Below are positions 1 to 64,000 of a stretch of 64,000 bases of DNA, piece by piece. Source of the DNA: Gordonibacter massiliensis (ex Traore et al. 2017) (lineage in GTDB: Bacteria; Actinomycetota; Coriobacteriia; Coriobacteriales; Eggerthellaceae); the NCBI GenBank assembly GCA_900170005.1, contig LT827128.1, positions 2,104,168 to 2,168,167 on the forward strand, in the 5' to 3' direction. The position numbers and the translations under genes were made by a program. Below the pieces are notes generated by a model. The model had not been told where the DNA came from, searched no databases, and worked only from the letters and a program-made list of their open reading frames with translations. Every line of letters begins with the position of its first letter. Within the stretch, counting starts at the first letter, position 1.

Positions 1-202
1 CCTCAAGCATCTCATACCGTTCTGGGGCGGCCTCATCACCGGCGACCGCGACGGATTCGTGTACTTGGCGCGCTCTATACGCGCGTTTCCCGACCAGCGG
101 GGGCTGGCTGCTCTTATGGAAGATGCGGGGTTTAGCGATGTGACGTGGAAGAACTACACGGGAGGCATCGCGGCCGTGCACGTGGCGAAAAAGCCCGAAT
201 AA
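1..202 (+). CDS. menG: Demethylmenaquinone methyltransferase (UbiE/MenG family), C-terminal end only
   Basis: The window opens inside this gene; the frame beginning at base 2 encodes the last 66 residues and ends at TAA 200-202. The visible segment has the family's C-terminal pattern: a KHLIPFWGGLITGD stretch, then YLARSIRAFPDQ, then LMEDAGFSDVTWKNYTGGI, finishing AAVHVAKKPE. UbiE/MenG enzymes methylate demethylmenaquinone using S-adenosylmethionine, the last step of menaquinone synthesis, which fits an anaerobe respiring with menaquinone. The SAM-binding domain lies upstream of the window, so the assignment rests on the tail alone. Another class I methyltransferase of the same family cannot be excluded. 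Confidence 0.75.
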   Translation, partial: LKHLIPFWGGLITGDRDGFVYLARSIRAFPDQRGLAALMEDAGFSDVTWKNYTGGIAAVHVAKKPE

Positions 203-319
203 GGGTTCGTCGCCAGCGAGCGTGCCGACGGCAAGGGCATGCTGCCGCCGCGCGACCCGAGGCGGGAAGCGAAAATAAATCTGACGGTATGACAAGACGC
301 GCGGCAAATGGCGTAGGAT

Positions 320-1672
320 GTGACCATGCCCCCCGACAGCGTACATACCGACGAACCGTGCGAGAGCGCCGTGCCGCCCGCGCGCACCGAAGCCCGCACG
401 GGCGAACGCGAGCGCCTCTGGTCGCCCTTGTTCGTGGCCATCGTGGCGGCGACCCTGTGCTGTTTCATGGTGGGACAGGGGCTCAATTCGGGAACCTCGG
501 TTTTCCTCGCGCGCATGGGAAACACCGCCGCCTTCGCCGGCGCGCTCGCCGCCGTGTTCTCCGCCTCAGCCGCCGTGGCGCGCATCGTGTGCGGACCGCT
601 TGTGGACCGTGCCGGACGCCTGCGCGTGATGGCGGCTGGAGCGGTGCTCTTGCTTGTCGGCACACTGCTTCCGGCCCTCAGCTCGAACGACATCGTTTTC
701 GTGGTCTGCCGCGTCGTGCAGGGCGTGGGCTTCTCGGCCGCCACCACGGCATCGGCCACCGCAGCCGCCGACGTGCTGCCGCGGTCCCGCCTGGGCGAGG
801 GCATCGGTTATTACGGGTTGGGACAGGCGCTGGCCATGTCGGTCGGTCCCGCTCTGGCATTGCTGCTGGTGAACACCGATCCCGCAGCCAACCTCTATCT
901 GGGCCTTGCGGGCATGGCCGCCCTCTGCGTGGTGCTCACCGCATTCTGCCGGTACGAGCGCAACCCCTCGCGCCTGCCAGCCACCGCGGCGTACCGGCGC
1001 CTCTTCGAAGAGCGCGAGCACAGGGCCGCAGACCGCAAGAACCGGAGAAGCGCGAGCGGGGCGGCCGATGCGGAGCCGACGACGGAAGAGCGCGGCCTGC
1101 AACGCGTATTCGAGCCGAGCGCCCTTCCCGGCGCGCTGCCCATGCTCGTGCTGAGCCCCGCGTTCGGGTTCGGCATCTTCTTCGCAGGGCTGTACGGCAC
1201 GACGCTCGGCGTGGGCAACCCCGGCCTGTTCTACACGCTCTCGGCACTCAGCATGATAGCCGTGCGCCTCAAGTCGAAATCGTTCATGGACCGCGTGGCG
1301 CCCATCAAGGTGTTCACCGCCTCCACCGCATGTGGGCTTGCCGGCTTCGCGCTGCTGTTGGCCGCCGGTGCGAGCGAGATCGCGTATTACGCAGCCGGCA
1401 TCCTGTACGGCGCGTGCCTGGGCGTAAGCATGCCGCTTAACCAGTCGGTTGCCGTCAAGAACACGCCGCCCGAGCGCTGGGGCGCCGCGAACGCGTTGTA
1501 TCTGCTGGCGAGCGACATAGGCATCGGCATCGGCTCCGCCGTATGGGGCGTGGTCAACGACGCGGCCGGCTTCCCCGTCACCATCTGTTGCGTGATGGGC
1601 TGCATCCTGGCCTCCTGGGTCGTTGCCTGGTTCTCGTACCCGAAGCCCGCGCGCCCGCACAACCAGCCGTAG
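320..1672 (+). CDS. MFS transporter
   Basis: A 450-residue integral membrane protein with about twelve hydrophobic helices in two halves, separated by a charged loop at about residues 215-270 that is rich in Arg and Glu. Helix 1 (FVAIVAATLCCFMVGQGLN) is followed by the loop-2 signature VCGPLVDRAGRLRVM, typical of the major facilitator superfamily; the second half has KSFMDRVAPIKVF at the equivalent place. The start is GTG 320 or, six bases later, ATG 326; neither has a strong Shine-Dalgarno sequence. The soluble N-terminal tail of about 35 residues has no recognisable motif. The substrate is unknown. The gene stands alone, followed by a truncated gene on the other strand. Confidence 0.85.
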   Translation: MTMPPDSVHTDEPCESAVPPARTEARTGERERLWSPLFVAIVAATLCCFMVGQGLNSGTSVFLARMGNTAAFAGALAAVFSASAAVARIVCGPLVDRAGRLRVMAAGAVLLLVGTLLPALSSNDIVFVVCRVVQGVGFSAATTASATAAADVLPRSRLGEGIGYYGLGQALAMSVGPALALLLVNTDPAANLYLGLAGMAALCVVLTAFCRYERNPSRLPATAAYRRLFEEREHRAADRKNRRSASGAADAEPTTEERGLQRVFEPSALPGALPMLVLSPAFGFGIFFAGLYGTTLGVGNPGLFYTLSALSMIAVRLKSKSFMDRVAPIKVFTASTACGLAGFALLLAAGASEIAYYAAGILYGACLGVSMPLNQSVAVKNTPPERWGAANALYLLASDIGIGIGSAVWGVVNDAAGFPVTICCVMGCILASWVVAWFSYPKPARPHNQP

Positions 1673-1675
1673 CGC

Positions 1676-2317
1676 AGGCGCGCATCCACGGGCAAACCTG
1701 TCCGACTCTGCCTCTCCCCGTTCATTCTCCTTCTTCAAGTCTTTCAGGTCTTTGTACTGGCGCGTGGTCATGCCCGACCAGGCGCGCGTTATCTCGTCGG
1801 TGAGGATGGCGTATTCCTTACCCTTCTTGACGCCCCGATTCTCCCACTCGTCGGTCAGGCCCTTGCGCACCTGAATGGTTTGAAGGCGTTGGTTGACCCA
1901 GTTGCGGTCATACCCCTTTTTCAGGTAGGTTTCCAAAGCGCGATCGAGCGTCAATTCAGGATCGACGATCTCGTCGATGCGCTCGGAGCCCACTTGAGCA
2001 AGCCACAGCTTGAACGGCTCGGCTTTCTTGGAGGGGATAGACTGGACGATGCGCAGGATTTGCTCGGTGCGTCCTGCGAGGGTCTTTCTTTTCTTACCGC
2101 TTGCGGTCAGCATTTCTATCTGGGGACAATTTGTCCCCAGATAGCTCCCAAGTTGCTCGTCACGCTTTCGCATCTTCTTGAGATAGTCCGTGGGGTTAGC
2201 GCTTTCCGTCAACGCGCCCACCACGTCAACGACGGAGAAATACCACTCCTGCTCGTCCTCGTTCCATGCGGAACGGATCTCCTGGCTCTCGAACAGCTTC
2301 ACGGAAGAATCGACCAT
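1676..2317 (-). pseudogene. BRO-N / DinD-like DNA-damage-type protein, 3'-truncated
   Basis: ATG 2317 has a strong ribosome site (GAAGGAGGG, 5 bases upstream). About 200 residues match the BRO-N/DinD-like family: KLFESQEIRSAWNEDEQEW, then FSVVDVVGALTES, a variable loop, KPFKLWLAQVG-type residues (AEPFKLWLAQVGSERIDE), and the conserved tail TDEITRAWSGMTTRQYKDLK. The family normally continues after a KKENLRDNM-like stretch for some 60 residues. Here homology stops at KKEN, near base 1722, and the frame runs on without a stop into the antisense of the MFS gene as far as base 566. I read this as a gene whose 3' end was lost at a recombination junction. Members occur in phages and genomic islands; the function is unclear. 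The 1676 end is set by the neighbouring gene, not by a stop codon. Confidence 0.6.
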
Positions 2318-2432
2318 GATTCCCTCCTTCAGTCCTCGGCGTTTTGGACGGGAGGGTGCTTGGTCGAGCACAACGCCATGCGATTATCGATGACGTCAGT
2401 ATACCATAAAACGAACTGATGTTCTATAGTAA

Positions 2433-5075
2433 TTAGTAAGGTTCGTCCAAGTTCGCATGGGCTTGCGCGTCGGCGTCCAGGGGAAAGAACCTGCCGGCGC
2501 GGTAGCGATCGAGGGCCACGAGGGCGATCATGCCGGCGTTGTCGCCGCAGGCGCTCATGGGTGGAAGCGTGAGGCGCACGCCCAATCGCTCGCACAGGGC
2601 CCGATAGGCGTCGCGCAGCACGGGGTTCGCTGCCACGCCGCCGCCGAGGCAGAACGTGGGCGCGCCCGTCTGCTTGAGGGCAGCCTCGGCCTTCTTCACC
2701 TGCACGTCCACCACCGCCTGCTGGAAGCTGGCGGCGATGTCGGGGATGTTGAGCTCGCGTCCGGCGGCGCGTTCGTTGTTGATGTAGGTGACGACCGCCG
2801 TCTTCAGGCCCGAAAGCGAGAAGCGCAGATCGCCCGAATGCATCATGGCGCGCGGAAACGGGATGGCCTTCGGGTCGCCCAGGGCCGCCTGCTTCGAGAT
2901 GACGGGGCCGCCGGGATAGCCCAGGCCGAGCGCCTTCGCTACCTTGTCGAACGCTTCCCCCACCGCGTCGTCGATGGTGGTGCCGAGCGTTTCGTAGTCG
3001 CCCCAGTCTCGCATGTGCACGAGCATGGTGTTGCCGCCCGACACGAGCGACACCACGGCGGGCGGCTCGAAGTCGGGCGCGCCGATCTTGTTCGCGTACA
3101 GATGCCCCTCGAGGTGGTTCACGCCGATGAACGGCAAGCCGGCACCCCACGCCGCCCCCTTGGCGAACGCCACGCCCACCACGAGCGCGCCCATGAGACC
3201 GGGTGCGTAGGTGACGGCCACGGCGTCGAGGTCGGCCCATGTCAAACGCTCGAGCCCCAAGTGGGCGGCCGCCACGTCCAGGCACTCGTCGCATACGCCG
3301 CAGACGGCCTCGATGTGCTTGCGGCTGGCGATCTCGGGCACCACGCCGCCGAAACGCGCGTGGAAATCAACCTGCGAGGCCACGATGTCGGCCACGAGGT
3401 TGCCCTCGCCGTCCACGATGGCGGCGGCCGTCTCGTCGCACGACGACTCGATGGCCAGGACGAGCGGTCGCACGACGGTAGGGCTCGGAGCCTGCGCGCG
3501 CTCGGCCGCCTCCGCGCGAGCCGCATCGACCTGCAACTCCATGCCCGCCACGTCGTGCGGGGCCAGGGGCAGCGGGCCCTCGAGGATGAGGGCGTCCTCG
3601 CCGTCGGAATAGTACCGCGGGCGCGTGCCGAGCGCGTGGAAACCGAGCGCCTCGTAGAACGCCTGCGCTCCGGCGTTGCCGGCGCGCACCTCGAGCGAGC
3701 ACGTGGCGGCGCCCAGATCGCGCGCGTCGGCCGCCACACGCGCCAACAACTCGCGCGCGATGCCGCGACGGCGCTGCGACGGATCGACGCCCACCTTGAG
3801 GATCTGCACCTGCCCGTCCACGACCCACCCGCCGGCGTAGCCGACAAGCCTATCGCATTCGTACGCTGCCCACCAGATTCTATCGCTGCGAGGCAGTTCG
3901 TCGGCCACCAGGTTCTCGTTCCAGGCATCGCTACCCATGACCTGCGATTCCAACGCGGCCACGTCGGCGGCATGTGCGGCGTCGAGCGGCTTGTACGTGA
4001 TGCCGTCGGCAGCGGGGCGGGCGTTCAGAACGGCGGTGTCGTGCATGCTCGCACGCTGGTCGCGGCGCACGGCCACGTCCTGCACGCCGGTGGCGAGGTT
4101 CTTCGGGTCGTTCTTGGCCAGACGGATGCGCTCGTTCTCCTCGGCGTCCGACAAACGCGTGTACACGGGAAGCGCGAACGCGGGGTTGTGCCGCGATGCG
4201 TCGAAGGGATCGGCCTCGCCCGCGCGCCAGGCGGCCTGCAGCGCCAGCAGCAGCCCGCGCCCCGTGGGCGTCCACAGCTCCGACGACAACGCCTCGCCCG
4301 CCGGAGCGAACAGGTCGGCGTACTTCGCCAACCCGTCCCCCACCAGCAACAACGCCGGGGAATCCGCGCGAGAGCCCTCCTCAACAAGGCCGGCCGCCGA
4401 GACGGTGCCCACCAAGCGAGTTCCGCACGAGCCGAAGGCCCCTGCGGGGCCTTCGTGCGAGCCAGGACTGCCCGAGCGACTGGGCACCGTCTCGGCGGCC
4501 GATCCGGACAGGTCGTCTTCCCCCGTCAGTTCCCCGGCCGCTTCTTCCGCCTTCAGCACGCGATCCGCCTCAAGCCGCTGCGCGTCTTCTTCCGTGAGAA
4601 GGTAGCGCACCGGGTACACCTCTTTGCGCATGGCGTCGGCCACCACGGCTAGATGCCCCTGCACGCCCGCGGCCTGGGCGTTCCAAGCAACGGCGTCGAG
4701 CGACGACACGCCCACCAGCCCCACGCCCAGCGCCGACGCGACGCCTTTGGCCGTGGCCATGGCGATGCGCACGCCCGTGAACGACCCCGGTCCGCGCCCT
4801 ACGACGACGCACGCCAGCTCATCGCGCGCCACGCCCCGCTCGGCAAGCAATGCGTCGACGCGCGGCAGAAGCTGGGTGTTCGAGGCCCGATGCGCCGATG
4901 CCTCCACCGAAGCAACGACCTCCACCGCGAGGCTTTCCGCATGGAGCACGCCCAAGCCGATGGCGATGACCTCGTTGGCCGTGTCGAACGCGAGCACATA
5001 GCGCGCTCGCGCATCCTGAACGTCCGTCGCGTCGGCATCGGCCGCACGCTCCGGACGGAACCGCTCCTCGCTCAC
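2433..5075 (-). CDS. tsaD: TsaB-RimI-TsaD fusion: tRNA t6A37 threonylcarbamoyl transfer plus ribosomal-protein acetyltransferase
   Basis: One 880-residue frame joins three usually separate proteins. Residues 25-310 are TsaB-like (VLAFDTANEVIAIG, RGPGSFTGVRIAMATAKG). Residues 355-500 are a GNAT acetyltransferase of the RimI type, with the acetyl-CoA loop QRRRGIARELL at 434-444. Residues 537-880 are TsaD (Kae1), with AIESSCDETAAA and the metal-binding HLEGH at 654-658, and SACGDNAGMIAL near the end. TsaB and TsaD with TsaE transfer threonylcarbamoyl to A37 of ANN-decoding tRNAs in the cytoplasm; RimI acetylates ribosomal protein S18. The GTG start at 5075 overlaps the tsaE stop (GTGA), showing translational coupling. 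Residues 190-228 are a low-complexity insertion encoded by an inverted-repeat element. Confidence 0.93.
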   Translation of the reverse strand: MSEERFRPERAADADATDVQDARARYVLAFDTANEVIAIGLGVLHAESLAVEVVASVEASAHRASNTQLLPRVDALLAERGVARDELACVVVGRGPGSFTGVRIAMATAKGVASALGVGLVGVSSLDAVAWNAQAAGVQGHLAVVADAMRKEVYPVRYLLTEEDAQRLEADRVLKAEEAAGELTGEDDLSGSAAETVPSRSGSPGSHEGPAGAFGSCGTRLVGTVSAAGLVEEGSRADSPALLLVGDGLAKYADLFAPAGEALSSELWTPTGRGLLLALQAAWRAGEADPFDASRHNPAFALPVYTRLSDAEENERIRLAKNDPKNLATGVQDVAVRRDQRASMHDTAVLNARPAADGITYKPLDAAHAADVAALESQVMGSDAWNENLVADELPRSDRIWWAAYECDRLVGYAGGWVVDGQVQILKVGVDPSQRRRGIARELLARVAADARDLGAATCSLEVRAGNAGAQAFYEALGFHALGTRPRYYSDGEDALILEGPLPLAPHDVAGMELQVDAARAEAAERAQAPSPTVVRPLVLAIESSCDETAAAIVDGEGNLVADIVASQVDFHARFGGVVPEIASRKHIEAVCGVCDECLDVAAAHLGLERLTWADLDAVAVTYAPGLMGALVVGVAFAKGAAWGAGLPFIGVNHLEGHLYANKIGAPDFEPPAVVSLVSGGNTMLVHMRDWGDYETLGTTIDDAVGEAFDKVAKALGLGYPGGPVISKQAALGDPKAIPFPRAMMHSGDLRFSLSGLKTAVVTYINNERAAGRELNIPDIAASFQQAVVDVQVKKAEAALKQTGAPTFCLGGGVAANPVLRDAYRALCERLGVRLTLPPMSACGDNAGMIALVALDRYRAGRFFPLDADAQAHANLDEPY
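4392..4500. repeat. Palindromic element inserted in frame in the TsaB domain
   Basis: Bases 4392-4411 and 4481-4500 form a perfect 20-bp inverted repeat beginning GGCCGCCGAGACGGTGCCCA. Inside it is a second hairpin with arms GAAGGCCC and GGGCCTTC around 4433-4453. The reading frame stays open across it and encodes Ser/Gly/Pro-rich residues with no counterpart in ordinary TsaB proteins. Its size (109 bp) is close to that of the intergenic palindromic elements at 17667 and 52341. Confidence 0.7.
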
Positions 5076-5587
5076 CCGTTGCACCCCGCTGCCTTCATCA
5101 GGCGCGACTTCGAGTCCTTCGCCCATACGAACAGAAGCTGCCGCGCGCGGTCGCCGAACGACTGCGCGCGCACGGTGCGGTTGCCGTCGGCGTCGACGGT
5201 TATCGCGATTTCCAGATACCCGTACGGCAAGGCCGAGGGGAACTTCTCCCCCCACTCCACGAACGAGGCTCCGCCGCCGTCGATGGTCTCGAAATAGCCG
5301 ATATCCTCCAGCTCGTCGGGATCCTCCAGCCGGTACAGGTCGAAGTGGTACAGGGGAAGCGCGCCGCCCGGATACTCCAGCAGGATGTTGAACGTGGGGC
5401 TGGTGACCTGATCGCGCACGCCAAGGCCCGCCGCAACCCCCTGCACGAACTGGGTTTTGCCCGCGCCGAGATCGCCCGAGAGCACGATGACGTCGCCCTC
5501 GTGCAGGTAGGGCGCCAGCGTGAAAGCGAGCTGCTTCGTCGCCTCCGGGGAGGTCGTTTTGCGCGTGTAGGTAAGTCCGGTAGCCAT
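5072..5587 (-). CDS. tsaE: tRNA threonylcarbamoyladenosine biosynthesis ATPase TsaE
   Basis: A 171-residue P-loop protein. The Walker A motif SGDLGAGKTQF is at residues 37-47, followed by the family segments TSPTFNILLEY, YHFDLYRLEDPDEL and FVEWGEKFP that characterise TsaE (YjeE). TsaE binds the TsaB-TsaD dimer and its ATPase activity is needed for turnover in t6A37 synthesis. ATG 5587 is chosen because family homology begins immediately (MATGLTYTRKTTSPEATKQL). The stop overlaps the GTG start of the TsaB-RimI-TsaD fusion, so the whole t6A transfer machinery except TsaC is encoded in two coupled genes. Confidence 0.95.
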   Translation of the reverse strand: MATGLTYTRKTTSPEATKQLAFTLAPYLHEGDVIVLSGDLGAGKTQFVQGVAAGLGVRDQVTSPTFNILLEYPGGALPLYHFDLYRLEDPDELEDIGYFETIDGGGASFVEWGEKFPSALPYGYLEIAITVDADGNRTVRAQSFGDRARQLLFVWAKDSKSRLMKAAGCNG

Positions 5588-6077
5588 AACGCATATGATA
5601 CGCCAACGCATCCGCGCAGGCCACGACACGCGCAGGGAAACGGGAATCCTTCATCGTGCCAGCAGCCCGCATGAACACCCGGCAAAGGCGGACGTGGACA
5701 AATTTGCGACTTATGGTAAAAAATCGCACGCAATTCAGGTCGCTGATGCAAAAGATCGTGAAGAAAGGCCTGATGACTGATTTTTATGCTTCTCGTATTC
5801 CCTTTCACACTTACCATGGCCCCGCTTTTTGTCCATGATGCTATTGATTATATTATTGCAACTCGGCCATCATGCGCCTGCATGCCGTCCTGGATTCGAT
5901 CTTTGCGGGGCTTTCGACCCGCTCACTTTAAATAAGGCAGGGAGAACAGCACAGGCGCGTGGGGTGCGGGGGCCGGCAACCGCGATTCACCGCATATGCG
6001 GGAGAATCGCCGCCGGCAAACGCTGCTTTTGTTCTATCATCACAGCAAGCGAATCGAAACTCGACAGGAGGCACCCC
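5588..6077. other. Intergenic region, no gene recognised
   Basis: About 490 bases between divergent tsaE and the M24 peptidase. The stretch 5690-5860 is clearly more AT-rich than its surroundings. Short open frames occur (for example one of about 41 codons starting near 5719), but none has a convincing ribosome site or recognisable protein. It probably holds the promoters of both flanking genes. Confidence 0.4.
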
Positions 6078-7154
6078 ATGTACGAAGAGCGCATCGGAAC
6101 CGTCATGCGAAACCTCGAGCGCCGCGACCTTTCGCAGATGCTCATGTGCGACCCGCGATCCATCCAATACCTGACCGGCGCGTACGTCGAACCGGGCGAG
6201 CGCTTCCTCGGCCTTGCGCTTGTCGCGGACCGCAAGCCGGTGCTGCTTCTGAACGAGCTGTTCAGCGCGCCGCAGGGCATCCCTTGCGACGTGCGCGGCT
6301 ACAAAGACACCGACGACCCGATTGCGCTCGCCGTTGGCCTGTTCGACCCCGCGCAACCGCTGGGCTGCGACAAGAACCTGGCCGCGCGCTTCCTCATTCC
6401 GCTCATGGAGCACAGCGCGGCCAGCGGCTTCGTGCTGGCATCCGACGTGGTGGACGACGCCCGCGCCCATAAGAGCGCCGAAGAACGCGACCTTATGCGC
6501 GCCGCCTCGCGCACGAACGACGCAGCCATGGCGCGCTTTAAGGAGCTCGTACGTGCGGGCGCGGCCGAAGCCGAGGTGGCCGGGCAGCTGGAGGGTATCT
6601 ATCGCGAGCTGGGCGCGCAAGGGCACTCGTTCGCGCCCATCGTCAGCTTCGGGGCGAACGCGGCCGATCCGCACCACGAGCCGGACGGCACCCGCCTGGC
6701 CTTGGGCGACGTGGTGCTGTTCGACGTGGGCTGCCGACAGGGCGAGTACTGCGCCGACATGACGCGCACGTTCTTCTTCGGCGAGCCGACGCCGAAACAG
6801 CGCGAGGTGTACGACACGGTGCGCCGCGCCAACGAGGCCGCTCAGCGCGCTGTCGCGCCGGGCGTGCGCTTCTGCGACATCGATCGCGCGGCTCGCGAGG
6901 TCATCGAGGAAGCCGGGTACGGCCCGTACTTCACGCACCGGCTGGGACACCAGATCGGGCTGGACGTGCACGAGCCCGGCGACGTCTCGGCTGTGCACGA
7001 CGCGCCGGTGGAGGCGGGCATGTGCTTCTCCATCGAGCCCGGCATCTACCTGCCCGGCGAGTTCGGCGTGCGCATCGAGGATTTGGTCATCGTGACCGAG
7101 GACGGCTGCGAGGTGCTGAACGAGTACCCGCACGACTTGGAGGTGCTTTCGTAG
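6078..7154 (+). CDS. M24 family metallopeptidase (Xaa-Pro aminopeptidase/prolidase type)
   Basis: A 358-residue protein with the two-domain creatinase/prolidase layout. Residues 1-125 form the non-catalytic N-terminal domain; the rest is the pita-bread catalytic domain. All five dinuclear-metal ligands are visible: Asp in LFDVGCRQGEY, Asp in CADMTRTFFFG, His in FTHRLGHQIGLDVHE, Glu in FSIEPGIYLPG and Glu in VRIEDLVIV. Such enzymes remove N-terminal residues before proline or cleave Xaa-Pro dipeptides in the cytoplasm. ATG 6078 is supported by AGGAGG at 6066-6071. The gene stands alone; its substrate cannot be refined from sequence. Confidence 0.9.
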   Translation: MYEERIGTVMRNLERRDLSQMLMCDPRSIQYLTGAYVEPGERFLGLALVADRKPVLLLNELFSAPQGIPCDVRGYKDTDDPIALAVGLFDPAQPLGCDKNLAARFLIPLMEHSAASGFVLASDVVDDARAHKSAEERDLMRAASRTNDAAMARFKELVRAGAAEAEVAGQLEGIYRELGAQGHSFAPIVSFGANAADPHHEPDGTRLALGDVVLFDVGCRQGEYCADMTRTFFFGEPTPKQREVYDTVRRANEAAQRAVAPGVRFCDIDRAAREVIEEAGYGPYFTHRLGHQIGLDVHEPGDVSAVHDAPVEAGMCFSIEPGIYLPGEFGVRIEDLVIVTEDGCEVLNEYPHDLEVLS

Positions 7155-7256
7155 AGCGCGAGCGACCGGCTGGCGCACGCGCGGCGGATGGCGCAATGCG
7201 GCGCGGTGGGTGCAAGGTGCGCCCGCCGCGCCGTTTTCTTTTGTCGGGACGTTTTG

Positions 7257-7287
7257 GCGCCGGGCGGGCAGCAGCCCGCCCCTACGG
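7257..7287. repeat. Short intergenic repeat, copy 1 of 2
   Basis: The 31-bp sequence starting GCGCCGGGCGGGCAGCAGCC and ending CCCCTACGG recurs with one mismatch at 32137-32167 downstream of fabH. Its centre is palindromic (CGGGC...GCCCG). It lies in the 213-bp gap after the M24 peptidase, which otherwise holds only a run of nine C at 7327-7335. Confidence 0.6.
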
Positions 7288-7367
7288 GACGACCGGCTAA
7301 GGCGCGCGTTGCGGCGACTTTGGATACCCCCCCCCGGAAAGAACGAGGGCGGAGCCAAAGCCAACCC

Positions 7368-9269
7368 CTAGGCCGCTGCGCGCCCCTTGGCAACGAAGGC
7401 GTTCAGCAGGTAGCGGTTCACATCGCTGCGGCTGACCGTGCCCACCAGCTTGCCGTCGCGCACCACCGGGGCCTTTTTCAGGTGATGCTCGCCGAGCACC
7501 GTGCACACCCGCTCGATGGACGTTCCCGCGTCGAGCGAGATCACGTGCTCGGTGGCGAGGTCCTCCACCCGGTTGTGCATAAGGGCGTCCATGCGCTCGT
7601 CGAACGCCGGGGTGTTCGCCAGCGACGACAGGCTGTAGTACAGGTCCACCAGCACGGCGTCTTGGTCGGCCATCGTCCTCATGATGTCGCCGTCGGAGAT
7701 GAACCCCACCACGGCGCCGTCCCGGTCAATGACGGGCAGGCCGCTGGTATGGTGCTCCAGCATGATCTCGATGGCCTCGTACACATAGGCGTAGGCGGGC
7801 ACGGTGTAGACCTCCGTCTTCATGATGGTTTCCAGCTCGAGCGCCTGCGCTGCGGCGGGTGCGGCCGGAACCGTGATCTTCGGCGCGTCGGCCGCTGCGG
7901 CGCGGCGCGCGTAAAAGAACGCGACGATCGCCCCCGCGCACGCGATGGCCGCCGCCACGGCGATGGCCGCCGCGAAGCCCGCAGCCTGTGCGGCGGTCTC
8001 GGTAGCACCGCCCGCCAGCTGGCCGGCCAGCGTGGAGGACAGCACGCCTACGAACAGCGAGGGGCCGATGGCGGCGGAGATCTGGATGAACGTGCTCATG
8101 ATGCCCACGCCGAACGGATTCTGCTCGGGCGGCAGCGTTTTGAGGCCCGCCGTCTGGCTGGGGCTGAAGATGAAGCCCACGCCCGCGTACACCACGCAGC
8201 TGGCCGCCACCACCCACAGAAGGTCGATGCTCCCCGCTACCAGGCACACGCCCACCTGCCCAACCGCTATGAGCAAAAAGCCCGCCGGAAGAAGAGGCCA
8301 CTCGCCCCGCCGATCCATGATGCGGCCTCCCAGCACGGCAGTCCCGGCGTTCACCAGGATCGGAACGAGAATCAACGCGCCCGCCACCAGGGCGTTCACA
8401 CCTGCAGCCCCTTCGAAGTACAGCGGCAGCAGCACGCTCATGGAAAACGTGATCATCATGGCCACCACCACCAGCACGCACGCCAACGCGAAGCGCGGGT
8501 TGCGCAGGGGCTCCAGGTTCAACAGCGGGTTCTCGATCCGGCTTTGGCGGTACACGAACAGCGCCAGCACGGCAACGCCCGCCGCCAGCGCGACGACCGC
8601 GTACAGGGGAACGAGGGTGATCTGCGACAAACCGTACACAAGCGCGGTCAGGCCCACCGCGCTGAGCACGAGGCTGAGCACGTCCAGTTTCACCTTGCGG
8701 CACGCGCCGACGTTGCGCACGAACACGACGCCCGCCACGGCGATGACCGCCATGGCGAGGGAGGGCACCACGAACATGGAGCGCCAGCCGAACGAGGTGA
8801 TCATCAGGCCCGTCACCACCGGGCCGAACGCGGGGCCGAACGTGATGCAGCAGCCGCCGATAGACAGGTACGTGCCCAGCTTCTTGCGCGGAGCCACCAG
8901 CAGCACGATGTTCATCATGGTGGGAATGAACACGCCCGTCCCCACCGCCTGCAACAGACGGCATGCCAGCAACAGGGGGAACGTCGGCGCCACCAGCGCC
9001 AGCACGCTGCCCGCGACGAACAGCAGCGCGCCGCCGAAGAACACCGCGCGCACGTTGAAGCGCGTCAACAGGAACGCCACCACGGTAACGACGACAGCCG
9101 TTACCACCATATAACCCGTGACCAGCCAGTTCGCCGTGTTCGCATCGATCGCGAACGCCGCCATGATATCCGCCAAACCCACGTTGACGATGTTCTCGTT
9201 GAATGCGGCCACGAACGCCGCCGCGAACAACACCGCGAGCAAAGGCGCGTAGCCCTTCTTCTCAACCAT
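7368..9269 (-). CDS. DHA2-type MFS transporter with C-terminal CBS domain pair
   Basis: A 633-residue protein. Residues 1-460 form about fourteen membrane helices of the EmrB/QacA (DHA2) drug:H+ antiporter family: FNENIVNVGLADIMAAF in helix 1, then NWLVTGYMVVTAVVV and LLACRLLQAVGTGVFIP (motif C-like region). Residues about 485-630 are two CBS domains (IMKTEVYTVPAYAYVYEAI... SGLPVIDRDGAVVGFISDGD; HVISLDAGTSIERV... KAPVVRDGKLVGTVSRSDV). CBS pairs bind adenine nucleotides, so transport may be gated by AMP/ATP or c-di-AMP; this is inference. ATG 9269 is preferred over ATG 9290 because AAGGAG lies nine bases before it. A hairpin-rich leader precedes the gene. Confidence 0.88.
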   Translation of the reverse strand: MVEKKGYAPLLAVLFAAAFVAAFNENIVNVGLADIMAAFAIDANTANWLVTGYMVVTAVVVTVVAFLLTRFNVRAVFFGGALLFVAGSVLALVAPTFPLLLACRLLQAVGTGVFIPTMMNIVLLVAPRKKLGTYLSIGGCCITFGPAFGPVVTGLMITSFGWRSMFVVPSLAMAVIAVAGVVFVRNVGACRKVKLDVLSLVLSAVGLTALVYGLSQITLVPLYAVVALAAGVAVLALFVYRQSRIENPLLNLEPLRNPRFALACVLVVVAMMITFSMSVLLPLYFEGAAGVNALVAGALILVPILVNAGTAVLGGRIMDRRGEWPLLPAGFLLIAVGQVGVCLVAGSIDLLWVVAASCVVYAGVGFIFSPSQTAGLKTLPPEQNPFGVGIMSTFIQISAAIGPSLFVGVLSSTLAGQLAGGATETAAQAAGFAAAIAVAAAIACAGAIVAFFYARRAAAADAPKITVPAAPAAAQALELETIMKTEVYTVPAYAYVYEAIEIMLEHHTSGLPVIDRDGAVVGFISDGDIMRTMADQDAVLVDLYYSLSSLANTPAFDERMDALMHNRVEDLATEHVISLDAGTSIERVCTVLGEHHLKKAPVVRDGKLVGTVSRSDVNRYLLNAFVAKGRAAA

Positions 9270-9289
9270 ACCCTCAAACTCCTTCTGCA

Positions 9290-9500
9290 TCGTTTTCGCA
9301 TGCGCCAACCGGCGCAAGAAGCCGAGCCCCCTGAGTCGGGGGGCTCGGCGTACAAGGTATCCGCATTTTGATAGTCCGGGAACCGGAGACCCGGAGGCGT
9401 TGGAGCAGTGCTGCCACGATTCGCGTGGGCTTATGTCTGCGCGTGAAAGCGCGATCGCTCATTGCGCTCGTTAGGGTACGCGAAAACACGGCGGCTTCGT
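9290..9500 (-). promoter_or_regulatory. Structured 5' leader of the MFS-CBS gene, class unknown
   Basis: Read on the minus strand, this stretch holds a series of short helices (CCACG/CGTGG around 9413-9428, CCGGG/CCCGG around 9375-9394), then the strong hairpin at 9321-9349, then a TGCGCC/GGCGCA hairpin at 9301-9316 just before the gene. That layout resembles an attenuated leader or riboswitch. I could not match it to a known riboswitch consensus. Confidence 0.4.
9321..9349 (-). terminator. Terminator-like hairpin in the MFS-CBS leader
   Basis: A perfect stem GCCGAGCCCCC / GGGGGCTCGGC around a 6-7 base loop, followed on the minus strand by TTCTTG. It lies about 50 bases upstream of the start codon, so it could act as an attenuator rather than end an upstream gene; no gene ends there. 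Confidence 0.55.
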
Positions 9501-9576
9501 AATAGTTGTGTGCGATATTCCATAGTTTGAACGAGGCGAGGGCTTCGGCATGCCCGGGAGCCTGCGCGCGGCCAGG

Positions 9577-9656
9577 TTGTCATCTTGAGCGCGCGAAGCG
9601 GCACGTTATGCTGCCCCCCCCCCGAGAGGGTGCCGCGATCGGAGAAGCGGCGGCTC
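9577..9656. repeat. Degenerate GTCATCCTGAGC-type repeat fragment and poly-C tract
   Basis: Bases 9577-9600 (TTGTCATCTTGAGCG...) match one end of the repeat family seen complete at 30261-30462. It is followed by a run of ten C at 9614-9623, directly downstream of the ferredoxin gene that ends at 9657. Confidence 0.45.
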
Positions 9657-10223
9657 TCAGAACCGCTTCATGCCGGCGCGGCGTCCGGCGGCTTTGGCGT
9701 CGTGGGTGCGCTTGCAGTCGGGGCAGATACCGGTGAGGGCGAGGGCACGGGCGGCGTCGGCGTTGCCTTCCTCCTGCTCGAGCAGGGAGCTGGCGTACTC
9801 CACCTCTTTATTCGTGGCGTAGTAGCGGCCGCACGAAGCGCACTCGCGCAGGGCGAACAGGCAGCGCTTCGGGGGCTCGGGGTCGTCGGCAAACGCGGCC
9901 GGGCGGCAGGCGCTGTCGGCCACCAGGCCCATGGCCCCCGTGGGGCACACGGCGGCGCAGCGACCGCACCACGTGCAGTCGGTGAGGTCGAGCGTCCACA
10001 CGAGCATGCCCTCGTCCTCGTCAACGAAGATGCGGATTGCGCTCGTGTCGCAGGCCACCGCGCAGGCGGCACAGGCGATGCAGCGGCCGAAGTCGTGATG
10101 CGGCTTGCCTTGCGGGACGGCGGGCGCCCCGATGCCGTTTCCGCCAGCCGCACCATGCGGACGGACGGCGCGGGACGCACCCTGCGAGATGGGGTTCGGC
10201 ACGCGCGGCTTCAGCGGGCTCAT
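9657..10223 (-). CDS. 4Fe-4S ferredoxin subunit of the formate dehydrogenase cluster
   Basis: A 188-residue iron-sulfur protein. Two 4Fe-4S binding groups are visible: CIACAACAVACDTSAI at about residues 48-63 and CTWCGRCAAVCPTGAM at about 82-97. A C-terminal part has two further Cys pairs (CASCGRYY and CPDCKRTHD) that could bind zinc or iron. It resembles electron-transfer subunits of formate hydrogenlyase-type complexes (HycF/HyfH region) and probably passes electrons between FdhF and a soluble acceptor. ATG 10223 has GGAGGTG upstream and overlaps the stop of the previous gene (ATGA), so it is the last gene of a tightly coupled operon. Confidence 0.8.
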   Translation of the reverse strand: MSPLKPRVPNPISQGASRAVRPHGAAGGNGIGAPAVPQGKPHHDFGRCIACAACAVACDTSAIRIFVDEDEGMLVWTLDLTDCTWCGRCAAVCPTGAMGLVADSACRPAAFADDPEPPKRCLFALRECASCGRYYATNKEVEYASSLLEQEEGNADAARALALTGICPDCKRTHDAKAAGRRAGMKRF

Positions 10224-10888
10224 GGGAGCACCTCCGTCTTGTCGCGGGGCGCATCTTCGCGATCGCGGACCACGCCCGTTCCAAGAGCGGCCTCGGCCGC
10301 CAGCAGCTCGCGCAGCTCGGTCGCGCCCTGCATGGCAATGCTCGTCTTCTCGATGGCGTCGATGCGGCGCTCGCGCGCCAGATGGCCGAGCGCGCCTTCG
10401 TCCATCAGCGACAACGCCTTCGTGGGGCAGGCGGCGATGCAGCGAGGGCCGTCGGGCGCCTTCGCGCACAGGTCGCACACCACCACGCTCGTGTACGCGC
10501 CCGTCTCCTTCTGGCGCAGCAGGCCCGCGGAGCGCGCCGACGATGCGCGGCTGTACGGCGCGGCCTTCACGTGCGCCGTCGAAGGAGCCGAAGGGTACAC
10601 GGCGCCGAACGGGCAGACGAGCGCACACAAGAGACAGCCCGTGCAGCGGGCCTCGTCCACTTGCAGGCGGTCGCCCTCTTGGGAGATGGCCCCTTCCGGA
10701 CACACTGACAGACACGGGGCGCCCTCGCACTGGTGGCAGGTGACCGCGGCCGACACGTCGCGCGTCTTCACGAGCGAGATGCGCGACGCCGGGCGCAGCG
10801 CGCGCTTGCGGTGCGCTTCGCTGCACGTCACCCGGCATGCGCCGCAGCCGATGCAGCGCGACGGGTCGGACACGACGAAGCGGTTCAT
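10220..10888 (-). CDS. 4Fe-4S ferredoxin (HycB/HydN type) of the formate dehydrogenase cluster
   Basis: A 222-residue protein with four cysteine clusters in the HycB/HydN order: CIGCGACRVTC near the N-terminus (residues 12-22), CHQCEGAPCLSVCPEGAI, CTGCLLCALVCPFGAV, and CDLCAKAPDGPRCIAACPTKAL. These would hold four 4Fe-4S centres. Such subunits dock on the molybdoenzyme FdhF and relay its electrons. A basic linker sits between clusters three and four (about residues 100-130). Start ATG 10888 overlaps the fdhF stop and its own stop overlaps the next start, so the three genes are translated together. Confidence 0.88.
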   Translation of the reverse strand: MNRFVVSDPSRCIGCGACRVTCSEAHRKRALRPASRISLVKTRDVSAAVTCHQCEGAPCLSVCPEGAISQEGDRLQVDEARCTGCLLCALVCPFGAVYPSAPSTAHVKAAPYSRASSARSAGLLRQKETGAYTSVVVCDLCAKAPDGPRCIAACPTKALSLMDEGALGHLARERRIDAIEKTSIAMQGATELRELLAAEAALGTGVVRDREDAPRDKTEVLP

Positions 10889-13365
10889 ACGAGCGTCTCC
10901 TCTTCGCCGTCCGCGTAGAGCGCGCGGCCCGCGACTTCGGCTTCGTGCGGGGCGAACGCGGCGGGCGGAGAGGCGGGGTTGGCGGGGTCCGAGGAGTTGT
11001 TCGCTGTCGCCGCACGGGATCCTTCGACTACGGCGGCTACGCCGCCTTCGCTCAGGATGACAGAGTTGGGGTCGGCCGCGCCGCCCTTGCTCGGGATGAC
11101 GGCAGGCACCGCACCGGCCGCATCAACTTCGCTCGGGGTGGCAAGGGGGTGATCGACCGCGCCCGCTGTTGATTCCAGCGCTTCGGGCTCGGGCGGGTTC
11201 TGGCGGTCGGCTTCGGCGGCTAGGCGGGACTTGAGCTCGGCGTATGCTTCTGCAAGGCGTTCCTCGGCTCCGCGTTGGTCGGCGATGGCCTCCACCTGGC
11301 AGGCGCTGTACTTGTCCTCGGGAGTGCCCGACTCGCCGTCCACCGCGTGCAGCGTGAGCTCGTTGCACTTGCCCACCCACCACTGGTAGGTCATGTACAC
11401 GGCGCCGTCGTTGATGCGCTCGTCGATGGCCGCGCGCGCGACGATCTTCCCGCGGCGCGACGTCACCTGCACCAGCTCTTCCTCCTCAATGCCGCGCGCC
11501 TCGGCGTCGGCCGGGCTCATGCTCACGTAGCCGGGCTCATCGGCCAGCGCGGCCAGCGCCTTGCAGTTGCCCGTCATGGAGCGGCAGGAGTAGTGCCCCA
11601 CCTCGCGCACCGTACACAGCACGAGCGGGTAGCGCCCGTCGGGCTCCTCGGTGGGCGGGCGCCAGTGCGCCGCCTGCAGATGCCCCTTGCCGTCGGGCGT
11701 GGTGAACGCACCGCCGGCGTACAGCTCGGGCGTGCCGTGGTTGTCGGGATCGTCCGCCGCCTCGGCGTGGATGGGCCACTGAGCGAAGCCGAGCCCCGCC
11801 ATCTTCTCGTAGGTGGCGCCGGCGAACTGCGGGCAAAGCGAGCGCACCTCGTCCCATATCTCGCGCGTACTCTCGTAGCGCATCGGGTAGCCCATGCGGG
11901 TGGACAGGTCGGCGAATATCTCCCAATCATGGCGGCACTCGCCCTTCAGCGGCAGCGCGGCCGTGGTGAGCTGGAACGAGCGGTCGGACGCGGTGTACAC
12001 GGCGTCGTGCTCGCCCCACGACGTGGCGGGCAGCACGACGTCGGCCAGCGCGGTGGTCTGCGTCATGAAGATGTCCTGGCTGATGAGCAGGTCGAGCCCT
12101 TCCAGCGTTTTCCGCATCTGCGCCGTGTCCGGCTCGGTTTGCAGCGGGTCCTCGCCGAAGTTGTAGAACGCGCGGATCTTTCCCTCGGCCACGCCGTGCG
12201 GCAGGTCGGTGAGCTTCCAGCCCTCCTCGAGCGACAGGCGCTCCTCGGGAACGCCCCACGCGGCGGCGAACTTCGCGCGCACGGCCGGGTCGTCCACGCG
12301 CTGGTAGCCGGGGTAGAGGCTCGGCCACATGCCCATGTCGCACGAGCCCTGCACGTTGTTCTGCCCGCGCACGGGGGCGAGGCCGCTGTTCGGGCGGCCG
12401 ATGTGCCCCGTGATGAGCGCGAGCGCCGCGATGGCGCGCACGGTTTGCACGCCCTGCGCGTGCTGGGTCACGCCCATACCCCAGCCCACCACGGCCGAGG
12501 GGGCCTTGGCATAGCGGCGGGCGGCGTGGCGGATGAGCTCGGGCGCGAGGCCCGTGACGTCGGCCACGTCCTCGGGCGCGTACTCCTGCACCACCTCCCA
12601 CCACGCGTCGAAGCCCTCGGTGCAGTTGTCGATGAAGTCCCAATCGGCCAGGTCCTCGTCGATGATGGTGTAGGCCAGCGCGTTCACGAGCGCCAGGTTC
12701 GAGCCGTTTTCCAGCGGCAGGTAGAGGTCGGCGATGCGGGCGGACTCGATGACGCGCGGGTCGCACACGATGAGGTCGGCGCCGCGCTCCTTCGCCTTCA
12801 CGATGCGGCGCGCCACGATGGGGTGGCTGGCCGCCGGGTTGTAGCCGATGAGCAGGATGCAGTCCGTGCGCTCCAGCACGGGGATGCTCACGCTCATGGC
12901 GCCCGACCCCACGCACTCCATGAGGCCGATGACGCTGGCCGCGTGGCAGGTGCGCGCGCAGTTGTCGATGTTGTTCGTGCCCAGGCACGCGCGCGTGAAC
13001 TTCTGCATGACGAAGTTCGCCTCGTTGCCGGCGCCGCGCGAAGAGCCGGTGAGCATGACGGCCTCCGGCCCGCTCTCCTCGATGATGGCGCGCAGGCGGG
13101 AGGCGGTGAAGTCGAGCGCCTCGTCCCAACTCACGCGCTCGAGCGGCGCGCCCTTCTGGCGGCGAATCATGGGGTGGTAGATGCGCGGGGTGAGGATGCG
13201 CGTGTCGTTGATGAAGTCGTAGCCGTAGAGGCCCTTCAGGCACAGCTCGCCCTCGTTCGTGACGCCGTCCAAGCCCTCCGCCTCGATGACCAGGCCGTTT
13301 TCCACCACCAGGTTCATCTTGCAGCCGGCGCCGCAGTACGGGCACACCGCCATATGCTTCTCCAT
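10885..13365 (-). CDS. fdhF: Formate dehydrogenase H-type catalytic subunit, cysteine variant
   Basis: An 826-residue molybdopterin oxidoreductase aligning from its first residues with E. coli FdhF. Cys 8, 11, 15 and 42 would bind the 4Fe-4S cluster (VCPYCGAGC...LCLKG), and Lys44 follows as in FdhF. Residue 140 in NCARTCHAAS is the position of selenocysteine in E. coli; here it is an ordinary Cys, followed by the conserved His141. PVRGQNNVQG carries the conserved Arg. The enzyme interconverts formate and CO2. Residues beyond about 700, where E. coli FdhF ends, form an Ala/Pro/Glu-rich tail partly encoded by intergenic-type repeats. It sits between ferredoxin genes in an operon with folD and fchA. 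Some alpha subunits of related enzymes cannot be ruled out. Confidence 0.9.
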   Translation of the reverse strand: MEKHMAVCPYCGAGCKMNLVVENGLVIEAEGLDGVTNEGELCLKGLYGYDFINDTRILTPRIYHPMIRRQKGAPLERVSWDEALDFTASRLRAIIEESGPEAVMLTGSSRGAGNEANFVMQKFTRACLGTNNIDNCARTCHAASVIGLMECVGSGAMSVSIPVLERTDCILLIGYNPAASHPIVARRIVKAKERGADLIVCDPRVIESARIADLYLPLENGSNLALVNALAYTIIDEDLADWDFIDNCTEGFDAWWEVVQEYAPEDVADVTGLAPELIRHAARRYAKAPSAVVGWGMGVTQHAQGVQTVRAIAALALITGHIGRPNSGLAPVRGQNNVQGSCDMGMWPSLYPGYQRVDDPAVRAKFAAAWGVPEERLSLEEGWKLTDLPHGVAEGKIRAFYNFGEDPLQTEPDTAQMRKTLEGLDLLISQDIFMTQTTALADVVLPATSWGEHDAVYTASDRSFQLTTAALPLKGECRHDWEIFADLSTRMGYPMRYESTREIWDEVRSLCPQFAGATYEKMAGLGFAQWPIHAEAADDPDNHGTPELYAGGAFTTPDGKGHLQAAHWRPPTEEPDGRYPLVLCTVREVGHYSCRSMTGNCKALAALADEPGYVSMSPADAEARGIEEEELVQVTSRRGKIVARAAIDERINDGAVYMTYQWWVGKCNELTLHAVDGESGTPEDKYSACQVEAIADQRGAEERLAEAYAELKSRLAAEADRQNPPEPEALESTAGAVDHPLATPSEVDAAGAVPAVIPSKGGAADPNSVILSEGGVAAVVEGSRAATANNSSDPANPASPPAAFAPHEAEVAGRALYADGEEETLV
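11016..11143. repeat. Repeat copies inside the fdhF 3' coding region
   Basis: Bases 11016-11062 (GGGATCCTTCGACTAC to CTCAGGATGAC) match the intergenic family at 30261-30462 and 59267-59400. Two more degenerate copies of its terminal motif follow at about 11084-11100 (CTTGCTCGGGATGAC) and 11127-11143 (CTTCGCTCGGGGTGGCA). In the fdhF frame they encode VILSEGG, VIPSKGG and ATPSEVD-like stretches of the C-terminal tail. Confidence 0.7.
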
Positions 13366-13369
13366 GAGG

Positions 13370-14023
13370 CTACTCCCCCTCGTCTAGGTCTGCGTTGAGC
13401 TCGATGGTGCTGTAGGCCGCCGCGGCGCGAGCGGCGGCTTTCCGCTTGGCCTGCTTGCCGCGCTCCAGCATCTGCGGATCGATGAGGCGCAGGGCCTTCG
13501 TGGGGCAGGCGGCCACGCACGCCGGGCCGTCCGCGTGGTCGACGCACAGGTCGCACTTGACGACCGTCGACAGCTTGCGGCGCCGCTTCTTCGCCTTCGC
13601 GCGGTCGCGCGCGCTGGGTTTGGAAGCTTTGGCCTCCTCTGCGGCGCCTGTGGCGGGCACCTGTTCTGACGCGGCTTCCGGCTCGGGGGGCGCGGGGCGG
13701 GTGACGATGTCCACCGCACCGTAGGGGCAGGCCAGCACGCAGTTGCGGCAGCCGATGCACTTGTCCGGGTGCACACCTACGTGCTCGTCGTCGGTGTAGA
13801 GGCACCCGGTGGGGCATGCGTCGGCGCACGGGGCCTCGGCGCAGTGGTGGCAGCCTACCGGCGCGGATATCGTGCGCGTGGTGACGAGCGTGAGGCGCGG
13901 CACGGGCACGTCGTTCGGCACGTCGTGGCGCATGAGGCATGCGGCCATGCAGGTTTTGCAGCCGATGCACGTGCCGGGATCGGCGATGACAAGCTTGCGG
14001 CTGGTGGGATAGGCTCCGCGCAC
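13370..14023 (-). CDS. 4Fe-4S ferredoxin (HydN type) of the formate dehydrogenase cluster
   Basis: A 217-residue protein with four 4Fe-4S cysteine groups: CIGCKTCMAAC (residues 19-29), CHHCAEAPCADACPTGCL, CIGCRNCVLACPYGAV, and CDLCVDHADGPACVAACPTKAL. Between groups three and four is an Ala/Glu/Lys-rich insertion of about 50 residues, longer than in E. coli HydN. It is a likely electron-transfer partner of FdhF, the next gene downstream. GTG 14023 is the only reasonable start; it lies one base after the folD stop, which argues for coupled translation. The C-terminus ends in an acidic tail. Confidence 0.85.
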   Translation of the reverse strand: MRGAYPTSRKLVIADPGTCIGCKTCMAACLMRHDVPNDVPVPRLTLVTTRTISAPVGCHHCAEAPCADACPTGCLYTDDEHVGVHPDKCIGCRNCVLACPYGAVDIVTRPAPPEPEAASEQVPATGAAEEAKASKPSARDRAKAKKRRRKLSTVVKCDLCVDHADGPACVAACPTKALRLIDPQMLERGKQAKRKAAARAAAAYSTIELNADLDEGE

Positions 14024-14024
14024 G

Positions 14025-14897
14025 CTAGCGCCCTTCCCCGTCGCGCGCCGCGAGCGCGCGCTCGGCGGCCGCCACGGTATGGGCCATGGTCATGGACGTG
14101 GTGACGGTGCCGATGCCGCCCGGCACAGGCGTGATGGCGGCCACGATGGGTTCCACCTGGTCAAAGTCCACGTCGCCGCACAGGTTGCCGTGCGTGTCGA
14201 AGTTGATGCCCACGTCGAGCACCGTCTGGCCGGGCGAGAAGAAGTCGGCGCCGAACGCGCGGGCGCGCCCGGTGGCGCAGATGACGACGTCGGCCGCGCG
14301 GCAGATGCCCGCAAGGTCGTTCGAGCGCGAATGGCAGATGGTGACGCTGGCGTTGCGGCGCAGCAGCATCATGGACACCGGCTTGCCCACCACCAGGCTG
14401 CGCCCCACCACCACCACGCGCCTGCCCTCGAGCGGCACGCCGTAGTGCTCGAGCATCTCGATGCACGCGGCGGCCGTGGACGGCGGGAAGCCCGCATGCC
14501 CGTCGGTGAACACGGCCGCGAGCGACGCGAGCGTGATGCCGTCGATGTCCTTGCGCGGATCGAGCACTTCGCAGGCGCGCGCGTCGTCGATGAACGCCGG
14601 CAGCGGACGGAACAGCAGGCAACCGTGGACGGAGGAATCGTGGTTCACCTCGTGCAACGCCGCTTCGAGCGCCTCTTGCGGGGCGAATTCGTCGAGCACG
14701 ACCGACCGCACGGCAATGCCGAGCGACTCGGCGCGCTTCTTCGCCGTGCGCTCGTAGGACAGGTCGTCGGGGCGTTCGCCCATGCGCACGATGGCGAGCG
14801 TGGGCACGACGTCGGCGCGTCCGAGCGCCTCGATGCGCGGGGCGAGGTCGGCGGCGATGCGCTCGACCACGAGCTTTCCCCTCAATTGTTCAGCCAT
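14025..14897 (-). CDS. folD: Bifunctional methylene-THF dehydrogenase/methenyl-THF cyclohydrolase
   Basis: A 290-residue FolD. The substrate-site segment SYERTAKKRAESLGI contains the Tyr/Lys pair used in the cyclohydrolase reaction; PLPAFIDDARACEVLDPRKD and the dinucleotide-site VVVVGRSLVVGKPVSMMLL follow, then CHSRSNDLAGICRAADVVI and the C-terminal PVPGGIGTVTTSM. FolD interconverts 5,10-methylene-, methenyl- and 10-formyl-THF with NAD(P). I place the start at ATG 14897, preceded by GGGAAAGG, rather than the in-frame ATG at 14915, which has no ribosome site. Its position between fchA and the formate dehydrogenase genes links it to formate-derived C1 metabolism. One-residue variation at the usual PLP-QH loop (RPLPAF) may alter activity. 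Confidence 0.92.
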   Translation of the reverse strand: MAEQLRGKLVVERIAADLAPRIEALGRADVVPTLAIVRMGERPDDLSYERTAKKRAESLGIAVRSVVLDEFAPQEALEAALHEVNHDSSVHGCLLFRPLPAFIDDARACEVLDPRKDIDGITLASLAAVFTDGHAGFPPSTAAACIEMLEHYGVPLEGRRVVVVGRSLVVGKPVSMMLLRRNASVTICHSRSNDLAGICRAADVVICATGRARAFGADFFSPGQTVLDVGINFDTHGNLCGDVDFDQVEPIVAAITPVPGGIGTVTTSMTMAHTVAAAERALAARDGEGR

Positions 14898-15101
14898 ATG
14901 CGCCTTTCCCGCCATGGAGGCGTATCGGAAGCCCTCTTGCGACGCTTTCGGCGGGCACGAGGCTCCGTCTTTGTCGGCAACCTGCGAAAACGCTGCTTGT
15001 CGAGCGGCAAGGGCAGAGCCCCTGCCCTACTATTCAACCAGTACCGTCACGCTCTTCCGGAGCTTTTCGATGCAATCTCAGGTGCTTGCGAAAGGACGAT
15101 T

Positions 15102-15713
15102 TTACCCTATGTGCGCCATGACGTACTCGAGCGTTTCGTCGGCGCGGGAATTACCCCGCTCGACGAGCTCGTCTGCCTCGTCGCGGAACCGCGCAGCCAG
15201 GTTCTCGTCCTCGAGCGACGCCACGTTGATGTACACGTTGAGGCTGGCCGCCACGATGGCCGAGCACGCCAGCGTCGCCGCCGCCCCCGCATCGGACACC
15301 GCGAGCCTGCTGCCGTTGCGCGCGAGGAAATCGGCCTGTTCGAGCACATCGGCGCAGGCGCGCATGATGGCGAGCGGCGCCTCGCACGCTCCGCCGAGCG
15401 CCGCCTGCACGGCCGCCTGCTTGGCGGCGAGCTCTTCCGGCGTGTCCTTCGGCATGCGGTAGGCCGCCGCCAAGGGCTCGAACGCGCGCGCGTCCTCGTT
15501 TATGAGGTCGAGCAGACGCCCTCGCAGCTCGGCGAGCGCCGCCAGCGCGTCCTGCACCTCGCCCTCGACCGCCGCGTAGGTTTTCTTCCCCACCGTGAGG
15601 TTCCCCACCATGGAAGCGAGCGCCGAGGCCAGCGCCCCCGCGTAAGCCGCCGCCCCACCGCCGCCCGGCGTGGGCGCGGCGCTGGCCAGCTCGTCGATGA
15701 AAGTCGTGTCCAT
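15102..15713 (-). CDS. fchA: Methenyl-THF cyclohydrolase / formiminotetrahydrofolate cyclodeaminase family
   Basis: A 203-residue helical protein of the FTCD_C family, the usual single-domain length. It begins FIDELASAAPTPGGGGAAAY, the diagnostic glycine-rich N-terminus, followed by AMVGNLT-type (SMVGNLTVGKKTY) and later AIVAASLNVYINVASLEDE. In acetogens and purine fermenters this protein converts 5-formimino-THF or 10-formyl-THF to methenyl-THF. Here it is the first gene of the cluster fchA-folD-ferredoxin-fdhF-ferredoxin-ferredoxin, so a role in formate-linked C1 flow is likely. A 200-base gap with a small GGGCAGAG/CCCTGCCC hairpin separates it from folD, so folD may also have its own promoter. 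Confidence 0.88.
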   Translation of the reverse strand: MDTTFIDELASAAPTPGGGGAAAYAGALASALASMVGNLTVGKKTYAAVEGEVQDALAALAELRGRLLDLINEDARAFEPLAAAYRMPKDTPEELAAKQAAVQAALGGACEAPLAIMRACADVLEQADFLARNGSRLAVSDAGAAATLACSAIVAASLNVYINVASLEDENLAARFRDEADELVERGNSRADETLEYVMAHIG

Positions 15714-15851
15714 GGAAGCACTCCTTGCTGCGCAATCCTGTCCTTATGTACTTTTATATGATACGACACTGGCACAACGAGAACCAAGCGTGCAGCAAAA
15801 CATGCATGAGCCCTCAACGAGAGGGCACCAATCTTTCCCCTTAGCGCGAAG

Positions 15852-15931
15852 AACGAGTTGCAACTAACGAGTTGCAATAATTGCGAAGTGTAGGATAAAA
15901 TCGTTGCAAAGTGTAGGATAAAATCGTTGCA
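15852..15931. repeat. Tandem direct repeats with a recurring GTTGCAA motif upstream of the DUF4143 gene
   Basis: A perfect 23-bp tandem repeat (AAGTGTAGGATAAAATCGTT + GCA) occupies 15886-15908 and 15909-15931, ending at the AAGGAG ribosome site of the next gene. Just upstream, AACGAGTTGCAA occurs twice (15852-15863, 15866-15877). GTTGCAA thus appears four times in 80 bases, which looks like an array of operator sites. Confidence 0.7.
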
Positions 15932-15942
15932 AGGAGCTGGTT

Positions 15943-17226
15943 ATGGCTGTTTATTTGCCGCGCATCGTCGATAGCGATCTTGACGAGAGGCTTTCATATG
16001 CGGGCGCCGTGGTCATCCGTGGCCCAAAATGGTGCGGAAAGACAGCCACGGCCCTGCAGCGCGCGAAGAGCACCGTATTCTTGCAAGATCCCGACGAACG
16101 GACCAACAACATGGCTATGGCCGAGGCGAAACCCTCTTTGCTGTTGCGGGGCCAGAGACCACGGCTTATCGACGAATGGCAGGAAGCGCCCCAACTTTGG
16201 GACGCCGTGCGCTTCGCCGTGGATCGTTCTGACGAACCAGGCCAGTTCATGCTCACGGGCTCGGCCACGCCGACAGTCAGCCCCCGTCACACGGGAACAG
16301 GCCGCTTCTCCTTTCTCGACATGCGCACGATGTCTCTCTTCGAATCGGGCGACTCCACAGGCGAAGTCAGCCTCGAGAATTTGTTCGATAGCAGCGACCG
16401 CGCCTCAGAAGGCGAATGTTCCGTGGAAGGTCACTCCAAGAAGGATATCGAGAACCTGGCCTACCTGATATGCCGGGGCGGTTGGCCGCGTGCAATCACT
16501 ATCGCCAACAAAAACGCCGCCCTCAAGATGTCCCGCGACTATGTATCGGCGATAGTCGAAGAGGACATCTCGCGCGTGGACGGCGTAAACCGCAATTCGC
16601 AGTACGCGCGCCTTATCATGCAGGCATACGCCCGCTGCTCCGCAGTTCAAGCCGACATGGCAACCGTGCGTGGCAATCTGAAAATGCGCGGCAGCGGGCT
16701 GTCAAGGGAAACCGTCAATTCATATATCGGAGCGCTTCGGAGCCTCTACGTCATCGAGGATCTGCCGACATGGACGCCTTCCTTGCATGCCAAATCGCGC
16801 ATCACCACCACGCCCGTGCGTTTTTTCACCGACCCTTCCATAGCGGCGACGGCTCTCGGCGCGAGCCCGCAGCTCCTTTTGCGCGACATGTCGACCTACG
16901 GCCTGCTTTTCGAGAATCTGTGCGTTCGCGACCTGCGCGTGTACGCCGAGTCCATAGGCGGAAGAGTCCTGCATTACCGCGACAACACGGGCCTTGAAGC
17001 CGATTGCGTTATTGTGCTGGATGACGGGCGCTATGCCCTCCTCGAAGTGAAGATGAGCGCGAGCCTTATCGACGAAGGTGCTGCGAACCTCAAGAAGCTC
17101 TCCAACAAGATCGATACCGGCATCATGGGAGCCTCGTCGTTTTGCACCGTAGTCACTCCTGGAGGATACGCCTACCAGCGCGACGACGGCGTTCTGGTAA
17201 TCCCCATCACCTGCCTGCGCCCCTAG
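15943..17226 (+). CDS. AAA_14/DUF4143 family ATPase
   Basis: A 427-residue protein with the two-domain layout of this family. The N-terminal ATPase domain has a P-loop variant RGPKWCGKTATA at about residues 26-37 and a Walker B-like LIDEWQEAPQLWD; QFMLTGSATP follows. The C-terminal DUF4143 part has SRETVNSYIGALRSLYVIEDL and a nuclease-fold-like core FENLCVRDLRVYAE...YRDNTGLEADCVIVLDDG...LLEVKMSA. The family is common in bacteria and archaea, is often on mobile or variable DNA, and has no settled function. ATG 15943 follows AAGGAG. It interrupts the C1 gene cluster between fchA and fhs and is preceded by tandem repeats. Confidence 0.88.
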   Translation: MAVYLPRIVDSDLDERLSYAGAVVIRGPKWCGKTATALQRAKSTVFLQDPDERTNNMAMAEAKPSLLLRGQRPRLIDEWQEAPQLWDAVRFAVDRSDEPGQFMLTGSATPTVSPRHTGTGRFSFLDMRTMSLFESGDSTGEVSLENLFDSSDRASEGECSVEGHSKKDIENLAYLICRGGWPRAITIANKNAALKMSRDYVSAIVEEDISRVDGVNRNSQYARLIMQAYARCSAVQADMATVRGNLKMRGSGLSRETVNSYIGALRSLYVIEDLPTWTPSLHAKSRITTTPVRFFTDPSIAATALGASPQLLLRDMSTYGLLFENLCVRDLRVYAESIGGRVLHYRDNTGLEADCVIVLDDGRYALLEVKMSASLIDEGAANLKKLSNKIDTGIMGASSFCTVVTPGGYAYQRDDGVLVIPITCLRP

Positions 17227-17330
17227 TAAATGCTTCACGCGCAGCGCGAAAACTGCCGTTAGATCAGCCGTAGAGAAGCTCTTCTGAGAGCCTGTTCAAA
17301 TATGACGAGTCGTATTTGACGCATCCTCGC

Positions 17331-17568
17331 GTGTACGCCATCAACCCCTCGGCCCCGGCATAACGAAGCCGTCGGCCTGGCCGAACTGCTTCCGGAATTC
17401 GGCTTGAATCGCGAAAAAGCCGCGAGCATCGTGGAAATGACGCTCGCGGCCATGAAGCACTGGAAGTCGATCGCGCGGCGAAACGGTTGTCCGGACGCGG
17501 AGATCAGACTGTTCCGGCCGGTGTTCGAAAACCGCCGGAAAGCGCTCGTGTCGGCCTTCAGTCTCTAA
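17331..17568 (+). pseudogene. HipA-like kinase C-terminal remnant
   Basis: Bases 17331-17360 encode VYAINPSAPA followed by a stop; a one-base frame change carries on as RHNEAVGLAELLPEFGLNRE and then a helical stretch ending at TAA 17566-17568. The order of a DxNP-like loop followed by ELLPEFGL.....A..IV......W resembles the C-terminal helical part of HipA-type Ser/Thr kinases of toxin-antitoxin systems. There is no start, ribosome site or kinase core, so it is at most a decayed fragment. The match is by eye and weak. Confidence 0.35.
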
Positions 17569-17666
17569 GCGCTTTTGGCAGGCATGCGTTCGACATGCAA
17601 CCAAAGGTCGTATGCCGAACGTCCAGGTTGACCGCGCGGATGAGTGAGAAAAACGCTCAAGTTGAA

Positions 17667-17773
17667 CGTAGGGGCGCTCTCCAGAGCGCCCGTTCCGGCG
17701 CAAGCCGGAAAAGCAACCGAGACTCGCGTTTTCGCGCTACGCGCGAGCGGGCGCTCTGGAGAGCGCTCCTACG
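17667..17773. repeat. MITE-like palindromic element, family A copy 1
   Basis: A 107-bp element with 25-bp terminal inverted repeats (CGTAGGGGCGCTCTCCAGAG... at 17667-17691; one mismatch in the partner at 17749-17773). The ends are themselves palindromic. A second copy, in opposite orientation, lies at 52341-52446. The inner part of about 57 bp is shared too, with about 85% identity by eye. Confidence 0.8.
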
Positions 17774-17863
17774 GGGTCTGTGGGACATGCGGCTTTTACT
17801 GCGGGCGCTGCCGTTCGCGCGCCAGCGCGAAAACAGCCGCCCAGGTTGGCGCAGTGAGTCAGC

Positions 17864-17968
17864 GAGGCCCGCCCTCGTGCCCGAGATCGTGGGGATGGCG
17901 GGGGCGAAGCGTACTTCGGTACGCGATCCCCCGGCATCGCCGCGAGATCGGGTGCGAGGGCGGGCCTC
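17864..17968. repeat. Long imperfect hairpin with UUCG loop
   Basis: Arms of about 50 bases pair almost throughout: GAGGCCCGCCCTCG at 17864 with CGAGGGCGGGCCTC ending at 17968, and the tip GCGTAC-TTCG-GTACGC around 17909-17924. It lies just downstream of the fhs terminator on the minus strand. No protein is encoded. Confidence 0.7.
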
Positions 17969-17980
17969 AGCGTCGGGTCG

Positions 17981-18005
17981 TTCCGCGGGCCGTAGGCCCG
18001 CGGAA
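17981..18005 (-). terminator. Hairpin directly after fhs
   Basis: Perfect 11-bp stem TTCCGCGGGCC / GGCCCGCGGAA with a 3-base loop, starting one base beyond the fhs stop on the minus strand. There is no T run, so termination may need Rho or the next hairpin. Confidence 0.55.
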
Positions 18006-18006
18006 C

Positions 18007-19695
18007 CTAGAACAACCCTGAGATCTTCCCCGTCTCGTCGACGTCGATCTTGAAGGCTGCGGGGGTCTTTCCCAAGCCCGGCATGGTCATGATGGAGCCC
18101 GTGAGCGCCACCACGAAGCCGGCGCCGGCGGACACCTTCACCTGGCGCACCGTCACCGTAAAACCGCGCGGGGCACCCAGCTTCGACGCGTCGTCGCTGA
18201 ACGAGTACTGGGTCTTGGCCATGCACACGGGCATGCCGCCGAAGCCGAGCGACTCCAGCTGCGCAAGCTCCTTCTTGGCGGCCGGCTCGAACACGACGCC
18301 GTCGGCGTGGTAGATGCGCTTGGCGATGGCTTCGATCTTCTCGGCCAGCGAGAGGTCGTCGTCGTAGGAGAACTCGAACGTGCCCGCGTTGCGGCCCTCG
18401 GCGTCGCCCTCGTCGCACAGACGCACCACCTCAGTCGCCAGCGCCTGGCCGCCCTCGCCGCCCTTGGCCCACACCTCGGACAGGGCCACGTTCACGCCTA
18501 GCTCGCGGCACTTGTCCTCCACCAGCTTGAGCTCCGCCGTCGTGTCCGTCGGGAACGCGTTGATGGCCACCACGCACGGCAGGTGGTACACCTGCGTGAT
18601 GTTCTCCACATGCTGCAGCAGGTTCGGCAGGCCCGCTTCCAGCGCCTCCAGGTTCTCCTCGTTGAGGTCGGCCTTCGCCACGCCGCCGTGGTTCTTCAGC
18701 GCGCGCACCGTGGCCACCACGACCACCGCGTCGGGCTTCAGGCCGGCCAGACGGCACTTGATGTCCAGGAACTTCTCCGCGCCCAGGTCGGCACCGAAGC
18801 CGGCCTCCGTCACGCAGTAGTCGCCCAGCGCCATGGCCATGCGCGTGGCCATGATGGAGTTGCAGCCGTGCGCGATGTTGGCGAAGGGGCCGCCGTGCAC
18901 GAACGCGGGCGTGCCCTCGAGCGTTTGTACGAGGTTGGGCTTGAGCGCGTCTTTGAGCAGCGCCGTCATGGCGCCTTCGGCGTGCAGGTCGTGCGCCGTG
19001 ACCGGTTTGTCGTCGTAGGTGTAGCCCACCACGATGCGGCCCAGGCGCTCCTTGAGGTCGGTGATGGAGGTGGCCAGGCAGAAGATGGCCATGACCTCGG
19101 AGGCCACCGTGATGTCGAAACCGTCTTCGCGCGGCACGCCGTGGGCCTTGCCGCCCAAGCCGTCCACGATGTTGCGCAGCTGGCGGTCGTTCATGTCCAC
19201 CACGCGCTTCCACGTGATCTTGCGCACGTCGATGCCCAGCTCGTTGCCGTTGTGGATGTGCGCGTCCAGCAGCGCCGCCAGCAGGTTGTTGGCCGCGCCG
19301 ATGGCGTGGAAGTCGCCCGTGAAGTGCAGGTTGATGTCCTCCATGGGGATGACCTGGGCGTATCCACCGCCGGCCGCGCCGCCCTTGATGCCGAACACGG
19401 GGCCGAGCGACGGCTCTCGCAGCGCCACCACCACGTTCTTGCCCTGCTTCGCCAACGCGTCGGCCAGGCCCACCGTCGTGGTGGTCTTGCCCTCGCCGGC
19501 CGGCGTGGGGTTGATGGCCGTGACCAGGATGAGCTTGCCGGGCGTATGCTCCACGTCCTTGAGCAGGTTGTAATCCACCTTCGCCTTGTTGGTGCCGTAC
19601 ATCTCCAGATACGATTCCGGCACGCCCGCCTTCTCGGCGATGGCGCTGATGGGCTCAGGAGTAGTCGCCTGGGCAATTTCGATGTCGCTCAACAC
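18007..19695 (-). CDS. fhs: Formate-tetrahydrofolate ligase
   Basis: A 562-residue protein, the normal length of this enzyme. It has the P-loop [19 protein letters not shown], the [20 protein letters not shown] segment, [15 protein letters not shown], and the C-terminal [21 protein letters not shown] and [12 protein letters not shown]. It makes 10-formyl-THF from formate, ATP and THF, the entry of the methyl branch of the Wood-Ljungdahl pathway. The start is GTG 19695, with AAGGAAGG eight bases upstream; homology starts at LSDIEIAQ. With fdhF, fchA and folD on the same strand 2-9 kb away it completes the path from CO2/formate to methylene-THF. Confidence 0.96.
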
Positions 19696-19879
19696 GTCGG
19701 GCCCTTCCTTTCGTCGGCTTCCGAAAGGGGGAAAGGCCGTTGGCCGCCCCCTTCTCTCGTCTGCTTGCATTCTACTGGTTTTGCCCGCCGCGACCACCCT
19801 TTTTCCCGCAAGGGCCATCAAATGCCAGCAATCGGGAGAGACGCTTCCGGTTTCCGCTGGTTTTTACGGCTGATGGGTG

Positions 19880-20030
19880 GTTTCTGCTAAAAAATGACGT
19901 TTGTGAACGATCTTTTCGAAGGATAACAAAAACGACATTTGCCTCATCAGGTATTTTATACAATTACCATATTAGTAATATTTAAAATGCGCCGATAATT
20001 CGTTCACAAACGTCATTTTTTAGCAGAAAC
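19880..20030. repeat. 151-bp AT-rich element with perfect 30-bp inverted ends
   Basis: Bases 19880-19909 (GTTTCTGCTAAAAAATGACG...) and 20001-20030 are perfect inverted repeats of 30 bp. The 91 bp between them is very AT-rich for this genome (for example TATTTTATACAATTACCATATTAG). It has no coding capacity. It could be an invertible regulatory segment, a MITE or a large hairpin; the sequence alone does not decide. Confidence 0.85.
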
Positions 20031-20252
20031 AGCCGTCCGTCATCAAAACATGCATCGAAGTGTACCGGTTCGTCCTGCGTGCGGGCAAGCTGACAGATCC
20101 GATCCCACCTCCCATTAAACCAGAACGATTCCAAAGGCCGAACGTTGCCGCAATAGTGGGTTTTGGCAAAACGCTGTGAATCATGACCTTATAGCGAACT
20201 CTTTTGTTTGCTTTAATAAATGATTTGGATGATGCTCGCAGCACGCTCCGCC
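20031..20252. other. Intergenic stretch between the inverted-repeat element and the XRE gene
   Basis: About 220 bases of moderately AT-rich DNA. A minus-strand frame of 74 codons begins nine bases after the XRE gene (20244) and ends inside the right arm of the element, but it resembles no toxin or other protein I know. It may be decayed. Confidence 0.3.
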
Positions 20253-20489
20253 TTATTCAGAAGGATCGATCACCAGTGAATCAGAGGGGATTTCTCTATT
20301 CGTGGGGACGAGGGCAAGCGTGTATCCGGTAATTCGCCCTATTGCAGCCACCGTTGAACATGTCGAGCTGCCTGGTCGTTGCAAAGTTGAGCTTATCCAG
20401 TTCGCAGACCGCCCCAGCTCGGTCGAGACGGCACGCTGACTATAACCTGAATGGTCAATCATGGTTCTTATGGCTTCGTTCGTGTCCAT
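20253..20489 (-). CDS. Small XRE-family helix-turn-helix regulator
   Basis: A 78-residue protein: TNEAIRTMIDHSGYSQRAVS, then the recognition helix region TELGRSANWISSTLQ, then CSTVAAIGRITGYTLALV. This is the compact XRE (Cro/C1) fold seen in mobile-element repressors and antitoxins. Start is ATG 20489 (or GTG 20492); GAGAGG lies six bases upstream, inside the right half of a palindromic operator-like site, which suggests autorepression. It is divergent from the unknown gene at 20625. Confidence 0.75.
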   Translation of the reverse strand: MDTNEAIRTMIDHSGYSQRAVSTELGRSANWISSTLQRPGSSTCSTVAAIGRITGYTLALVPTNREIPSDSLVIDPSE

Positions 20490-20495
20490 CACATG

Positions 20496-20526
20496 CCTCT
20501 CTTATCAAAATGCATGATAAGAGAGG
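20496..20526. promoter_or_regulatory. Palindromic operator for the XRE regulator
   Basis: Perfect 12-bp inverted repeat CCTCTCTTATCA / TGATAAGAGAGG with a 7-base spacer. It overlaps the ribosome site of the XRE gene and lies 34 bases from the -35 box of the divergent gene, placing it well for control of both. Confidence 0.6.
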
Positions 20527-20559
20527 AATCTCTCGATCTTTAGAAATGCCTAACTTTAG

Positions 20560-20588
20560 TTGTTCAAACAATTAGAGTTGTGTATACT
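20560..20588 (+). promoter_or_regulatory. Sigma70-type promoter of the unknown gene at 20625
   Basis: -35 TTGTTC at 20560-20565, 17-base spacer, -10 TATACT at 20583-20588 with an upstream TGTG. Transcription would begin near 20595, leaving only the ATG at 20625 as the usable start. Confidence 0.6.
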
Positions 20589-20624
20589 ATCTGGAGGAAA
20601 CCTCAGAGAAAGGTCGATTCAAGC

Positions 20625-21119
20625 ATGGGAAACCAGCGGAAACGGAGACGTATACCTTCAGAAAATCGTCAATCTGTACCTATCCATATGATCGACCTTA
20701 TTGACGGGGTCGAGATGGGCGCAAACGAACTCTCGCAAGCGACGGAATACGCGTACATCGCCATGTCAGCTAATGTGGATTATGCGAGTGAATACGCAGC
20801 GGGAATGCTTGCCGCGCTCACGCTGTTGGCACAAAAGCTTCAAAGCGACGTCGAAGAGCTTTCACGTGAAATACGGAAGCTTCGCGCAAGCCATAATACG
20901 GAGTCCGGCTCTTTCCCCCAGCCGCCTACGAACAGCACCCAGCAAAAGCCGGGAACAACCACCGAAGACAGAAAAAATCCCCTTGAGCATGGGCTCAATC
21001 TGCATAACCAGCTTGAAACAGCTCTGGGTCAACATCGAAAACCGCAAACCGGCCTAACCGACAAGGAACTCCTAGGAGAAGCCGTACAATCACGTTGGGA
21101 AGAACGGGGCATCTTATAA
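20625..21119 (+). CDS. Hypothetical protein, lysine/arginine-rich N-terminus
   Basis: A 164-residue protein I do not recognise. It starts MGNQRKRRRIPSENRQSVP, then a helical region with ELSQATEYAYIAMSANVDYA and AAGMLAALTLLAQKLQSDVEE (probable coiled coil, about residues 35-95), then a Gln/Pro/Thr-rich linker, and ends SRWEERGIL. It has no membrane segment. ATG 20625 is chosen over GTG 20580 because the promoter -10 box overlaps the earlier codon; GAGAAAGG lies upstream at a long spacing. Base composition is lower in GC than its neighbours, and the divergent XRE gene suggests a mobile-element origin. A poly-C run of twelve follows the stop at 21120-21131. Confidence 0.55.
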   Translation: MGNQRKRRRIPSENRQSVPIHMIDLIDGVEMGANELSQATEYAYIAMSANVDYASEYAAGMLAALTLLAQKLQSDVEELSREIRKLRASHNTESGSFPQPPTNSTQQKPGTTTEDRKNPLEHGLNLHNQLETALGQHRKPQTGLTDKELLGEAVQSRWEERGIL

Positions 21120-21181
21120 CCCCCCCCCCCCAACACCCACTATCCATGCGCCTCGAGCCCTTTGCCAGACGTTGCCTCGCG

Positions 21182-22039
21182 TTACGCAGGGAGGACCCAC
21201 GAGGCTTCCGGGCGGGCGATAAGGCGAGCGTTGTTGTACGCCATCTCTAGCGTCAGGCAGGTACGGGCGGAGTAGTAGCCGTCTTCGCGCTGCAGGGCCA
21301 GTGCGAGTTCTGGCTCCTCCCCTATCAGGCTCAACGGCAAAAGCAGCTGGATATGCCCGTTGAAGTACTGGGGAACCGCCAGCATGTAGTTGGCGGCTAC
21401 GCGCTGTTCGGCCTCGGCGACGGCGCCCACGAAGGCGCGACGCAGCAAAAGGCGGCACTCGGGCTTCCTCAGCTCTTCGGGAATGCGCTCGAGGTTGCGC
21501 TCGTCGCCTAGAATGTGGTCGATGTTCGGCCGAATTTCCAACCGGTAGTCGTAAATGAGGTCGGCGGGGTCGTCGAAGAAGCGAGCGCGCTCGGGCAGCA
21601 CGTCCACCGCCTCGAGCCGCGGCGAGCTTTTCTTGTAGAAGCCGGCCAGATACCACGGTTGCCGATCCTCCCGCTGGTTCGGCTCGAAGAGGCAGTAGAT
21701 ATCCTCGTAGCGCTCGGTGTACAAGCCGGTGTTGAAGCAGGCGCAATCCTCCCGCAGATACAGGATGCGGTCACGCGCAGCCCCCTGATCTGCGGCGTTG
21801 TGCTCGTTGTATTCCGAGGCGATCTTCTTGAAAAGATAGCGCAGGTAGTTGGCGAGCACGGCGTTTCCCTGGCCCCAGTTTTCAGGCGCGGCAAGGTCGG
21901 CGAGATCCCCCAGGCGCGCACCGCCCGACGGTGGCGTGAAGAAGCTGGGGCAAAAGGCGAATTCGATCAGATCTTCGTGAATGCTTTCCCGTGCGTCCTC
22001 GCATGCATCCATGAGCGCGCCCTCGTTTTCTGCGGCCAT
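21182..22039 (-). CDS. DUF3825 domain-containing protein
   Basis: A 285-residue soluble protein. A DUF3825-type core is visible: LANYLRYLFKKIASEYNE, then DRILYLREDCACFNTGLYT, then EDIYCLFEPNQ, QPWYLAGFYKKSSPRL, and DLIYDYRLEIRPNIDHIL. The C-terminal third (YMLAVPQYFNGHIQLLLPLS ... ALALQREDGYYSARTCLTLEMAYNNARLI) is also typical. In some proteins the domain is joined to RNA-binding or nuclease modules; here it stands alone. Function is unknown. It begins at ATG 22039, one base after the coaX stop, so it is co-transcribed with coaX. A poly-C tract lies about 50 bases beyond its 3' end. Confidence 0.75.
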   Translation of the reverse strand: MAAENEGALMDACEDARESIHEDLIEFAFCPSFFTPPSGGARLGDLADLAAPENWGQGNAVLANYLRYLFKKIASEYNEHNAADQGAARDRILYLREDCACFNTGLYTERYEDIYCLFEPNQREDRQPWYLAGFYKKSSPRLEAVDVLPERARFFDDPADLIYDYRLEIRPNIDHILGDERNLERIPEELRKPECRLLLRRAFVGAVAEAEQRVAANYMLAVPQYFNGHIQLLLPLSLIGEEPELALALQREDGYYSARTCLTLEMAYNNARLIARPEASWVLPA

Positions 22040-22819
22040 TTACGCCGCTCCGCCGTTCTGCGCCTCGTGGATCAGCCGCAGGCCCTCGAGGGTCAGCTCG
22101 GGATTGATGGCGGTGATGGTGCCGGACAGCTCGGCCACGCGCGGGGCCAGCCCTCCCGTGGCCACCACGGGAGCCTCGTAGCCCAGCTGGGCGAAGATGC
22201 GCCGAACCAAGCCGTCCACCCGGTCGGCCTCGCCGTATACGATACCGGCCTGTATGGCCTCCTCGGTGCTGCGGCCGATAGCCGTGTGCGGGTCCACCAG
22301 GTCGATGGCGGCCAGGCGCGTGGCGCGCGAGAACAGGGCCGCGGCGCTCGTGTCCACGCCCGGCGCGATGACGCCGCCGATGAACCGTCCCTCTCGGTCG
22401 ATGACCTCGATGTTCGTGGCCGTTCCGAAGTCCACCACCACCACGGGGGCGCCGTAGAGCTCTCGAGCGGCCACGGCATCGGCCACGCGGTCGGCACCGA
22501 TCTCGGCAGGGTTGGCGTACGTCGTGGGGAACAGGGCACCGGCGGACGCGGCCGTGCATACGAGCACGTCGGCGCCCAGCATGCGGCTCAACGCGGCGCG
22601 CCACGCCTGCGTGAGCTGAGGCACCACCGAGGCGAGCGCCGCGCCATGCACCTCGGCGGGCTGGATTCCCTCGGAAACGAGAAGAGGAAGGACCTTCGCG
22701 CGCAATTCGTCAGATGTGTGGTTTTTGTTGGTAGCCACGCGCCACATGTGAACGAGTACCGAGCCGTTATACACACCAACCACGGTTTGGGTGTTCCCCA
22801 CGTCGATAGCAAGTAACAT
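22040..22819 (-). CDS. coaX: Type III pantothenate kinase
   Basis: A 259-residue CoaX. The ASKHA-fold phosphate loop LLAIDVGNTQTVVGVY is at the N-terminus, followed by HTSDELRAKV, the active-site segment GADRVADAVAARELYG, VVVDFGTATNIEVID and GGVIAPGVDTSAAALF. It phosphorylates pantothenate, the first step of coenzyme A synthesis, in the cytoplasm. ATG 22819 is the first codon of the homologous region; GAGGGGG lies 11 bases upstream. It directly precedes the DUF3825 gene and is divergent from the two-component system. Confidence 0.95.
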   Translation of the reverse strand: MLLAIDVGNTQTVVGVYNGSVLVHMWRVATNKNHTSDELRAKVLPLLVSEGIQPAEVHGAALASVVPQLTQAWRAALSRMLGADVLVCTAASAGALFPTTYANPAEIGADRVADAVAARELYGAPVVVVDFGTATNIEVIDREGRFIGGVIAPGVDTSAAALFSRATRLAAIDLVDPHTAIGRSTEEAIQAGIVYGEADRVDGLVRRIFAQLGYEAPVVATGGLAPRVAELSGTITAINPELTLEGLRLIHEAQNGGAA

Positions 22820-22944
22820 GTTTTTGACAAACCCCCTCGAATGCAGGCGAAACGGATGCAAACGGATATAGTTTCGATTGATTATTATACCAAGCGGGCA
22901 TCTAACCGCCTCTATCTGACTACGCACTCGTAGAAAGGTATCAC

Positions 22945-23640
22945 ATGAACGATACACCGAACCGCATTCTCGTCGTCGATGACGAACCTTCCATCACGGA
23001 ATTCGTGAGCTACGCCTTGAAGAAGGAAGGCTTCTACACCGACGTGGTCGACAACGGCGAAGAAGCCCTGGCCCTGGCGACGAAGAACTCCTACGACCTG
23101 TTCGTGCTCGACATCATGCTGCCCGGCATGGACGGCTACGAGCTGTGCCGCAGATTGCGCTCGAAGACCACCGTGCCCGTGCTGTTCCTGTCGGCGCGCG
23201 ACACGGAGCTGGACAAGGTCGTCGGTCTGGAGATAGGTGGCGACGATTACCTGGCGAAGCCCTTCGGCGTGCGCGAGCTCATCGCGCGCGTCCGCGCGTT
23301 GCTGCGCCGTGGTTCCGGCGGCGACTTCCCCGGCGCAAGCCACGCCATCACGGCGAGCGGCATCACGCTCGACGAGGACGCCCACACGGCGTCGGGCGAG
23401 CACGGCGAGATCGACCTCACGCCGCGCGAGTTCGAATTGCTCGCCAGCCTTATGAAGAACGCCGGCAAAGTGGTTTCGCGCGAGGACTTGCTGCGCGACG
23501 CGTGGGGCTGGGAATACTTGACGGAAACCAAAACCGTTGACACCCACATCAAACGCCTCCGTGATAAGATTGAGGGTGCCGGGTACGATCCCGGTCTGGT
23601 GGAGACGGTTCGCGGATACGGATACAGGTTCAAGCAATAA
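22945..23640 (+). CDS. OmpR-family response regulator
   Basis: A 231-residue two-domain regulator. The receiver has the acidic pair at VVDDEPS (residues 10-16), phosphoacceptor Asp56 in LFVLDIMLPGMDG, Ser in LFLSARD and Lys105 in YLAKPFG. Residues about 140-231 form the winged-helix DNA-binding domain: LTPREFELLASLMKNAG, VVSREDLLRDAWGW, TVDTHIKRLRDKIE and VETVRGYGYRF. The histidine kinase gene follows immediately and is its probable partner. The genes it controls are not evident. Confidence 0.95.
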   Translation: MNDTPNRILVVDDEPSITEFVSYALKKEGFYTDVVDNGEEALALATKNSYDLFVLDIMLPGMDGYELCRRLRSKTTVPVLFLSARDTELDKVVGLEIGGDDYLAKPFGVRELIARVRALLRRGSGGDFPGASHAITASGITLDEDAHTASGEHGEIDLTPREFELLASLMKNAGKVVSREDLLRDAWGWEYLTETKTVDTHIKRLRDKIEGAGYDPGLVETVRGYGYRFKQ

Positions 23641-23663
23641 AAAGACTGCAAACATACTTCTCT

Positions 23664-24668
23664 TTGCTGGCAACGCTGCTCATGCTGCTCGCCGGCGCCT
23701 TCATCGTGTTCATTTGCTGCATCGCCCTCGGCACCACGCCGAGGGCGTTTCTGCTTCTGATTCCCGCAGGCATGATCACGTTCGTGCTCAGCTTGGTCAT
23801 CGGGCACTTCCTTGCCGAACCGCTCAACGTGCTGGTCAAGAAAACCCAGGCCGTGCGCTCGGGCATCGACGTGTCGATCGCCCCCGACGGGCGCTTGCAC
23901 GAGGCGGACGAACTGGCCCTCACCATCAACCTGCTCGTTGAGAAGACAAGGTCCCAGCAAATAGACCTGGCGCTCAAGGAGCATCGCCAGTCGGCCTTCG
24001 TAAGCGACGTGGCCCACGAGCTGCGCACGCCCCTCACCGCCATCCGCGGCAACGCCGAGATGCTCCTCGATCCCGATATGCCGCCCGAGCTGCACGACAA
24101 GTTCTGCTCCATCATCGTGGTGGAGACCGAGCGGCTGAGCCGCTTGACGAACGACCTGCTGGCGCTGCAGCGCATCGAGGACGACGACACCCCCTTCGAG
24201 CTGTCGCGCGTGAACCTGAACGCCTTGGCCCACAGCGTGCTCGACGCGTTGGAGCCCATCCTGCGCGACCGCGAGGCCAACACGAGGATCGTGGGCGAAG
24301 CGCCCGACGTGCTGGGCAATCCCGACCGCCTCAAGCAGGCGGTGACGAACCTCGTGGAGAACGCGAGCCGCTTCATCAGCCCAGGCGGCCACATCGTGAT
24401 CGAGCTGTTCGGCCTGCGCGGCAACTCCATCCTGGCCGTGAAGGACGACGGCCCCGGCTTCGGCGACGCCGATCCCAAGCTGCTCTTCGACCGCTTCTAC
24501 CGCACCGACGCCTCGCGCAGCCGCGGCACGGGCGGCACGGGGCTGGGGCTGGCCATCGTGAAGTCGATAGCCGAGGCGCACGACGGCACGGTGGAAGCCA
24601 TCAACCTGCCCGACGGAGGAGCCTGCTTCATCGTGGCCATCCCGTCGATCCCGAGCAACACGGCGTAG
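23664..24668 (+). CDS. Sensor histidine kinase partner of the adjacent response regulator
   Basis: At least 334 residues. Two membrane helices (LLATLLMLLAGAFIVFICC; LLLIPAGMITFVLSLVIGHF) are close together, leaving almost no external loop, so sensing is probably within or beside the membrane. A HAMP-like stretch follows, then the phospho-His in FVSDVAHELRTPLTAI (His118), and the ATPase domain with NLVENASRF (N box), VKDDGPGFG (G1) and GTGGTGLGLAIVKS (G2). TTG 23664 is the first ordinary start, but there is no ribosome site; the frame stays open back to an ATA overlapping the response-regulator stop, and the residues KRLQTYFS just before look native. The true start may be upstream. Confidence 0.9.
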   Translation: MLATLLMLLAGAFIVFICCIALGTTPRAFLLLIPAGMITFVLSLVIGHFLAEPLNVLVKKTQAVRSGIDVSIAPDGRLHEADELALTINLLVEKTRSQQIDLALKEHRQSAFVSDVAHELRTPLTAIRGNAEMLLDPDMPPELHDKFCSIIVVETERLSRLTNDLLALQRIEDDDTPFELSRVNLNALAHSVLDALEPILRDREANTRIVGEAPDVLGNPDRLKQAVTNLVENASRFISPGGHIVIELFGLRGNSILAVKDDGPGFGDADPKLLFDRFYRTDASRSRGTGGTGLGLAIVKSIAEAHDGTVEAINLPDGGACFIVAIPSIPSNTA

Positions 24669-24760
24669 CGGAAAGCGAACGCCGCAGAAGCAGCCGATCT
24701 TTCGACGAAGGCACATCGAACCGAAACCGCGGTGCCAGGCCGCGCTTCGTTTTCGACGCC

Positions 24761-25282
24761 CTATCGGGCCTTGAGCGGCTCCAGAACCACGGGCTCGTCC
24801 CCATCGAACGCATCGCCCGGCACCACGGCCGCGACGCCGTCTGTGGCTCTGAGTTGGAAGGCCAGGTGAACGGCAGCGTCAAGTCCCACGGCCTTTATGG
24901 CGTAATCGCCTGGCTCCAAGGAGAAGGATCGCGCCGCGCCGCCCGTTCCCTCGCAGATAAGGTCCGCGTTTTCGCCATATCTCACGAGAACCGTTTTGAA
25001 GTCGCCCGCCGAGACGGCTTGATCGCAATCTACGGCAAGTTCTCCACCGCATTCGGGGACGGAAAGCTCTAGCAAGGCCGCCGTGCCGGTGAACCCTTTC
25101 ATATCGATCTCGTCGGGCAGGGACCCGCCCCACAGCATGGTCGTATACACATCCCCCTTGCGAGCGATGGCCTTGTCGTCGGGATAGGTCGCGCCCTGCG
25201 TCGACCCGGCCAGATTGGCGCAACCCGTCAAAGCGAGGCTCAGCACGACGAACACGGGGATAAGACGGCGTTTTCCGAGCAT
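24761..25282 (-). CDS. Secreted lipoprotein of unknown function
   Basis: A 173-residue protein with a lipoprotein signal peptide: basic KRR, hydrophobic LIPVFVVLSLAL, then lipobox LTGC with Cys21 as the acylation site. The mature part has no family I recognise; it contains the pattern DDKAIARKGDVYTTMLWGGS and ends with a beta-rich segment (SFSLEPGDYAIKAVGLDAAV), suggesting a small beta-sandwich. Two Cys pairs (PECGGELAVDCDQ) could form a disulfide. ATG 25282 is preceded by GAAGGAG at eight bases. It is convergent with the histidine kinase. Confidence 0.75.
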   Translation of the reverse strand: MLGKRRLIPVFVVLSLALTGCANLAGSTQGATYPDDKAIARKGDVYTTMLWGGSLPDEIDMKGFTGTAALLELSVPECGGELAVDCDQAVSAGDFKTVLVRYGENADLICEGTGGAARSFSLEPGDYAIKAVGLDAAVHLAFQLRATDGVAAVVPGDAFDGDEPVVLEPLKAR

Positions 25283-25435
25283 GGAGCGTTCTCCTTCTTC
25301 CGGGCGCACCCGCCCAAAAGGGGCGTTGCCGCAATTATTCCATCTTTCGCCTCCAACGTCCACAACGTTACGGCTCAATGGAGCGCAAAGGGGCGACGCG
25401 ATGCGAAGAGCGTCTCGTCGCAAAGCATTTTCCTC

Positions 25436-25464
25436 TTGATACGCATGGGAAATCGTCGCACAAT
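25436..25464 (+). promoter_or_regulatory. Promoter of the HAD hydrolase gene
   Basis: -35 TTGATA at 25436-25441, 17-base spacer, -10 CACAAT at 25459-25464, about 58 bases upstream of the ATG at 25522. Confidence 0.5.
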
Positions 25465-25521
25465 GATCGGGAATCGCAGTCGCGAGGCGCGAAAGAGATC
25501 AGGGGAAGAAGGAGGCGGGCC

Positions 25522-26187
25522 ATGATAGAGGGCATCGCGCTCGATGCGTACGGAACGCTGTACGACGTGTACTCGGTCGAGCGAAAGTGCGAGGAGGCAT
25601 ACCCCGGCAGCGGGGTGAACATCAGCCGGCTATGGCGGCAGAAGCAGCTGGAGTACTCGTGGCTACGCACGCTCATGGACCGCTACGAGACTTTCTGGCA
25701 CGTGACCGAAGACGCGCTGCGCTACACGCTCGCCGAGCTGGGGCTGGCCGCCAACGAGGGGAAGATCGAGGCTCTTATGGCCTCCTACCTAGAGTTGGAG
25801 ATGTATCCCGAGGTCGTTGAGGCGCTGAAGCGGTTCGGTCGCCGCAAGAAAGCCATCCTCACGAACGGCAATCTGGAAATGATCGAGCCGCTCGTACGTC
25901 GCACGGAGCTGGACAGGCACCTGGACGCCTGCCTGAGCGCCGACGAGACGGGCTCGTTCAAGACGCGGCCGGACGTGTACCAGCTGGCGGTCGACCGCCT
26001 GGGCATCGCAAAGGAACGCATGCTGTTCGTGTCTTCAAACGGCTGGGACGTGGCCGGCGCCAAGGCGTTCGGCTTCACCGTCGGCTGGATCAATCGTCGC
26101 GGCCTGCCTCCCGAAGAGCTGGGCGTGCGCGCGGACTACACGGTGTCGAACCTGCTGGAGCTGGCCGAGCGGGTGGTCGACGCTTAG
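25522..26187 (+). CDS. HAD-superfamily hydrolase (haloacid dehalogenase type II-like)
   Basis: A 221-residue protein. The nucleophile Asp lies in IALDAYGTLYDVYSV at residues 6-16; the second motif is AILTNGN, the third Lys is in TGSFKTRPDVYQLAVDRLG, and the acidic fourth motif is replaced by LFVSSNGWDVAGAKAFGF. The SSN-WD pattern with this cap (RLWRQKQLEYSWLRTLM) is typical of L-2-haloacid dehalogenases, which hydrolyse 2-haloalkanoic acids, but relatives act on other substrates. ATG 25522 follows GGAGG. It stands alone between the lipoprotein and the AAA partner gene. Confidence 0.85.
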   Translation: MIEGIALDAYGTLYDVYSVERKCEEAYPGSGVNISRLWRQKQLEYSWLRTLMDRYETFWHVTEDALRYTLAELGLAANEGKIEALMASYLELEMYPEVVEALKRFGRRKKAILTNGNLEMIEPLVRRTELDRHLDACLSADETGSFKTRPDVYQLAVDRLGIAKERMLFVSSNGWDVAGAKAFGFTVGWINRRGLPPEELGVRADYTVSNLLELAERVVDA

Positions 26188-26222
26188 CGTGGCCGACGAA
26201 ACGAAGCCGCAAACCGCCTTCC

Positions 26223-27098
26223 CTATCGCAGCTTCAGCTGGGCGCGCTCGGGCAGCAGTGGGTTGATGAGCGCGAAGATGCGGCGGGCGTCTTCCACGAC
26301 GTTCTCGCCCTCGATGCGCGCGTCCTTCGCCGAGGGGAACACGATGGCGTCCGCGCCCAAGCCCAGCACGTCGCGCACGAGCGGCACCTCGGCCGGATAG
26401 CCGTACGTGCCCGTCCAGTGGCCGCCGATGCCGGGCGTGGTCTCGATGAGGCGGAAGTTCAAACGGCGCACCCACGAAGGGTGGCAGAGCGGGAAGTACA
26501 GCTTCTGCGGGTTCACGCGCTCGTCGGGATCCTTGAGCAAAAACTCGCTCACGTGCACGTCGCAATCGTTCTCCGACATCTCGAACACATGCAGGTCCAC
26601 GGAGAACCCCACGAGTTCGATGGCCTCGGCCGCCGCGAGCGCCACGGCGCCGCGGTGCATGATGAGCGCGCGGCGCGTGCTGCCGTCGCACGACGTGTTC
26701 AGGTAGAGGGCCACGCGCCGCTTCTTGCGCGGGGGCATGTTCACCATGGAAAGCGGGCTGCCCTCCAAATACGCCTTCACGTCGGGCGCGAAACCCACGT
26801 AGTCGTGGAACGTGCGCTGCGACTCCAGCGGCAGATCCAGCGCGCGGCGCACCTCGCTCACCAGGCGCATGAGCTCGTCGAAGCCGTCGTGGTCGCCGAA
26901 GCGGCATATCTTCACGGCCTCGTCGAACGAGCGCGTCATCATGAACTGGTCGTCTTCGGGTGTTTCCTGCAGCGACGTCTCCACCGTGGCGAACGCGGGC
27001 GCGGTTTCCGCCTGCTGCACGTAGGCGAGGAATTCGTCGAGCGAGGCGAACGTGAAGTGCATCACCCGCTTATCGCCGTGACGGTACGTGCGGAACAT
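26223..27098 (-). CDS. Partner protein of the adjacent AAA+ ATPase (possible VWA-like fold)
   Basis: A 291-residue protein with no confidently recognised family. The N-terminal half has SLDEFLAYVQQAETAPAF and FMMTRSFDEAVKICRFGDHD, a pattern also seen in phage-encoded proteins. The C-terminal half (RVALYLNTSCDGSTRRALIM onwards, RGAVALAAAEAIELVGFSVDLHVF) resembles the region that in CobT- or VWA-type proteins lies next to MoxR/CobS ATPases. It follows the AAA+ gene by 72 bases on the same strand, so a MoxR-VWA-like chaperone pair is the best guess. The MIDAS signature DxSxS is not complete, so metal binding is doubtful. Confidence 0.5.
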   Translation of the reverse strand: MFRTYRHGDKRVMHFTFASLDEFLAYVQQAETAPAFATVETSLQETPEDDQFMMTRSFDEAVKICRFGDHDGFDELMRLVSEVRRALDLPLESQRTFHDYVGFAPDVKAYLEGSPLSMVNMPPRKKRRVALYLNTSCDGSTRRALIMHRGAVALAAAEAIELVGFSVDLHVFEMSENDCDVHVSEFLLKDPDERVNPQKLYFPLCHPSWVRRLNFRLIETTPGIGGHWTGTYGYPAEVPLVRDVLGLGADAIVFPSAKDARIEGENVVEDARRIFALINPLLPERAQLKLR

Positions 27099-27170
27099 GA
27101 AGCCTTCCCTTCCTATCCAACGCCTCGTGCAGGGCGGACCGCTTCGCCAGCCCGCCCTGCGCCGCTCCCG

Positions 27171-29300
27171 TTATTTTTCCACGCGCATGGCGGCGATCTG
27201 GGCGTAGTACGGGTTGCGTTCGCTTGCGCCTTCCCCCTTCATGGCGCCGATGACCACGTTGAGGTCGTCCTGCGACAGGCTGCGAATCACGTTCGTGCGC
27301 AGAATAGTCTCGCGGTCGATGCCCGCGAGCTCCTTCTTGTAGCACTTGCCGATGGCGCGCGTGGACACGATATGCGGGATGCGGCACGCATCCACGGCGT
27401 CGCGGAACGCCCACATGAACGCCAGCAGGTCGTCTGCGGGGTACAGCGCACGCTCGAGCCGGCGATCGTAATCGAAGAACACCAGGTCGAACCGGTCGAG
27501 CGTGGCCCCGTCCAGCACGTTGCGGCCCACGTAGAGCAGGTTGCTGCCCTTGCCCCAGGTGTTGGCCGCCGCCACGCAGCGGAAGTCGGGATGGCGGCGG
27601 ATGGTCTCGTGCGGGAAGGCCATGTAGCCGTTCGCCAGCGCCGAGTTGATGACGATGAGCGCGGCCGGATCGGAGTTGTCTATCTCGTCGAGGAAAAACA
27701 CGCCGCCGTTTTTGAACGCCTTGTAGAACTCGGTGTCGCGGTACGTGCCGCCCGCGTCGATGAAACCGGTGAGCTTGAACTCGTTGGAAGCGTTGTTCGT
27801 GTAGTACATGGGCAGGCCCAAGCCCTCGGCGATCTGCGACACGGCGAAGTTCTTGCCCGATCCGGCCGGCCCCACCAGCATCACGGGCTCGTCCAGCTGC
27901 ATCTGCGCGAGCACCTGCTCGTACTTCTCGTGGTAGTAGGCGCAGCCCGTGCACGCCAGCTCGACGCCGCCCAGGTTCACCACGTTCACCTGCGGAGTCG
28001 CGTTGTGCTCGAGATAGCTTTCCAACATGGCTCGGCACTTCGCGTCGAACTCGTCGGCCACGGCGCGTTCCAGGTACAGCTTCTCCACTTGGTCGGACAC
28101 CGCCTGCGCCAAATGCGAGCGCACGACGTCTTCCAACGTGGCGTCCACGAACGAGGCCACGCGCTCGCCCGGTTCGCAGCCGGCGAAGTAGTCGGCGAAG
28201 GCGCGATCCATCGTGGAAGCCAGCGTCTCGTCGGCCGCCTGCTCCACGATGCCGTTCACCAGCGCGATGATGTCGCGGGCGTTGGCGTAGTTCGACCGGA
28301 TGCCCGCATCGTCGGCCGCGCGCGGCGTCGGCGTGCGGAACGCGGCGAAGGTGCCGGTCGCCAAGGAGGGAAGCCCCCGCGTGCGCGCCATCCCTTCGTG
28401 CCGGACCGGAGAGATCCCCACAGAGGCGGCCTGTTGGCCGCCCGCCAGGTCAACCGAACCCGCAACGCCGCCGCTCCCCCCGCTCTCCGGCAAATCCCCG
28501 CAGCATGCTCCGCTGTCGAAGTACGTGAACGGCTTCACCGGCAGCGCATCGGCGCAGAAACCGCGCAGCACGGCCTCGTCGTTCGAGAACATGAGGCCGC
28601 CGCCCGGCGTGGCGCCGTAGAACAGGTTGCCGTAGTTCTCCTGCTCGCCCGAATCCGCTCCGCGCGCAGTCACCAGCCGACCGCGTTCGACGTCGAAGAA
28701 CGCCGCCGAGAACGGCATGGCCTTCGCCAACAGGTTGAACGCGTCGGTGTCGAAGTCCGCGAACGCGTCGCGCACGACGCGTTGGTCGGCATCGCGATCG
28801 TGCGGGTCGTACCGCCCGCCCGCCAAGCGCCGGGCGGTGTCGTGCAGCAGCTCCAGGTCGTAGCCGCCCACGGCCAAAACGCCCGAGCCCACCTCGGGGT
28901 CGCGGCAGTTCTTCGCGTAGGAGTCCAGCACGATCTTCCCGAACACGGCCTTGGCGTCGCACGCCGGATCCTTGCCGCCTGCGGTGCGTGCTGCCGCTTC
29001 GCGAGCAGCCGTCCCGCAGGCGGCTGCTCGCGAAGCGGTCGACGCGCGAGCGGCTGCAACGGGAGCTTCCGATCGATGTGCGGACGCGGCGACAGCCGCC
29101 GAATCGTCGTCGCGCGCGCCGCTGGCCGTTTTGTCAACGCCGGGCATGGCGGCCGCCCCGTCGGCACCAGGCGCTGCCGCAGCCGGCACGGCGAGCACCT
29201 TCACGGTGCAGTCGTAGTTGCGGTTCGCCTCGACGAGCGCCTGTTCAATGGCTTTTTCGTCCACGTCGCTGCCCACGTAGGCAATGAACGTCTCCCTCAC
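27171..29300 (-). CDS. AAA+ ATPase (MoxR/CobS-like) with long N-terminal extension
   Basis: A 709-residue protein. The ATPase part has Walker A VGPAGSGKNFA at about residues 473-483, FFLDEIDNSD (Walker B) near 527, VAAANTWGKGSN (sensor 1) and STRAIGKCYKK (sensor 2 region). This pattern is closest to MoxR/CobS-type ATPases, which remodel or load cofactors onto target proteins. The first 450 residues are unusual: a stretch with NYGNLFYGATPGGGLMFSND resembles part of a class II glutamine-amidotransferase fold but lacks the Cys nucleophile. Ala-rich residues about 70-110 are encoded partly by a palindromic insertion. The downstream gene is its likely partner. ATG 29300 is divergent from the Crp/Fnr gene. 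Confidence 0.75.
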   Translation of the reverse strand: MRETFIAYVGSDVDEKAIEQALVEANRNYDCTVKVLAVPAAAAPGADGAAAMPGVDKTASGARDDDSAAVAASAHRSEAPVAAARASTASRAAACGTAAREAAARTAGGKDPACDAKAVFGKIVLDSYAKNCRDPEVGSGVLAVGGYDLELLHDTARRLAGGRYDPHDRDADQRVVRDAFADFDTDAFNLLAKAMPFSAAFFDVERGRLVTARGADSGEQENYGNLFYGATPGGGLMFSNDEAVLRGFCADALPVKPFTYFDSGACCGDLPESGGSGGVAGSVDLAGGQQAASVGISPVRHEGMARTRGLPSLATGTFAAFRTPTPRAADDAGIRSNYANARDIIALVNGIVEQAADETLASTMDRAFADYFAGCEPGERVASFVDATLEDVVRSHLAQAVSDQVEKLYLERAVADEFDAKCRAMLESYLEHNATPQVNVVNLGGVELACTGCAYYHEKYEQVLAQMQLDEPVMLVGPAGSGKNFAVSQIAEGLGLPMYYTNNASNEFKLTGFIDAGGTYRDTEFYKAFKNGGVFFLDEIDNSDPAALIVINSALANGYMAFPHETIRRHPDFRCVAAANTWGKGSNLLYVGRNVLDGATLDRFDLVFFDYDRRLERALYPADDLLAFMWAFRDAVDACRIPHIVSTRAIGKCYKKELAGIDRETILRTNVIRSLSQDDLNVVIGAMKGEGASERNPYYAQIAAMRVEK
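28994..29038. repeat. Perfect hairpin inside the AAA+ ATPase coding region
   Basis: Bases 28994-29011 (CCGCTTCGCGAGCAGCCG) and 29021-29038 are perfect 18-bp inverted repeats around a 9-base loop. In the reading frame they encode an Ala/Arg-rich stretch near residues 88-103. Confidence 0.65.
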
Positions 29301-29351
29301 GACACCCTCGATTCTCTCGGCGGTTCAATCGCCATAGTATATCATATTTTG

Positions 29352-29363
29352 TAACTTAAGTTA
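29352..29363. promoter_or_regulatory. Palindrome in the divergent AAA+/Crp promoter region
   Basis: TAACTTAAGTTA is a perfect 12-bp palindrome in an AT-rich 174-bp gap between the divergent AAA+ ATPase and Crp/Fnr genes. It is a plausible binding site for the Crp/Fnr protein or another dimeric regulator; its half-site is not the classic TTGAT or TGTGA. Confidence 0.4.
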
Positions 29364-29474
29364 TATTTTTGCCTGTAAAGGAAAACGAGGCTGTTCTATA
29401 CTGGGCTCCCATGGGGTACGCGAAAAACGGCGCGCGGGCTGGCCGCCGAGCTTCCACGATCGGGAGGGAAAGAC

Positions 29475-30176
29475 ATGCCGAACATCAGCAACGAGGCGTT
29501 CTCGCTCGACGGAGTGGAGCTGCCGTCCGACTTCCCCTACCGGGCCTACGTGATGGAGCCCCATTGGGAGCGCCTGGTGGGCCTGGGCGACGAGGTGGTG
29601 CTCGAGCGGGGCGAGCAGTTGCACGCCGAACGCGATGCGCGCTTCTGCTACCTGGTGCTCGACGGCATGGTGGGGTCCTCGAACCCCGCGCCCGCCGGGT
29701 CGCCCCAGCATGGAGCCTTCTTTTTGCGCGGCAGCCTGTTCTTGGAGTCGAACGCGCTTTCGGGGCTTCCATCCGACACGGTGTTCACCGCCTTGGAGCG
29801 CACGACGCTCGTGCGCATCGCCCGCGAGCGCATGAAGGCGGCCATGATGGCCGACGGCGACGTGTTCGACCTGGTTATCTGCTCGCTCGCGCATAAGTTC
29901 TTCTCGGCGAACGAGCGGCTGCGCGAGACGGAGCGCTACGACGTGCGCATGCGCGTGTACCTCATGCTGCTGGGATTCGCGAAGGACTGCGACAAGCCGT
30001 TGGGCGACGACTGGTACCGCATCACGTTCAAGCTCACCCAGCAGATGATCGGCGACATGCTGGGCGCCAACCGCGTGACCGTGAACACCGCCGTGCGCAA
30101 CTTGGCCGACGAAGGCGTCGTGGACAAGCGCGACGGCTCTTACCTCGTGCGCGATCCCAAGGGGCTGATCGTCTAG
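29475..30176 (+). CDS. Crp/Fnr-family transcription regulator
   Basis: A 233-residue protein. An effector domain of the cNMP-binding fold (LERGEQLHAERDARFCYLVL, then SLFLESNALSG) is followed by a long dimer helix and a winged helix at about residues 185-215: FKLTQQMIGDMLGANRVTVN, then AVRNLADEGVVDK and DGSYLVRDPKGLIV. There is no N-terminal Cys cluster, so it does not sense oxygen through an iron-sulfur centre as FNR does; the cAMP-binding residues are not conserved either. Its ligand is unknown. ATG 29475 is preceded by GGGAGGGAAAG. Large numbers of such regulators sit beside respiratory genes in this family of bacteria. Confidence 0.88.
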   Translation: MPNISNEAFSLDGVELPSDFPYRAYVMEPHWERLVGLGDEVVLERGEQLHAERDARFCYLVLDGMVGSSNPAPAGSPQHGAFFLRGSLFLESNALSGLPSDTVFTALERTTLVRIARERMKAAMMADGDVFDLVICSLAHKFFSANERLRETERYDVRMRVYLMLLGFAKDCDKPLGDDWYRITFKLTQQMIGDMLGANRVTVNTAVRNLADEGVVDKRDGSYLVRDPKGLIV

Positions 30177-30260
30177 CCGCCTCGACGCCGCTTTCAAAAC
30201 GATTCAGCGCGAAGGTCCTCTATGTTAAACCAGCATCGACATTACACAAGCCAGCGCATT

Positions 30261-30462
30261 GTCATCCTGAGCGAAGCGAACGCAGTGAGCGCAGTCGAAG
30301 GATCCCGCGCGGCGCCAGCCGAAAGCGTCACGGCTGCCGCCCGCGCGGGATCCTTCGACTCCGGCGGCTCGCGCCGCCCATCGCTTCGCGACGCCTCCCT
30401 GCGCCCGCTCCGCGTGCTCGGGAGTGCAACAGTCCACTGGACTGTTGCATGCTCAGGATGAC
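30261..30462. repeat. Intergenic repeat with GTCATCCTGAGC terminal inverted repeats, family B
   Basis: A 202-bp element bounded by GTCATCCTGAGC (30261-30272) and GCTCAGGATGAC (30451-30462). Inside are an inverted repeat GGATCCCGCGCGG... / ...CCGCGCGGGATCC and, at 30426-30448, an almost perfect palindrome GCAACAGTCCA-C-TGGACTGTTGC. Partial copies occur at 9577, 11016 (within fdhF), 57959 and 59267. Confidence 0.8.
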
Positions 30463-30944
30463 AACCCGGCCGGGTGCATGTCAATGGTGGTTTGTCATAG
30501 AGCGAAGGTCCTTGTCGCACAAAAATCACCGATGTCCCCGTATACGCTTCGCCTCTCAGCGGCTTTCTCTTTTCACGAGCTGGGGAAAGGGCAGCGTAGC
30601 TGGATGCTAGCGGGTTGCAAAGTCGTTTTCGACCCTGTTCATGCGGGGACATGGGACCCCGGACGCAAGACGAACCGTTTCGATCAAAAGCAGCAGTGGG
30701 TTGCTTGGACAAGAGGGATGCCTCGGCGGGGGGAGTGCCTCGGCGACGGCAAACCCAACAAAGCGGGCAGCCGGCAAGCGACGGGCGCTTTGTGGACATC
30801 GCTTGGGGTTCCTCCCCTCTTCACGCCGCGTGCTATAATCGAATTAGTTTGATTATCGAAGTATTTTGCCGTCTATCGTACACCTCCGCGTCCGCTTCCG
30901 GCGTCGCGCTGCGCGTTCGAGACGGCTGAAGGCAGGAGATCATT
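30463..30944. other. Intergenic region upstream of fabH, no gene recognised
   Basis: About 480 bases. Open frames here have no ribosome sites and no recognisable products. Near its end, TATAAT at 30834-30839 could be the -10 box of fabH, and ATAATC...GATTAT around it forms a short inverted repeat; no good -35 box is seen. Confidence 0.4.
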
Positions 30945-32054
30945 GTGGGCAGTGCATTGGTGGGATTCGGCAAGGCGGTTCCGGCGCTCGAGGTGCAAAA
31001 CGACGACCTGAAGGCGCTCGTTGACACGAACGACGAATGGATCAGGACGCGCACCGGTATCGAAAGCCGGCACGTCGCCGTTGCCGAGTCGAACGCCGAT
31101 CTGGCCGAAGCGGCCGCGCGCGAAGCGCTGGGCTGGGCCGACGGCGGCTTCGCCGAGCGGCGCTTCGAGGCGGGCGAAATCGACTTGGTGGTGTTCGCCA
31201 CCATCACGCCGGACATGGTGGTTCCTTCCATGGCGGGGCTGCTGCGCCGCCGCCTGGGCCTCGAGAACGCCATCGCCTTCGACCTGAATGCCGCCTGCAC
31301 AGGCTTCGTCTACAGCCTGACCGTGGCCGAAACCATGATGGCCGCCTCCGCCCCCGGCGCGCCGGGGGCCGCCGGTCGCAACCCCGTGCGCCGTGCGCTC
31401 GTGGTGGGCGCCGAACGCCTCACCCGCTTGACGAACTGGGCCGACCGCAACACCTGCGTGCTGTTCGGCGACGGCGCAGGCGCGGCCGTGCTCGAATGGA
31501 GCGACGAGCGCCCGGGCATCCTGAGCAGCTTCATCGTGAACGAGGACGACGTGACGAACGCCCTCTCCTGTCCCTCGGCGTACGACGCGCCCCAGCCCTT
31601 TGACGCGAACGGCATCGCGCCCGATGTCACCACGTGCGACGCAGCCGCCGCCCGGATCGCCGAAGAGCTCGACGTGCTCGAGGCCGTGGAAGTCGGCCGG
31701 CCGCACCAGACCATCTATATGAACGGCCAGAAGGTGTTCAAGTTCGCCGCCGAGGCCATGACCGAAGCCGTGAACCGCGCGCTCGAGCGCGCCGGCGTCT
31801 CGCTCGACGAGGTGGCGTGCATCGTCCCCCACCAGGCCAACGAGCGCATCATCAAGTACGCCGCCAAAAAGCTCGACCGCCCCATGGACCTGTTCCAGCT
31901 GTCCATCGCGCATGCGGGCAACACCTCGGCCGCCAGCCTGCCCATGGCCCTGGCCGAGGCCTACGCCGCCGGCCGCATCAAGCGCGGCGACAAGGTGGTG
32001 CTCGTGGCCTTCGGCGGCGGCTTCACCTCGGGCGCCGTGGTGTACGAGGTGTAG
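30945..32054 (+). CDS. fabH: 3-oxoacyl-[ACP] synthase III
   Basis: A 369-residue KAS III. The catalytic triad is visible: Cys118 in LNAACTGFVYSL, His in IVPHQANERII, and Asn in AHAGNTSAAS. Substrate-entry residues TNDEWIRTRTGI are at 28-39. It condenses acetyl-CoA with malonyl-ACP to start fatty-acid synthesis. Alanine-rich residues near 135-148 (ASAPGAPGAAGRNP) are an insertion relative to E. coli FabH. GTG 30945 has GGCAGGAG eight bases before it. It is not within a fab cluster here; a related KAS III-like enzyme of secondary metabolism is less likely given the conserved FabH motifs. Confidence 0.92.
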   Translation: MGSALVGFGKAVPALEVQNDDLKALVDTNDEWIRTRTGIESRHVAVAESNADLAEAAAREALGWADGGFAERRFEAGEIDLVVFATITPDMVVPSMAGLLRRRLGLENAIAFDLNAACTGFVYSLTVAETMMAASAPGAPGAAGRNPVRRALVVGAERLTRLTNWADRNTCVLFGDGAGAAVLEWSDERPGILSSFIVNEDDVTNALSCPSAYDAPQPFDANGIAPDVTTCDAAAARIAEELDVLEAVEVGRPHQTIYMNGQKVFKFAAEAMTEAVNRALERAGVSLDEVACIVPHQANERIIKYAAKKLDRPMDLFQLSIAHAGNTSAASLPMALAEAYAAGRIKRGDKVVLVAFGGGFTSGAVVYEV

Positions 32055-32136
32055 GGCGCTGCACCCTCGGAGCCGACGAACGTTCGGCGAGGTTTCGACG
32101 CGCTTGCCGCACGGCGAACCTCCTTTCGAACGCGAT

Positions 32137-32167
32137 GCGCCGGGCGAGCAGCAGCCCGCCCCTACGG
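32137..32167. repeat. Short intergenic repeat, copy 2 of 2
   Basis: Matches 7257-7287 with one mismatch (GCGCCGGGCGAGCAGCAGCC ... CCCCTACGG). It lies in the gap after fabH. Confidence 0.6.
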
Positions 32168-32238
32168 AAGGTCGGCGGACATGCGGCAGTTCGACGATTT
32201 TGCGATAAATCGGCACGCTGCGGCAGATCATTGCACGC

Positions 32239-32280
32239 AAACGAGTGCCGGCGGCTTCTTGGGGCCGCCGGCACTCGTTT
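32239..32280 (+). terminator. Strong intrinsic terminator of fabH, usable in both directions
   Basis: A perfect 17-bp stem AAACGAGTGCCGGCGGC / GCCGCCGGCACTCGTTT with an 8-base loop, followed by TT. The zinc-ribbon gene ends just beyond it on the other strand, so it probably serves both. Confidence 0.85.
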
Positions 32281-32301
32281 TTAGCTCGGTTTCCTTCGCG
32301 C

Positions 32302-32535
32302 CTAAACGCCCGGCGTCCCCGGGGCGCCCGGAGCTTTCGGCGCCCCGGGAGCACCTGGAGCTTTCGGCGCCCCCGGGGCCCCCGGGGCCTTCGGCGCTCC
32401 CGGTGCGCCGGCCATCGCGGGCGTCGCCGGCAGGGACGCCCCGCACTCGCTGCAGGCCGTCGCGGCGGACGCATTGACCGCGCCGCACTTCGGGCACTTC
32501 TTTTCCGAACTCATCGATGCAGGTCTGAAACACAT
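32302..32535 (-). CDS. Small zinc-ribbon protein with Gly-Ala-Pro repeats
   Basis: A 77-residue protein. Residues 8-35 form a zinc ribbon: KKCPKCGAVNASAATACSEC followed by G, i.e. two CxxCG knuckles. The rest is a repetitive tail of APGAPK units (three copies) ending PGTPGV, a collagen-like but interrupted Gly-X-Y pattern. I start it at ATG 32535 because AAGGAG lies seven bases upstream; the next ATG (32514) has no ribosome site. It is divergent from the first TetR gene and is the first of three small ribbon proteins in the molybdoenzyme region, which share CxxC(G/N)xxN...CxxCG. Confidence 0.7.
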   Translation of the reverse strand: MCFRPASMSSEKKCPKCGAVNASAATACSECGASLPATPAMAGAPGAPKAPGAPGAPKAPGAPGAPKAPGAPGTPGV

Positions 32536-32911
32536 AACGCGGCTCCTTGTCTTCGTTCGTGCCGAGCAGAGCGGAGAGCGTCTCAGGGGAAGACCGCCCT
32601 CCGCATCTACCTGTTCCATGCTAGAGGGGTCGGTGAATGCGAACAATGATCAGATGGCCTCCGACGCCAACCGTCCTTGGACGATCGGCCCCTCGGCGTC
32701 GTACGGAATTGGACGGTAGGGCGAAAGTGTCCAACGCACCGAACCCGCCTTAAGAAACCGGCCAGAAAAGGTTCGTCAAGCCGACCGTGGGGGTTCTGCC
32801 AAAACACGTCGTTCCCTCCATGGGAGAAAAGCCGGTAGCTTATACTGTTCATTGCTCGAAGGAGCGCGCCGCGCGGGTGAAGCGCCATCCCGTCATTGCG
32901 AGGGAGCAACC
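32536..32911. other. Intergenic region between the zinc-ribbon and TetR genes
   Basis: About 375 bases, no gene seen. It must hold divergent promoters. GTCC-TTGGAC and TTGGACGGT-type half-sites around 32680-32715 are candidate TetR operators. Confidence 0.35.
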
Positions 32912-33526
32912 ATGGACAACAACTACACGTCACCGGGTTTCAACACCAAGATGAAGATCGTCGAAGCTCTGGACGCGCTATCGCAAGAAACCTCGTTCGA
33001 ACAGGTGAGCATCCTGCAGATATGCGAGAGGGCCGACATTTCCCGTTCGACGTTCTACCATCACTTCTGTGACAAGAACGCCGTCTTGCAATGGCACTCC
33101 AGCATCGTGTACGAAGCCGGCGTCGACCAGATAGGCCGCACGCTCACCTGGTTCGAAGGCCATTTGCTCACCACGCGCGGGCTCGAGCGCTATCGCAGCC
33201 TCTACTACCGTGCGGGATACTCGAACGAATACGGCGGCGTCAAGCCGTTCTTCGTTCGCCACCACGTCGACACGCTGCGGGAAACCCTGACGGAGTACCA
33301 GAAAAAGGAGCTGACGCCCCTGCTGGATTTCCAGATACGCGCAACCGCAGCCGCAGAGTCCTCCATGGCGAACCTGCGGTACGCAGGCGAGCTGACGCTG
33401 TCGACGAAGGAGTTCTGCACCTATCTGGTGAGCATCGTCCCCCGAGAGCTGTTCGAGGCCCTGCAGGAGCCGGTGACTCCGCGCGGCGACGAGCGGCCGC
33501 CGTTTTTCCTCGGCGCCGTCTGGTAA
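32912..33526 (+). CDS. TetR-family regulator, paralogue 1
   Basis: A 204-residue protein. The N-terminal helix-turn-helix reads KMKIVEALDALSQETSFEQV, then LQICERADISRSTFYHHFCD, the TetR recognition region. The C-terminal ligand/dimer domain has the segment DQIGRTLTWFEGHLLTTRGL, which is closely matched in the second TetR at 48319 (DQTGRTLTWFEGHMNTTNGF); PFF-RH and LTEY are also shared. Both flank molybdoenzyme modules, so they probably sense related phenolic or other small substrates and control the nearby enzyme and carrier genes. ATG 32912 follows AGGGAG. Confidence 0.88.
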   Translation: MDNNYTSPGFNTKMKIVEALDALSQETSFEQVSILQICERADISRSTFYHHFCDKNAVLQWHSSIVYEAGVDQIGRTLTWFEGHLLTTRGLERYRSLYYRAGYSNEYGGVKPFFVRHHVDTLRETLTEYQKKELTPLLDFQIRATAAAESSMANLRYAGELTLSTKEFCTYLVSIVPRELFEALQEPVTPRGDERPPFFLGAVW

Positions 33527-33586
33527 AGCGCCGCATCCCGTCCATCGGCAGCGCGCGCGACGCGCTCGGCGCCGACGCGTCCGCGA

Positions 33587-33670
33587 GCCCTCTGCGCGGG
33601 CGCAGAGGGCGCCGCCCGCAGCAGCCTCAGCCCCGAAAAGCCGCGGTGCCCAGCCGAAGCCGGGCACCGC
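33587..33670. terminator. Two hairpins between convergent TetR and ferredoxin genes
   Basis: GCCCTCTGCG / CGCAGAGGGC at 33587-33610 and GCGGTGCCC / GGGCACCGC at 33643-33670, both perfect. They lie in a 216-bp convergent gap and likely end transcription from both sides. T runs are absent. Confidence 0.55.
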
Positions 33671-33742
33671 AAGCAACTCAACCACTATAGCAGTAACGAG
33701 CACGCCGCCAACGACAAGCTACGTCGGCGAAAAGCGGCACGC

Positions 33743-34819
33743 CTACGCCTGGGCCGCCGCCTTCTTCGCGGCGAGCTCCGCGGCCTTCTCCTTGACGAGC
33801 TCGGTCAGGTCGGCCTTGCAGAACTGGCAGCGGATGGAACCCGCCTCGGCGTTCGTGTTCACCTTCTTGCCGCACGAAGGGCACACGACGGCGAAGTTCG
33901 CCGTGGCGGGGGCGACCGTCTTCATCGATGCGCGCATCTCCGTCCATTTCAGCTCGGCGGCCGCGCGCTGCGCACGCGCTGTCTCGGCGGCCGAAGGATA
34001 GGCGCTGCGATCGCCGGAGAACTCCAGCTCGATGTCGCCCACGAACCGGTCGATCTCGCGCACGTCGGTCTGCACCGTCTTGTCGGCGTACCCGTCAGCG
34101 GAAAGGTCGATGCGGTAAACGTCGGCCTCCACCTGGTCGAACTTGAAATCGCCGAAGTCGTCCGTCGTCGTTTCGAGCGTCTTGCCGTCGGAGCCGGTCA
34201 GCTTCACCTCCGCACCGACGACCACTTCCTCCACCTCGGGGTCGAACACGAGGCCGGCCACGAAGCGCTTCGGGTAGTTCAGGTAATACACGCGCGGCCC
34301 GGCGCCGTCGAGCTCGGAGAGCGTGGTGGCCTCGTTCAGGTCGACCTCGCTTTCCTCGACGTAGCGCAGCGCCTCCGTCGGGCAGGCGTCCACGCAGCGC
34401 GGCACGTCCCAACCGTTGTCCAGCAGATGGGCGCAACCGGTGCATTTCTGCGGCAGGTAGAGCTCCTCGTTGTAGTACACGGCGCCCACCGGACATGCGT
34501 CGGCTATCTCGCGCTTGCCCTTCGCCTTCTCGGGGTCGATGATCACCAGGCCGTCCTCGCGGCGGTGCACCGCGTCCGGCGCGGCCTTCATGCAGGCGGC
34601 GTCCTCGCAGTGGTTGCACATCCAGGGGATGTAGGACAGGCGCACCACGGGAACCTGGCCGCGCTCCTTCTCCTTCACCTTCATCCAGAACTGGCCCGTG
34701 AGCGGCTGCGCTTCGGCATAGGGGGGCCACGCCTGGTTGCAGTGCTCGTCCTTGCAGGCCACCTGGCAGTTATGGCAGCCGTTGCACTTGTCTATATCGA
34801 CGACGAATACCTTGCTCAT
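33743..34819 (-). CDS. Transhydroxylase-like beta subunit: ferredoxin, Cna B-like domain and zinc ribbon
   Basis: A 358-residue protein. Residues 1-195 are a DmsB-type ferredoxin with three 4Fe-4S groups: CNGCHNCQVACKDEH, CNHCEDAACMKAAP...CPVGAVYY, and CTGCAHLL...CVDACPTEAL. Residues about 200-290 form a Cna B-like beta domain (VVGAEVKLTGSDGKTLETTT, DVYRIDLSADGYADKTV), the layout described for the small subunit of pyrogallol-phloroglucinol transhydroxylase. The C-terminus adds a zinc ribbon (VCPSCGKKVN...RCQFCKADL) and a Lys/Ala helix. It follows the catalytic subunit by two bases on the same strand. ATG 34819 has AAGGAG upstream. It has no signal peptide, so the complex is cytoplasmic. Confidence 0.88.
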   Translation of the reverse strand: MSKVFVVDIDKCNGCHNCQVACKDEHCNQAWPPYAEAQPLTGQFWMKVKEKERGQVPVVRLSYIPWMCNHCEDAACMKAAPDAVHRREDGLVIIDPEKAKGKREIADACPVGAVYYNEELYLPQKCTGCAHLLDNGWDVPRCVDACPTEALRYVEESEVDLNEATTLSELDGAGPRVYYLNYPKRFVAGLVFDPEVEEVVVGAEVKLTGSDGKTLETTTDDFGDFKFDQVEADVYRIDLSADGYADKTVQTDVREIDRFVGDIELEFSGDRSAYPSAAETARAQRAAAELKWTEMRASMKTVAPATANFAVVCPSCGKKVNTNAEAGSIRCQFCKADLTELVKEKAAELAAKKAAAQA

Positions 34820-34821
34820 CT

Positions 34822-37431
34822 CTACTCTCCTTTTACCAGGTACGCTTCGGGGATGTGCCCCGTCGCAGGGTCGTAGTCGCGCGCGAACTCCTCGGGGTAC
34901 CGCTGCGCCAGCTCGAGGACGTCCACCTTCGCCACGTTCACCAGGAAGCTGTTGGTCACCTCGCCCGCGCAGTTCTCGGACGTGGTCTCGGGGGTGCAGA
35001 TGAGGTTGTTCGCGCCGCCGCGGTCCAGGCCCTTGCGGCCGCCGACGATGGCGTCGACGCGCGCGCCGTGGTCCTGGTACAGCACGCCGGGACGGATGCG
35101 CTCGGTCACATGCGCGGCGCCGAGCACCGTGCCGCGCTCGTTGTACAGCTTCACCACGTCGTGGTGCTCGATGCCCAAGCGCTTCGCGTCCACCGGATTG
35201 ATCCACACGGGCTCGTACTTGTAGCCGTCGGGGCCGGTTATCTTGCAGGTGTCGATCTCACGCAGCCACGGCACGTCGTCGAGGTTCGCGTGCACGCGCC
35301 AACGCGGGTGGTTCGACATGAGCGGGAACGGGTAGTCCTGGGCGCGGTCGGACGTGACGCGCTCGTGGTGCCGATCGGTCTCCTCGATCCACTGCGGATA
35401 GGGGGCGCGCACCTTGTCGTCGGGGAAGTACGAGGCCAGCACCGTGGAGTAGTACTCGAGCTTGCCCGTCGGCGTGTCCAAGGGGTTGCCCTCGGGGTCG
35501 TCGTGGAAGGCTATGAGGCCGGCCGGCTCGTCCTCCCAACCCTCGATCACCGGCGAGCACCAGAAGCGCTGCTCCTTGAGCTCCTCGTAGGTGATGCGGT
35601 CGGCGATGCCGCTGTCCTCGAAGCCCTTGCGCAGAACCGCCTCGCAGTCCATACCACCCGTGTAGCGCTCGACCAGGTTCTCGTAGGCACCGCCGTACTG
35701 CTCCAGCTTGCGCGCGACCTCGCACACCGTCTCGAACTCCGACTTGGCCTCGCCCACGCGGTCGACAGCCTGCTCCTCGAGGTAGAGCATGGCAGTCTGG
35801 CCGTTGTAGTTGTCGCCGCTCAGGTCGGGGCATTCCATCATGGTGGCCGTGGGCATGATGATGTCGGCGAACAGCGTGTCGTTCTCCATCCAAGGATGCT
35901 GCATGACGAGGCACTCGACGTTCGGCGAGCGCAGCGCCTCTTCGAACTCGAAGCCGCCGTTCCAGCACGTCGACCAGCATGGCGCGTCCGACCAGATCAT
36001 CTTCACGCCCTCGTTGCCGGGCAGGGGGAACTGGAACTTCTCCAGCTGGTCCTCCTTCGGGTAGCCGGCCGCCGTATGGCCGTACCACTCGACCGGCGGG
36101 TTCATGATGGCCTGCGGAAGCTTCGTCTTCACGATGAACGACTTGCCCATGTCCATGTCGAAGCCGTGGTAGGCGCTCTCGGTGCTGGGGTAGATCTCGC
36201 TGCGCGGAACGGGGCTCTTGCTGGGAAGGCCGAACAGCGTCCACTCGATGAACTGGAACTGGTTCGCGCCGGGCTTGCCGAGCGACTGCATGCCGAGCAG
36301 CGCCACCTCCAAGCGGGCCGGTTCGTGCGAGAAGCACGAGCGGATGTACCCGCCGCCGTTGCAGTGTCCGATGGACACGTTCGACTTCGCCCAGTAGCGC
36401 GCCAGCGCCTTGATGGTGTACGCCTTGACGCCGCACTTCTCCTCGGCCCACTTCGGGGTCTTCGGCGTGCCGTCTTCGAGGTTGCCCAGCACGTACTGCG
36501 CGAACCAGTCGAAGCCGTCGGCATGGGTGGCGATGTAATCTTTGTCGTAAAGGTCTTCCGTCAGCCACACGTAGGCGATGGCAAGCTGCAGGGCGGCGTC
36601 GGTGTTGGGGATGACGGGGATCCACTTGTCGGCGTGCACCGCGTTCGTGTAGTTCACGTCGGGGCAGATGAAGATGGACTTCACGCCGATCTCGTTGAAC
36701 CAGTAGCACATGCGCGAGGGCAGCTGGCCGCCCCAGCCCCACGGCGTGGTCTCGGGGTCCGCGCCCCAGTACAGCACCGCGTCGCCGTGCTCGGTGATGT
36801 CCTTGAACACGCCGTTCTGGTACACGTTCTGGCCCACCGGGTCCATGCCCCAGATCCACTTGGCGCCCCAGTACCAGCCTTCCCAGCTGTCGGCGTTGCG
36901 CGCCTGGATCGTGCAGCCGCCCACCATGTTGAGCAGCGAGATCTGGCAGCCGTGCGAGCCGCCGTAGTTCTTGGCCTCGCCGTGGCCCTCGCCCTGGCAG
37001 TAGATCGAGTAGGGGCCGTACGCGTCGTGGACGCGCTTGATCTCGGCGGCGACCAGGCTGGTGGCCTCGTCCCAGCTGATGCGCTCGTACTTCGAGATGC
37101 CGCGGTTCTGCGGGTTGCGCTCGCCGTTCGGATCCCAGTCCACGCGCTTCAGGGGATAGGGTATGCGGTTCGGCGAATAGGTGCGCGTCTTGTAGGCCAG
37201 GCTGATGGGTGGAAGCAGGGTCTTGAACCCCGGGTCGAACACGCGCCCGTCCTTCTCGAGCGACCACATGCGCAGCTCTTCGCGCGTGTAGTGCTCGTCG
37301 AAGTGCACCGGCCTGATGCGGACGACCTTTCCGTCCTTGACGTCGACGTCGGCGGCGTTCGACGACAATCCGAACCCGCAGAAGCCAAGGCTCTTCGTCG
37401 TCGTCCTATCGGCGATGGTGACCTTTGCCAT
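34822..37431 (-). CDS. Transhydroxylase-like molybdopterin oxidoreductase, catalytic alpha subunit
   Basis: An 869-residue enzyme of the DMSO-reductase superfamily that resembles the pyrogallol hydroxytransferase large subunit along its length: IPYPLKRVDWDPNGERNP, YERISWDEAT, ARNADSWEGWYWGA, DPETTPWGW and HPRWRVHANLDDVPW. His150 and Asp181 align by eye with the catalytic His and Asp reported for transhydroxylase. The N-terminus has a single Cys (GFCGFG), so it cannot bind the usual 4Fe-4S cluster, also as in transhydroxylase. There is no Tat signal. Catechol dehydroxylases of gut Eggerthellaceae belong to this broad group, so dehydroxylation of a phenolic compound is possible. It is followed by its beta subunit and preceded by an MFS gene. 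Confidence 0.85.
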   Translation of the reverse strand: MAKVTIADRTTTKSLGFCGFGLSSNAADVDVKDGKVVRIRPVHFDEHYTREELRMWSLEKDGRVFDPGFKTLLPPISLAYKTRTYSPNRIPYPLKRVDWDPNGERNPQNRGISKYERISWDEATSLVAAEIKRVHDAYGPYSIYCQGEGHGEAKNYGGSHGCQISLLNMVGGCTIQARNADSWEGWYWGAKWIWGMDPVGQNVYQNGVFKDITEHGDAVLYWGADPETTPWGWGGQLPSRMCYWFNEIGVKSIFICPDVNYTNAVHADKWIPVIPNTDAALQLAIAYVWLTEDLYDKDYIATHADGFDWFAQYVLGNLEDGTPKTPKWAEEKCGVKAYTIKALARYWAKSNVSIGHCNGGGYIRSCFSHEPARLEVALLGMQSLGKPGANQFQFIEWTLFGLPSKSPVPRSEIYPSTESAYHGFDMDMGKSFIVKTKLPQAIMNPPVEWYGHTAAGYPKEDQLEKFQFPLPGNEGVKMIWSDAPCWSTCWNGGFEFEEALRSPNVECLVMQHPWMENDTLFADIIMPTATMMECPDLSGDNYNGQTAMLYLEEQAVDRVGEAKSEFETVCEVARKLEQYGGAYENLVERYTGGMDCEAVLRKGFEDSGIADRITYEELKEQRFWCSPVIEGWEDEPAGLIAFHDDPEGNPLDTPTGKLEYYSTVLASYFPDDKVRAPYPQWIEETDRHHERVTSDRAQDYPFPLMSNHPRWRVHANLDDVPWLREIDTCKITGPDGYKYEPVWINPVDAKRLGIEHHDVVKLYNERGTVLGAAHVTERIRPGVLYQDHGARVDAIVGGRKGLDRGGANNLICTPETTSENCAGEVTNSFLVNVAKVDVLELAQRYPEEFARDYDPATGHIPEAYLVKGE

Positions 37432-37546
37432 AGCGTTCCTCCTTTACGTGATCTTGCTTTCTCGTCTCTTGGTTTTCGTATGCCTGTGGAGCCCGTCGCT
37501 CGGATGCCGCCGCAAGCGCGCCGGCATCGCCTGCGAACGAGCTTTC

Positions 37547-38797
37547 CTATGCGGCTGTGCTGAGCGTGTCCGAATCCCCCTGATCGGCGAGCTGTTGGTG
37601 TATCTTGCCCTTGGCGCCCAGCTCGGGGGTGACGAGCATGACGACGCCACCCGCGATGACGCAAACGGAGAGGCAGACGAAGAACATGACCATGTTGCCG
37701 CCGCACAGCGGGGTGATGATGAACGACGGGATGATGAACGCGGCCAGGTTCTGGAAGAAGGTCTGGATGCCGCCCGCCGTGCCCATGTACTCGGGCTTGA
37801 TCGACGGGATGAGGCCGACGCAACCCTTGATGAGGGCGACGTTGCCCCAAGACACGAAGCAGCCGATGATGATCAGCGGCAGCGTGGCACCGCTCAGGGG
37901 CATAGCCCAACCGGCGATCAATAGCGCGTTGCCCACGAACACGCCGATGCACAGAACCGGCTTGATGCGCCCGATCTTGTCAGCCAAGGGGCCCATGATC
38001 CAGTTGGACGGCATGCCCACCAGGTTGATGAACGAAGCCCAGACGGCGGCCGTGACAGGGTCGAGGCCCTTGCCGATCAAGCCGCTGGGAACGTTGCCGG
38101 AATAGGCGGCCGACGCGCACATGGAAAGGACCATGGCCAGGCTGACGGCCAGCAGCAGCTTGTTGCCCAAGACGGACTTGACGGCCTTCATGCTGTACTC
38201 GTCCTTCTCGAACACGGCGTTCTTCGGCATGCGGGCGAACGCGAACCACACGACGGTGGCCACCAGGTAGATGATGCCGGTCACCACGAACATCTGGTTG
38301 ACGTCCTGGATGACGGAGGCCAGGGCCATGCAGGCCGTCACGCCGATGCCGGCGCCGGAGACGTACAACGTCATGGCGGTGGTGACCTGGCGGATGCCGA
38401 ACCAGGCGCGCAGGAACTTGACGGAGTTGGCGTTCATGCCCGCCAAACCCAGGCCCATGCCGAAGCAGCAGATGTAGACGCCCCAGAACGACGTCATGAA
38501 AATCCTCGCCACGGCGAAGCACAACGACAGGAACATGCCGATGCCCATGATCTTCGTGACGCCGAACTTGTCCGCCAGGATGCCCATGGGAATGGAGAAG
38601 AGGGCGCCCGTCAGAAAGCCGATCATCGTCAGCTGGACGAACTCTCCCTGGGTCGCCCCCATCTCCCCCATGAACGTCCCGGAATAGGCGCCGACCACCG
38701 TCAGCGAGCCCATCAGGCACGCATGCATCAAACCGATGCAGACGACCATGAGCCACCGCTTGGGCGACCGGTACTGCAGTTCTTTGTTTTCGTTCAT
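37547..38797 (-). CDS. MFS transporter of the transhydroxylase-like module
   Basis: A 416-residue carrier with about twelve helices. The first half has the loop motif GILADKFGVTKIMGIG and the second half the copy GPLADKIGRIKPVLCIG. The segments VGAYSGTFMGEMGATQGEFV and SVKFLRAWFGIRQVTTAMTL are typical of anion/small-acid carriers of the OFA/NNP-like type. It lies 115 bases upstream of the alpha subunit on the same strand, so it probably imports the substrate or exchanges substrate and product. ATG 38797 has a perfect AAGGAGG. Confidence 0.85.
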   Translation of the reverse strand: MNENKELQYRSPKRWLMVVCIGLMHACLMGSLTVVGAYSGTFMGEMGATQGEFVQLTMIGFLTGALFSIPMGILADKFGVTKIMGIGMFLSLCFAVARIFMTSFWGVYICCFGMGLGLAGMNANSVKFLRAWFGIRQVTTAMTLYVSGAGIGVTACMALASVIQDVNQMFVVTGIIYLVATVVWFAFARMPKNAVFEKDEYSMKAVKSVLGNKLLLAVSLAMVLSMCASAAYSGNVPSGLIGKGLDPVTAAVWASFINLVGMPSNWIMGPLADKIGRIKPVLCIGVFVGNALLIAGWAMPLSGATLPLIIIGCFVSWGNVALIKGCVGLIPSIKPEYMGTAGGIQTFFQNLAAFIIPSFIITPLCGGNMVMFFVCLSVCVIAGGVVMLVTPELGAKGKIHQQLADQGDSDTLSTAA

Positions 38798-38861
38798 GTG
38801 ATACCTCCTTGTTGTGAAACCGGTATTCCCCTTCAACGCCGATGCGAGTGATGCGGCCCCG

Positions 38862-39059
38862 TCAATCGCATCGGCGTTGCACAGGCTGTCGAGCGCCCGG
38901 TGCCTTGGGCAGCGGCTTTCCGCATGCCGCGCAGGCAGCCGCATCGGCGGCGTTCTGCGTGTTGCAGAAAAGGCAGAACCCGGGAGCGTTCGGTTTTGAA
39001 ACGTTCTTGGAGACGGGCCCGCACTTCCCGCAATGGACGCAAGCGAAACACCGCGGCAC
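38862..39059 (-). CDS. Small zinc-ribbon protein
   Basis: A 65-residue Cys-rich protein: PRCFACVHCGKCGP at the N-terminus, then CLFCNTQNAADAAACAACGK. The second part has the same CxxC-N/G-xxN ... CxxCG layout as the ribbons at 32302 and 46580. It ends in a basic tail. The GTG start at 39059 is supported by GGGAGG eight bases upstream. It lies between the short ferredoxin and the MFS gene on the same strand. It is probably a metal-binding accessory or a partner of the molybdoenzymes, but no function is known. Confidence 0.7.
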   Translation of the reverse strand: MPRCFACVHCGKCGPVSKNVSKPNAPGFCLFCNTQNAADAAACAACGKPLPKAPGARQPVQRRCD

Positions 39060-39086
39060 GGACCCGCCTCCCTTACCCTCGAACGG

Positions 39087-39440
39087 TTAGTCCACCGGAG
39101 CCCACAGAACCTGCTTCGGCTTCCGAGCCAGCTCCGCCGCCATCTCCTCGACGGTGCCGAAGCGCATGCAGTCGCCCAGGCAGTTGTGCACGCACACGGG
39201 CTCGCGGCCGTCTTCCACGCGGCTCGCGCACAGGTCGCACAGGTCGGTGGGCACGGGTATCTTGTTCCAGTTGAAGCAGCTGCCCTCGTCCTTGGCGTCG
39301 TCCTTCTGCCAGGGACCCTCGTCCAGCACGCGGATGCCCCACTTGCCCACGGGGAAGTTATGCTCCTCCTTGCAGGCCACCTCGCAGGACTGGCAGCCCG
39401 TGCAGTACTCGTAGTCGATCAAAAGCGCGTATTTAGGCAT
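39087..39440 (-). CDS. Short two-cluster ferredoxin of module 2
   Basis: A 117-residue protein: CTGCQSCEVACKEEHNFPVG at residues 13-32 and CDLCASRVEDGREPVCVHNC followed by LGDC, enough for two 4Fe-4S clusters. It is shorter than DmsB-type subunits, which carry four. It matches the ferredoxin at 43666 along its length (GKWGIRVLDEGPW versus GKWGIKVTEDGPW). It is two bases downstream of the C-terminal fragment of the catalytic subunit and should be its electron donor. ATG 39440. Confidence 0.88.
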   Translation of the reverse strand: MPKYALLIDYEYCTGCQSCEVACKEEHNFPVGKWGIRVLDEGPWQKDDAKDEGSCFNWNKIPVPTDLCDLCASRVEDGREPVCVHNCLGDCMRFGTVEEMAAELARKPKQVLWAPVD

Positions 39441-39442
39441 GG

Positions 39443-39691
39443 TTACACCAGCTTTCCAAACTTCTCGGCGAACGCGTTCATGTCCACGTCGTAGCTCTCC
39501 TTCAGGGGAACGACGTTGCAGCAGGCGCTCTTGTAGGGGGCGCCGAATCCGAGCGCATTGTTGTGGTGCATGGGCACCAGGTCGTTGCAGTTCGACTGCC
39601 ACACGCCGAACAGGCTGGGCTCGCTGCCGTCCTGCTCGGGGAACCACCACCCGTGGTCGGCCTCCACGTGGCCCTGCTTGATGGTGGGCAT
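39443..39691 (-). pseudogene. Detached C-terminal end of the module 2 molybdopterin oxidoreductase
   Basis: Eighty-two residues starting MPTIKQGHVEADHGWWFPEQ and ending SYDVDMNAFAEKFGKLV. They align with the C-terminus of the paralogue at 44014 (VVHAHHGWWFPEQDGEEPNL, then LGFGNTFKCQICN). The fragment is in the same frame as the gene at 39701: the stop TAG (39701-39703) is followed directly by GCC CGC CTC ATG. It has no ribosome site of its own. It is therefore the end of that gene, cut off by a single nonsense codon, unless the codon is read through. Confidence 0.85.
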
Positions 39692-39700
39692 GAGGCGGGC

Positions 39701-41923
39701 CTAGACCTGGGCGTTGCGGAGCATGTACTCGATCGCGGAGCACTGGCCGTCGGCCAGGCCCAACCGCGCGGCGTCGGCGGGGTTGATCTCCGGCATGGGG
39801 TTCGGGTCGATCTCGCGCAGCACGGCGATCTGGCGGTGCTCGCTATGGAACGACGAGTAGCGGCGGTGCCCCGTGGACAGGATGAACGGGTACTTCTCGA
39901 TGATCTCCTCGTGGGACAGGTCGCGCTCGTGCCACTTCGCGTCCAGCTCGTCGGAGATGCGGGGGTTCTTCTTGAGGTTCAAGTCCTCGGCCGTCTTTTC
40001 GGGGATGCGCGGACTCAAGTCCGGCTCGTAGTAGTACGGCAGCGGGTCCATGCCGTTGTCGTTGTACTGCGACGACCACAGCTCCACGCGCCCCGTGGGC
40101 GTGAGGAAGCCGGGCTGGCCGTCGGGGCGCAGCTTGCCCGTCTCGTACTTGCGATAGTAGACGGCGCGCTTGAATTTGACGAGCTGCTTCACGTCCTCGA
40201 AGTCGTGGCGGCCCTCCAGGCGGTTCTTGTTCAGGTAGTCGTGGTAGTCGGGGTACTTCTCGTGCGCGAAGCAGGCCTTGGGGTCGTCGGGGAACATCGC
40301 GGCCATGCGCTCGGCCAGCAGGCAGTATATCTCCAGGTCGCACTTTGCCTCGCCCACGGTGACGGCCTTGTTGCCGCAGCCGGTGGTGATGGAGGCCGCG
40401 CCGTAGTGCGTGCGGTTCACGCCGTCGTGCTCGGCGACGGTGGTAATGGGCAGGAACACATCGCACACCGCCTGGATGGTGGGCGTGATGAAGCAGTCGG
40501 TGCCGAAGGCGAACTCGATGGACTTCACCATGGCGGCATGCCAGCGGGTGGGCTCGGCGGAGTTCGTGGGGGCGATGAGGTTGCTGTTGGCAACCCATGC
40601 CATGCGAACGGGATAGGGCTCTTCCGTTTCGAGCGCATCGAGCACGCAATCGGCCTGGGCGCCCGTGATCTGGTTGCAGTACAGCGGGTACTTGTCCATG
40701 CCGAGCGCCTTGCCGCGCTCTTCCTCGGTCATCTGGTACCAGCCCTCGGTGATGAACGAGCGAGTGTCGTTGAAGTCCTCGGCACCGCCCGCAGCCGCTT
40801 CGCTCGTCAGGTCCTCCGGCATGGCCAGGTCGGCCACCACGTTGCCGCCCGGCACATCGAGGTTGCCCGTCAGGCAGATCATGCTCAACACGCAGTGCCC
40901 CGCCTCCCTGCCTTTCGTGTTCTGGTCGAACGCCAGGCCCCAGGCGATGGACGCCGGCTTGGCGGCGGCGTACATGCGCGCCACGCGGTAGATGTCCTCG
41001 ACGGGGATCTCGCATATCTTGGCGGCGTTTTCCGGCGTCATGTAGGCCACGCGCTCGGCGAACTCGTCGAAGCCGTAGCACCAGCGCTCCACGAAGTCGT
41101 GGTCGTACAGGTCCTCGGAGATGATGATGTTGCACATGGCCATGGCCAGCGCCGCGTCGGTGCCGTTGCGCAGGCGCAGCTGCACTTCGGAGCGGGTTGC
41201 CAGCCAGTTCACGCGCGGGTCGATGGTCACGAGCTTCGCGCCGCGCTTCATGAGGTCGATGACGGCGTGGCCGAACATGCCGTCCGGGTTGGACGCCAGG
41301 GGCATCTTACCCCACAGGATCATGAGCTCGGGCACCTGGTACTGCGGGTCGTCGTAGCCTCCGGGAAGACCGCCGGCGTAGTCGAGCTCGGGGTACAGCG
41401 CGCCCAGCACCATGTTCGAGGCCGTCATGCGCGGCTGGTAACAGGCGTAGCCCGACTGCGTGTACGCCAGGTTCGGCGTGCGGAAGATGCTCAGCTGGAA
41501 GTCCTGCGACAGCATGCCGTCGCGCCCGGTGCCCACGAAGATGACCATGGTCTCGCGGCCGTACTGCTCGGTCAGGCGCTTCCAGTTGTCCATGATGAGG
41601 TCGAGCGCCTCGTCCCAGCTGCAGCGCTCCCAAGCGTCGGCGTTGCCGCGCTCCTCCTTCGCGCGTTTCATGGGATAGATGACGCGCGTCGGGTTGTAGA
41701 TGTAGTCCTTCAGCGCCAGGCACCGCGGGCACAGGCGGCCGTGCGTGATCGGGTCGTTCTCGTCGCCCTCGACGTGGTCCAGGCGGCCGTCCTCGTCCAC
41801 GTAGAGCTTGATGCCGCACCCGACCGGATGGCACCCCGGAGGCGACCACACCGATGATCGCACGACGGTGAAGTCACCGTCTTGGAACTTCCACGGCTTG
41901 CCTAGATCGTTTTTGAATTCCAT
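39701..41923 (-). CDS. Dehydroxylase-like molybdopterin oxidoreductase, interrupted by in-frame UAG (module 2)
   Basis: A 740-residue frame carrying nearly all of a DMSO-reductase-superfamily catalytic subunit. N-terminal cysteines PPGCHPVGCGI...LCPRCLALKD would bind a 4Fe-4S cluster. Further landmarks are SWDEALDLIMDNWKR, MVIFVGTGRDGML, LMILWGKMPLASNPDGMFGH, KLVTIDPRVNWLATRSEV and SFHSEHRQIAVLREIDPNP. It is paralogous to the subunit at 44014 throughout, and closest to catechol dehydroxylase/acetylene hydratase-like enzymes. It has no Tat signal. It stops at TAG 39701, about 80 residues early; the missing end follows in frame. ATG 41923 has GAGGAGG. The partner ferredoxin is at 39087. The dwarfed product may lack the last cofactor-binding strands. 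Confidence 0.85.
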   Translation of the reverse strand: MEFKNDLGKPWKFQDGDFTVVRSSVWSPPGCHPVGCGIKLYVDEDGRLDHVEGDENDPITHGRLCPRCLALKDYIYNPTRVIYPMKRAKEERGNADAWERCSWDEALDLIMDNWKRLTEQYGRETMVIFVGTGRDGMLSQDFQLSIFRTPNLAYTQSGYACYQPRMTASNMVLGALYPELDYAGGLPGGYDDPQYQVPELMILWGKMPLASNPDGMFGHAVIDLMKRGAKLVTIDPRVNWLATRSEVQLRLRNGTDAALAMAMCNIIISEDLYDHDFVERWCYGFDEFAERVAYMTPENAAKICEIPVEDIYRVARMYAAAKPASIAWGLAFDQNTKGREAGHCVLSMICLTGNLDVPGGNVVADLAMPEDLTSEAAAGGAEDFNDTRSFITEGWYQMTEEERGKALGMDKYPLYCNQITGAQADCVLDALETEEPYPVRMAWVANSNLIAPTNSAEPTRWHAAMVKSIEFAFGTDCFITPTIQAVCDVFLPITTVAEHDGVNRTHYGAASITTGCGNKAVTVGEAKCDLEIYCLLAERMAAMFPDDPKACFAHEKYPDYHDYLNKNRLEGRHDFEDVKQLVKFKRAVYYRKYETGKLRPDGQPGFLTPTGRVELWSSQYNDNGMDPLPYYYEPDLSPRIPEKTAEDLNLKKNPRISDELDAKWHERDLSHEEIIEKYPFILSTGHRRYSSFHSEHRQIAVLREIDPNPMPEINPADAARLGLADGQCSAIEYMLRNAQV

Positions 41924-42285
41924 TCTTCCTCCTCACATCGAATCGGCTCAAGGTGTTCATGAGCACTGAGGGCCTTTCGCACCGCAGCTTGCTTTCGCGA
42001 TGCAGGGCCAGCGACGCCGCATCCCCCTTTTCCCTCGCCTATCGCGTCTGGGTTCAGATTAGAAACCGAATGGCAGGGCCTCAATCTTCAAAGCACGACC
42101 TCCGTCGACGGCAGTTGGACACTGCGCGCGATCTGTCCGAGGAAGGCGGACAGGTCGGCCGAACCGCCTAAAGCGCTCGGAAAACACGCGCAACGCGGAG
42201 AGAGCCGGCGACCTGATGGCCACCGGCTCTCTCCGCGTGCAACTTCTGTTTGTTTCGCTGTCCGATGAGCGAAGCTTTTGAGCGC
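41924..42285. other. Intergenic region between module 2 and the MFS of module 3
   Basis: About 360 bases with no gene seen. It contains a CTGTCC...GGACAG inverted repeat at about 42136-42156, upstream of the module 2 enzyme gene, a candidate regulator site, and the terminator at 42193. Confidence 0.4.
42193..42238 (-). terminator. Terminator of the module 3 MFS gene
   Basis: A perfect 16-bp stem ACGCGGAGAGAGCCGG / CCGGCTCTCTCCGCGT with a 14-base loop; on the minus strand it is followed by TGCGCGTGTTTTCC. Confidence 0.75.
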
Positions 42286-43557
42286 TTACTCCAAAGCGGC
42301 CGCAGCGGTTTCGTCCTCCGCGACCGGAAGGCCCGCATCGGCTCCGTCATCGCGCTTCATCATAAGACCCTTCAAAGGCAGGACCAGGCCGAGCACCGCG
42401 CACACGGCGCATACGACACCGCAGGTCAAGAATGCGGACGACTGGCCGAACGCCGGAATCGCAGCAGCCGAAGCGGCGTACATATAGGGAGCGAAGAACG
42501 GCCCCAGGTTCATCATGGATGTCATCACGCCGCTCACGAACGGAACGCGCGAAACCGGCGTGATGTTGCCTGCTGCATTCTGCGAAGCGTTGAAGAAGCT
42601 CGATCCGCCGATGCCGATAATGAACACGCCGACGCCGTACATGATGGCACTGTCGGCAAGGAAGCACGGGATCATGCCGATCGCCACCAGCGCCGCGCAG
42701 AACGCGAAAATGTACTTCTTGAGCAGGCGCACCATATAAGGCAAGATGATGCTCGACACGATGATGCCGACGCCGCAGCAAGAGATGATGAGCCCCGCGA
42801 TGCTCGAATCGCCCAGAGCGCGCTCGGACAAAACGGTGGAGCACAGCAGCTGCACCGTCACGAGGCCGATCCATACCATCAAGCCGTATACCGCATATCC
42901 CCAGATACCATGCGGAACCTTCTCTTTAACCTGATTTCGAGACGCTTGGGCCGCCCGGTCCGCAGCGACGATCCCCTTGGCTTCCGGCATGAACAGGATG
43001 ATCGCCACCAGCGGGACAAAGGCGATCAGATACGTCAGAAACGAATAGTTCCATGCGATCTCGGTCAGATTTCCAGCCACGATGGTGTAGAGGATGGAGA
43101 ACACGAACTGGCACACCATGCCCAAACCGAGCAACCTCGTTCGCATCTCACCGTCGAAGAACGCAATGATGGAGGCGGCTCCGACCGGGAACATGATGCC
43201 CAAGCCTATGCCGACGCCGATGCGCGATCCGATGACGAGCGTGTAGTCGGTCATATCGGGCATAAGGAACGGGAACGCTCCGCTTAACGTCATGATTACG
43301 ATGCCCACGATGGCTGCCGGCCTGAAGCCTATTCGATGCAAGACGGCGCCAGACGCGATGCTCACCGGAACCGAGACGATGCCGGTGATGCTGTTGGCCA
43401 GCATGATGGTGGTCATATCCGTGTTCTGGAAATGAGCGGCAAACGCGGCGATCGACGGCGTGAGGATGGTGAATTCGCTCATGGTGCAAAAGATCGCCAA
43501 GATGCCGATTATTACCAAAACAGGAGACTTGCCGTTGAACTTATCGGTAGCTTGCAT
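42286..43557 (-). CDS. MFS transporter of module 3
   Basis: A 423-residue carrier with about twelve helices: FTILTPSIAAFAAHFQNTD in helix 1-loop, SIASGAVLHRIGFRPAAIVG as the loop-2 motif, and MFPVGAASIIAFF. A cytoplasmic loop (KGIVAADRAAQASRNQVKEK) divides the halves. It resembles the multidrug/organic-acid groups of MFS but no substrate can be assigned. ATG 43557 with AAAGGGG is preferred over TTG 43575. It lies downstream of the ferredoxin and enzyme genes on the same strand, 108 bases away, with a terminator at its end, so it closes the module 3 operon. Confidence 0.87.
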   Translation of the reverse strand: MQATDKFNGKSPVLVIIGILAIFCTMSEFTILTPSIAAFAAHFQNTDMTTIMLANSITGIVSVPVSIASGAVLHRIGFRPAAIVGIVIMTLSGAFPFLMPDMTDYTLVIGSRIGVGIGLGIMFPVGAASIIAFFDGEMRTRLLGLGMVCQFVFSILYTIVAGNLTEIAWNYSFLTYLIAFVPLVAIILFMPEAKGIVAADRAAQASRNQVKEKVPHGIWGYAVYGLMVWIGLVTVQLLCSTVLSERALGDSSIAGLIISCCGVGIIVSSIILPYMVRLLKKYIFAFCAALVAIGMIPCFLADSAIMYGVGVFIIGIGGSSFFNASQNAAGNITPVSRVPFVSGVMTSMMNLGPFFAPYMYAASAAAIPAFGQSSAFLTCGVVCAVCAVLGLVLPLKGLMMKRDDGADAGLPVAEDETAAAALE

Positions 43558-43665
43558 ACGGTTTCCCCTTTTCAATTAGGCGCCGCCCGCCCTGCGCGGC
43601 CGTTCGGCCACGCAGGGCGTCGCAGATCCGGGCGGCGCGTTCAGATAATGCGCGCAACGGCTGCC

Positions 43666-43998
43666 CTACGGCAGGAAGATGACCGCCTTTTCCCCTATCT
43701 CATCGGCGGCCTTCGCCAGCTCCTCGATGCTGCCGTAGCGCATGACCTTCGCCTGGCAGTGCTGCACGCATGAGGGCTCTTTGCCTTGGGCGACGCGATC
43801 GGCGCACAAGTCGCAGATCTCGGTCGGCACGGGCAGGCAATCCCAGTGCCACGATCCGTCGGGAAGCTTCCATGGACCGTCCTCGGTCACTTTGATTCCC
43901 CATTTGCCCAGCGGCACGTCATGCTCGTTCTTGCAGGCGATCTCGCACGAATGGCAGCCGGAGCAGTACTTGTAGTTGATCAGCAAACCGTTTTTCAT
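43666..43998 (-). CDS. Short two-cluster ferredoxin of module 3
   Basis: A 110-residue protein: CSGCHSCEIACKNEHDVPLG at residues 12-31 and CDLCADRVAQGKEPSCVQHC further on, sufficient for two 4Fe-4S clusters. It is a close paralogue of the ferredoxin at 39087. It begins at ATG 43998, 15 bases after the enzyme stop, with GGGAGG upstream, so it is the electron-transfer partner of the enzyme at 44014. Confidence 0.9.
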   Translation of the reverse strand: MKNGLLINYKYCSGCHSCEIACKNEHDVPLGKWGIKVTEDGPWKLPDGSWHWDCLPVPTEICDLCADRVAQGKEPSCVQHCQAKVMRYGSIEELAKAADEIGEKAVIFLP

Positions 43999-44013
43999 CG
44001 TGGTCCCTCCTCC

Positions 44014-46272
44014 CTATTCGTCCGTGACCTTGTAGATGTTGCAGATCTGACACTTGAAGGTATTGCCGAAGCCCAGCTTGCCGATGACCTTGTGCGGCAT
44101 GATCATGTTGATGTTGGACTGGCGGAAACCGAACAGATTGGGCTCCTCGCCGTCCTGCTCCGGGAACCACCAGCCGTGATGGGCATGCACCACGCGTTCG
44201 TCGAGGCCCTCGGTGAGGTGAGCGACCTGTTTGACGCGGCCGTTCTGGTTCTCGATCCACACCCAGTCTCCCTCGGCAATGCCGAGCCTCTCCGCCGCCG
44301 CAGGGTTGATCTCGACCGTGGGTTGCGGGTCGATCTCGCGCAAACGGTCTATCTGACGATGCTCGGAATGGAACGACGTGTACTTGCGACCGCCGGTCGT
44401 GAGCACGAACGGGTACTGCTCGAACAGCTCCGGCGTCGAATAGGGGCTGAAGGGGGGTTCCTGGAAATAGGGCAGCGGATCGTCGCCGAACTGCTGGTAG
44501 GCGGTCGACCACAGCTCCACGCGACCGGTCTGCGTCATGTACCCCGGCTGACCGTCGAAGCGCATGAGGCCCTTCTCGCATTTGCGGTAAACCTCTTCGG
44601 GTTGCACGACCACGTCCTCGCGCAGTTCCTCCCACGTCATGTCGCCCGGGACCTCGACCTGGGTCATGTAGTCCTCGATGCTCGCGAACTGCTTCCAATA
44701 CTCGGGGAACATGCGCTCGCCGATCTTCATCATGAACTCGAGATCGCTCACGCCCTCGACCACGTCGACCGCCTTGTTGCACGAGCCTTCGAACGCCACG
44801 TTGAACCCATAGTGCGACTCGACCAGCGTGTTGTGCTCGGCAAACGTCTTGAGCGGAATGACCAAGTCGCACAGAGCCATGGTGGTGGGGTTCTGGAACA
44901 GCTCGGTGGCGGCGCAGAACTCGAAGCTCGACTTCATGGCCTGCAACCAGCGCTCCTGCGCGGCCGTGATGGCGCCGCCCACCAGGTTCGAGCTCTGGAA
45001 CACGCCCATGCGTAGCCGGTAGGGCTCCTGCGTCTCGAGCGTATCGAGCACCGAATCAGGATGGTTCGTGGACATGAGCTGGCAGACGAAGGGGAACTCC
45101 GCGGCGCCGATGCGCTTTTCGAACAGCTCCGGCGTCACCGTGCCCGCCTCCATGGCCCGGTTGATCATGTCGACGTTCGTGTCGTCTTCGATGGGCAGGC
45201 CCAGCGTGTTGCCGCCGGGAACGTCCAGGTTGTCGGTGATGGCCATGAGCGACAGCAGCGCCTGGCCCACCTGGATGCCGTTGGGGTTCTGGTCCACGGA
45301 AAGGCCCCAGCCGATGGCGCTGTGCTTGCTCGTAGCGTACTTGCGGGCGGCCTCGACGATAAGATCCTCGTCCACCCAGCAGATCTCGGCAACCTTCGAC
45401 GGCGGGTACTCCTTCACGCGCTCGGCAAGCTCGTCGAAGCCGTAGCACCACTTGTCCACCGCCTCGTGGTCGTACAGATCCTCGGTGATGACTACGTTGA
45501 GCAGGCCCAGCGCAAGCGCCGCATCGGTGCCGGGACGCAGTTGCAGGTTGATTTCCGCACGGGTCCCCAGCCAGGTGATGCGCGGATCGACGCAGATGAG
45601 CTTCGTGCCGTAGTCCTTCATCATGTCGATGACCGCATGCCCCCACAGACCGTCGGCGTTCGACTTCAGCGGCTCCTTGCCCCAGAGCATGATGTACTTG
45701 GGCGCTTCCCAACCGGGATGATCGTAGCGGTCGGCGTAGCGAGCCGCGTAATCGATCTCAGGGTAACCGCCGCCCATGAGGTAGGCCATCGACGAGACGC
45801 GGGGCGCGTAGCAGGCCCAGCCGCTTTGCGCGTAGCAGGCGTTCGGCGTGCCGAATCCCATGAACGCCAGCTCGTTGTGGTACTTGGTGGCCTCGCGACC
45901 CGTTCCGCAGAACACGACGATGGACTCGGGGCCGTACGTCTCGGAGAAGTAACGGGTTTTCTCTTCAAGCAGATCGAACGCCTCGTCGAGCGTGATGCGC
46001 TCCCACTTGTCCTTGCCGCGATCTTTGGGATCGCGCTTCAGAGGGTACATGATGCGATCCTTGTGGTACATCACGTCCTTGAGCGCCAGGCACCGCGGGC
46101 ACAGCGCGCCCTTCGTGATCGGATGCTCGGGATCGCCCTCGACCTCGACGACCTTGCCGTCTTTGACATGCAGCTGGATGCCGCACCCCACCGGATGGCA
46201 CCCCGGGGGCGACCAAGCGCAGGTTCGAACGATGGTCTCACCGTTCTCTTCGCGTTTCCATGGCTTGCCCAT
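44014..46272 (-). CDS. Dehydroxylase-like molybdopterin oxidoreductase (module 3), intact
   Basis: A 752-residue catalytic subunit paralogous to the interrupted one at 39701. The 4Fe-4S motif is SPPGCHPVGCGI...LCPRCLALKD near residues 22-65. Cofactor-site landmarks are IVVFCGTGREATKYHNELAF, YIMLWGKEPLKSNADGLWGH, KLICVDPRITWLGTRAEI, GWGLSVDQNPNG and, at the C-terminus, HAHHGWWFPEQDG. It lacks a Tat signal, so it works in the cytoplasm with the ferredoxin encoded just downstream. The group includes acetylene hydratase-like and catechol dehydroxylase enzymes; reductive removal of a hydroxyl group from a phenolic substrate is a reasonable guess, not shown. ATG 46272 follows GGGAAG. A longer frame upstream lacks homology. 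Confidence 0.9.
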   Translation of the reverse strand: MGKPWKREENGETIVRTCAWSPPGCHPVGCGIQLHVKDGKVVEVEGDPEHPITKGALCPRCLALKDVMYHKDRIMYPLKRDPKDRGKDKWERITLDEAFDLLEEKTRYFSETYGPESIVVFCGTGREATKYHNELAFMGFGTPNACYAQSGWACYAPRVSSMAYLMGGGYPEIDYAARYADRYDHPGWEAPKYIMLWGKEPLKSNADGLWGHAVIDMMKDYGTKLICVDPRITWLGTRAEINLQLRPGTDAALALGLLNVVITEDLYDHEAVDKWCYGFDELAERVKEYPPSKVAEICWVDEDLIVEAARKYATSKHSAIGWGLSVDQNPNGIQVGQALLSLMAITDNLDVPGGNTLGLPIEDDTNVDMINRAMEAGTVTPELFEKRIGAAEFPFVCQLMSTNHPDSVLDTLETQEPYRLRMGVFQSSNLVGGAITAAQERWLQAMKSSFEFCAATELFQNPTTMALCDLVIPLKTFAEHNTLVESHYGFNVAFEGSCNKAVDVVEGVSDLEFMMKIGERMFPEYWKQFASIEDYMTQVEVPGDMTWEELREDVVVQPEEVYRKCEKGLMRFDGQPGYMTQTGRVELWSTAYQQFGDDPLPYFQEPPFSPYSTPELFEQYPFVLTTGGRKYTSFHSEHRQIDRLREIDPQPTVEINPAAAERLGIAEGDWVWIENQNGRVKQVAHLTEGLDERVVHAHHGWWFPEQDGEEPNLFGFRQSNINMIMPHKVIGKLGFGNTFKCQICNIYKVTDE

Positions 46273-46579
46273 GAGCCCACTTCCCTTCTCTCGTTTGCTT
46301 TTGCTGTGAAGCTGCGGTCCGCGGCCGCCATGCCCCCGCGCCGCTCTCGCGCCTTGCGAGACCCCGACCGAGCCCTTGAGCCGATGATAGGCAGGAGGGA
46401 CCTTTCTGCTCAACCAACGTTTCGAGCCTCGTTTTCAGTGGGGCTCACCGAAGCGACCTCGGTGTCCGACGCCATTGAACGTTTCGTCCCGATTGTCCAA
46501 TCGCTCGGGCTTTCGCCAGATCGAACAGCCTCTACAATGTGGGCCACAACGATGGGAACGGCCGCGAGGAGGTTCGGAC
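46273..46579. other. Divergent promoter region of module 3
   Basis: About 307 bases between the module 3 enzyme (minus) and the zinc-ribbon gene (plus). TTTCGC at about 46515 and TACAAT at about 46537 form a fair promoter for the plus-strand genes. No gene is seen. Confidence 0.4.
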
Positions 46580-46858
46580 ATGCCGGGATCAATGCACGTG
46601 TGCAACCCGTACTGCGGGCGCTGCAAACCCCCGAAAGAACCGCTGCTAACCTGTCCCGCATGCGGAACCTTGAACGATCCCGAGCAAGGCGAGTTCGAAC
46701 GATGCCGGAAGTGCGGAGCCGAGCTTCCTCCGCGCATCCTGCCCGAGCCCATCGAGTGCCTGCGCATCGGCCAGATGTGCGCCCGTCCGTGCAAGCAGGG
46801 GGAAAAGCCGTCGCGCATACCGAACGCGACGTGCAGATACCACACGCCCCTCCCGTAG
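46580..46858 (+). CDS. Small cysteine-rich zinc-ribbon protein
   Basis: A 92-residue protein with eleven or so cysteines: HVCNPYCGRC, then CPACGTLNDPEQGEFERCRK and CG, then CLRIGQMCARPCKQ and a final CRYH. The central part has the CxxCGxxN...CxxCG layout of the ribbons at 32302 and 38862. It starts at ATG 46580 with GAGGAGG nine bases upstream, and 27 bases separate it from the following MFS gene, so the two are co-transcribed. The metal is probably zinc; the role is unknown. Confidence 0.75.
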   Translation: MPGSMHVCNPYCGRCKPPKEPLLTCPACGTLNDPEQGEFERCRKCGAELPPRILPEPIECLRIGQMCARPCKQGEKPSRIPNATCRYHTPLP

Positions 46859-46885
46859 AGGCGTGCCGGAACGAAGGAGGAAACC

Positions 46886-48178
46886 GTGCCCAAAAAGCAG
46901 AGTCGCCGAGACGCGGCTTCAGTTGAAACCGCGCAAGCGAAGCGATCCGACGCCATGACCGCATCGGGCGGACGTCAAGCGTCGCCGGCGAAGCCCGTCT
47001 ACCAAAGCGCCTTGAAGGTGGGCTTGGTGGTGCTCGTCGTCGGCCTCTCGGTGGCGTGCGTGCAATACAAAGTGCCCACCATCATGACCGCCATCGCGCC
47101 GCGCTTCCACCTCAGCACCGACGCCTCCTCGTGGCTCATGTCCATCTTCACCCTTGCCGGCATCTTCTTCGCGCTGCCGGCAGGCGGCATGGCGCAGCGC
47201 TTCGGCTTCAAGAAGGTCATGCTCTGCTCATCGGCGCTCATCGTGGCCGGTTCGGTCATCGGCCTTTTGGCCGGCGGCAACGGTGTCGTGCTCATAGCCT
47301 CGCGCGCCGTCGAGGGCATCTCGCTCACGATCATCACCACGTGCGCGCCCATCGCCATCCAACGATGCGTCAATCCCGATCGCATCGGGCTGGCGACGGG
47401 GCTGTGGGGATGCTGGGGTAGCGGAGGGGCCGTCATAGCTTCCGTCCTGACGCCGCAAATCTTTGCCAGCGCCGGATTCGAGGGCGTGTGGATCGTCTTC
47501 GCCGTCTTCGCGGCTTTCGCAGCCTTGCTGTTGCTCCTGTTCGTTCGCGAGCCCTCCCGCGCCATCGAGGCCGCCGCATCGGAGCAAAGCGCTGCGCGCG
47601 TCCCGCGCTATTCCGAGCTCGCCACCAAAAACGTCGCGCTCTTCCTCATCAGCTTCGTCGTGCTCAACCTCCTCATGTTGGCCCTGCTCGGCATGCTTCC
47701 CTCTGTGCTCATGCTTCCCGAAAAAGGGTTCAGCCGCGAGATGGCGGGGTTCGCCTCGACGTTCGCCTCCCTTTTGGCGCTGGTGTCCACGCCTCTGTTC
47801 GGTTTGCTGGCCGATAAGATCGGCCGCGTCAAACCACTGCTCGTGTTCACTTTGACCATGCTGGGGCCGTGCCTGTTCCTCATGTACACGCAGACCGGCA
47901 TGCTGTTCTGGGTGGGCGCCGCAGCGCTGGGATTGCTGGGCTTTGGCAGCATCGGGCTGTCTATAGCGGCTTGGATGCAGATCATCCCCCGTCCCGAGCT
48001 GGTGCCGAAGGGCATGGGCGTTTTGACCCTCGTCCAGAGCGTGGGGCAGTTTTTGGGCACGTTCCTCGTGCAGATACTGCTCGGGCCCACGTTCGAGAAC
48101 TGGTTCTTCGCGGGAATCGTGCTCATGGTCGTCGGCCTGCTGGGTGCCGGAGCCGCAGCGATGGTGCGTTTCCGTTGA
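46886..48178 (+). CDS. MFS transporter downstream of the module 3 zinc ribbon
   Basis: A 430-residue carrier. A soluble basic N-terminus of about 40 residues precedes helix 1 (KVGLVVLVVGLSVACVQYKV). MFS motifs are PAGGMAQRFGFKKVMLC (loop 2), RAVEGISLTIITTCAPIAIQ and the second-half copy GLLADKIGRVKPLLVF. The pattern APIAIQ...ATGLWGCWGSGG is seen in CynX/NarK-like carriers. GTG 46886 has AAGGAGG. It is divergent from the module 3 enzyme and followed by the second TetR gene, so it probably handles the same substrate or its product. Confidence 0.87.
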   Translation: MPKKQSRRDAASVETAQAKRSDAMTASGGRQASPAKPVYQSALKVGLVVLVVGLSVACVQYKVPTIMTAIAPRFHLSTDASSWLMSIFTLAGIFFALPAGGMAQRFGFKKVMLCSSALIVAGSVIGLLAGGNGVVLIASRAVEGISLTIITTCAPIAIQRCVNPDRIGLATGLWGCWGSGGAVIASVLTPQIFASAGFEGVWIVFAVFAAFAALLLLLFVREPSRAIEAAASEQSAARVPRYSELATKNVALFLISFVVLNLLMLALLGMLPSVLMLPEKGFSREMAGFASTFASLLALVSTPLFGLLADKIGRVKPLLVFTLTMLGPCLFLMYTQTGMLFWVGAAALGLLGFGSIGLSIAAWMQIIPRPELVPKGMGVLTLVQSVGQFLGTFLVQILLGPTFENWFFAGIVLMVVGLLGAGAAAMVRFR

Positions 48179-48214
48179 GCCGAAGTTGAACGTTCGGTTT
48201 TTTCGTTCGGCTCC
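48177..48214 (+). terminator. Terminator after the MFS gene
   Basis: CCGAA / TTCGG hairpin followed by six T (48198-48203), nested in an outer GAGCCGAA / TTCGGCTC inverted repeat. It separates the MFS gene from the TetR promoter. Confidence 0.65.
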
Positions 48215-48230
48215 CCCTCTAACCTCCCCG

Positions 48231-48258
48231 TTGCCAAGCCCACTCGACCGGTTATAAT
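48231..48258 (+). promoter_or_regulatory. Promoter of the second TetR gene
   Basis: -35 TTGCCA at 48231-48236, 16-base spacer, -10 TATAAT at 48253-48258. GACTGAGGTC just downstream is a short palindrome that might be an autoregulatory site. Confidence 0.65.
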
Positions 48259-48318
48259 CGAACAGGTGCGACTGAGGTCGATGCCTCGAGCGCAATGCGA
48301 AAGAGTTTGGGGGAACTC

Positions 48319-48942
48319 ATGAACGCTGATTATGCAGAGCAGGAGGAAATCTACTCAAGGGCTTTTCGAACGAAGATGGACATCGCCCGCGCGTTCGACA
48401 AGCTCTGCGAGACGCAACCGTTCTCGAAGGTTCGCATCGACGCCATCGCCAAGGAAGCGGGAATCAGCCGCTCGAGCTTCTATTACCACTTCGACGATCG
48501 AAACGCCGTCGTGCAATGGCTTTCACTGTACTTCTACGCCAGCGGCATCGACCAGACCGGTCGCACGCTCACCTGGTTCGAAGGGCACATGAACACCACG
48601 AACGGGTTCCGGCGGTTCCGCACGCTGTTCATAAGCGCCGCCGACAGCAGCGAATACGGTGCCGGGGGCCCGTTCTTCATGCGCCACCGACAGGACAACC
48701 TCGCCGAGACGATCACCGAGTACCGGCACCTCGAGCTCACCGATCGACTGAAGTTCCAGATCGAAGCTCTCCCCCATGCCGAAAAAGTCATGACCGACAA
48801 CTTCGAGCGCGGCTGCTATCGCTACACGCTCAAGGAGTTCTGCGAGCTGTTGGTGAGCTTGGTTCCGAAAGACCTTTACGAGGCGCTGGAAACCCCTTTG
48901 ACGAGAACGGCGAACAAAGGGGATTTCTTCCGAAGCATCTGA
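48319..48942 (+). CDS. TetR-family regulator, paralogue 2
   Basis: A 207-residue protein with the helix-turn-helix KMDIARAFDKLCETQPFSKV, then IDAIAKEAGISRSSFYYHFD. The ligand/dimer domain shares DQTGRTLTWFEGH, EYGAGGPFFMRHRQDNLAET and LKEFCELLVSLVPK with the TetR at 32912, so the two arose by duplication. I place the start at ATG 48319, after GGGGGA; an in-frame ATG at 48295 has no ribosome site. It is expected to repress the module 3 MFS/ribbon genes or the enzyme operon until the inducer binds. Confidence 0.87.
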   Translation: MNADYAEQEEIYSRAFRTKMDIARAFDKLCETQPFSKVRIDAIAKEAGISRSSFYYHFDDRNAVVQWLSLYFYASGIDQTGRTLTWFEGHMNTTNGFRRFRTLFISAADSSEYGAGGPFFMRHRQDNLAETITEYRHLELTDRLKFQIEALPHAEKVMTDNFERGCYRYTLKEFCELLVSLVPKDLYEALETPLTRTANKGDFFRSI

Positions 48943-48952
48943 GCTTGCCCGC

Positions 48953-49585
48953 CTACCGCCTCGGCAGCGCCTTCCGCACGGCTCGGGCGGTGAGCACGCC
49001 GGCGACCAGTTTCACGCCGTCGACGACGAGGAACGGCGCGACCGCCGTGGCGAACGCGGCCTCGGGCCCGAGGCCCGCCACGCCCATGAGCTGGATCCAG
49101 CCGCACACGTACATCACCAGCAGAAACAAGAAACCAGCCACGACGTCGACAGCAAGCGCACGACGCTTTACCCTGCCGCCTCTCGCAACGCCGTCGCCCG
49201 TTTCGCCCTCGTTCGCCGCACCGCGCCGCAGCCGCATATCCGCAAGCCGGAGGAACGCCAGCGCCACGACGGCCCCCAGCAAGAATCCCCACAGAAAACC
49301 GCCCGTCGGGCCGGCCAGCACGCCTATGCCGCCGCGCATGGACGAGAACACGGGCAGCCCCACGGCGCCGATGACCAAATACCCTCCGATGGCCGCAAGA
49401 CATTCGCCCGGCGTCAACACCAGCAGCGCGAACACCATCACGAACGTCTGCAGCGTGAACGGCACCGGCCCGAACGGCACCGACACCCACGCCGACACCG
49501 CCATGAGCGCGATGGACAGCCCCACGAACGCCACCGAGCGCGTGCGGACGCGCGACGCGCCCTTCAACTCCTTTGCCTGTTCCAT
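48953..49585 (-). CDS. bioY: Biotin transporter substrate-binding component BioY
   Basis: A 210-residue membrane protein with about six helices. Family motifs are present: VSVPFGPVPFTLQTFVM, GYLVIGAVGLPVF, SSMRGGIGVLAGPTGGFLWG and the late PFLVVDGVKLVAGVL. BioY is the S-component that binds biotin, alone or with an energy-coupling (ECF) module; no EcfA/T genes are in the window. A loop at about residues 115-140 is longer and more charged than usual. ATG 49585 follows GAAGGAG. birA lies 2 kb away, consistent with reliance on imported biotin. It is convergent with the TetR gene, 10 bases apart. Confidence 0.95.
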   Translation of the reverse strand: MEQAKELKGASRVRTRSVAFVGLSIALMAVSAWVSVPFGPVPFTLQTFVMVFALLVLTPGECLAAIGGYLVIGAVGLPVFSSMRGGIGVLAGPTGGFLWGFLLGAVVALAFLRLADMRLRRGAANEGETGDGVARGGRVKRRALAVDVVAGFLFLLVMYVCGWIQLMGVAGLGPEAAFATAVAPFLVVDGVKLVAGVLTARAVRKALPRR

Positions 49586-49697
49586 GGTTCGAATCTCCTT
49601 CTCGGACGCATGCGCCGATACGCTTTTGCTTGTCGTTCACCAGCCTAGCGCATGGCACGGCACCGCGTCTCCCGAGAAGACCGCAGAGGGTGACAAC

Positions 49698-49725
49698 GCG
49701 AAGGCGGCTCGCCGGCCGCCTTCGC
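49698..49725 (-). terminator. Hairpin downstream of the MATE gene
   Basis: Perfect 11-bp stem GCGAAGGCGGC / GCCGCCTTCGC with a 6-base loop, 32 bases beyond the MATE stop on the minus strand. No T run follows. Confidence 0.5.
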
Positions 49726-49756
49726 AGGTTAACTTCGGTTATGAGAAGGTGTGAGG

Positions 49757-51274
49757 CTAGAACTTCGCCTCGATCTCGCCGCGCTCGAGCTTCTTCAGGC
49801 GGCGCATCTCCACGATGATGAAGATGACGGTGGTGAAGATGGACAGGAAGTCCGCGAGCGGCGTGGCGAAGTACAGCGCGTCGAGCCCGGTGAACTGGGA
49901 CATGATCTGCGGCAGCACCTCGGGAAGCGCGAACAGCAGCGGCACGAGGAACAGTATCTGGCGCGTGAGCGACAGCACGATGGACTTGAGCGGCTGCCCC
50001 GTGGCCTGGAAGTAGTTCGACCCCACGATTTGAAAGCCCACGAATGGCAGCATGAAGAGCTGCACCTTGAGCGCGAACACCGTGAAGTCGACGAGACCCG
50101 GGTGCGTGATACCGAACACCCCCACAATGGCCTCGGGGAACAGGTGCACGACGGCCCACATGACCGTACCGAGCACCGTGGCGCCGGCGATGCCGCACCA
50201 CAGCGTCTTGCGCACGCGGCCGATGAGCTTCGCGCCGTAGTTGAAGCCCAGCAGCGGCTGGATGGCCACGGCCACGCCCACGAGCGGCAGCACGGTGAAC
50301 ATGGCGATGCGCTGCACCACGCCGATGGACGCGAGCGCGTCGTCGGCCCCGATGGGGCTGAGCGCGCCGTATTTCACGAGCATGCTGTTGATGACGAAGT
50401 TCACCACCGCCATGCCCGCCTGCACGGCGAAGCTGGCGAACCCGAGCGACAGGATGGTGCCGATGACCTTGAGATGCGGGGTCATGTAGCGGAAATGCAG
50501 CTTGAGCGGCACCTTCTTCGTGAAGATGAAGTACCACAGCACCGACACGCACGAAGCGCCCTGGCCGATGATGGTGGCGAGCGCGCTGCCCTCCACGCCC
50601 CAGCCGAACCGAAGGACGAACAGGTAGTTGAACACCAGCGACACCACCAGGCCTATGAGCATGGTGACGAGCGCGCGGTTGGGCGCGCCGGCCGTGCGGA
50701 TGAAGTTGTTCACGCCCATGCCGATGCACTGGAAGATGAAGCCGAAGCAGATGATCTGCAAAAACGCGTGCGCGTAGGGCCGCACGTCGTCGGTGGCGCT
50801 CGAAAGCGTGAGCAGGCTGTCGATGACGGCCGGGTTCAGCGCCGCGATGCCCACGATAGCCGACACCACCACGCTCAGCAGCACCGTGTTGCCCAGGCTG
50901 ATCTCGGCGTCCACGCGCCGTCCCTCGCCTAGGCGCAAGGCCGCAAGCGCGTTGCCGCCGTTGCCGATGAGCATGGATATGGCCATGAACACGATCATGA
51001 TGGGGTTGGTCACCGTGGCGGCGGACAGGCCGATCTCGCCCATGGCCTGGCCGAGGAAGATGGAGTCGACCACGTTGTAAGCGCCGTTCACCACCATGCC
51101 CAGGATGGCGGGAATGGCGAACTCCGTGATGAGCCGCGGGATGGACGCCGTGCCCATGCGGCTGACCTTGCTGTCGCGCTCGGGGTTCTTCGGGTCTTTG
51201 CCGAGCGGCGCGCCCGTGCTTTCTTCGTTGAGGTCGAGGGGGAGTTTCGCCTTCGTCGCTGCAGCTGCTGCCAT
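49757..51274 (-). CDS. MATE-family efflux transporter
   Basis: A 505-residue membrane protein with twelve helices in two homologous halves. MATE signatures are visible: LITEFAIPAILGMVVNGAYN, VVDSIFLGQAMGEIGLSAAT, GNGGNALAALRLGEGR, and in the second half AIQPLLGFNYGAKL and GSNYFQATGQPLKS. Such proteins export drugs or metabolites using Na+ or H+. The cytoplasmic N-terminus of about 40 residues is charged. ATG 51274 is chosen where the reading becomes MATE-like in length; in-frame ATGs at 51295 and 51388 lack ribosome sites, and the true start is uncertain. It is monocistronic between bioY and birA. Confidence 0.9.
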   Translation of the reverse strand: MAAAAATKAKLPLDLNEESTGAPLGKDPKNPERDSKVSRMGTASIPRLITEFAIPAILGMVVNGAYNVVDSIFLGQAMGEIGLSAATVTNPIMIVFMAISMLIGNGGNALAALRLGEGRRVDAEISLGNTVLLSVVVSAIVGIAALNPAVIDSLLTLSSATDDVRPYAHAFLQIICFGFIFQCIGMGVNNFIRTAGAPNRALVTMLIGLVVSLVFNYLFVLRFGWGVEGSALATIIGQGASCVSVLWYFIFTKKVPLKLHFRYMTPHLKVIGTILSLGFASFAVQAGMAVVNFVINSMLVKYGALSPIGADDALASIGVVQRIAMFTVLPLVGVAVAIQPLLGFNYGAKLIGRVRKTLWCGIAGATVLGTVMWAVVHLFPEAIVGVFGITHPGLVDFTVFALKVQLFMLPFVGFQIVGSNYFQATGQPLKSIVLSLTRQILFLVPLLFALPEVLPQIMSQFTGLDALYFATPLADFLSIFTTVIFIIVEMRRLKKLERGEIEAKF

Positions 51275-51461
51275 GTCTCGAGGTGCCTTTCTCATTTTTG
51301 CGGAACGAGATATTTTACTCGCGCGCACATACTTAGGAGAACACCTTGCGAGCGGATACACAAACCGACCATAGCGAATCGCCGCCAATGGACTGATTCA
51401 AGCGCTAGGCGGCAGAAAGAGCGTGCGAAGGGACGCGAATTTTTTCGATTTCGAGCGAGCC

Positions 51462-52283
51462 TTACACCAGATGGGCCTCGCCGGAGGCAACCGGCACGAG
51501 AACGCCGTCAAGCGCGCACAGGACCAAGCGACCGAACTCGTCCACTGAGGCAACGACCCCTTGGGCGACCGGCTCTCCGGATCGGTTCACCATGCGCACA
51601 CTGCGTCCGGTGAGGCTGGCGTGCGCAGCGTACTCTTCGACAAGCGGAGCAAAGCCTTCGGACAGCCACGCGCGGTACAGCGGCGCGTAAGCCTGCAGCA
51701 CAGCGTCAGCCACGTCGTCAATGCCGCCTTGGAAGCCCAGTTCGGAAAGGTAGACGGGAACGTTCTTGCCGCCCACCCTCGCATCGTCGCTCGCAGCTGG
51801 CGGCACCACGTTCACGCCGATGCCCACGCACACCCCGCCCGCATGCGCCTCTAACGAGATGCCGCACAGCTTGCGAAAAGCAGCGCCCCCCGCAGGTTGA
51901 CCGGTCGCAGGTTGGGCGGCCGCAGCGTCGGCCGGTTCGGGCGGCCGGCAGGCCAGAGGAACCACCAAGTCGTTGGGCCATTTAACCAGCACGCGATCGG
52001 CAGATTCGGCCGGCAACAGCGCAGCGGCGGTGCGGCGCACGGCCAAGCCGGTCACGAGGCTCAGGGTGGGCAGCACGGCAGCATCCACCTGCGGGCGCAG
52101 CAACAACGACAGATACAAACCGCCTTCGGGGCTCGCCCATGCGCGGCCCTGCCTCCCGTAGCCACCCGTCTGGCGCAGCGCGCGCACGGCCAAGCCCTCG
52201 GGCTCGCCAGCTTCGAGCGCACGCTTCACCTCGTCGTTCGTCGAGGTTGTCTCGTCGAGCTGTCGAAGGCGGAATTCAAGCAT
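51462..52283 (-). CDS. birA: Biotin-[acetyl-CoA-carboxylase] ligase, without DNA-binding domain
   Basis: A 273-residue group I biotin protein ligase. ETTSTNDEVKRALEAGEPEG begins the catalytic domain; the biotinyl-AMP loop is TGGYGRQGRAWASPEGGLY and the substrate segment is VLVKWPNDLVV; GICLE-like LCGISLEAHAGGVCVGIGVNV follows. The C-terminal SH3-like domain holds VVASVDEFGRLVL. There is no N-terminal winged helix, so it does not act as a biotin repressor. An Ala/Pro-rich insertion (RPPEPADAAAAQPATGQPAG) interrupts the catalytic domain after VPLAC. ATG 52283 has GAGGG seven bases upstream. Confidence 0.93.
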   Translation of the reverse strand: MLEFRLRQLDETTSTNDEVKRALEAGEPEGLAVRALRQTGGYGRQGRAWASPEGGLYLSLLLRPQVDAAVLPTLSLVTGLAVRRTAAALLPAESADRVLVKWPNDLVVPLACRPPEPADAAAAQPATGQPAGGAAFRKLCGISLEAHAGGVCVGIGVNVVPPAASDDARVGGKNVPVYLSELGFQGGIDDVADAVLQAYAPLYRAWLSEGFAPLVEEYAAHASLTGRSVRMVNRSGEPVAQGVVASVDEFGRLVLCALDGVLVPVASGEAHLV

Positions 52284-52340
52284 GGGCATTCCCTCTCGCA
52301 AGTTGAACGTGCGACGCCAAGAACATCTTAACAGGTGGAA

Positions 52341-52446
52341 CGTAGGGGCGCTCTCCTGAGCGCCCGCTCGCGCGGAGCGCGAGAACGCGGGCTGCGGCTG
52401 GTTTTCCGGCTTCGCCGGAACGGGCGCTCAGGAGAGCGCCCCTACG
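52341..52446. repeat. MITE-like palindromic element, family A copy 2
   Basis: A 106-bp element with perfect 25-bp terminal inverted repeats (CGTAGGGGCGCTCTCCTGAG... at 52341-52365 and 52422-52446). It is inverted relative to the copy at 17667-17773 and shares its inner part (TTCCGGCTTCGCCGGAA). It fills most of the gap between birA and folP-folK. Confidence 0.8.
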
Positions 52447-52528
52447 AGGGCTTCCGTTGCGGAGGGGGCATCGCATCCCTACCTCCCGTATGAGCGGTTT
52501 TCCCCGCTGCCGCAGAGCCGCACGCGCC

Positions 52529-53836
52529 TTACAGCCGTGTCGCCTTCCCCACCGTCACCTGGTCCGCGGTCACGGGGGTGCCGTCGGCCAGCACGTGGTT
52601 CGGCAGCAGCTCCAACAGCGGCTGCACCACGAAATCGCGCTCGAGGGCGCGCGGGTGTGGCAGCGTGAGCAGGTCGTTGTCCGTCACGTAGAGCTGGTAG
52701 TCGATGATGTCCAAGTCGCAGGTGCGCGGGCCGTTCTCGATCTCGCGCACGCGGCCCAGGCTGTTCTCGATGGCGTGCAGGTAGCCCAAGAGCTCCTTGG
52801 GCGCCAAACCGGTGCGCAGCAGCGCGACGGCGTTTACGAACGTGTCCTGGTCCAGATAGTAGGCCGGCTCGCTCTCGTAGAAGCCGGAGATGTCGATGAT
52901 CTGCGAGTCGGGCAGCGCGCACAGCTCGGTAACGGCTTGGTTCAACAGCGCGATCTTGCCCTCGCGCTCCTCGCCCGGCTCGGCCACGAGCGGCACGTTG
53001 CAGCCCAGGCCCAGCAGCACGTAGGGGCGCAGGTCGGCCAGCGCCTTCACCGTTTCGGCCACGTTGTGCGTGCGCACCACGTTCGCCCCCAGCTCGCAGG
53101 CCATGAGCGCCTCGGCGGCGGACGCGTGGTCGCGCGCGGCCGGTTCGTCGATACGGTAGGCGTAGCCGATGTAGCTCTTGCGCGAGAGCGCCGCCATCAC
53201 GGGGTAGCCCAGCCGTGCGAACTCCTGGAAGTTGCGCACGAGCTCGATGGTCTGCTTCGGCGTCTTGCCGAAGCCGGGACCGGGATCGATGCAGATGCGG
53301 CCCCGCGCGATGCCCGCCTCCTCCAGCACGGCCGCGCGGTCGCGCAGGTAGTCGCGCACGTCGTTCACCACGTCGTCGTACACGGGATCGTCCTGCATGG
53401 TGGCCGGATCGCCCAGCATGTGCATGACCACGAGACCCGCGTCGCAGCCGCGCGCCACCTCCACCATGGCCGGGTCGCGGAAGCCGGACACGTCGTTCAC
53501 GATGGACGCCCCCGCCGCATAAGCGGCGCGGGCCACCTCGGCGTGACGCGTGTCGACGCTTGCGCACATGCCGCGCTCGGCCAGCGCGCGGATCACCGGC
53601 AGCACCCGGTCCAGCTCTTCCTCCACGCTCACGGGCGCGGCGCCCGGACGGGTTGACTCGCCGCCCACGTCCACGATGGCGGCACCCTCCTCTACCATGC
53701 GCTCGGCATGGGCGATCGCGGCTTCGAGCCCTTCGTGCTCGCCGCCGTCGGAGAAGGAATCGGGGGTAACGTTCAAGATGCCCATGACGATGGGCATCTT
53801 GGTGTCGAACTCAAACGAAGCGCAGCGCCAGATCAT
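52529..53836 (-). CDS. folP: FolP-FolK fusion: dihydropteroate synthase and HPPK
   Basis: A 435-residue bifunctional protein. Residues 14-270 are dihydropteroate synthase: MGILNVTPDSFSDGG, DVGGESTRPGA, ASIVNDVSGF, DPGPGFGKT and ALSRKSYIG. Residues about 272-420 are 6-hydroxymethyl-7,8-dihydropterin pyrophosphokinase: LLGLGCNVPLVAEPGEE, SGFYESEPAYYLDQDTFVNA, and the metal site NGPRTCDLDIIDYQL. The two catalyse successive steps of folate synthesis, which supplies THF to the C1 genes earlier in the window. ATG 53836 follows the ftsH stop directly (TAGATG), so translation is coupled. FolB is not fused. Confidence 0.95.
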   Translation of the reverse strand: MIWRCASFEFDTKMPIVMGILNVTPDSFSDGGEHEGLEAAIAHAERMVEEGAAIVDVGGESTRPGAAPVSVEEELDRVLPVIRALAERGMCASVDTRHAEVARAAYAAGASIVNDVSGFRDPAMVEVARGCDAGLVVMHMLGDPATMQDDPVYDDVVNDVRDYLRDRAAVLEEAGIARGRICIDPGPGFGKTPKQTIELVRNFQEFARLGYPVMAALSRKSYIGYAYRIDEPAARDHASAAEALMACELGANVVRTHNVAETVKALADLRPYVLLGLGCNVPLVAEPGEEREGKIALLNQAVTELCALPDSQIIDISGFYESEPAYYLDQDTFVNAVALLRTGLAPKELLGYLHAIENSLGRVREIENGPRTCDLDIIDYQLYVTDNDLLTLPHPRALERDFVVQPLLELLPNHVLADGTPVTADQVTVGKATRL

Positions 53837-56185
<2,349 letters not shown>

Positions 56186-56329
56186 AGAGCCTGACTTTCC
56201 TTCCCGAACGGCCGACCGCGGCTTCAGGCGAGGGGTTCTCACCCACCGCCGTTCGAGCCGCTGCCGCTCGCCTGCCTGCGGACGGAAGGCGCCGTCTGGA
56301 GCGCCTTTCCGTCCGCCGCAGAAACGTCG

Positions 56330-56875
56330 TTAGTAAACCTCCGGCTTCAAAATGCCGATGTAGGGCAGGTTGCGGTAGCGCTCCGCGAAGTCCAGCCCGT
56401 AGCCGACGATGAACTCGTCGGGGCATTCGAACCCGATGTATTTGCAGTCGATCTTCGCCTGAGCGCGCGTCTGCTTGCGCAGCAGCGTGGCCACCTCCAC
56501 CGAGGCGGGATGGCGCGACGCCAGGTTTTTCAGCAAGTACGTCAAGGTGAGGCCGGAGTCGAGGATGTCCTCGGCCACGATGACGTGGCGTCCTTCGATC
56601 TCGGATGTGAGGTCCTTCAGGATGCGCACGACGCCGGAGCTCTTCGCCCCGTTGCCGTACGACGAGATGGCCATGTAGTCCATCTCCACCGGCAGCTCGA
56701 TCTTGCGGGCCAGGTCCGCCATGAAGATGGCCGCCCCGCGCAACACGGAGATGAGCACGATGCCGTTCTCGTCCGCGGTATGGGCGTAGTCGCGTGTGAT
56801 GGCGCGGCCGATCTCGCCCACGCGCTCGGCGATTTCCTCTTCGGTGAACAGTACCTCCGCTATGTCGCTATGCAC
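56330..56875 (-). CDS. hpt: Hypoxanthine phosphoribosyltransferase
   Basis: A 181-residue purine salvage enzyme. Motifs in order are SVLRGAAIFMADLARKI, the SSYGNGAKSSGVVRI flexible loop, and the PRPP site VIVAEDILDSGLTLTYLL; near the C-terminus ECPDEFIVGYGLDFAERYR. It makes IMP and GMP from hypoxanthine or guanine plus PRPP. I choose GTG 56875 (HSDIAEVLFTEEEI) because family members start here and AAGGATGCAGG precedes it; a longer frame from GTG 56932 lacks homology. It is upstream of ftsH. Confidence 0.95.
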   Translation of the reverse strand: MHSDIAEVLFTEEEIAERVGEIGRAITRDYAHTADENGIVLISVLRGAAIFMADLARKIELPVEMDYMAISSYGNGAKSSGVVRILKDLTSEIEGRHVIVAEDILDSGLTLTYLLKNLASRHPASVEVATLLRKQTRAQAKIDCKYIGFECPDEFIVGYGLDFAERYRNLPYIGILKPEVY

Positions 56876-57126
56876 AAGCCTGCATCCTTCGTCGCATCCG
56901 CGCTCCACCGCCCCACGCACCGCGCGCTGCACGGTAGGTGAGCTGCGGCGTCACGCTTACCTTGAATGCGGTTAGTGTACCATTGCGCCCCTCGTAAAAG
57001 GCGACGAGACGGTAACGCCGGGCGAAGGGCCACGATTTTTACATTTGGCGTGGGAACAGGGCGTATAGGTTGAAGGAAACGAGCGCTGGAGAGGCGGGCC
57101 GGAAGCGCCGAGCCGCCTTGCGGGCG

Positions 57127-57819
57127 CTATGCCACAGGCGCCATCAGGTCGGGGAAGTCTTCCCTCAGGCGGCCGACGGGCAGGCCGATGACCGTGTCCA
57201 TCGCGCCCTCGACGCGGTCGACGAAGTCGGCTCCGGCGCCTTGGATGGCGTACGCGCCCGCCTTGTCGAACGACTCGCCCAGCTTCAGGTAGGCGGTGAT
57301 CTCCTCGTCGGTGAGGTCGCGGAACGTCACGGCGGCGCGATCGACGAACGTGCGGAAGCCCACGGAGATCTGCTCCACCTCGGGCGCGGCGACCATCCAC
57401 ACCGACACGGCCGTGAGCACCTCGTGCGTGCGCCCCGACAGACGGCGCAGCATGCGTTTGGCGTCGGAGATGCTCGCCGGCTTGCCGAATATCTCGCCGT
57501 CGAGCACGACCATGGTGTCGGCGCCCAGCACGGCGGCGATGCCCAGATAGTTCTCGGACAGCACCTCCTGCACCACGGCGCCCGCCTTGCGCTCGGCGAG
57601 CTTCTTGGCAGCCTCGGGCGGGTCGGCCAAAAGGTCGGCGTCGAGCGCCTCGTCGACGTCGGACACGCGTACGGCGAAGGCCACGCCCGCGTCCTCGAGC
57701 AGCTGCTTGCGTCGCGGCGAGCCGCTGGCCAGGATGAGGTCGATGACGGGTTGCTCCTGCGCGTCGGCAGCCTGCGCGTTCGACGCGGCCGCCCCGTTGG
57801 TGTTCTGTTCGTTTTCCAT
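57127..57819 (-). CDS. maf: Maf-family nucleoside triphosphate pyrophosphatase
   Basis: A 230-residue protein. The Maf signature LILASGSPRRKQLLEDAGV starts at residue 27, after a Gln/Ala-rich leader; GADTMVVLDGEIFGKPASIS and LSGRTHEVLTAV follow, then AYAIQGAGADFVDRVEGAM. Members hydrolyse dTTP/UTP or modified nucleotides, guarding the nucleotide pool; older work linked them to septum formation. ATG 57819 is the only good start. It is inserted between hpt and tilS, which are adjacent in many genomes. Confidence 0.92.
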   Translation of the reverse strand: MENEQNTNGAAASNAQAADAQEQPVIDLILASGSPRRKQLLEDAGVAFAVRVSDVDEALDADLLADPPEAAKKLAERKAGAVVQEVLSENYLGIAAVLGADTMVVLDGEIFGKPASISDAKRMLRRLSGRTHEVLTAVSVWMVAAPEVEQISVGFRTFVDRAAVTFRDLTDEEITAYLKLGESFDKAGAYAIQGAGADFVDRVEGAMDTVIGLPVGRLREDFPDLMAPVA

Positions 57820-58028
57820 GCCCGATATTGTAGCGCAACCCGACGCACCCCGCGCCGCGATCTCCGCTTACGGCGCGCAGCGGGCATTCGGCCGACGCAG
57901 ACGATGACTGCCGCTCGTCCCCGCCACTCCGAATGCAGTCCAGAGTCGTTCGCGCTCCATTATCCTGAGCGCACGCCGAAGGTGCTCCCACCCCGTCGTA
58001 CCGGACGAAGGCGTTTGGCGCTGATCAG

Positions 58029-59147
58029 CTAGCCCCTCTTGCGGCGGGCGCGGAAGGTGGCCATGGGCTCGATGCGGACGCCGTGCTTGTTGGCGCTGAC
58101 GGCCAGATCTCCCTGGATGTTGGCCACATAGCCGCCGCGCGGGGCGCCGCTGGCATCATAGGCGGCGAGCACGGCCTCCACCGAGGCGGTTTCAACCCGC
58201 GCTTCCGAGCCCAGCATCAGACCCAGCACGCGCACGACCGCGCGGCGCTGCATCGGACGCGGCTCGGCGCCCAGCGCGGGTGCCAGCACGCAGCCTGCGC
58301 CGTGGTCGACGCCCAGGGCCTCGGCTTGCTCCAGCCACGATGCCTGGCGCTCCACCAGGGCCTCGGCCTGCGCTTCCAGCATATCGTCCTCGTCGGCGAC
58401 GAGTTTCATGGTGCGGCACAGCACGTCGAGCAGCTGCGGGTTGCGTTCTTTGGCACGCGGCACGATCTCGTGGCGCACGTAGGCGCGGAAGCGGTCGGTG
58501 TGGGCGTTCGTCGCGTCCTCGCGCCAGAGGTTCCCCTCCGCTTCCACGGCCACCGGCTCGCCCGCCCGCTCGCGTTCGACCAGATAGGAGCGCAGGTCAT
58601 CGCGGCTCACGTCCAACAGCGGCCGGACCACGGGGCCGTTGCGGTAGCGCATGGCGCGGAAGCCGCCCGGCCCCGTGCCCACGATAGAGCGCATGTAGAA
58701 GCTCTCCACGCGGTCGTCGGCCGTGTGCGCCGTGACGATGCGCCCGTCGGCGAGCGGCGCGGCCGCGTGGAGGCACAGGCTCTCGAGCGCCTCGTTGGCC
58801 GCCAGGTAGCGTTCGCGCCTTGCCACGGCCTCCACGTTCTCGCCGGTGCGCGCGGCCTCGCGGGCGATGTCGATCTCGCAGGTGAACAGCGGAATGCCCA
58901 GCAGTTCGGCCAGCTGCGCGACAAAGCGCGCATCGGCGTCGGCATCCTCGCCCCGCAGCTGGTGGTTCACATGCAGCATGGCCAGCTGCCCCAAGTCTCC
59001 GGCCTCGTGCAGTTCGGCAGCCAGGTAGGCGAGCGCCGTGGAGTCCGAACCGCCCGACACCATGAGCAACGCCGGCGTGTCCGGACCTCCCAGCGCCCGT
59101 TCGGCGAGGGCGTCCCTCATGCGGTCGATGACGGAGGTTGCGGACAT
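58029..59147 (-). CDS. tilS: tRNA(Ile)-lysidine synthase
   Basis: A 372-residue N-type ATP pyrophosphatase. The PP-loop SGGSDSTALAYLA begins at residue 31, followed by LHVNHQLRGEDADADARFV, then RRERYL and VTAHTADDRVESFYMRSIVG, and the FR-MRYRNGPVVRPLLDVSR-type segment. It adds lysine to C34 of tRNA-Ile(CAU), an essential step for reading AUA. The C-terminal domain is reduced but recognisable. ATG 59147 has GAAAGGAAG upstream. It is the first gene of the tilS-maf-hpt-ftsH-folPK series. Confidence 0.95.
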   Translation of the reverse strand: MSATSVIDRMRDALAERALGGPDTPALLMVSGGSDSTALAYLAAELHEAGDLGQLAMLHVNHQLRGEDADADARFVAQLAELLGIPLFTCEIDIAREAARTGENVEAVARRERYLAANEALESLCLHAAAPLADGRIVTAHTADDRVESFYMRSIVGTGPGGFRAMRYRNGPVVRPLLDVSRDDLRSYLVERERAGEPVAVEAEGNLWREDATNAHTDRFRAYVRHEIVPRAKERNPQLLDVLCRTMKLVADEDDMLEAQAEALVERQASWLEQAEALGVDHGAGCVLAPALGAEPRPMQRRAVVRVLGLMLGSEARVETASVEAVLAAYDASGAPRGGYVANIQGDLAVSANKHGVRIEPMATFRARRKRG

Positions 59148-59505
59148 GGTCTTCCTTTCGCGAGTTTCGCACGCGGCAAGCGTAACCGCGCTTTCCCGCG
59201 ATTATACGCCACCGCCGCAAAACCGAACCGCCGGAGGAAGGCGCGACTGAGTGGCGGAGCAACCGAGTGATGCCGCGCGGCGCCTGCCGTGACGCTTCCC
59301 GCTGGCGCCGCGCGGGATCCTTCGACTCCGCTCACTACGTTCGCTTCGCTCAGGATGACAGAAGGGCGGAACCTTTGCGCTTCGCTCGCTCAGGACGACA
59401 GCGCGTCGGCTTGAGGAATGCCGATAGCGGTTCGAACCGCCCATTCAGCACCATGCACGGGCATAAGGACGCCTCGCTCTTTTTGGGATGCCCGAAGAGC
59501 GCCCT
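59148..59505. repeat. Intergenic region with family B repeat fragments
   Basis: The gap between tilS and cysK holds a partial family B element: GCCGCGCGGCGCC...GGCGCCGCGCGGGATCC at about 59272-59320, then CTTCGACTCC and, ending at 59360, CGCTTCGCTCAGGATGACA; a second end, CGCTCGCTCAGGACGACA, lies at 59383-59400. GCGGTTCGAACCGC at about 59428-59441 is a perfect palindrome. No gene is seen. Confidence 0.6.
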
Positions 59506-60444
59506 CTACTCGAACAGCGGGGTGGACAGGTAGCGCTCGCCCGTGTCCACGGCGAACGTCACGATGGTCGTGCCGCGCGCCTCGGGATGCTCGGCCACCA
59601 GCTTGCGCACGGCAGCGGCGTTCGCCCCCGAGGATATGCCCACGAGCAGGCCCTCCAGCGAGGCGAGGTCGCGCGCGGCGGACAGCGCGTCGGACGTCGG
59701 CACGGACAGCGCGCCGTCGAGCGCGCCCAAATCGAGCGTGGCGGGGATGAAGTTCGCCCCGATGCCCTGGATGCCGTGGGACGCGGGCGCGAGCTCCTCG
59801 CCGGCCAGCGCCTGCGAGACAAGTGGGCTTTCCGTCGGCTCGACCGCGTAGAACTTCGTGGGCGCGCCTTGGGCGCGCAGGTAGTGGGCAACGCCCGAGA
59901 TGGTGCCGCCCGTGCCGGCGCCGGCCACCACGTAGGCGGGAAATCCGCCCAGCTGGCGCACGATCTCGGGGCCGGTGGTCTCCTCGTGCGCGCGGGGGTT
60001 GTCGGGATTCGTGAACTGCCCCACGACCCACGCGCCCGGCACCTCATGCGCGATCTCCTCGGCGCGCGCCACGGCGCCGGCCATGCCCGCGGCCGCCGGC
60101 GTGAGCTCGAGCTTCGCGCCGTAGGCCGCCATAAGGGCGCGGCGCTCGCGGCTCATGGACTCGGGCATGGCGATGATCACGTCGTAGCCGCGCGCGGCGC
60201 CGATCATGGCGATGGCCACGCCGGTGTTGCCGCTCGTGGGCTCCACGAGCACCGTGCGGCCCGGCGCGATCTCGCCGCGCTCCTCGGCGCGGTCGATCAT
60301 GCTCTTCGCGGCGCGGTCCTTGATGGAGGCGCCGGGGTTGGCGGCCTCGTACTTCGCGTACACGTCGGCGCCCACGTCCTGCGAGAGCGCGTCCAACCGC
60401 ACGAGCGGCGTCTCGCCGATGATCTGCGATACTTGATCTGCCAT
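59506..60444 (-). CDS. cysK: Cysteine synthase (O-acetylserine sulfhydrylase)
   Basis: A 312-residue PLP enzyme. The cofactor lysine is Lys42 in NPGASIKDRAAKSMI; the substrate loop is PTSGNTGVAIAMIGAARGY, the phosphate-binding glycine loop is AGAGTGGTISGVAHYL, and HGIQGIGANFIPA and SSGANAAA complete the pattern. It makes cysteine from O-acetylserine and sulfide. No serine acetyltransferase gene is adjacent here. ATG 60444 follows CTAGGAG, and a promoter lies just upstream. A beta-family relative using another acceptor is less likely given motif conservation. Confidence 0.95.
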   Translation of the reverse strand: MADQVSQIIGETPLVRLDALSQDVGADVYAKYEAANPGASIKDRAAKSMIDRAEERGEIAPGRTVLVEPTSGNTGVAIAMIGAARGYDVIIAMPESMSRERRALMAAYGAKLELTPAAAGMAGAVARAEEIAHEVPGAWVVGQFTNPDNPRAHEETTGPEIVRQLGGFPAYVVAGAGTGGTISGVAHYLRAQGAPTKFYAVEPTESPLVSQALAGEELAPASHGIQGIGANFIPATLDLGALDGALSVPTSDALSAARDLASLEGLLVGISSGANAAAVRKLVAEHPEARGTTIVTFAVDTGERYLSTPLFE

Positions 60445-60478
60445 TTCAATCTCCTAGCGTTTCAGTAGGTTTTTGCCT

Positions 60479-60506
60479 ATAGTAGCACGCCTTCGTGAAA
60501 TGGCAA
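60479..60506 (-). promoter_or_regulatory. Promoter of cysK
   Basis: On the minus strand: -35 TTGCCA (60506-60501), 16-base spacer, -10 TACTAT (60484-60479), about 35 bases upstream of the ATG. Confidence 0.6.
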
Positions 60507-60524
60507 GCTTTCGGCCGCACTATT

Positions 60525-63131
60525 TCACAAGGTTTTAGCCAGGAACCTCTGCTCGAACTCCTCGGGCGGGCAGGGACGGCCGAACAGGAAGCCTTGGATG
60601 CTGTCCAAGCCCATGCCGCTCACGGCTTCGTACTCCTCGGGCACCTCGACGCCCTCCAAGCACACGCGGATGCCCACGTCGTGGCACAGCTCCACCACGA
60701 AGCGGATGAACGTCGCGTCGAACGTGCTGTCCTGGATGTCGCGCACGAACGTGCGGTCGATCTTCACGATGTCGGCCGGCGACTGCTTGAGCATGCCCAG
60801 CGCCGCATAGCCGGTGCCGAAGTCGTCCATGGCCACGCGCACCCCCAGCGCGCGCACGCCGGCGAACAGCCGTTGCGCGGCCTCCTCGCTGCTGGCGAAG
60901 CAGCTTTCCGTCATCTCCACCACCAGGTTCGCAGGCGGCAGGCCCGTCAGCGACAGCGCCTCGGCGATGCTGGGCACGAGCTTCACCTCGTCCAACTGGC
61001 GGTACGACAGGTTCACGCTCATGACGAAATCGGGATCGTACGCCCGCCACTGCACGGCCGTCTCCATGGCGCGGTACAGCACCCAAGCGCCGAACGGCAC
61101 GATGAGCCCGCTCTCCTCCAAAAGCGGTATGAACTCCAGCGGCGGCACTTCGCCGCAGGCGTCGCAGCTCCAGCGCGCCAGTGCCTCGGCGCCGATGACG
61201 CTGCCGTCGGCGGCGTGCACCTGCGGCTGGAACACCAGGCGGAAGCCCTTGAAATCGTGCTCGATGCTGTCGCGCAGACGCTCCACCAACTCCAGCGTGC
61301 GCGAGCGCTCGGCCAGTATGCTCGGCGAGAACGACACGCGCCGCTTCTTGCCGTGGCTCTTGGCGTACTCGAGCGCGTAGTTCGCGAATTTCACCAGATC
61401 CTCGTAGGTTCCCGCATCGTCGGGATACTGCGCGCATCCCGCCGAGAGCGTGCAGTAGAACTTCTTGCCCTCGTGCGTTTGCTGGCGTCGGAACGCCTGG
61501 TGCAGCGCTTGGTAGACGTCGGGAAGGGCGGCAGCGTCGTCGCCGCGCGCCACGACGGCGAACTCGTCGCCGTCCAGCCGGTACACATGGGCGCGTCCCA
61601 CGAGGGCGCTCTGGATGCGATGGGCGATGATGCGTATGACGTCGTCGCCGAACCCCCGGTCGTACCGGTCGTTGATATGGCGCAGGTCGTCGATGCCCAG
61701 TACCATGAGGCCCAGGCGCTCGTCGGCGTGCGTCTCCAAGGCACGGCGCACCGCGTCCTCGAACTCGAACTTGTTGAACAGCCCGGTGAGGGGGTCCACC
61801 TCGTTCTTCTTCTCGAGGTTGGCGATGAAACCCGCGAACAGGCAGGGCTCGCCGTTCGCATCCGGCACCACCGTGCCCCGGCAGCGCAGCCACACCCACT
61901 CGCCCACGCGGTTGCGCGCGCGGTACTCCACGCAGTGGCGCATCGCCCGCCCGTCGACGATGTCCTGGTTCGACTCCATGAACGCTTGGTAGTCGTCGGG
62001 GTGCACGTGCGAGCCCCACACGGCGGCCGCGTCGGCCACCACCTGCGAGGGCAGGCCGAACTCCTCCACCATGGGCTGCGGGTAGCAGAACACGCCCGTC
62101 TTCATGTTGCACACGTACAGGTAGTCGTCCGTGCTGCCGACCAGCGCGTCGTACAGGAGGTCCTTGTCGAACTCGAATGCGCGCACGTCCTCCTCGGCCA
62201 GGGCGGCATGGCGCGCAAGGGCCTCTTCGGCCCGCGCCACGCTGCGCCCGATGTGCAGGCGCCGCTTCTGCTCGTACATGCGCTCGTCAGCCAACGTGAG
62301 CACGTCGTTGATCTCGACCCTGTCGCTGGGATGCACTTCCACGATGCCGAAGCAGAAGCCCGTTTCCCGCAGATCGCTCTTCACGCGATGCGAGAGCTGG
62401 TCGTCGGCGCGCTCCATCTTGCCGCGCGCCTCCGCGGCGTCGCCCTCCACCACGCACACGAACTCGTCGCCCGAGAGGCGGAAGGCGAACTCGTCGCCCG
62501 AAAGCTGGCCGCGCACCGCGTCGGCGGCCGCGCGCAGCACCACGTCGCCCTCGGCATGGCCGAACGTGTCGTTGATCTCCTTGAGGCGGTTGATGTCGAA
62601 CAGGCACACGCAGAACACGTCGCCTTCGTCGCCCGCGCCGTTGAGCCGCGCCTGCAGCCTGCCCTTGCCGATGCGGCGGGAGAGCAGCTCGGTGAGCTCG
62701 TCGATGCCGGCCGTCTTCACGTCCGTGATGTCCACGGACTGCTGGAGGTGCGCGAGCGAGCCGTCGACCCAGCGGATGAGGCTGTCGCTGTTGCGGTACA
62801 CGCGTCCCGTCTTCGAGCTGGTCTCCTCCCATTCGATCACGCGGCCCGGCTCTCCGCACGCCTTGAGCTTGTCCACCGGGCAGAACGGGCAGCGACTGTC
62901 CAGGTTGCGCTGCAGCAGCTGCCAGCACAGGGCGCCTTCGGGCCGGTCGAGCCCGTAATCCTCCCGCATGGTGCGGTTCATGTACAGGATCTCGTCGGTG
63001 ACGGGATCGGTCACGTACACGTTCGCGCGCATGCCGTCGAGCACGGTGTCCAGCACGAATCGGTAGGCGTCGGCCCGCACGTTGTCCGAAGCCGCCGCGC
63101 GTTCGGCGCCGTTTTCCGCGTTCTCGTCCAT
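60525..63131 (-). CDS. Cyclic-di-GMP protein: PAS-GGDEF-PAS-GGDEF-EAL
   Basis: An 868-residue cytoplasmic protein. Residues 20-140 are a PAS-like domain with a Cys-rich SRCPFCPVDKLKAC segment that could bind metal or sense redox. A first GGDEF domain follows (RLSGDEFVC near 218), then a second PAS (residues about 315-440), a second GGDEF (RLDGDEFAV near 520) and an EAL domain with EALARW near 648, NLSYRQL, EMTES, MDDFGTGYAALG, KIDRTFV, EGVE and IQGFLFGRP. EAL metal and catalytic residues look intact, so phosphodiesterase activity is likely; both GGDEF signatures deviate at position one or two (SGDEF, DGDEF), so cyclase activity is uncertain. The start ATG 63131 lies two bases after the next gene's stop. 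Confidence 0.9.
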   Translation of the reverse strand: MDENAENGAERAAASDNVRADAYRFVLDTVLDGMRANVYVTDPVTDEILYMNRTMREDYGLDRPEGALCWQLLQRNLDSRCPFCPVDKLKACGEPGRVIEWEETSSKTGRVYRNSDSLIRWVDGSLAHLQQSVDITDVKTAGIDELTELLSRRIGKGRLQARLNGAGDEGDVFCVCLFDINRLKEINDTFGHAEGDVVLRAAADAVRGQLSGDEFAFRLSGDEFVCVVEGDAAEARGKMERADDQLSHRVKSDLRETGFCFGIVEVHPSDRVEINDVLTLADERMYEQKRRLHIGRSVARAEEALARHAALAEEDVRAFEFDKDLLYDALVGSTDDYLYVCNMKTGVFCYPQPMVEEFGLPSQVVADAAAVWGSHVHPDDYQAFMESNQDIVDGRAMRHCVEYRARNRVGEWVWLRCRGTVVPDANGEPCLFAGFIANLEKKNEVDPLTGLFNKFEFEDAVRRALETHADERLGLMVLGIDDLRHINDRYDRGFGDDVIRIIAHRIQSALVGRAHVYRLDGDEFAVVARGDDAAALPDVYQALHQAFRRQQTHEGKKFYCTLSAGCAQYPDDAGTYEDLVKFANYALEYAKSHGKKRRVSFSPSILAERSRTLELVERLRDSIEHDFKGFRLVFQPQVHAADGSVIGAEALARWSCDACGEVPPLEFIPLLEESGLIVPFGAWVLYRAMETAVQWRAYDPDFVMSVNLSYRQLDEVKLVPSIAEALSLTGLPPANLVVEMTESCFASSEEAAQRLFAGVRALGVRVAMDDFGTGYAALGMLKQSPADIVKIDRTFVRDIQDSTFDATFIRFVVELCHDVGIRVCLEGVEVPEEYEAVSGMGLDSIQGFLFGRPCPPEEFEQRFLAKTL

Positions 63132-63133
63132 GG

Positions 63134-64000
63134 CTACCGCCCTCCCTCGCGCTGCAGAAGCGCGATCGTTTCGATATGGTCCGTATGCGGGAACATGTCC
63201 ACCGGCTGCAGCACCCGCAAGCGGTAGCCGCGGCGCTCAAGGTGCCGCACGTCGCGCGCCTGCGTCTCCGGGTTGCAGGAGATGTACACCACGCGCGCGG
63301 GCGCGCACGCCGCCAGCGATTCCAGGAACTCCTCGCTCGAACCGGCGCGGGGCGGGTCCATGAGCACGACGTCGGGCCGCTCCCCCTCGGCGGCCGCCTT
63401 GCGCATGAAGGCGCCCGCGTCGTCCACAACGAACCGCGCGTTCTCCACGCCGTTGTGCCGGGCGTTCTCGCGCGCGTCGCGGATGGCCGACGCCACCGAG
63501 TCCACACCCGTGACCTGCGCCGCGCCGTGCTTGGCGGCCACGAGCCCGATGGTGCCCGTGCCGCAGTACGCGTCCACCGCGCGCTCGGTGCCGGTGAAAC
63601 CCGCCAGCTCCACGGCCTGGCGGTACAGCACCTCGGTCTGCACGGCGTTCACCTGGTAGAACGACTGCGACGAGATGCGGAAGCTCAAGCCGCACAGCTG
63701 GTCCAGTATGAAGCCGGGGCCGTACAGCGTCTGCTCGCGCTCGCCCAAGATGACGTTCGTTTGGCGCTCGTTCACGTTCTGCACGATGGTGGTGACGCCC
63801 GGGCAGCGCTTGACGAGCTCGCGGCAGAACGCGCGCGAACCGGGGAACTCTCGGCCGTTCGTCACGAGCGTGACCAGCATCTCGCCGCTCGTGTGCCCCA
63901 CGCGCACCACTGCATGGCGCAGAAACCCGCTGCCCGCGTCCTCGCGGTAGGACTCCATGCCGAAGCGGGGCATGAGGGAGCGGATGGTCAGGATCACGCG
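63134..64000 (-). CDS. 23S rRNA m5U methyltransferase (RumA/TrmA family), N-terminus beyond the window
   Basis: The last 288 residues are present; the frame is open to the window edge. The methyltransferase motifs are AVDAYCGTGTIGLVAAKHGA (SAM site), VVLMDPPRAG and the nucleophile Cys in VVYISCNPETQARD, with QSFYQVNA and PVDMFPHTDHIET also conserved. Enzymes of this family make 5-methyluridine in 23S rRNA (RlmC/RlmD/RlmCD) or tRNA (TrmA); the N-terminal TRAM and cluster-binding cysteines that would help to distinguish them are outside the window. It lies two bases upstream of the c-di-GMP gene start and is probably co-transcribed with it. Confidence 0.93.
   Translation of the reverse strand, partial: RVILTIRSLMPRFGMESYREDAGSGFLRHAVVRVGHTSGEMLVTLVTNGREFPGSRAFCRELVKRCPGVTTIVQNVNERQTNVILGEREQTLYGPGFILDQLCGLSFRISSQSFYQVNAVQTEVLYRQAVELAGFTGTERAVDAYCGTGTIGLVAAKHGAAQVTGVDSVASAIRDARENARHNGVENARFVVDDAGAFMRKAAAEGERPDVVLMDPPRAGSSEEFLESLAACAPARVVYISCNPETQARDVRHLERRGYRLRVLQPVDMFPHTDHIETIALLQREGGR

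Follow-up and report, generated by a model that had tools for sequence, protein, structure and literature searches.

The closest described relative of the gene pair analysed here is PgtLS (also AthLS) of Pelobacter acidigallici (PDB 4v4c), a pyrogallol hydroxytransferase. PgtL is redox-neutral; the action of this nearest solved relative on polyhydroxybenzenes was counted for the role proposed below. We take Ser175 of PgtL to be the Mo ligand, His144 and Asp174 to be its active-site pair, and Tyr404, Tyr152 and Tyr560 to be active-site residues.

The catechol dehydroxylases of gut Coriobacteriia are the subject of intense study. The Gordonibacter-type enzymes (Dodh, Cldh, Gp Hcdh, Eldh, Eadh) have a catalytic subunit that lies nearest acetylene hydratase and apart from PgtL (PMC7028382). 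Catechol is reported to be essential for the Coriobacteriia catechol dehydroxylases, and "over 30" genes of this kind are reported for Gordonibacter (PMC12771579). Colocalised dehydroxylases acting on one molecule have been described for (+)-Eldh1/2 (PMC11887054) and Eadh1/2 (PMC12771579). Two other systems can be compared by description. RhL, according to the available part of its source, is a Ser-coordinated PgtL relative acting on a phenol (PMC10100899), and its reaction is opposite in direction to the reductive reading proposed below. The corticoid 21-dehydroxylase cluster Elen_2451-2454, from the same bacterial family, also combines a Mo oxidoreductase with a 4Fe-4S protein and removes a hydroxyl; its neighbours are FdhD and an SPFH protein (available part of PMC11835702). 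A literature search whose coverage excluded most subscription journals found no described function for a PgtL-like family in these bacteria. Among the matches listed, pyrogallol hydroxytransferase was named together with Eggerthella, Adlercreutzia or Coriobacteriia only as an outgroup (PMC11887054).

The pair lies on the minus strand of a 64,000-nucleotide stretch of Gordonibacter massiliensis DNA (the window). The α gene (34822..37431; ATG at 37431) encodes a molybdopterin catalytic subunit of 869 residues. The β gene (33743..34819) begins with an ATG at 34819, directly after the α stop codon, and encodes 358 residues; the GTG at 35206 chosen by the ORF program is an unlikely gene start. The α/β gene pair is real.

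The best PDB sequence match of α is 4v4c_A, the pyrogallol hydroxytransferase large subunit (418 bits), ahead of DMSO reductase (208 bits) and acetylene hydratase (42 bits). A profile built from 11 clade members matched 4v4c_A with 607 bits over residues 14–868, bearing out the original prediction that α is PgtL-like along its length. The His and Asp positions said to match do so: in the alignment, PgtL His144 corresponds to His150, and PgtL Asp174/Ser175 to Asp181/Ser182. In Pfam, AhtL-like_1st exceeds its cut-off and no Molybdop_Fe4S4 match was reported, which agrees with the predicted single-Cys N-terminus. By eye, the α N-terminus has no RR of a twin-arginine signal. PgtLS was the best Foldseek match for both predicted subunits, a comparison with 4v4c that the original prediction had proposed. 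The α model informs the fold rather than side-chain positions; it leans to the PgtL fold because 33 of the 36 rows in its alignment are PgtL-side, and it is poor at residues 397–427, where the Tyr404 loop would lie.

The β subunit likewise finds its best sequence match in the PgtLS small subunit (186 bits). Its three-cluster ferredoxin part (residues ~1–160) has all 12 cluster cysteines and is followed by a second domain (~185–264), assigned to CarboxypepD_reg by Pfam and called CnaB/transthyretin-like by Foldseek, so that the predicted ferredoxin plus CnaB-like layout is confirmed. After a helix comes a CxxC...CxxC zinc ribbon at the C-terminus (residues 309–338; 33806..33895, minus strand), with Cys313, Cys316, Cys331 and Cys334, modelled as a β-hairpin. 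By the motif test, two of the 46 clade βs within the length limit carry the ribbon; the window's own β, which falls outside that limit, was added, giving 3 of 47. The motif occurs in none of 72 PgtS-type βs, and the ribbon is extra to the PgtS layout, as predicted. Judged from motif and model, the zinc ribbon is real and uncommon in the clade.

Phylogenetic analysis placed α in a clade sister to the PgtL side (support 100, 93-row tree). The same split recurred in a tree of 32 of the 93 rows (support 100/99), and in neither tree did α fall inside the PgtL clade. The 93-row tree and the column counts below used all 57 clade rows and, for the PgtL side, 33 of 84 rows together with the PDB chain; the ORFs of L130 and L102 (partial) and L051 (overlong) were dropped beforehand. 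Among the first 64 loci, clade members scored at least 647 bits and other Mo enzymes at most 146 bits. The clade was found mainly in Coriobacteriia, the most heavily sampled group. One of 53 genomes (G026) gave a match only 36% identical, which is not among the tree rows, and a tblastn search of plasmids returned distant relatives only (best 32% identical), two of which group with the PgtL side. The complete genome of the organism itself holds six clade genes.

All 57 clade rows retain the Ser at the Mo-ligand column and the His and Asp of PgtL, and both outgroup rows lack His144 and Asp174. The columns of PgtL Tyr404, Tyr152 and Tyr560 hold Tyr in 33, 34 and 34 of 34 PgtL-side rows and in 0 of 57 clade rows, the alignment near 404 being uncertain. 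Four PgtL segments are also missing from clade α. On these alignments, the clade enzyme is one without part of the PgtL active site, and the pair, as judged by sequence, is nearest PgtLS among solved structures yet outside the PgtL family.

BKACE and Cyclase occur alongside PgtL in a gene cluster of the phloroglucinol type (L134), from which dihydrophloroglucinol cyclohydrolase would be a Cyclase-family protein; neither family gave a match in the complete genome at E 0.001. The sister-clade position, the absence of the three tyrosines and the lack of BKACE and Cyclase matches speak against identity with the pyrogallol transhydroxylase, a reading that we rejected. The superfamily placement of the original prediction stands; identity with the transhydroxylase lacks support. 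Of the two reactions predicted, hydroxyl transfer or dehydroxylation, dehydroxylation of a polyhydroxylated aromatic is still the best candidate class.

A redox-neutral transfer of a hydroxyl around the substrate ring, for example one that converts a resorcinol into a catechol pattern on which CdhA2 (see below) would then act, is fairly unlikely. It is favoured by the redox neutrality of PgtL, which also counts against a reductive reading, by the conserved Ser and His/Asp, and by 3 of 80 loci fetched by PgtL in which a PgtL-side enzyme has a clade pair next to it. It is at odds with the missing tyrosines and segments, and reduction accounts better for six clade genes in one genome and for the pairing with reductive enzymes. 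That pairing also argues against an oxidative hydroxylase resembling resorcinol hydroxylase, a highly improbable alternative that draws on the likeness to RhL as a Ser-coordinated PgtL relative (available part of PMC10100899); RhL was set beside the pair by description and not by an authenticated sequence.

Upstream of α lies an MFS transporter gene (37547..38797, minus strand; start at 38797 by comparison with locus L092, open frame from 38944), and divergent from β is a TetR-type regulator gene (32912..33526, plus strand; start by comparison with L092, open frame from 32852) whose counterparts adjoin the pair in L092 and L093. Beyond the transporter, all on the minus strand, follow CdhB1 (39087..39440), a ~117-residue 4Fe-4S protein adjoining CdhA1; CdhA1 (39443..41923), with an in-frame TAG at 39701–39703; a second MFS transporter (42286..43575); CdhB2 (43666..43998), a 110-residue 4Fe-4S protein; and the adjoining CdhA2 (44014..46272), a catalytic subunit of 752 residues. 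CdhA2 is of the Gordonibacter-type catechol dehydroxylase kind, likened to the named enzymes by description rather than by their sequences. Relative to L092, CdhA1 sits between the MFS gene and CdhB2. The pair in the window is not immediately beside CdhA2, which counts against the joint action proposed below: the second Cdh set, with its in-frame stop, and an MFS gene intervene. The original prediction did not mention the Cdh-type genes.

The pair resembles the Gordonibacter-type dehydroxylases in having two subunits, no twin-arginine signal (by eye) and an MFS neighbour. The best match of CdhA2, however, is acetylene hydratase (280 bits, against 46 for PgtL), whereas that of α is PgtL, and the dehydroxylase β is a small 4Fe-4S protein of ~110 residues, lacking the two further domains of the 358-residue β. 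With the gap between 647 and 146 bits, this led us to reject α/β as itself a Gordonibacter-type catechol dehydroxylase. Membership of an ellagic-acid (eam) cluster was also rejected; the three amidohydrolase-2 matches of the genome, none proven eam, lie at 0.67, 0.73 and 2.44 Mb, and some 268 kb separate the window from the closest of them.

What is newly seen here is that the pair occurs repeatedly beside Gordonibacter-type Cdh genes. We compared 24 loci, six from the organism's own genome and 18 picked by hand and so non-random, with L094 and several others on short contigs. Cdh-type genes lie on the same strand as the pair with at most one gene between in 8 of the 24 and within the fetched flank in 11; the order CdhA-CdhB-(0 or 1 gene)-α-β is shared by six loci. 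Within the genome, three of the six clade genes have a Cdh gene no more than 2.5 kb away, against an expected 7.1% (binomial P 0.006); the counts are two of six at 1.5 kb (P 0.045) and three of six at 5 kb (P 0.014), in a test that takes no account of the clustering of Mo-enzyme genes. CdhA2 is 95% identical to its partner in L092 and 76% in L093 (partial), and α is 93% and 76% identical to its counterparts; the two proteins have diverged in step. Against joint action, relatives of CdhA2 at 74% also occur in G306 and on another G351 contig for which the search listed no pair on the contig concerned; for pair and Cdh alike, it scored the top two candidates of each genome. Among 69 genomes, G210, G300, G327, G358 and G368 gave a best Cdh match only 32–35% identical. 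The Cdh genes of the cassettes are scattered over the Cdh tree (8 label changes, shuffled mean 12; 46 rows, with CdhA1 of the window entered twice); they are not one clade, and the pairing thus arose more than once.

Mo-enzyme genes may instead collect in islands, so that the pair has the same broad chemistry and lies near Cdh genes without joint action. The genome has 34 Cdh-type genes, many of them clustered (one tandem pair is 76% identical, compared with the 74% reported for (+)-Eldh1/2), and no Cdh gene was found in the fetched flank of 13 of the 24 loci, including three of the six from the genome itself. We nevertheless consider this explanation unlikely, given the gene order common to six loci and the matched divergence of the window's own orthologues.

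Reduction of a non-phenolic substrate, such as an α-hydroxyketone or an S- or N-oxide, would suit the other clade paralogues in the genome, which adjoin citrate/dicarboxylate-type transporters or VOC, ADH and SDR genes. After PgtL, the S/N-oxide reductases come next in similarity, TorA and PgtL score level in VIA-align for the α model (Z 37.2 and 36.9), and an Eggerthella/Gordonibacter Mo enzyme removes the corticoid 21-hydroxyl (PMC11574389; available part of PMC11835702). Yet α groups with PgtL, apart from the S/N-oxide reductases, with support of 100, keeps the His and Asp that the two outgroup rows lack, and is paired with catechol-dehydroxylase-type genes, making such a reductase very unlikely.

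The adjacency to catechol-dehydroxylase-type genes suggests that two enzymes work together on plant polyphenols. We tentatively propose, as the favoured reading though short of a probability, that α/β is a cytoplasmic reductive polyphenol dehydroxylase acting in sequence with CdhA2/CdhB2 on one polyphenol; the direction of the reaction, the substrate, the order of steps and the roles of transporter and regulator are what we infer. The MFS transporter would move the polyphenol, electrons would run via the β [4Fe-4S] clusters to Mo held by Ser182, and Mo(IV) would accept a hydroxyl from the aromatic ring, with acid/base roles for His150 and Asp181. CdhA2 would remove a different, catecholic hydroxyl, earlier or later than α/β.

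More doubtfully, gut Coriobacteriia may hold a second, so far unrecognised class of Mo enzymes that edit the hydroxyls of polyphenols and form a sister group to the PgtL side. Together with catechol dehydroxylases they would make up two-enzyme cassettes that strip pyrogallol- or resorcinol-type rings, on which the catechol dehydroxylases, requiring a catechol, would get no further by themselves. In 2022 the species behind sequential stilbene and dibenzyl dehydroxylations were said to remain to be elucidated (available part of PMC9449969), and a 2025 review calls the microbiota responsible for these metabotypes unclear (available part of PMC12147749). Gordonibacter urolithinfaciens and Ellagibacter did not dehydroxylate resveratrol, according to a study cited in the available part of PMC9449969, so Gordonibacter need not be the actor. 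If the proposal is true, the clade would offer first candidates for orphan non-catechol dehydroxylations, such as those at positions 5 and 3 of dihydroresveratrol that yield lunularin and 4-hydroxydibenzyl. A PgtL sister family travelling with catechol dehydroxylases would provide named, testable genes for steps that those enzymes should not do.

The alpha gene (34822..37431, minus strand) encodes 869 residues and the beta gene (33743..34819, minus strand) 358, with the beta ATG at 34819 directly after the alpha stop codon. The predicted likeness of alpha to the large subunit of the Pelobacter acidigallici pyrogallol-phloroglucinol transhydroxylase (PgtL; PDB 4v4c) was borne out: 4v4c_A, pyrogallol hydroxytransferase large subunit, is its best solved relative by sequence (418 bits), reaches 607 bits with a profile built from 11 members of the clade described below, and ranks first in Foldseek (E 2e-75). 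A Pfam domain search placed AhtL-like_1st above cut-off in alpha and reported no Molybdop_Fe4S4 match. The best solved relative of beta is the pyrogallol hydroxytransferase small subunit (PgtS; 186 bits; Foldseek TM 0.86 on the target), and the ferredoxin plus CnaB-like layout claimed for beta also holds: 12 cysteines fill three [4Fe-4S] cluster positions, accompanied by a CarboxypepD_reg/CnaB-like domain, a long helix, and a C-terminal CxxC...CxxC zinc ribbon, predicted as a beta-hairpin (mean pLDDT 89 in the structure model).

Of 396 genomes of class Coriobacteriia, 53 match alpha with an E value no higher than 1e-60; scanning named genomes with a query whose first row was PgtL yielded 80 loci, Eubacterium oxidoreducens included. 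A 93-row FastTree (57 clade, 34 PgtL-side and 2 S/N-oxide reductases) places the window alpha inside a clade of support 100 beside a PgtL-side clade, also of support 100; the split recurs in a mixture-model tree of 32 of the rows (support 100 and 99). The alpha/beta group is real and clearly delimited, a sister to PgtL, and the literature searched yielded no described function for it. It is expanded in Coriobacteriia, the class mainly sampled (55 of 57 clade rows); the remaining two are from MAGs, one of a digester Actinomycetota (L134) and one of Desulfamplus (L174). The source genome (one contig, 3.95 Mb, 99.8% complete) holds six clade genes: alpha itself and five others, of which four show 55-62% identity and the fifth 44-45%. 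This most distant member (L025, ~1.1 Mb) has neighbours unlike those of the genome's other clade members (a two-component system, VOC, MFS, zinc ADH and SDR genes, named partly by eye).

The proposal of a transhydroxylase-type active site stood in part. We compared the PgtL active-site residues His144, Asp174, Ser175, Tyr404, Tyr152 and Tyr560. The first three, including the matching His/Asp positions of the original prediction, align with His, Asp and Ser in 57/57 clade rows and are kept in 34/34, 32/34 and 34/34 PgtL-side rows. Tyr404, Tyr152 and Tyr560, in contrast, are Tyr in 33/34, 34/34 and 34/34 PgtL-side rows and in 0/57 clade rows, although position 404 lies in a stretch of doubtful alignment (gapped in one alignment, filled by various residues in another). 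The clade has Gly, Ala or Thr at the Tyr152 column and a gap at the Tyr560 column. The FPGYAEGG loop of PgtL has no recognisable counterpart in the 57 clade rows, PgtL segments 408-425, 559-568, 661-665 and 672-677 are missing from >90% of clade members, and at 16 columns each side has its own fixed residue. The clade and PgtL probably share chemistry at Mo, but not the pocket.

In 8 of 24 examined clade loci (L021, L024, L026 [the window], L092, L093, L095, L105, L108), the pair shares its strand with genes resembling Gordonibacter-type catechol dehydroxylases (Cdh; catalytic CdhA, small 4Fe-4S CdhB) and is separated from them by no more than one gene; six of these loci have the order CdhA, CdhB, 0 or 1 gene, alpha, beta. 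Three further loci (L099, L103, L106) have Cdh genes elsewhere within the flank, and 13 have none within the fetched flank, some of these on short contigs. In the source genome, 3/6 clade genes have a Cdh gene no more than 2.5 kb away, against 7.1% of random places (binomial P 0.006; 2/6 at 1.5 kb, P 0.045; 3/6 at 5 kb, P 0.014; clustering ignored throughout). A Cdh match occurs in 52/53 class genomes with an alpha match vs 17/343 without, a contrast confounded by descent and by the scoring of two candidates per genome. The Cdh genes of these cassettes are scattered over the Cdh tree (8 label changes vs a shuffled mean of 12), which indicates that the pairing arose more than once. This sister group of PgtL is genomically tied to catechol-dehydroxylase-type genes.

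The window's CdhA2 (752 aa; CdhA2/CdhB2, 43666..46272) is closest to acetylene hydratase (280 bits; PgtL, 46 bits), as are catechol dehydroxylases of this class (PMC7028382), whereas alpha is nearest PgtL. Its neighbour CdhB2 is a 110-aa 4Fe-4S protein. The source genome has 34 CdhA-type genes scoring at least 286 bits; it also has, at 126384-127337, a Mo-enzyme frame containing a single TGA in frame, which may be a selenocysteine formate dehydrogenase. Genome G001 has the order TetR, beta, alpha, MFS, CdhB, CdhA; relative to it, the window additionally has CdhB1, CdhA1 and a second MFS gene between the MFS gene and CdhB2. CdhA1 (39443-41923, minus strand) is interrupted by an in-frame TAG (39701-39703), beyond which the frame stays open to 39443. 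A 96% identical copy without the stop lies at ~2.76 Mb of the source genome; the CdhA1 residues immediately ahead of the TAG are strongly unlike it.

Identities to the counterparts in G001 and in G351, of another family-level group, are 93% and 76% for alpha and 95% and 76% (partial) for CdhA2, and the two enzymes have diverged in step. Against this, CdhA2 relatives of 74% identity are present in G306 and on a different G351 contig; with the two best candidates per genome scored, no copy of the alpha/beta pair is listed on those contigs. The claim that the ribbon is an addition was confirmed by a motif test, which found it in 0/72 PgtS-type betas and in 3/47 clade betas, those of the window, L092 (in G001) and L093 (in G351). 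These loci have alphas 76-100% identical and keep the CdhA2 counterpart; the ribbon therefore marks this cassette. Docking or regulation is our guess for its role.

In the simplest reading, one polyphenol would serve both alpha/beta and CdhA2/CdhB2, each taking a different hydroxyl; direction, substrate and order are inferred. Colocalised dehydroxylases acting on one molecule are known in (+)-Eldh1/2 (PMC11887054) and Eadh1/2 (PMC12771579). Two adjacent Cdh-type genes of the source genome (L035, 3171-5747 and 6256-8571, ~3.61 Mb) are 76% identical, compared with 74% for the published (+)-Eldh1/2 pair, and may be that locus. The shared polyphenol would be imported, with alpha/beta taking a hydroxyl beyond the reach of catechol chemistry; a catechol is reported essential for such dehydroxylases (PMC12771579). 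The main rival is a redox-neutral hydroxyl shift by alpha/beta that makes a catechol for CdhA2.

At locus L134 a PgtL gene is grouped with BKACE, SDR, 3HCDH and Cyclase genes, the last presumably a dihydrophloroglucinol cyclohydrolase. Because neither the BKACE nor the Cyclase family has a match in the source genome, phloroglucinol would be a dead end there by this route, and of little use. Clade pairs directly adjoin a PgtL-side enzyme in 3/80 PgtL-fetched loci, MAGs of different phyla: L131 (alpha cut off by the contig end), L134 (11175-14562, also adjoining the BKACE, SDR, 3HCDH and Cyclase genes) and L174 (4918-8345).

Alpha/beta may alternatively act on a non-phenolic substrate: a Mo enzyme of Eggerthella/Gordonibacter removes the corticoid 21-hydroxyl (PMC11574389, PMC11835702). 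Citrate/sodium-sulfate-type transporters follow the paralogues in L021, L022, L099, L101-L104 and L107-L109 and point to anionic substrates; a regulator at L022:4810-6108 combines LysR-type and LuxR-type HTH domains in a single protein. The neighbours of the paralogues vary (citrate-type transporters, LysR- or LuxR-type regulators, VOC/ADH/SDR genes), as would be expected if each paralogue acts on another compound.
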